From Chloroflexota bacterium (GTDB lineage Bacteria; Chloroflexota; Ktedonobacteria; Ktedonobacterales; Ktedonobacteraceae), in assembly GCA_902810755.1 (NCBI GenBank), contig CADDYT010000168.1:1-13131 (forward strand): DNA of 13,131 bases, written 5' to 3'. The position numbers and the translations under genes are program-made. The notes beneath the pieces are model-generated. The model searched no databases and was not told the origin of the DNA. It saw only the letters and a list, made by a program, of their open reading frames with translations. This document shows positions 1 through 13,131 of the stretch, piece by piece. The first letter of the stretch is position 1, and every line of letters begins with the position of its first letter.

Positions 1-508
1 GGAGGTGCGGAGGTTGCTAAGCCAGGGGCGTCGCTGACACAGGATAGAAAATTGCTCCTCAGCAAGTATTACGCGCAGGTCTGGATTTCGGCGGCAGTGC
101 AGGACAGGTGGCCGAGCTTTATTCTGCCGCGAATATAGCAGCATCGATGCGAACCGCATCTACGTGACCGGGCTTTCTATGGGCGGCTATGGTGTGTGGG
201 AAGCCATTGAACGCTGGCCCGATTACTTCGCCGCTGCCGCTCCCCTTTCCGGCGCAGGCGACCCGACGAGGGCGGGCGTGCTGGTTCACATGCCCATCTG
301 GGCCTTTCATGGCGCAAAAGATACCACCGTCCCCGTTTCCGGCTCGCGCGATATGATTCAGGCCATCATCCAGGCTGGAGGACATCCCCGCTACACCGAG
401 TTTCCCAACGAAGGTCATGACCTCTGGCAGCCCGGCCACGTCTATTCGCCCGATACAGACCCCGCCTTCTTCACCTGGCTCTTCTCCCAGAAACGCTCGT
501 CAGGCTAA
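1..508 (+). pseudogene. Broken PHB-depolymerase/esterase-like alpha/beta hydrolase, 3' part
   Basis: The stretch from about 131 to 508 reads as the C-terminal half of a secreted or cytoplasmic alpha/beta-hydrolase of the PHB depolymerase/phospholipase-carboxylesterase group. It has DANRIYVTG, then the nucleophile elbow GLSMGGYG (Ser codon 176-178), HGAKDTTVP with the likely acid Asp (320-322), and EGHDLW with the likely catalytic His (416-418). The frame has a stop at 35-37, and no start codon or N-terminal domain precedes the elbow. In another frame (1-135) the words VQDRWPSFIL resemble the family's VQ-x-P-F-V-L-APQCP segment, but a TAG at 136-138 closes that frame. The gene therefore seems to have lost about 25-45 codons and its frame near 120-135, and its 5' end lies outside the window. 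The hydrolase identity of the 3' part is secure; the link to the upstream fragment is an inference. Confidence 0.6.
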
Positions 509-560
509 CCGGGATTTCTTATAGCCATAGTTTTCTTCGACGTACCACAGGTGAGATTGA

Positions 561-604
561 TTCAGCATTTTTTCAGTTCCCATGCGCTGAATATTCAGCG
601 AACT
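561..604 (+). promoter_or_regulatory. Direct-repeat operator A (TTCAG, 11-bp period) upstream of the decarboxylase operon
   Basis: TTCAG occurs at 561, 572 and 594, exactly 0, +11 and +33, so all copies lie on one face of the helix. The skipped slot at 583 holds the inverted half CGCTGAA. The final copy, TTCAGCGAA, is identical to two copies upstream of the response-regulator gene at 5534-5515. Spaced direct repeats of about 11 bp are the usual target of OmpR/PhoB-family dimers. The last copy ends 57 bases before the chosen ATG at 660, so it could sit at or next to the -35 region. Binding by the regulator encoded in this window is inferred. Confidence 0.55.
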
Positions 605-641
605 GTGGCATCATCTTCTTATCAGAGAAGCACAGTGATAA

Positions 642-649
642 GAGGTGAT
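642..649 (+). promoter_or_regulatory. Ribosome binding site deciding the decarboxylase start
   Basis: GAGGTGAT matches eight bases of the anti-Shine-Dalgarno complement AGGAGGTGATC. It lies 10 bases before ATG 660 but overlaps the in-frame GTG 645 and ATG 648, so it can only serve the 660 start. Confidence 0.75.
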
Positions 650-659
650 GCAAAACAGA

Positions 660-2177
660 ATGAATCTCATAGATACATCTGAGAAAAACGAAGCACGGGC
701 TGCGCGGGAAGAAACGACCCGCGCGGGCCAGCTCTCTTTTGATGAACTATCTTTGCGGCGCTACGGCTATCAGATTATGGACGAGGTGACTGCCTATCTG
801 GGCGGCATTGCGGAACGGCCCGTGTGGCAGCCGGTGCCGGAGAGTGTGCGCGAGGAGATTCTCACGCAGGAACTGCCGCGCCAGGGATATCCCTTTGAGG
901 AGACGCTGGCCTTTCTGCGCGAGCTGATCCTGCCCTACCCGCAGGGAAACGGGCATCCGCGCTTCGCAGGCTGGATCAACTCGGCCCCGGCGCACGCGGC
1001 CATCTTGATGAAGCCACTGGCGGCGGCCATGAATCCCAACTGTGGCATTGGCGACCACACAGGGCAGGAACTGGAACGGCGTACCGTGCAATGGCTGATG
1101 GAACTCTGTGGCTTTCCGGTCGAGGGCAGCGCGGGCGTCTTCGTCAGCGGTGGCTCCGAGGCACAATTTACCTGCCTGCAGGCTGCTCGCTATTGGGCGG
1201 CTCAACAGGATGGCTGGAACATACGCAAAGAAGGTTTGCAGGGCGCGCATGCGCCTTTTGTGCTTTACCAGTCCGATCAGGGCCATTTCAGCATTCGTCG
1301 CTCGGTCGAGGCAATGGGGCTGGGCAGCGACGCGATTCATATTGTTCCATCCACGCCGAGCTATCAGATGGATGTGCAGCAACTCGCCCGGCGCATAGCG
1401 GAAGATCGAGCGGCAGGTATGCGCCCGTTCTGTGTTGTAGCGAGCGCCGGAACGGTCGAGACGGGAGCCATCGATCCGCTGACCGAACTGGCCGATCTCT
1501 GTGAGGAGCAGGGGCTATGGCTGCACGTGGATGGCTGCTACGGGGCGGTTGGCATACTGGATAAGCAGGTTGCGCCCCTTTATAAAGGCATGGAGCGGGT
1601 CGATTCTCTTGCCACCGATCAACATAAATGGCTGTCTGTGCCGATTGACTGTGGCTGCGCGCTGGTGCGGCATGGCGAGGTGTTGCATGATACATTCCGC
1701 CTGAAGCCACCGGGCGAGGATGAACACGAATACTGGATGTCCGAATTTACCTTGCAGCGCACGCGCCGTTTCCGCGCGCTCGATGTCTGGACGGTCTTGC
1801 GTACCGCCGGACGCGAGGGGCTGGCGCGGGCAATTACCGGCAACATTGAGATGGCGCGGCTGCTGGCAAGGCTGATCGAGACCGAACCTGCGCTGGAACT
1901 GGTGGCGAGTGGGCCACTGAGTATTGTGCGTTTCCGCTACGTTCCATCCATGTTCAAAGATGAGCCGCACCTGCTTGACCGGCTGAACGGGGAACTGGCC
2001 CGTGAGATACAGCGGCGCGGCAGGGCCTTTTTCACTTCCACTCGCTTTCAAAACAAAGAAGTGCTGCGTGCCTGCCTGGTCAACTACATGACGAACGAGA
2101 CAGATATCTACTCCATGTTCGATGAGATTCTCCGCGCGGGAGAATCTCTGCTCTCGCGCTATGGAGAAAGGAGCTAA
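660..2177 (+). CDS. Group II pyridoxal-phosphate-dependent amino acid decarboxylase
   Basis: A 505-residue cytoplasmic enzyme of the group II PLP decarboxylases (aromatic amino acid, glutamate and cysteine-sulfinate/cysteate decarboxylases), which convert an L-amino acid to its amine plus CO2. Landmarks are the phosphate-binding SGGSEA (163-168), a His that can stack on PLP in QGHFS (His209), SAGTVETGAIDPL (262-274), HVDGCYG with Asp291 for the pyridine nitrogen, and TDQHKW with the Schiff-base lysine Lys323. Length is normal for the family. The HKWLSVPIDCG context resembles the broad bacterial DAHKWLNVPYDCG subgroup rather than typical glutamate decarboxylases, so the substrate cannot be named. 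ATG 660 is chosen because a near-perfect Shine-Dalgarno sits 10 bases upstream. The stop overlaps the next gene's first possible start by one base (TAATG), indicating a co-transcribed pair with the CysM-like synthase. Confidence 0.88.
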   Translation: MNLIDTSEKNEARAAREETTRAGQLSFDELSLRRYGYQIMDEVTAYLGGIAERPVWQPVPESVREEILTQELPRQGYPFEETLAFLRELILPYPQGNGHPRFAGWINSAPAHAAILMKPLAAAMNPNCGIGDHTGQELERRTVQWLMELCGFPVEGSAGVFVSGGSEAQFTCLQAARYWAAQQDGWNIRKEGLQGAHAPFVLYQSDQGHFSIRRSVEAMGLGSDAIHIVPSTPSYQMDVQQLARRIAEDRAAGMRPFCVVASAGTVETGAIDPLTELADLCEEQGLWLHVDGCYGAVGILDKQVAPLYKGMERVDSLATDQHKWLSVPIDCGCALVRHGEVLHDTFRLKPPGEDEHEYWMSEFTLQRTRRFRALDVWTVLRTAGREGLARAITGNIEMARLLARLIETEPALELVASGPLSIVRFRYVPSMFKDEPHLLDRLNGELAREIQRRGRAFFTSTRFQNKEVLRACLVNYMTNETDIYSMFDEILRAGESLLSRYGERS

Positions 2178-2182
2178 TGCAC

Positions 2183-3109
2183 ATGTATTATCATGATGTG
2201 TTGGAGACGATTGGCAATACGCCGCTGGTCGAGCTGAAAAGTTTTAGTCCGCGTCCGGCTGTGCAGATTTTCGCGAAACTGGAAGGCGTCAATCCATCGG
2301 GCAGCCTGAAGGATCGCATTGCCAGGAAGATGATCGAGCAGGCAGAAGCGCAGCGGTTGCTGAAAAAGGGAAGCATCTTGCTGGAGCCGACCAGCGGCAA
2401 TACGGGGCTGGCGCTGGCCTTGGTTGCGAGCATGAAGGGCTATCGTTTCACCGCCGTTGTCTCCGACAAAGGGACGCAGGACAAGCGCAGGATGCTGGAA
2501 CTCTACGGCGCGACCATCATCACTTCTCCGGGTGCCGCTGGCAGCAATGGGGCGATCCGGCTGGCGCAGGAGATTGTGCAGCAGGATAAACGCTATGTCA
2601 TGCTCTACCAGTATGGCAACGAAGCGAACCCGCAGGCGCACTATGAGACGACCGGCGTTGAAATTGTGCGCGATATGCCAGACCTCGATCTGCTGGTCGC
2701 CGGACTGGGAACGGGCGGCACGCTCACCGGCATTGGTCGCCGCCTGAAGGAACACAACCCCGCCATTCGTGTGGTCGCGGCAGAGCCGGTGCAAGGCGAA
2801 AGTATTCAGGGGTTGCGCAACCTTGCCGACGGTTTTGTGCCGCCCGTCCTCGATCAATCGCTGCTGGAGAGTCGTGTTCTTGTATCGAGCAAGCAGGCAT
2901 GGGCGCGCACGCTCCAGTTGAAGGAACACGAAGGCATCTTCGCCGGCCCCTCAAGCGGCGCCGTTCTCGACGTGGCGTTGCGCTATGCCGCCCGCATGGA
3001 AAAGGGAAAAATCGTGATTATTCTGGCCGATGGCGGCTGGAAGTACCTGAGCGAGCAGCACTGGACGGCGCAGCCGGAGGAGACGGTCGCCCTGCAACTA
3101 CAACACTGA
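2183..3109 (+). CDS. cysM: CysM-like cysteine synthase / O-phosphoserine sulfhydrylase (PLP fold type II)
   Basis: A 308-residue PLP beta-substitution enzyme. Landmarks are the N-terminal TIGNTPLVEL, GSLKDR with the PLP lysine (Lys43), the phosphate/substrate loop EPTSGNTG, GLGTGGTLTG for the cofactor phosphate, and a C-terminal ADGGWKYLS. From memory of the M. tuberculosis CysM sequence, the resemblance is unusually close: LYQYGN, HY, GFVP and the arginine in the LRN motif (here Arg212, TB Arg220), which in the TB enzyme selects O-phospho-L-serine. That suggests an O-phosphoserine rather than O-acetylserine donor. Start 2183 is preferred over 2177 because AGGAG at 2169-2173 is about 10 bases from it. 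No CysO-type sulfur carrier or Mec protease gene is present in the window. Pairing with a decarboxylase suggests a specialised product (an amine made from a beta-substituted alanine) rather than bulk cysteine synthesis; that part is inference. Confidence 0.85.
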   Translation: MYYHDVLETIGNTPLVELKSFSPRPAVQIFAKLEGVNPSGSLKDRIARKMIEQAEAQRLLKKGSILLEPTSGNTGLALALVASMKGYRFTAVVSDKGTQDKRRMLELYGATIITSPGAAGSNGAIRLAQEIVQQDKRYVMLYQYGNEANPQAHYETTGVEIVRDMPDLDLLVAGLGTGGTLTGIGRRLKEHNPAIRVVAAEPVQGESIQGLRNLADGFVPPVLDQSLLESRVLVSSKQAWARTLQLKEHEGIFAGPSSGAVLDVALRYAARMEKGKIVIILADGGWKYLSEQHWTAQPEETVALQLQH

Positions 3110-3152
3110 CTTTCACCCCCCATCTTATGCCTGTCTCGCATGACCCTGCTGG

Positions 3153-3200
3153 CTGCCGGTAGTACAACGGCGTTCTATCGCGTAGTCGGCAGGGTTTCTT
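3153..3200 (+). terminator. Possible weak terminator between convergent operons
   Basis: CTGCCG (3153-3158) can pair with CGGCAG (3187-3192), or alternatively CCCTGC (3144-3149) with GCAGGG (3189-3194). Either is followed by GTTTCTTG. The gap lies between the stops of two convergent operons, where a terminator is expected, but the loop is long and the T tract poor. Confidence 0.25.
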
Positions 3201-3211
3201 GCTCACCGGCC

Positions 3212-4741
3212 TCACGTTCTGATGCAAGCGTATTCCTGTATTTCTTGCCCGACCGGGAAGCGAATGGTGACGGTCGTCCCCTCACCGACCACACTGTTGA
3301 TGGTGATGGCTGCGCCCTGGGCTTCCAGCAACTCTTTTGCGATGGCAAGGCCGAGGCCGCTGCCGCCGACCTGCCGGGACTGGCGACTGCGCGCGGGGTC
3401 TGCCCTGTAGAAGCGATCGAAGACATGCGGTAACGCTTCCGCCGGGATACCCTGGCCGGTGTCTCTGACGCGCATCAGCACCGCGCCCGGCCCATCGCTT
3501 TCGGCGATGATATCGACGCGCCCGCTCGCTGGCGTGAATTTGAGGGCGTTGTCGACAATATTGAGCAAGACCTGTTGCAGGCGATCTTTGTCGGCCTGAA
3601 TGGGCGGAAGGTTGGGGGCGATATCGCTGTGGATTTCCTGTCCGTGCGCCAGGCACTCGGCCTGACTGCATATCGTAGCAATGACCGGCTCGATCTGTAT
3701 AGTATCGCGGCGCAGCGCGATTTTTCCCTCGTCCAGCCGTGTCAGCACCAGCAGGTCTTCAACCAGTCGGTGCATGCGCTGCACCTCGTTATACATGCTG
3801 TGTGCCAGGCGGCGTGATGCATCGGTATCGCCGCGATCAGCGCCGATGAGCAGCATTTCCAGGCTGCCACTCAGAGCGGTCAGGGGGGTGCGCAATTCAT
3901 GGGAAGCGTCGGAGACAAATTGTTTTTGCCGCTTGAAAGTAGCCTCCAGTTTCGCCACCATCTCATTGAAGGAGACGGCCAGGCGGTCGATTTCATCGCC
4001 GGTTGAGGGAGGGTCGATGCGCATGGAGAGGTCGCCCCCGGCAATATGCCGGCTGGTGCCTTCCATCTCCACCAGCGGGCGCAACGCCAGGCCGACCAGC
4101 GGGAAGGTGATGGCTGTGGCAAGAACCAGCACGCAGACGATACCAAAAAAGAAGATCGAACGCAGCGTTGCCAGAAACTGGTCGATGGGGGCCGTTGGGG
4201 TATTCATCTGGAGAATAGCGATAGCGTGATGATTGCTCACCAGTGGCATCAAGGTAACGAGCTGGCGCTGGCCCTGCGCATCCCTGATCAGCGTGTAGTT
4301 CATCCCGTTCTGCTCTGCATTCAACAACTGCTGAACGCGCTGCGGTGAAAGCACAATCGGCTGTGGAGCAAGGATAAAGGTGCTGCCGGGGATCAGTACG
4401 GACCCATCGGTTGATAGAATAGCGGCATTGGTCTCTGTACTGGCAAGTTTGAGAACAAGTTCGTTAGCGATCAACTCGAAATTGGCAGGAGGCGGCCCGG
4501 GTGGTGGATTGGAGAAGCGGGCAAGCACGAAAGGACGCCCCTTGATGTCATTGACGGCCAGCCGGGCCTCGTTGTGCAATACATTGACTTCGTTGCTAAA
4601 AAGGACCTGTTCCGCCACCAGCGTAATGGCAACACTCAAGCCGCTGAGCAGCAGCGCCAGCACGCCCAGAGAAACCAGGGTGAGCCGCCAGCGAATGGGG
4701 ATATGTCTGATTATGTCGGAGAGATATTGCCTGCTCCACAT
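3212..4741 (-). CDS. Membrane sensor histidine kinase (HAMP, HisKA, HATPase)
   Basis: A 509-residue class I sensor kinase that autophosphorylates on His and hands phosphate to the response regulator encoded just upstream. Order of parts: cytoplasmic tail, transmembrane helix about 20-46, extracytoplasmic sensor about 47-192 with a proline-rich NPPPGPPP stretch (78-85), transmembrane helix about 194-219, HAMP about 219-272, H-box SHELRTPL with His281, N-box NIVDNALKFT (394-403), D-box DTGQGIP, F-box FDRFYRAD and G2 box GGSGLGLAI. All catalytic boxes are intact. The sensor segment matches no family I recognise, so the signal is unknown. Its ATG follows the regulator stop by only 7 bases, so the two are translated from one mRNA. 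It converges tail to tail with the CysM-like gene. Confidence 0.93.
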   Translation of the reverse strand: MWSRQYLSDIIRHIPIRWRLTLVSLGVLALLLSGLSVAITLVAEQVLFSNEVNVLHNEARLAVNDIKGRPFVLARFSNPPPGPPPANFELIANELVLKLASTETNAAILSTDGSVLIPGSTFILAPQPIVLSPQRVQQLLNAEQNGMNYTLIRDAQGQRQLVTLMPLVSNHHAIAILQMNTPTAPIDQFLATLRSIFFFGIVCVLVLATAITFPLVGLALRPLVEMEGTSRHIAGGDLSMRIDPPSTGDEIDRLAVSFNEMVAKLEATFKRQKQFVSDASHELRTPLTALSGSLEMLLIGADRGDTDASRRLAHSMYNEVQRMHRLVEDLLVLTRLDEGKIALRRDTIQIEPVIATICSQAECLAHGQEIHSDIAPNLPPIQADKDRLQQVLLNIVDNALKFTPASGRVDIIAESDGPGAVLMRVRDTGQGIPAEALPHVFDRFYRADPARSRQSRQVGGSGLGLAIAKELLEAQGAAITINSVVGEGTTVTIRFPVGQEIQEYACIRT

Positions 4742-4748
4742 AGCTCTT

Positions 4749-5450
4749 TCAACCTCGCAGGCTATAGCCGATGCCTCGTACCGTTTGAATCAGGCGCGGC
4801 GGATTGTCATGCAACTTCTCGCGCAGATGACGGATATAGACCTCAATGATATTGTCGTCGCCGAAGTAATCATACCCCCAGACACGCGCCAGAATGGTGT
4901 CGCGGGAAAGGACCTGGCGGGGATTCATCAGAAACAATTCCAGCAGGTCGAATTCACGTGGCGTCAACTCAACTGGCTCACCTGCGCGCGTCACGATGCG
5001 TGTCCCGCGATCCAGTGTGATTTCATGAAAGGTGAGCGTATCCGCCAGGTTGTTGCCATGCCGCCGCAGCACGGCCCGCGTGCGTGCCATCAATTCCTTG
5101 AAGGCAAATGGTTTGGTGACATAATCATCGGCCCCCGTATCCAGTCCGGCCACGCGATCGTCGACGCCATCTCTGGCTGTGAGCATGATAATGGCGGTGT
5201 CATGAAGTCGCTGTATCTGCCGCGTTGCCTCCAATCCATCGAAGCCGGGCAGCATAATGTCCAGAATTACCACATCTGGCTGGTGGGTTGCCACCGCCTG
5301 CACAGCGTCTGGCCCGCTGGTGGCGGCAAATACCTGGAAGCCTTCATACGCGAAGCCCATTTGCAGAAAATCGATAATACCGGGTTCATCATCTACGATC
5401 AACACCACCGGCTGCTTGCTTCCGGCGTTTCTCTCGTCAGGTGTAATCAT
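4749..5450 (-). CDS. OmpR/PhoB-family response regulator
   Basis: A 233-residue two-domain regulator. The receiver domain (about residues 14-128) has the acidic pair Asp20-Asp21, phospho-acceptor Asp64 in VILDIMLPG, Thr91 in MLTARD and Lys113 in VTKPF. The C-terminal winged helix (about 137-232) has LTPREFDLLELF, the VWGYDYFGDD turn and the recognition-helix region VYIRHLREKL, ending in TVRGIGYSLRG. I take ATG 5450 rather than TTG 5459 because AAAGG lies 9 bases upstream of the ATG. It is the first gene of a regulator-kinase operon. Three TTCAG copies at 11-bp spacing lie 40-90 bases upstream, consistent with autoregulation, and the same pattern precedes the decarboxylase operon. Family and architecture are certain; the regulon is inferred. 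Confidence 0.95.
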   Translation of the reverse strand: MITPDERNAGSKQPVVLIVDDEPGIIDFLQMGFAYEGFQVFAATSGPDAVQAVATHQPDVVILDIMLPGFDGLEATRQIQRLHDTAIIMLTARDGVDDRVAGLDTGADDYVTKPFAFKELMARTRAVLRRHGNNLADTLTFHEITLDRGTRIVTRAGEPVELTPREFDLLELFLMNPRQVLSRDTILARVWGYDYFGDDNIIEVYIRHLREKLHDNPPRLIQTVRGIGYSLRG

Positions 5451-5490
5451 CTTTCTCAACCTTTGTCAGCAGGTATCAGGAGAAAACTTT

Positions 5491-5534
5491 TCCTTCCTGA
5501 AAGGTATACCAAACTTCGCTGAAATTTCGCTGAA
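5491..5534 (-). promoter_or_regulatory. Direct-repeat operator B upstream of the response-regulator gene
   Basis: On the minus strand TTCAG starts at 5534, 5523 and 5501 (0, +11, +33), and the first two copies are the identical nonamer TTCAGCGAA. The slot at 5512 is degenerate. Spacing and one 9-base word match operator A upstream of the decarboxylase. The proximal copy lies about 45 bases before the regulator ATG, close to where a -35 element would be. Autoregulation by the encoded OmpR-type protein is the natural inference. Confidence 0.6.
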
Positions 5535-5687
5535 TATGGCAGACTTTCCAACCCTTGCTACTTCTATCTGTAACAAACAAATCTCAAAAAACTTCGAGGA
5601 ATTTGTAAAGATTCTGTATCCTTTTCCCATTATCAGCGAACGCTGCCTGCTCGCGTGGCGCGCTGAAACAGGGTCTCGTTGGCCTGT

Positions 5688-5703
5688 GAGGGCGCGCGCC
5701 CTC
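5688..5703. repeat. Perfect 16-bp GC-rich palindrome
   Basis: GAGGGCGCGCGCCCTC reads the same on both strands with no spacer. It sits 8 bases upstream of operator C, so it could be a second regulator site for the ligase promoter. Without a spacer or T tract it is not a normal terminator. Confidence 0.5.
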
Positions 5704-5710
5704 TTCCTGA

Positions 5711-5753
5711 TTCAGCAAGTTTTCAGCCACGTTCCCCTATTTTTCAGAATGGT
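5711..5753 (+). promoter_or_regulatory. Candidate direct-repeat operator C upstream of the acyl-CoA ligase operon
   Basis: TTCAG occurs at 5711, 5722 and 5743 on the plus strand (0, +11, +32). The first two keep the 11-bp step seen in operators A and B; the third is one base short of +33. It is therefore a weaker match, but three copies in 37 bases is well above chance for a pentamer. A TGCTAAGGT extended -10-like word follows at 5755-5763. Confidence 0.4.
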
Positions 5754-5789
5754 GTGCTAAGGTCAGGGGCAAGAATATCACACGATCAG

Positions 5790-5846
5790 TCTTATGCTGA
5801 GTGTAGCGAGGGGGGTCGCAGATGCTTCGCTGCACTCAGCATGAGA
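5790..5846. repeat. Interspersed palindromic repeat, copy 1
   Basis: The left arm (5790-5809, containing ATGCTGAGTGTAGCGA) pairs with the right arm (5827-5846, containing TCGCTGCACTCAGCAT) over 20 bp with two mismatches, around a 17-base loop. A second, longer element with related arms is at 9689-9771. This resembles REP/MITE-like palindromes dispersed in Chloroflexota and other genomes (recalled, not searched). It ends 5 bases before the ligase Shine-Dalgarno, so it would form a hairpin in that gene's leader. Confidence 0.75.
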
Positions 5847-5851
5847 TGCCT

Positions 5852-5858
5852 GGAGGAG
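5852..5858 (+). promoter_or_regulatory. Ribosome binding site deciding the ligase start
   Basis: GGAGGAG lies 8 bases before ATG 5867. The upstream in-frame ATG 5822 falls inside the palindromic repeat and has no such site. Confidence 0.8.
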
Positions 5859-5866
5859 AAACAGTT

Positions 5867-7402
5867 ATGCTACATCTGGAGAAGCTGCCAGATAGTCGAG
5901 ATCAACTTATTCAGGGGACGCTCTATACCAGTCTGATAAAGTGGGCGGCAGAGCAACCGCAGGCCACATTTCTGGTCGAGGCGGAGACGGGCCGAACATT
6001 GAGCTATGCACAGACGCTGGCCGCCGTCAACAGGATGAGACAGTTTCTTGGCGACGCCTCACATCATATTGTACTGGCCCTGCCCGGTGGCATTATCAAT
6101 GCCGTCCTCTGGTTGAGCGCCTTGAGCGGCGGTCATCACCTCATCCCCGTCTCACCTCAGGCTACTGATAGCGAAAAAGCGACCATAGCTGGCCGACACT
6201 GCCCGGATATCCTGTGCGTGGAACAACGACAGGATGCCATCGGCTTCGCCAGCTCTCACGCGCAGGTGCTGACACGAGATGCCTGTGAGGCATTGCTGAC
6301 CGGGCCAGCCTTTCATGAGATGCTAGATCCCATAGAGGGCTGCGTTTATCTGGGAACATCAGGGACGACGGGCGAGCCAAAAAGCGTGGTGCTGAGCGAG
6401 CGGCAGATGGCGTGGACGGCGGACTCTGTGCGCCGCAGCCACGAACTTTCTCCCCAGGATCGCGGGCTGACCGTGTTGCCATTTTTTCATGTCAACGCGC
6501 CGGTTGTGAGCCTGTGTGCCTCTCTGCTGGCCGGAAGCGCCGTCGTCATCGCCCGGCGCTTTAGCAAACAGCATTTCTGGGAGTGGGTGGAACGCTATCA
6601 GGTGACGTGGGCCAGCGTTGTCCCTGCGATTGTCGCCATCTTGCTGGAAACGCCGCGTCCGGCCTTCCTGCCCGGTTCGCTGCGCTATGTGCGCACCGGC
6701 TCGGCTCCGCTGCCGTCCGCGGACCTCTCCACCTTCGAGGCTCGCTTCGGCGTTCCCGTCATTGAAACCTATGGCTTATCGGAAGCTGCCAGCCAGATCG
6801 TCGCCAACCCCATGCCGCCCGGCGTGCATAAACCTGGATCTGCTGGCCTGCCCGTCGGCGTTGCCCTGCGCATCTGCGCTCCCAGAGATGGAGACGAGCA
6901 GGAATTACGCGATGTGCCACAGGGAGAAGTCGGCGAAATCTGCGTCGCGGGGCCGAGCTTGATCCGCTCCTACCAGTATGACCGGGGCAAAGAATCATTT
7001 CAGGATGGCTGGTTTCGCACCGGCGACCTGGGCTATCTGGATGAAGACGGCTACCTCTTTATCAAGGGTCGCCTGCGTGAGGTGATTAATCGCGGCGGGG
7101 AGAATATTGCGCCGCGCGAGGTCGAAGAAGTGCTTCAGGGCTATCCAGCCGTGCGTGAAGCAGCGGTCGTCGGTAGGCCTGACCCCATTTATGGCGAACA
7201 GGTCGTCGCCTACCTCACGGTGCGCGAGAACTGGCAAGAAGAGAGTGTACAGCAACTGCGCAACTATCTCACGCATCATCTGAGTCCGCAGAAGATTCCC
7301 GTTGACTTCATCGTACTCGATGAACTGCCGAAAAACGCTACGGGCAAAATCGAACGCCGCCTGCTGCGCGCCCGCGAACAGGCACATTATGGTCAACGCT
7401 AG
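5867..7402 (+). CDS. AMP-forming acyl-CoA ligase / acyl-activating enzyme
   Basis: A 511-residue adenylate-forming enzyme (ANL superfamily) that activates a carboxylic acid with ATP and usually transfers it to CoA. Motifs in order are the P-loop-like GTSGTTGEPK (163-172), FFHVNAPVVSL (206-216), ETYGLSEAAS (300-309), GWFRTGDLGYLDEDGY (381-396), the hinge GRLREVINRGGENI (401-414) and LPKNATGKIERR with the catalytic Lys494. All core motifs are intact and no carrier-protein or condensation domain is attached, so it is free-standing. The FHVN region resembles CaiC and oxalate/medium-chain ligase types, but the acid cannot be predicted. The start is set by GGAGGAG at 5852. The next gene, a membrane acyltransferase, begins 29 bases after the stop, suggesting that the activated acid is passed to it. 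The promoter region carries candidate operator C. Confidence 0.92.
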   Translation: MLHLEKLPDSRDQLIQGTLYTSLIKWAAEQPQATFLVEAETGRTLSYAQTLAAVNRMRQFLGDASHHIVLALPGGIINAVLWLSALSGGHHLIPVSPQATDSEKATIAGRHCPDILCVEQRQDAIGFASSHAQVLTRDACEALLTGPAFHEMLDPIEGCVYLGTSGTTGEPKSVVLSERQMAWTADSVRRSHELSPQDRGLTVLPFFHVNAPVVSLCASLLAGSAVVIARRFSKQHFWEWVERYQVTWASVVPAIVAILLETPRPAFLPGSLRYVRTGSAPLPSADLSTFEARFGVPVIETYGLSEAASQIVANPMPPGVHKPGSAGLPVGVALRICAPRDGDEQELRDVPQGEVGEICVAGPSLIRSYQYDRGKESFQDGWFRTGDLGYLDEDGYLFIKGRLREVINRGGENIAPREVEEVLQGYPAVREAAVVGRPDPIYGEQVVAYLTVRENWQEESVQQLRNYLTHHLSPQKIPVDFIVLDELPKNATGKIERRLLRAREQAHYGQR

Positions 7403-7431
7403 ATACATACAATCAGAACAGGGAAACATTC

Positions 7432-8679
7432 ATGGCACAGGTAGCTCAAACGCAGGGGAAGCGCCCGCATATCTACGAACTGGACCCGCTGCGTATCTGC
7501 ACGGCGGTGAGCGTGGTAGGCGTGCATGTCCTCTTCTATACGCTTCCTCTCAACTCGTCGGCGACGGGATTGCAGGTTCAAAACGCTTTTATCACCGCGC
7601 TGCATTTTACCAGGGAGGTCTTCATTTTTGTCACCGCCTTTGCCCTGGTCTATGTCTATTATGGCAAACCGTTTCCGCTCAAACAGTTCTGGCAGAAACG
7701 CAGCATCGGCGTCCTGCTGCCCTACGCTGTCTGGAGCGTCGTCTACGTCTGGGTCAATATGCCCGACAAAACGCCGCTAACGTTTCTACATACCTCTTTC
7801 ATCGATATCCTGACCGGCAATGCATCGTACCAGCTCTACTACATCCTGCTCACCCTGCAATTTTATCTCATCTTCCCGCTGTTTTTGCTCTTCCTGCGCC
7901 GCTGCGCCTCTCACCCCTGGATCGTGCTGTCCATCAGCTTCGTCTTGCAGCTCATCCTGTTTTACTTCGATTACCACACGCTCCAGCAGGGAACGCTGGC
8001 CTCCTCACCCTTCTGGCAGACGTTTTCTGAGTTTCAGAATCGCTTCGTGCTGGTCTACCAGTTCTACTTTGTACTGGGCGGGTTTACCGCGCTCTACTTT
8101 CAGCAGGTGCGTGCAATCCTGCTGCGGCATGGCAGGCTCATCGCTGCGTCCTTCCTGCTGGTGCTGGCCGCGTTATGGCTCCACTTTTTCATCCAGGTGA
8201 ATGTCTACCATGAATCCATCGGCTATGCCACCTCGGTTTTGCAGCCGGCGATGGTCTTTTACAGCGTGGCCATCGTCTTCTTCGGCCTCTGGCTTACGGC
8301 GCGCTGGGCCAGCAAGACAGGCCCGGATAAACGTCCGCGCGGCTACCGCTTCTGGCAAGTCCTCTCAGATTCATCCTTCGGCGTCTACCTTATTCATGCC
8401 CTCCTGATAACCGCTCTCCTGCGCTGGATTGTACCCGCGATGCCCACCACCTGGTTCACGGCGGTGCGCGTCCTCCTTAGCTGGCTATTTGTAGCAGCGG
8501 GGGCTACCGCCATCACCATTCTTCTGCTTAACATCCCCATTGCCAGCCGCCTCGTCGGTCGCAAGGCAAGCTGGCAGCGCAAGCGGGAGAAAACGCAGCA
8601 ACAAGAACAGGCAACAATGCAACCCGCGAACAACCCGGAGGTGGCTGTGCAGGTCTCGGCAAGTCGGGACAGCAGGTAA
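7432..8679 (+). CDS. Integral membrane acyltransferase, acyltransferase-3 family
   Basis: A 415-residue polytopic protein of the acyltransferase-3 family (OafA/WecH type), which moves acyl groups onto sugars, lipids or other envelope molecules. The diagnostic start ELDPLRICTAVSVVGVHVLF places the conserved Arg21 and the likely catalytic His32 in the first membrane helix. About ten hydrophobic helices follow, with FIFVTAFALVY in helix 2 and FGVYLIHALLI near the C-terminal end. The last 45 or so residues are a polar, Gln/Lys/Arg-rich cytoplasmic tail. AGGGAAA at 7420-7426 serves the ATG. It is co-directional with the acyl-CoA ligase 29 bases upstream and probably in the same mRNA. Acceptor and donor are unknown; use of the ligase product is an inference. 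Confidence 0.87.
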   Translation: MAQVAQTQGKRPHIYELDPLRICTAVSVVGVHVLFYTLPLNSSATGLQVQNAFITALHFTREVFIFVTAFALVYVYYGKPFPLKQFWQKRSIGVLLPYAVWSVVYVWVNMPDKTPLTFLHTSFIDILTGNASYQLYYILLTLQFYLIFPLFLLFLRRCASHPWIVLSISFVLQLILFYFDYHTLQQGTLASSPFWQTFSEFQNRFVLVYQFYFVLGGFTALYFQQVRAILLRHGRLIAASFLLVLAALWLHFFIQVNVYHESIGYATSVLQPAMVFYSVAIVFFGLWLTARWASKTGPDKRPRGYRFWQVLSDSSFGVYLIHALLITALLRWIVPAMPTTWFTAVRVLLSWLFVAAGATAITILLLNIPIASRLVGRKASWQRKREKTQQQEQATMQPANNPEVAVQVSASRDSR

Positions 8680-8768
8680 TACAACTGCATAATCTTGATA
8701 GAAAACTATTCGCTCATCGTATACCTGTACTCTTGAACGATGAAAACATCTGGTGATTACCTACATCT

Positions 8769-9023
8769 TTGATATCTGTTCTAAAAGGGCTTGAACGTGA
8801 TCCAAAGAAACAGGGAAAACCTCTGGGTCACGAACTTGCCGGTTATCGAAGCATAAGGGCGATAGGACAGCGTTATCGAATTATTTACAGGATAGAGGAG
8901 GAGCGGGTGTTAGTGGTGGTGGTAACTGCAGGTATCCGTCGGACTGGAGACAAGAAGGATGTCTATGAGGTGGTAAAGAAGCTAGCTCGCCCGGGTTTAT
9001 TTGATCTAGAGGATCAGGAATAA
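8769..9023 (+). pseudogene. RelE/ParE-family toxin, probably N-terminally truncated
   Basis: The reading frame (84 codons from a TTG at 8769) matches the middle and C-terminal part of RelE/ParE-type toxins, which cleave mRNA on ribosomes or poison gyrase. It has GKPLGHELAGYRSIRA, then GQRYRIIYRIEEERVLVVVV and AGIRRTGDKKDVYE. Normal members begin with a beta strand and helix (roughly 20-25 residues, ending LxxL) that are missing here. The frame is closed by a TGA at 8757-8759 just before the TTG, and there is no ribosome binding site. No antitoxin gene is adjacent: only 89 bases separate it from the acyltransferase, and downstream lies a VOC relic on the other strand. It is most likely a decayed toxin; a short functional form from the TTG is less likely. 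Confidence 0.6.
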
Positions 9024-9136
9024 CATATTTCAAATCCATTCTCCTTCATTATGCTAAGACTAACGAACGATACGATGATGGTAGCCAGATCATCGAATAC
9101 GGTCAGCACGAGATGGTCGATGCGAATGATCTCCAT
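9014..9136 (-). pseudogene. Relic of a VOC (glyoxalase/bleomycin-resistance) protein N-terminus
   Basis: A 40-codon frame begins MEIIRIDHLVLTVFDDL, very like the first strand of vicinal-oxygen-chelate proteins (IDHLVLTV-D, with a metal-ligand His), which continue DLxATIxFYxxVLGM. Here the following residues ATIIVSFVSLSIMKENGF are garbled and a TGA soon ends the frame, where about 85-100 residues should remain. AGGGAG lies about 10 bases before the ATG. Its end overlaps the end of the toxin frame on the other strand by 10 bases. The match is short, so the call is an inference from one conserved strand. Confidence 0.4.
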
Positions 9137-9165
9137 GTCCACATATCTCCCTTCTTCAAGAAATA

Positions 9166-9612
9166 TCAGCGCGCCAGCCGGATATTGGAGGGGAAGCCGC
9201 TGAAGCGCGCGCGCAGCACCTCGACGCCGTGCTGGTTGACGAACGTGGCGGTAGCCAACATCAGGCGTCTCTCCTCATCCTTCTCCTGAATGGTGACGGT
9301 GCAGGTGATGGTATCGCCGATGGCGACGGCCTCCACATATTCAAAGTGCATCTCCGTCGCCAGGAAGCCAATCATGCCGCCGATATGCGTTATCATGCTG
9401 CTGGTGAGCAGGCCGGGGATGATGCGCCGCCCGAACCACGTACTCTCAGCAAACGTCTGGTCGATATGATAGGGATTATAATCGCCCGTCACGCCGCAGA
9501 ACAGCGCGACATCCCCCTCCGTAAATGTTCGCCGGAACGTGAATGTCTGCCCGACCTGCATCGCCTGAAACGCCTCACGCAATTGCTGCTTAAACTCCGG
9601 TGTCGCACCCAT
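9166..9612 (-). CDS. MaoC-like hydratase, (R)-specific enoyl-CoA hydratase type
   Basis: A 148-residue single hot-dog-fold protein of the MaoC/PhaJ group, which typically hydrates trans-2-enoyl-CoA to (R)-3-hydroxyacyl-CoA in the cytoplasm. The hydratase-2 signature is clear: TGDYNPYHID with catalytic-type Asp44 and His49, followed by GRRIIPGLLTSSMI. The C-terminal strands (TVTIQEKDEERRLMLATATF) complete the fold, and length is normal. A longer in-frame start at 9777 is rejected because it would translate the palindromic repeat. ATG 9612 has a GGAAGGAAAG purine tract about 11-15 bases upstream. It stands alone on the minus strand with no beta-oxidation or polyhydroxyalkanoate gene beside it. 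The substrate is unknown. Confidence 0.85.
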   Translation of the reverse strand: MGATPEFKQQLREAFQAMQVGQTFTFRRTFTEGDVALFCGVTGDYNPYHIDQTFAESTWFGRRIIPGLLTSSMITHIGGMIGFLATEMHFEYVEAVAIGDTITCTVTIQEKDEERRLMLATATFVNQHGVEVLRARFSGFPSNIRLAR

Positions 9613-9688
9613 AAATGATGTTTCTTTCCTTCCTGAACCTGTTCCTGAGCTTTCACTGTTGCGTGCCATGAGAACCCATCGGGGACGT

Positions 9689-9771
9689 GTCATGCTGAGC
9701 GGCAGCGAGCTTCCGGGGTATTCCTGGTCTTCAATGAAGAGAGGAAATGCTTCGCTACTGCTCAGCATGAC
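9689..9771. repeat. Interspersed palindromic repeat, copy 2
   Basis: GTCATGCTGAGC (9689-9700) and GCTCAGCATGAC (9760-9771) are perfect 12-bp inverted ends. Pairing continues imperfectly inward (GGCAGCGAGC against GCTTCGCTACT). The centre holds its own small inverted pair, TCTTCAATGAAGA. It shares the ATGCTGAG/TCGCT arms with copy 1 at 5790-5846 but has a longer middle. Confidence 0.75.
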
Positions 9772-9994
9772 AGGCACCGATCTCTCTTCAATGACATGCC
9801 ATACTTTCTTTGCATTGTACGAGATGGACAGGCGTTTTTGCCAGCCTCTTGCAGAATTTCCGTTTGTGCCTCAAGGTTCTGGAAAAAGAGGGTAGGTGAA
9901 GATAAACAATGTGCAGGTTCCTGGCCCGCGTGCCTGACACCCCCCTATGCCTTACAGCGCGGTTCAGCGGCCTGGAGCGAGCTGAGGAGGGCAG

Positions 9995-10015
9995 GGGCGA
10001 CCCTGGTGGTCGCCC
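9995..10015. repeat. GGGCGACC/GGTCGCCC hairpin
   Basis: A perfect 8-bp stem (9995-10002 with 10008-10015) around CTGGT, with no T tract after it. The word resembles a GC-rich dispersed repeat I recall from Chloroflexota and cyanobacteria (GGGGCGACC...GGTCGCCC). Only this one copy is in the window. Confidence 0.45.
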
Positions 10016-10111
10016 GGCAGGGCAATTCTTACCAACCTCGCTTTAGAGGGCGAGCAGAAGCGAGTTGACCTTCTGTCATAAAGATCAATTCGCTCCCGTC
10101 AAAACTGGCGC

Positions 10112-11245
10112 CTACTTGCCGAACGTAATCGGCAAGTGTTTGACGCCTTGCAGGATGTAGCTGCTGGATGGTTGCAGCGGGATGTCGCGCACTCTCTGGA
10201 TATTCGGCAGACGTTCGAGCATGAGGTTGAGGGCAATTTTTGCTTCGAGCCGGGCCAGGGGCGCGCCGAGACAGAAGTGAATGCCGTGACCGAAGGCGAG
10301 GTGCCGGTTGGGCGAGCGGTGAATGTCGAAGCGATCGGGGTCGGGAAACTGCTCCTCGTCGCGGTCGGCTGAGCCGATCCAGGCCACGATGAAATCGCCC
10401 GCTTTGATCTGCTTGCCGCCCAGTTCCGTGTCCTTGCCTGCCATGCGGTACATACTCTTGACGGGGGAGAGGTAGCGCAGCACCTCTTCGATGGCGTCCG
10501 GCAGCAGTTCAGGGTGCGCCCGCAGTTCTTCCATCACTTCCGGGTGATCGGTGAAGGCGAGCAAAGCGTTGCCGAGCAGCGTGGTCGTCGTCTCGTTTCC
10601 GGCCACCAGCAGCAGGATGCAGAAGCCGAGCAGTTCCATCATGTCCAGGTGCTGGCCATCGATCTGCGCTTCTATCAGGGCGCTGATCAGATCGCTTTTT
10701 GGCTCCTGGCGGCGCTGCTCAATCTTCTGGTAGAAGTACCTGCCCATCTCCATCTGTGGATTGTGGCCTGTCGTTTGCGTTTCTCCAACCAGTTCGTCCG
10801 ACCAGCGTTTGAACTGTTCGCGCTCCTCCGGTGGAATACCGAGCATTTCGGCAATCACGATTACCGGCAGCGGGTAGGCCAGATCATCGACGACATCCAT
10901 CCTGCCACTCGACTGCACCTTGTCCAGCAGTTCGTTAACGATCTGTGTGATGCGCGGCTCCAGTTGCGCAATGCGGCGCGGCGTGAAAGCCTGCGTGACC
11001 AGCGAGCGCAACTGCCGGTGGCGCGGCGGGTCGGTGTTGATGATGCTCATCGCTATCGGCTGCTGCTCCCCCATGTACTGCGAGGAGAAAAGGCTGTAAT
11101 CGGTCAGCACTTTCTGCACGTCGTTATAGCGAAAGACCGACCAGCTTCCATACTCTTCACTGTAAGAAACCGGGTTTGTCTCCCGCATATGCTGATACCA
11201 GGGAAACGGGTTTAACTGTCGCTCTATGGCGGTAGTTGCATCCAT
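10112..11245 (-). CDS. Cytochrome P450 monooxygenase, bacterial CYP107-like
   Basis: A 377-residue soluble P450. P450s use two electrons and O2 to hydroxylate or oxidise a substrate. Landmarks are TDPPRHRQLRSLVTQAFTPR (71-90, C-helix side), the I-helix oxygen-activation motif AGNETTTT (215-222), the K-helix ExxR as E254-VL-R257, PDPDRFDIHR (301-310), and the heme loop FGHGIHFCLG with thiolate ligand Cys325. Length is typical of class I bacterial enzymes, with no membrane anchor and no fused reductase. ATG 11245 is chosen because AGGAGGT lies 10 bases upstream; longer in-frame starts would read through the leader. No ferredoxin or reductase gene is nearby, so electrons must come from elsewhere. 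The substrate is unknown. Confidence 0.93.
   Translation of the reverse strand: MDATTAIERQLNPFPWYQHMRETNPVSYSEEYGSWSVFRYNDVQKVLTDYSLFSSQYMGEQQPIAMSIINTDPPRHRQLRSLVTQAFTPRRIAQLEPRITQIVNELLDKVQSSGRMDVVDDLAYPLPVIVIAEMLGIPPEEREQFKRWSDELVGETQTTGHNPQMEMGRYFYQKIEQRRQEPKSDLISALIEAQIDGQHLDMMELLGFCILLLVAGNETTTTLLGNALLAFTDHPEVMEELRAHPELLPDAIEEVLRYLSPVKSMYRMAGKDTELGGKQIKAGDFIVAWIGSADRDEEQFPDPDRFDIHRSPNRHLAFGHGIHFCLGAPLARLEAKIALNLMLERLPNIQRVRDIPLQPSSSYILQGVKHLPITFGK
10114..10137 (-). terminator. Hairpin overlapping the P450 stop codon
   Basis: ACTTGCCGA (10114-10122) and TCGGCAAGT (10129-10137) form a perfect 9-bp stem with a 6-base loop covering the last codons and the TAG of the P450 gene. In the minus direction only a short GTTTTG follows, after about 9 bases. 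It may be a terminator or an mRNA 3'-end stabiliser. Confidence 0.3.
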
Positions 11246-11290
11246 GAAACTCGCAACCTCCTTTGTCTCGGCTCCCTGCGGAGTTATGAG

Positions 11291-11340
11291 ACATACTATA
11301 TCTTTTGATTTACAATGTATATTTATTTTACGACAAAATA
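11291..11340 (-). promoter_or_regulatory. AT-rich probable P450 promoter
   Basis: An abrupt AT-rich block in otherwise GC-rich DNA, 45-95 bases before the P450 start. TATAGT at 11300-11295 (minus strand) is a plausible -10; no clear -35 is seen. The near-palindrome TACATTGTA (minus strand 11319-11311) could be a repressor half-site pair. Confidence 0.35.
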
Positions 11341-11412
11341 CCCTGAAGGTTGCAAGATGTGGGTAGAGAGAGCAGTCAGCCGATGCCCCAGGCCATCCCA
11401 CAACCCCCGTTT

Positions 11413-11475
11413 CCATCTGCTCAGAAAGGAAACAGATGGGATCGTGTATAGTAGGGCCACCTCTTGCGGGTGGCC
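11413..11475. repeat. Two adjacent inverted repeats
   Basis: CCATCTG (11413-11419) pairs with CAGATGG (11433-11439), and GGCCACC (11455-11461) pairs with GGTGGCC (11469-11475) around TCTTGCG. Neither has a T tract. They may be leader structures or operators for the divergent genes. Confidence 0.4.
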
Positions 11476-11549
11476 TGGGGCGGTCTTAAGTTAACGCCTA
11501 TGGGGCGGGGGAGAGTGCTAGCGACCACATGAGCAACCAGAAACGGTGC

Positions 11550-11637
11550 GGTAGCGTATCTTCTTAAAGGTCGAAATAGTGCAGCGCTTTGCCAAAGGGG
11601 TGCTGCAAAAGCGGCTCTGAGCAAACGATACGCTACC
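11550..11637. repeat. 88-bp element with perfect 11-bp inverted ends
   Basis: GGTAGCGTATC (11550-11560) and GATACGCTACC (11627-11637) are perfect inverted ends. Inside, TGCAGC (11580-11585) can pair with GCTGCA (11602-11607), giving a stem-in-stem layout. It ends 13 bases before the cupin ribosome site. No target-site duplication is visible beside the ends, so a structured mRNA leader is as likely as a mobile-element remnant. Confidence 0.55.
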
Positions 11638-11667
11638 AACGATTCTAAAAGAGGAGGAATTGAGAAC

Positions 11668-12070
11668 ATGGAGATCAAAAGAAACTGCGAGCAAACTTCT
11701 GGCAAAGGCCCGGCGGAGTACTTTACGGGTACGGTGCGCATTGATCCTTTGTTCGAGCCACCCGAACCCGCGCGGGTGGCTGGTTCCAGTGTCACCTTCG
11801 AGCCGGGCGCTCGTACCAACTGGCACACCCATCCACTTGGTCAGACTCTGATCGTGACGGCTGGCTGCGGGCGCGCAGCGTTGGGGAGGGCCGGTCGAGG
11901 AAATTCGCCCCGGTGACGTGGTCTGGTTCGCGCCAGGTGAGAAACACTGGCACGGGGCCTCCCCAAACAGGGCTATGACGCATATCGCCATTCAGGAACG
12001 GCTCAACGGCAAGGCCGTCGACTGGATGGAAAAGGTCAGCGACGAACAATATCAGGAGCAGCCCCAATGA
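11668..12070 (+). pseudogene. Frameshifted cupin-domain protein
   Basis: A small single-domain cupin of about 134 residues if restored. The first frame has an excellent ribosome site (GAGGAGG, 10 bases before ATG) and gives [17 protein letters not shown], the first metal-binding His pair of cupins. The frame then breaks near 11871-11876 and ends at 11916. The second frame continues [21 protein letters not shown], with the second cupin motif and its His, and ends with TGA 12068-12070, overlapping the next ATG as ATGA. Inserting two bases around GCGCGC would restore a continuous protein, so a 2-base deletion or sequencing error is the likely cause. It resembles mandelonitrile-lyase-like cupins often paired with aldo-keto reductases. 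The ATGA overlap shows the two were once an operon. Confidence 0.75.
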
Positions 12071-12395
12071 AAACGAAATATCTGGGACGGACAGGACTGC
12101 AGGTCTCGGAGATTTGCCTGGGAACCATGACTTTTAGCGTAATTGTCTACAACCCCCTCGCCGGAGGTATGCTCACCGGGCGCTATCAAGCCGGGCAAGC
12201 GCCGCAGGAGAATACGCGCTTCACGCTTCGCAATGCGGGCAGCTCTACCAGGCTCGTTACTGGCACGAGGAGCAGTTGAAAGCGGTTGAGCATCTCAAGC
12301 AGCTTTGCGATGAGCGCCACCTCCTGCTTGCCCAGGTTGCCATTGCCTGGGTGCTGGAGAAACCGACGATTACCTCGGCCATCACAGCGATGGCT
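12067..12395 (+). pseudogene. Aldo/keto reductase with large internal deletion and frameshift
   Basis: The start [20 protein letters not shown] is the typical N-terminus of a 310-330 residue aldo/keto reductase (NADPH-dependent TIM barrel). After CLGTMTF the frame jumps directly to VIVYNPLAGGMLTGRY, which normally lies about 170-190 residues further on. The catalytic Asp/Tyr/Lys/His region is therefore gone, in frame. Near 12231-12239 a further slip moves the reading from frame 1 to frame 0, where QLYQARYWHEEQLKAVEHL and LLLAQVAIAWVLEKP, the C-terminal helices, continue. The usual ending (TSAIxGASRPEQL) is replaced after about 12385 by unrelated sequence leading into the GNAT gene. The gene cannot be functional. 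It was translationally coupled to the cupin upstream. Confidence 0.8.
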
Positions 12396-12414
12396 ACGAT
12401 CTTTATGGGAAACG

Positions 12415-12978
12415 ATGCGAGATTCGATACAGATCAGACCGGCGCGGCCAGACGATGCTGAGGTAGCGGCAGCTCTGCTTTACTCGGCGTACACCCATAC
12501 GCGCGTCACCTACCCTCTGCCGGAGGAACACCGGAGCGGGTGGATCAAGCATTTAAAGTATTTCTTCCGCCGGGAGGGCAATCGCTTCAGCTATCAAAAC
12601 ATCCTGGTCGCCGAGCAGAATGCAGAGGTGGTCGGGCTGGTGTTGAGCTTCGGGGGGCGAGATGAGGCGCGGCTCAACGCTGCCGTTGCAAACTGGCTCG
12701 AACGCGAGGCCGAGGACGATGAATGGTATGTCGATGCGCTGGCCGTGTTCGAGAATTGGGGTCGCAAAGGGATTGGCTCGCGCCTGCTGCAAGCTGCGGA
12801 GGAGCAGGCACGCCGCCACCGCTATCCGAAAATAGCCCTCAATGTCGCGCAAGGGAACAAAGAGGCGCTGGATATGTACGCGCATCGAGGCTATGTTGCT
12901 ACCCGGCAGACTTTGCTCTATCAACGTCCCCATATACGCATGGTTAAAACGTTGGAAAACCCGGAACGTTCTCCCTGA
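12415..12978 (+). CDS. GNAT-family N-acetyltransferase
   Basis: A 187-residue acetyltransferase of the GNAT fold, which transfers acetyl from acetyl-CoA to an amine. It begins IQIRPARPDDAEVAAALL, the usual first strand and helix. It continues with ILVAEQNAEVVGLVLSF (strands 2-4) and the acetyl-CoA pyrophosphate loop GRKGIGSRLL (about residues 124-133), and ends with NKEALDMYAHRGY, the classic last helix and strand. All core elements are intact and length is normal. Earlier in-frame starts would translate the reductase remnant; ATG 12415 has a weak GGGA about 5 bases upstream. The start lies just downstream of the broken reductase, so its own promoter may have been lost or be embedded there. 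The acceptor cannot be predicted. Confidence 0.85.
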   Translation: MRDSIQIRPARPDDAEVAAALLYSAYTHTRVTYPLPEEHRSGWIKHLKYFFRREGNRFSYQNILVAEQNAEVVGLVLSFGGRDEARLNAAVANWLEREAEDDEWYVDALAVFENWGRKGIGSRLLQAAEEQARRHRYPKIALNVAQGNKEALDMYAHRGYVATRQTLLYQRPHIRMVKTLENPERSP

Positions 12979-13002
12979 TCTACAATTCGTTCCAGCAAGC
13001 AA

Positions 13003-13131
13003 TTAGCGAACCACTTTTTTCCTGACCATTGCCAGCGCCTCATTGATCGAGCGGGGGACAGACTGCAAGGGAAGGCGTTTGAGGCGGTGAGCGAGGGCCA
13101 TAGGAGCGATGGCGTAGACGTGATCGGGCGT
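13003..13131 (-). CDS. C-terminus of an unrecognised protein, 5' end outside the window
   Basis: The minus strand is open from the window edge to TAA at 13005-13003, giving 42 residues: TPDHVYAIAPMALAHRLKRL, then PLQSVPRSINEALAMVRKKV and VR. The composition (regular helix-like INEALAMVRKKVV ending, no low complexity) looks protein-like. It converges with the GNAT gene, leaving a 24-base gap. I do not recognise the family, and the start lies beyond the window. Confidence 0.5.
   Translation of the reverse strand, partial: TPDHVYAIAPMALAHRLKRLPLQSVPRSINEALAMVRKKVVR

Follow-up and report, generated by a model that had tools for sequence, protein, structure and literature searches.

A 13,131-nucleotide stretch of DNA from a member of the Ktedonobacteraceae (here called the window) contains three operons preceded by TTCAG direct repeats with an 11-bp phase, one of which encodes an OmpR/PhoB-type response regulator, raising the question of whether these repeats are operators and, if so, of which protein. 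Ktedonobacteria are large-genome soil Chloroflexota and a little-studied group; our literature searches found no work on regulons or operators in Ktedonobacteria, and nothing relevant by title on Ktedonobacter regulons and Chloroflexi envelope-stress regulators.

The nine TTCAG copies described in the earlier note are all present, at 561, 572 and 594 on the plus strand (array A), at 5534, 5523 and 5501 on the minus strand (array B) and at 5711, 5722 and 5743 on the plus strand (array C), as is the nonamer TTCAGCGAA, which occurs at 594-602 (+), 5534-5526 (-) and 5523-5515 (-) and is thus shared by arrays A and B. A search of both strands for 0/+11/+32-33 triples of any pentamer, except single-letter runs, returned three, every one of them TTCAG, and widening the scan to +31 to +35 with no pentamer excluded returned the identical three and nothing further. 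By comparison, 1000 dinucleotide shuffles contained a mean of 0.084 triples of any pentamer, and none of them contained either three triples or a TTCAG triple, which bears out the earlier claim that the arrays are striking beyond chance. TTCAG occurs 36 times in the window against 26.9 expected, a count reached in 6 of 200 shuffles; the signal is the phasing of the copies, their abundance alone being only mildly raised. The TTCAG arrays are thus real and non-random and, as shown below, conserved.

Array A (561-598, +) lies upstream of the decarboxylase operon, with TTCAG in slots 0, +11 and +33 and a degenerate slot at +22, and a predicted -10 box, CATCAT (609-614, +), starts exactly 10 bp past its proximal TTCAG. 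The operon encodes a PLP-dependent decarboxylase (Pyridoxal_deC; 645-2177, +; alternative in-frame ATG at 660) and, apparently, a cysteine-synthase-like PLP enzyme (PALP; 2177-3109, +), which scored 328.6 bits against the cysKM model, slightly under its cut-off of 344.15. Arrays were also found directly upstream of the orthologous decarboxylases of genomes G001 and G041-G046; the upstream DNA read for the decarboxylases of G002 and G038 contained none.

Array C (5711-5747, +; 0, +11, +32) is situated upstream of an operon for an acyl-CoA ligase (AMP-binding; 5822-7402, +), for which an ATG at 5867, preceded by GGAGGAG, seems the more plausible start, and apparently also for a membrane acyltransferase (Acyl_transf_3; 7432-8679, +). 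The predicted -10 box is TAAGGT (5758-5763, +), again 10 bp past the proximal TTCAG. The corresponding operon carries arrays in G001-G005, G026 and G041-G046, and the +32 variant recurs in G003 and G037. Array C had been regarded as the weakest copy, an assessment that we revise because its counterpart at the ligase/acyltransferase genes is present in 14 of the 23 class genomes in which the acyltransferase is retained and is thus well conserved. No array was detected at the homologues of six of these 23 genomes (G019, G025, G036, G037, G038 and G039), and on this ground we rejected the notion that arrays occur wherever ligase/acyltransferase homologues do.

The gene between these operons encodes an OmpR/PhoB-type response regulator (4749-5459, -; alternative in-frame ATG at 5450), the proposed binder of the three arrays, with the two domains of that family (Response_reg, 1.4e-30; Trans_reg_C, 4.4e-30). 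Directly downstream, and apparently in the same operon, is a sensor histidine kinase gene (HAMP, HisKA, HATPase_c; 3212-4741, -), as expected of a cognate kinase; a kinase homologue lies directly behind the regulator in all 28 loci compared except L155 and L161. The direct-repeat operators with a period of about 11 bp that characterize OmpR/PhoB regulators have their match in arrays A, B and C and their counterparts, as supported by the spacing controls described below. At the regulator's own promoter, array B is a candidate two-box operator (5519-5534, -; TTCAG at 5534 and 5523), and the predicted -10 box, TATACC (5503-5508, -), starts 10 bp past its second TTCAG. The third TTCAG (5497-5501, -) is located downstream of the -10 box and is probably no operator half-site. 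Two-box sites precede the regulator in G002, G003, G004, G007, G026 and G041-G046; all 11 of these related promoters lack the third copy, and all 11 have TA at N10. The third copy noted at B is thus present in the sequence but is no part of the conserved site, and a conserved three-box architecture common to A, B and C was rejected.

The distance to the -10 box is regular elsewhere too. Of 31 exact arrays, 24 have a.A...T motif at N10, compared with 0-5 at other offsets, and the N10 spacing was fixed in all 21 aligned arrays; the operator therefore keeps a short, fixed interval to the -10-like box downstream of it, as in class II activation of the PhoB/PhoP type.

The relatives of the window regulator are Ktedonobacteria, with orthologues (62-80%) in 24 of 47 class genomes. 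In relatives, the repeats are conserved in front of the orthologous regulator, ligase and decarboxylase genes, and such arrays are rare elsewhere, so that two of the refuting conditions set by the earlier note turned out in favour of its reading: across the 47 genomes the exact array was found 35 times, against two occurrences of a mirror-pattern control and two and four of versions with 10-bp and 12-bp spacing, respectively, and the half-sites are conserved while their flanks are not. For profile searches we built an array model, R1, from 21 selected arrays, one to three per genome and two from the window. Matches at E<=1e-3 were found in 24/24 genomes with the regulator and in 1/23 without it (Fisher 1.6e-12, kinship ignored), and the exact pattern in 19/24 and 3/23, respectively (6.5e-6, kinship likewise ignored); within this set, G041-G046 are near-duplicates from a single lineage. 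As the profile derives mostly from arrays near regulator loci, the first comparison is partly circular, which the exact-pattern test is not. The class search, run with tighter filters, covered no more than 107 candidates per genome and the phylum search 20 per genome, so that both can miss weak sites. G035 contained profile matches, and a regulator orthologue was not found in it. An array is present upstream of the regulator in 24/24 orthologue-bearing genomes; in G001, G005 and G037, however, none of the arrays is oriented towards that gene. In contrast to the local regulon suggested earlier, the regulon is not strictly local, with, for example, the decarboxylase array of Ktedonosporobacter rubrisoli being 1.8 Mb away from the regulator.

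In a regulator tree that omits near copies (L143, L146, L148, L154, L157, L158, L209, L210, L217 and L222) and the broken L161, the array-adjoining regulators form one clade (99/96). The 424-655 upstream bases read for each of 24 sampled sister regulators contained no exact pair, leading us to reject the view that such arrays are typical of OmpR paralogues in general; one sister, L117, has a one-mismatch pair upstream, on the opposite strand.

The window regulator scored below the curated cut-offs of the PhoB (TIGR02154; 215 bits, cut-off 296.2), CreB (NF008296; 171.2 bits, cut-off 273) and MtrA (NF040689; 225 bits, cut-off 300) models, and its assignment to any of these was rejected. Its closest solved relative is Mycobacterium tuberculosis PhoP (E about 6e-60), whose DNA-complex entry, presumably the one that belongs to the PhoP operator paper, is 5ED4. 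PhoP binds as a tandem dimer to the 11-bp-phased direct repeats TCACAGC-N4-TCACAGC (PMC4832192). The arrays share this period, and the usual half-site, TTCAGC, also ends in CAGC but starts with TT instead of TCA; the window regulator retains N212, E215 and Y217 among the six base-contacting residues and has I in place of V213, V in place of S216 and H in place of Y220. The cre/blr-tag of Escherichia coli CreB, TTCAC-N6-TTCAC (PMC3660660), has equal half-site length and spacing and is one base apart from the TTCAG of arrays A, B and C, although CreB belongs to another phylum and has other targets. PHO boxes likewise consist of two 11-nt direct repeat units bound in tandem, head to tail, by PhoB/PhoP, occur singly or in multiples at different promoters and are strictly spaced relative to the core promoter (PMC10294691), yet their half-sites differ from TTCAG (CTGTCAT in E. 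coli, GTTCACC in Streptomyces; PMC4415409). We found no phosphate genes among the annotated genes behind the arrays.

Because the repeats recur next to this regulator gene in relatives, they are very probably docking sites of its product, and the OmpR/PhoB-type protein encoded at 4749-5459 (-) is highly likely to use arrays A, B and C as its operators and would then be autoregulated. A different regulator of this family, encoded elsewhere and counting the window regulator among its targets, appears quite improbable as the binder: the co-occurrence of 24/24 versus 1/23 is with this clade, the adjacency extends to 24/24 genomes and the 24 sampled sister regulators lack the exact pair, even though related regulators are numerous in Ktedonobacteria (41-193 first-look candidates per genome) and G023 and G025, both without a regulator orthologue, contain arrays of a TTCAGG type. 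Such arrays occur near other genes, so TTCAG alone is no proof of which regulator binds; by eye, the reading frames around those in G003, G023, G025 and G026:C4 had no common theme. By co-occurrence, adjacency and clade, the window regulator is the best candidate binder.

The same protein might act mainly as a repressor that keeps RNA polymerase away by occupying half-sites over the -35 region. Both boxes of B, and the +22/+33 slots of A and C, do span that region; nevertheless, the exact 10 bp to the -10 box would suit an activator touching RNA polymerase, a distance that a repressor site need not keep, and we consider repression unlikely. An origin of the repeats as a chance cluster, or as a dispersed element with no regulatory role, is extremely improbable. 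TTCAG is mildly over-represented and a dispersed palindrome (5789-5847) lies nearby, but the shuffles (none of 1000 with two triples of one pentamer, on which a chance cluster was rejected), the spacing controls, the conservation of half-sites and not flanks and the recurrence at orthologous promoters of diverged genomes all argue otherwise.

We infer that the window regulator binds the arrays, that it activates transcription and that binding needs phosphorylation, which the adjacent histidine kinase would provide. Each TTCAG would be one half-site, and a pair 11 bp apart would take one head-to-tail dimer on a single helix face. Promoter B would have a single dimer site; with its second half-site ending 10 bp ahead of the -10 box, the regulator would occupy the -35 region and activate its own operon. 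At promoters A and C, the 0/+11 pair would sit two turns further upstream, and a proximal TTCAG ends 10 bp ahead of the -10 box, an arrangement best read as two tandem dimers (0/+11 and +22/+33) with a degenerate slot +22. The mechanism itself appears to be the well-known PhoB/PhoP one, an ordinary type of switch. In relatives, the genes behind the arrays encode an HtrA-like protease, an HlyD-type exporter subunit, DUF5666 proteins and acyl- and glycosyltransferases, a hint of envelope stress or surface remodelling. We tentatively propose, as a possibility rather than an expectation, a Ktedonobacteria-specific envelope-type two-component regulon with a simple operator scheme, in which self-activation uses one dimer site directly before the -10 box and targets have two, the third slot being degenerate. 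In the lineage of G008 and G022, a paralogue from the same regulator clade would have taken over the ligase/acyltransferase operon, its operator drifting from TTCAGC to a TTCAGG-like form, with all four slots near consensus in G008.

If that hand-over is true, G008 and G022 would be a natural case of a regulator and its operator changing together, suited to the study of joint change in operator and recognition helix. The exact spacing to the -10 box may represent a promoter rule for Ktedonobacteria, and the proposed regulator and its arrays would form a sharply delimited pair of regulator and operator that has few sites in each genome and is open to testing in the cultured K. rubrisoli and Thermosporothrix hazakensis.

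TTCAG repeats lie upstream of three operons in the window: array A (561..598, plus strand) precedes operon A, encoding a PLP decarboxylase together with a cysteine-synthase-like enzyme; array B (5519..5534, minus strand) precedes operon B, encoding on the minus strand a histidine kinase and an OmpR/PhoB-type response regulator (4749..5459); and array C (5711..5747, plus strand) precedes operon C, with genes for an acyl-CoA ligase and a membrane protein of the Acyl_transf_3 family. All nine TTCAG copies described in the earlier note (561, 572, 594, 5711, 5722 and 5743 on the plus strand; 5534, 5523 and 5501 on the minus strand) were found in place. When all pentamers except single-letter runs were scanned on both strands, the window contained three triples with offsets 0/+11/+32-33, every one of them TTCAG, whereas 1000 dinucleotide shuffles had, for all pentamers taken together, a mean of 0.084 such triples; none had three, or two of one pentamer. 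These results confirm the phased repeats described in the earlier note. The number of TTCAG copies in the window, taken alone, is only mildly raised; the signal is the 11-bp phasing, rather than TTCAG abundance.

Two other features of the window were observed. The ligase leader contains, between promoter C and the ATG, a hairpin of 23 pairs (5789-5847; z -4.9, with 0 of 200 shuffles as stable), which looks like a dispersed palindromic repeat because matches to its right half number 32 in G026 and two in G006, with none in the other 45 genomes of the class. The esterase-like gene at 164-508 (53-64% identity to relatives), often found near the ligase operon in relatives, is, judging from its reading frame, cut short or frameshifted at the edge of the window: the frame is closed before 164, yet the relative in locus L001 is longer (349 aa).

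In 21 of 21 aligned arrays (proximal pentamer TTCAG or TTCAA, TTCA being required), the proximal pentamer is followed by exactly 10 bases (N10) and then by.A...T. The same motif occurs at N10 in 24 of 31 distinct exact arrays, retrieved with a query containing no -10, and in 0-5 at any other single offset between 3 and 19. Promoters with a two-box site, a TTCAG pair 11 bp apart as in B, have TA at N10 in 11/11 relatives and in the window (TATACC), and the strict TANNNT in three of eight tested. PhoB sites replace the -35. Because of the shared N10 spacing, the second box of B is the counterpart of the third box in arrays A and C; the TTCAG at 5501, previously counted as a member of array B, probably does not belong to it, falling just behind the predicted -10 of B and having no equivalent in any of the 11 related two-box promoters. 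Arrays A and C are degenerate at slot +22. An array in G008 has all four slots near consensus (TTCAG, TTCAG, TTCAC, TTCAG), which supports the reading that A- and C-type arrays would accommodate two tandem dimers.

Among the 80 loci kept, the closest relatives of the regulator are from Chloroflexota, and from Ktedonobacteria wherever named to class, with identities of 67-79% in L001-L008 and at most 47% in all others. Genome-wide tests covered 47 genomes assigned to the class of Ktedonosporobacter rubrisoli (G001), 24 of which contain an orthologue (62-80%), although genome counts include G041-G046, which are near copies. An array was found upstream of the regulator gene in 24/24 genomes. A two-box site lies directly before it in 11 (G002, G003, G004, G007, G026, G041-G046), and a three-box array, with an additional proximal TTCAG, precedes the gene or operon in another 10 (G006, G008, G010, G013, G018, G021, G022, G036, G038, G039); in G001, G005 and G037 (its closest orthologue), the sole array near the regulator faces a divergent gene. 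In all three-box genomes except G018 (9/10), the array is separated from the regulator by a DUF5666 gene, assigned by Pfam in G006, G008, G010, G013, G021, G022 and G039, and in G036 and G038 via 94-95% identity to G039 proteins. Array and regulator are separated by up to about 1.5 kb, or about 2.6 kb in G013; the arrays of G008 and G013 carry mismatches and were detected only by profile (E 6.6e-5 and 2.0e-4). G038 keeps an intact orthologue elsewhere in the genome, besides a locus (L161, contig C7) with broken copies of the regulator (one internal stop) and of the decarboxylase (internal stops) about 6 kb apart.

Exact TTCAG-N6-TTCAG-N16-18-TTCAG occurs 35 times in the 47 genomes, as compared with two occurrences of the mirror control, two of a 10-bp version (both, by eye, in short tandem repeats) and four of a 12-bp version. 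Exact matches were present in 19/24 genomes with the regulator versus 3/23 without (Fisher 6.5e-6). A sequence-only profile built from 21 arrays, mostly from near regulator loci, matched at E<=1e-3 in 24/24 versus 1/23 (G035; Fisher 1.6e-12), and at E<=1e-5 in 22/24 versus 0/23; at E<=0.1, weak matches also appeared in regulator-less G009, G019, G020, G029 and G033. In a survey of 251 evenly drawn Chloroflexota genomes, class members included, four genomes outside the 47 matched at E<=1e-3 (G054, G180, G216, G229; best 9.9e-5) and none at 1e-5. Two extended TTCAG runs with 11-bp units in G019, TTCAGAGTAGT (L123) and TTCAGCGTCAT (L139), have no.A...T at N10 and were rejected as operators, being tandem repeats instead.

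A decarboxylase of at least 69% identity is present in 13 genomes, directly behind an array in seven (G001, G041-G046). G037 has a two-mismatch array separated from the decarboxylase by one FAD-binding gene; in G026 and G004 the decarboxylase gene is located within an array-headed ligase operon, and in G035, where the contig stops short of the promoter, it comes after the ligase and acyltransferase genes. In G002, no array was found in the roughly 680 bases available before the contig ends, nor was there any at the broken copy in G038. Seven more distant homologues (44-53%; G001, G025, G031, G035, G037, G038, G039) have no array with at most one mismatch, that of G001 having a two-mismatch match. 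The acyltransferase is present in 23 class genomes, and 14 have a TTCAG array before the ligase-acyltransferase operon or a lone acyltransferase (G001-G005, G021, G026, G035:C625, G041-G046), with an MFS transporter gene first in the operon in G001 and G005 and the acyltransferase alone, without ligase, in G003 and G035:C625. In G010 a different reading frame intervenes between the operon and an array 1.4 kb upstream, G008 and G022 carry an array of the TTCAGG type, and none was detected in six (G019, G025, G036, G037, G039 and G038, the last judged solely from the profile search of class genomes). Conservation of the arrays and their co-occurrence with the regulator thus support the OmpR-type regulon proposed in the earlier note, but this regulon is not merely local, since the decarboxylase array of K. 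rubrisoli lies ~1.8 Mb from the regulator.

Array-adjoining regulators group in a single clade (23 rows, 99/96), and the other side of the tree holds 20 sister rows without arrays. Upstream of 24 sampled sisters (424-655 bases read), we found no exact TTCAG pair and a single one-mismatch pair. The closest solved protein, Mycobacterium tuberculosis PhoP, binds TCACAGC-N4-TCACAGC as a tandem dimer, with base contacts, as given in PMC4832192, by N212, V213, E215, S216, Y217 and Y220; at these places the window regulator has N, I, E, V, Y and H. The Y220 place is H across the clade, except for one R (L152; L161 not seen), and Y in 22 of 24 sisters, the other two having H there and at Y217. This pattern is suggestive as to the array-binding protein, without being proof. 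Another regulator is probably responsible for TTCAGGT-type arrays near unrelated genes (L224, G003:C9; L203, G010:C82; L226, G023:C194; L227, G025:C1484; L225, G026:C4), three of these five having.A...T at N10; the one in G023 has a 50% sister regulator no more than 1.2 kb away. In G008 and G022, a second member of the array-associated clade (55%; L220, G008:C317, and L199, G022:C89) is divergent to the ligase-acyltransferase operon with its TTCAGG-type array, and this operon may have been handed over between paralogous regulators.

The literature searched contained no paper on TTCAG-N6-TTCAG (four spellings), and no relevant title on Ktedonobacter with response regulators or regulons. The CreB cre-tag, TTCAC-N6-TTCAC, is one base off the TTCAG-N6-TTCAG of the arrays (PMC3660660); PHO boxes are described as two 11-nt units (PMC4415409), and the pho box as strictly spaced from the core promoter (PMC10294691).

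Together, our results support the proposed regulon, with the corrections indicated. Besides DUF5666 proteins, genes behind arrays in relatives encode, in G018, an HtrA-like trypsin-PDZ protease; in G021, an HlyD-type exporter subunit, with an ABC-type permease, as judged by eye, next to it downstream; in G004, a PMT_2 glycosyltransferase; in G007, a Lipoprotein_15 protein; in G001 and G005, an MFS transporter; and in G038 and G039, a MalT-like regulator. Because of these families, the array regulon looks, from their names, like an envelope-stress or surface-remodelling response.
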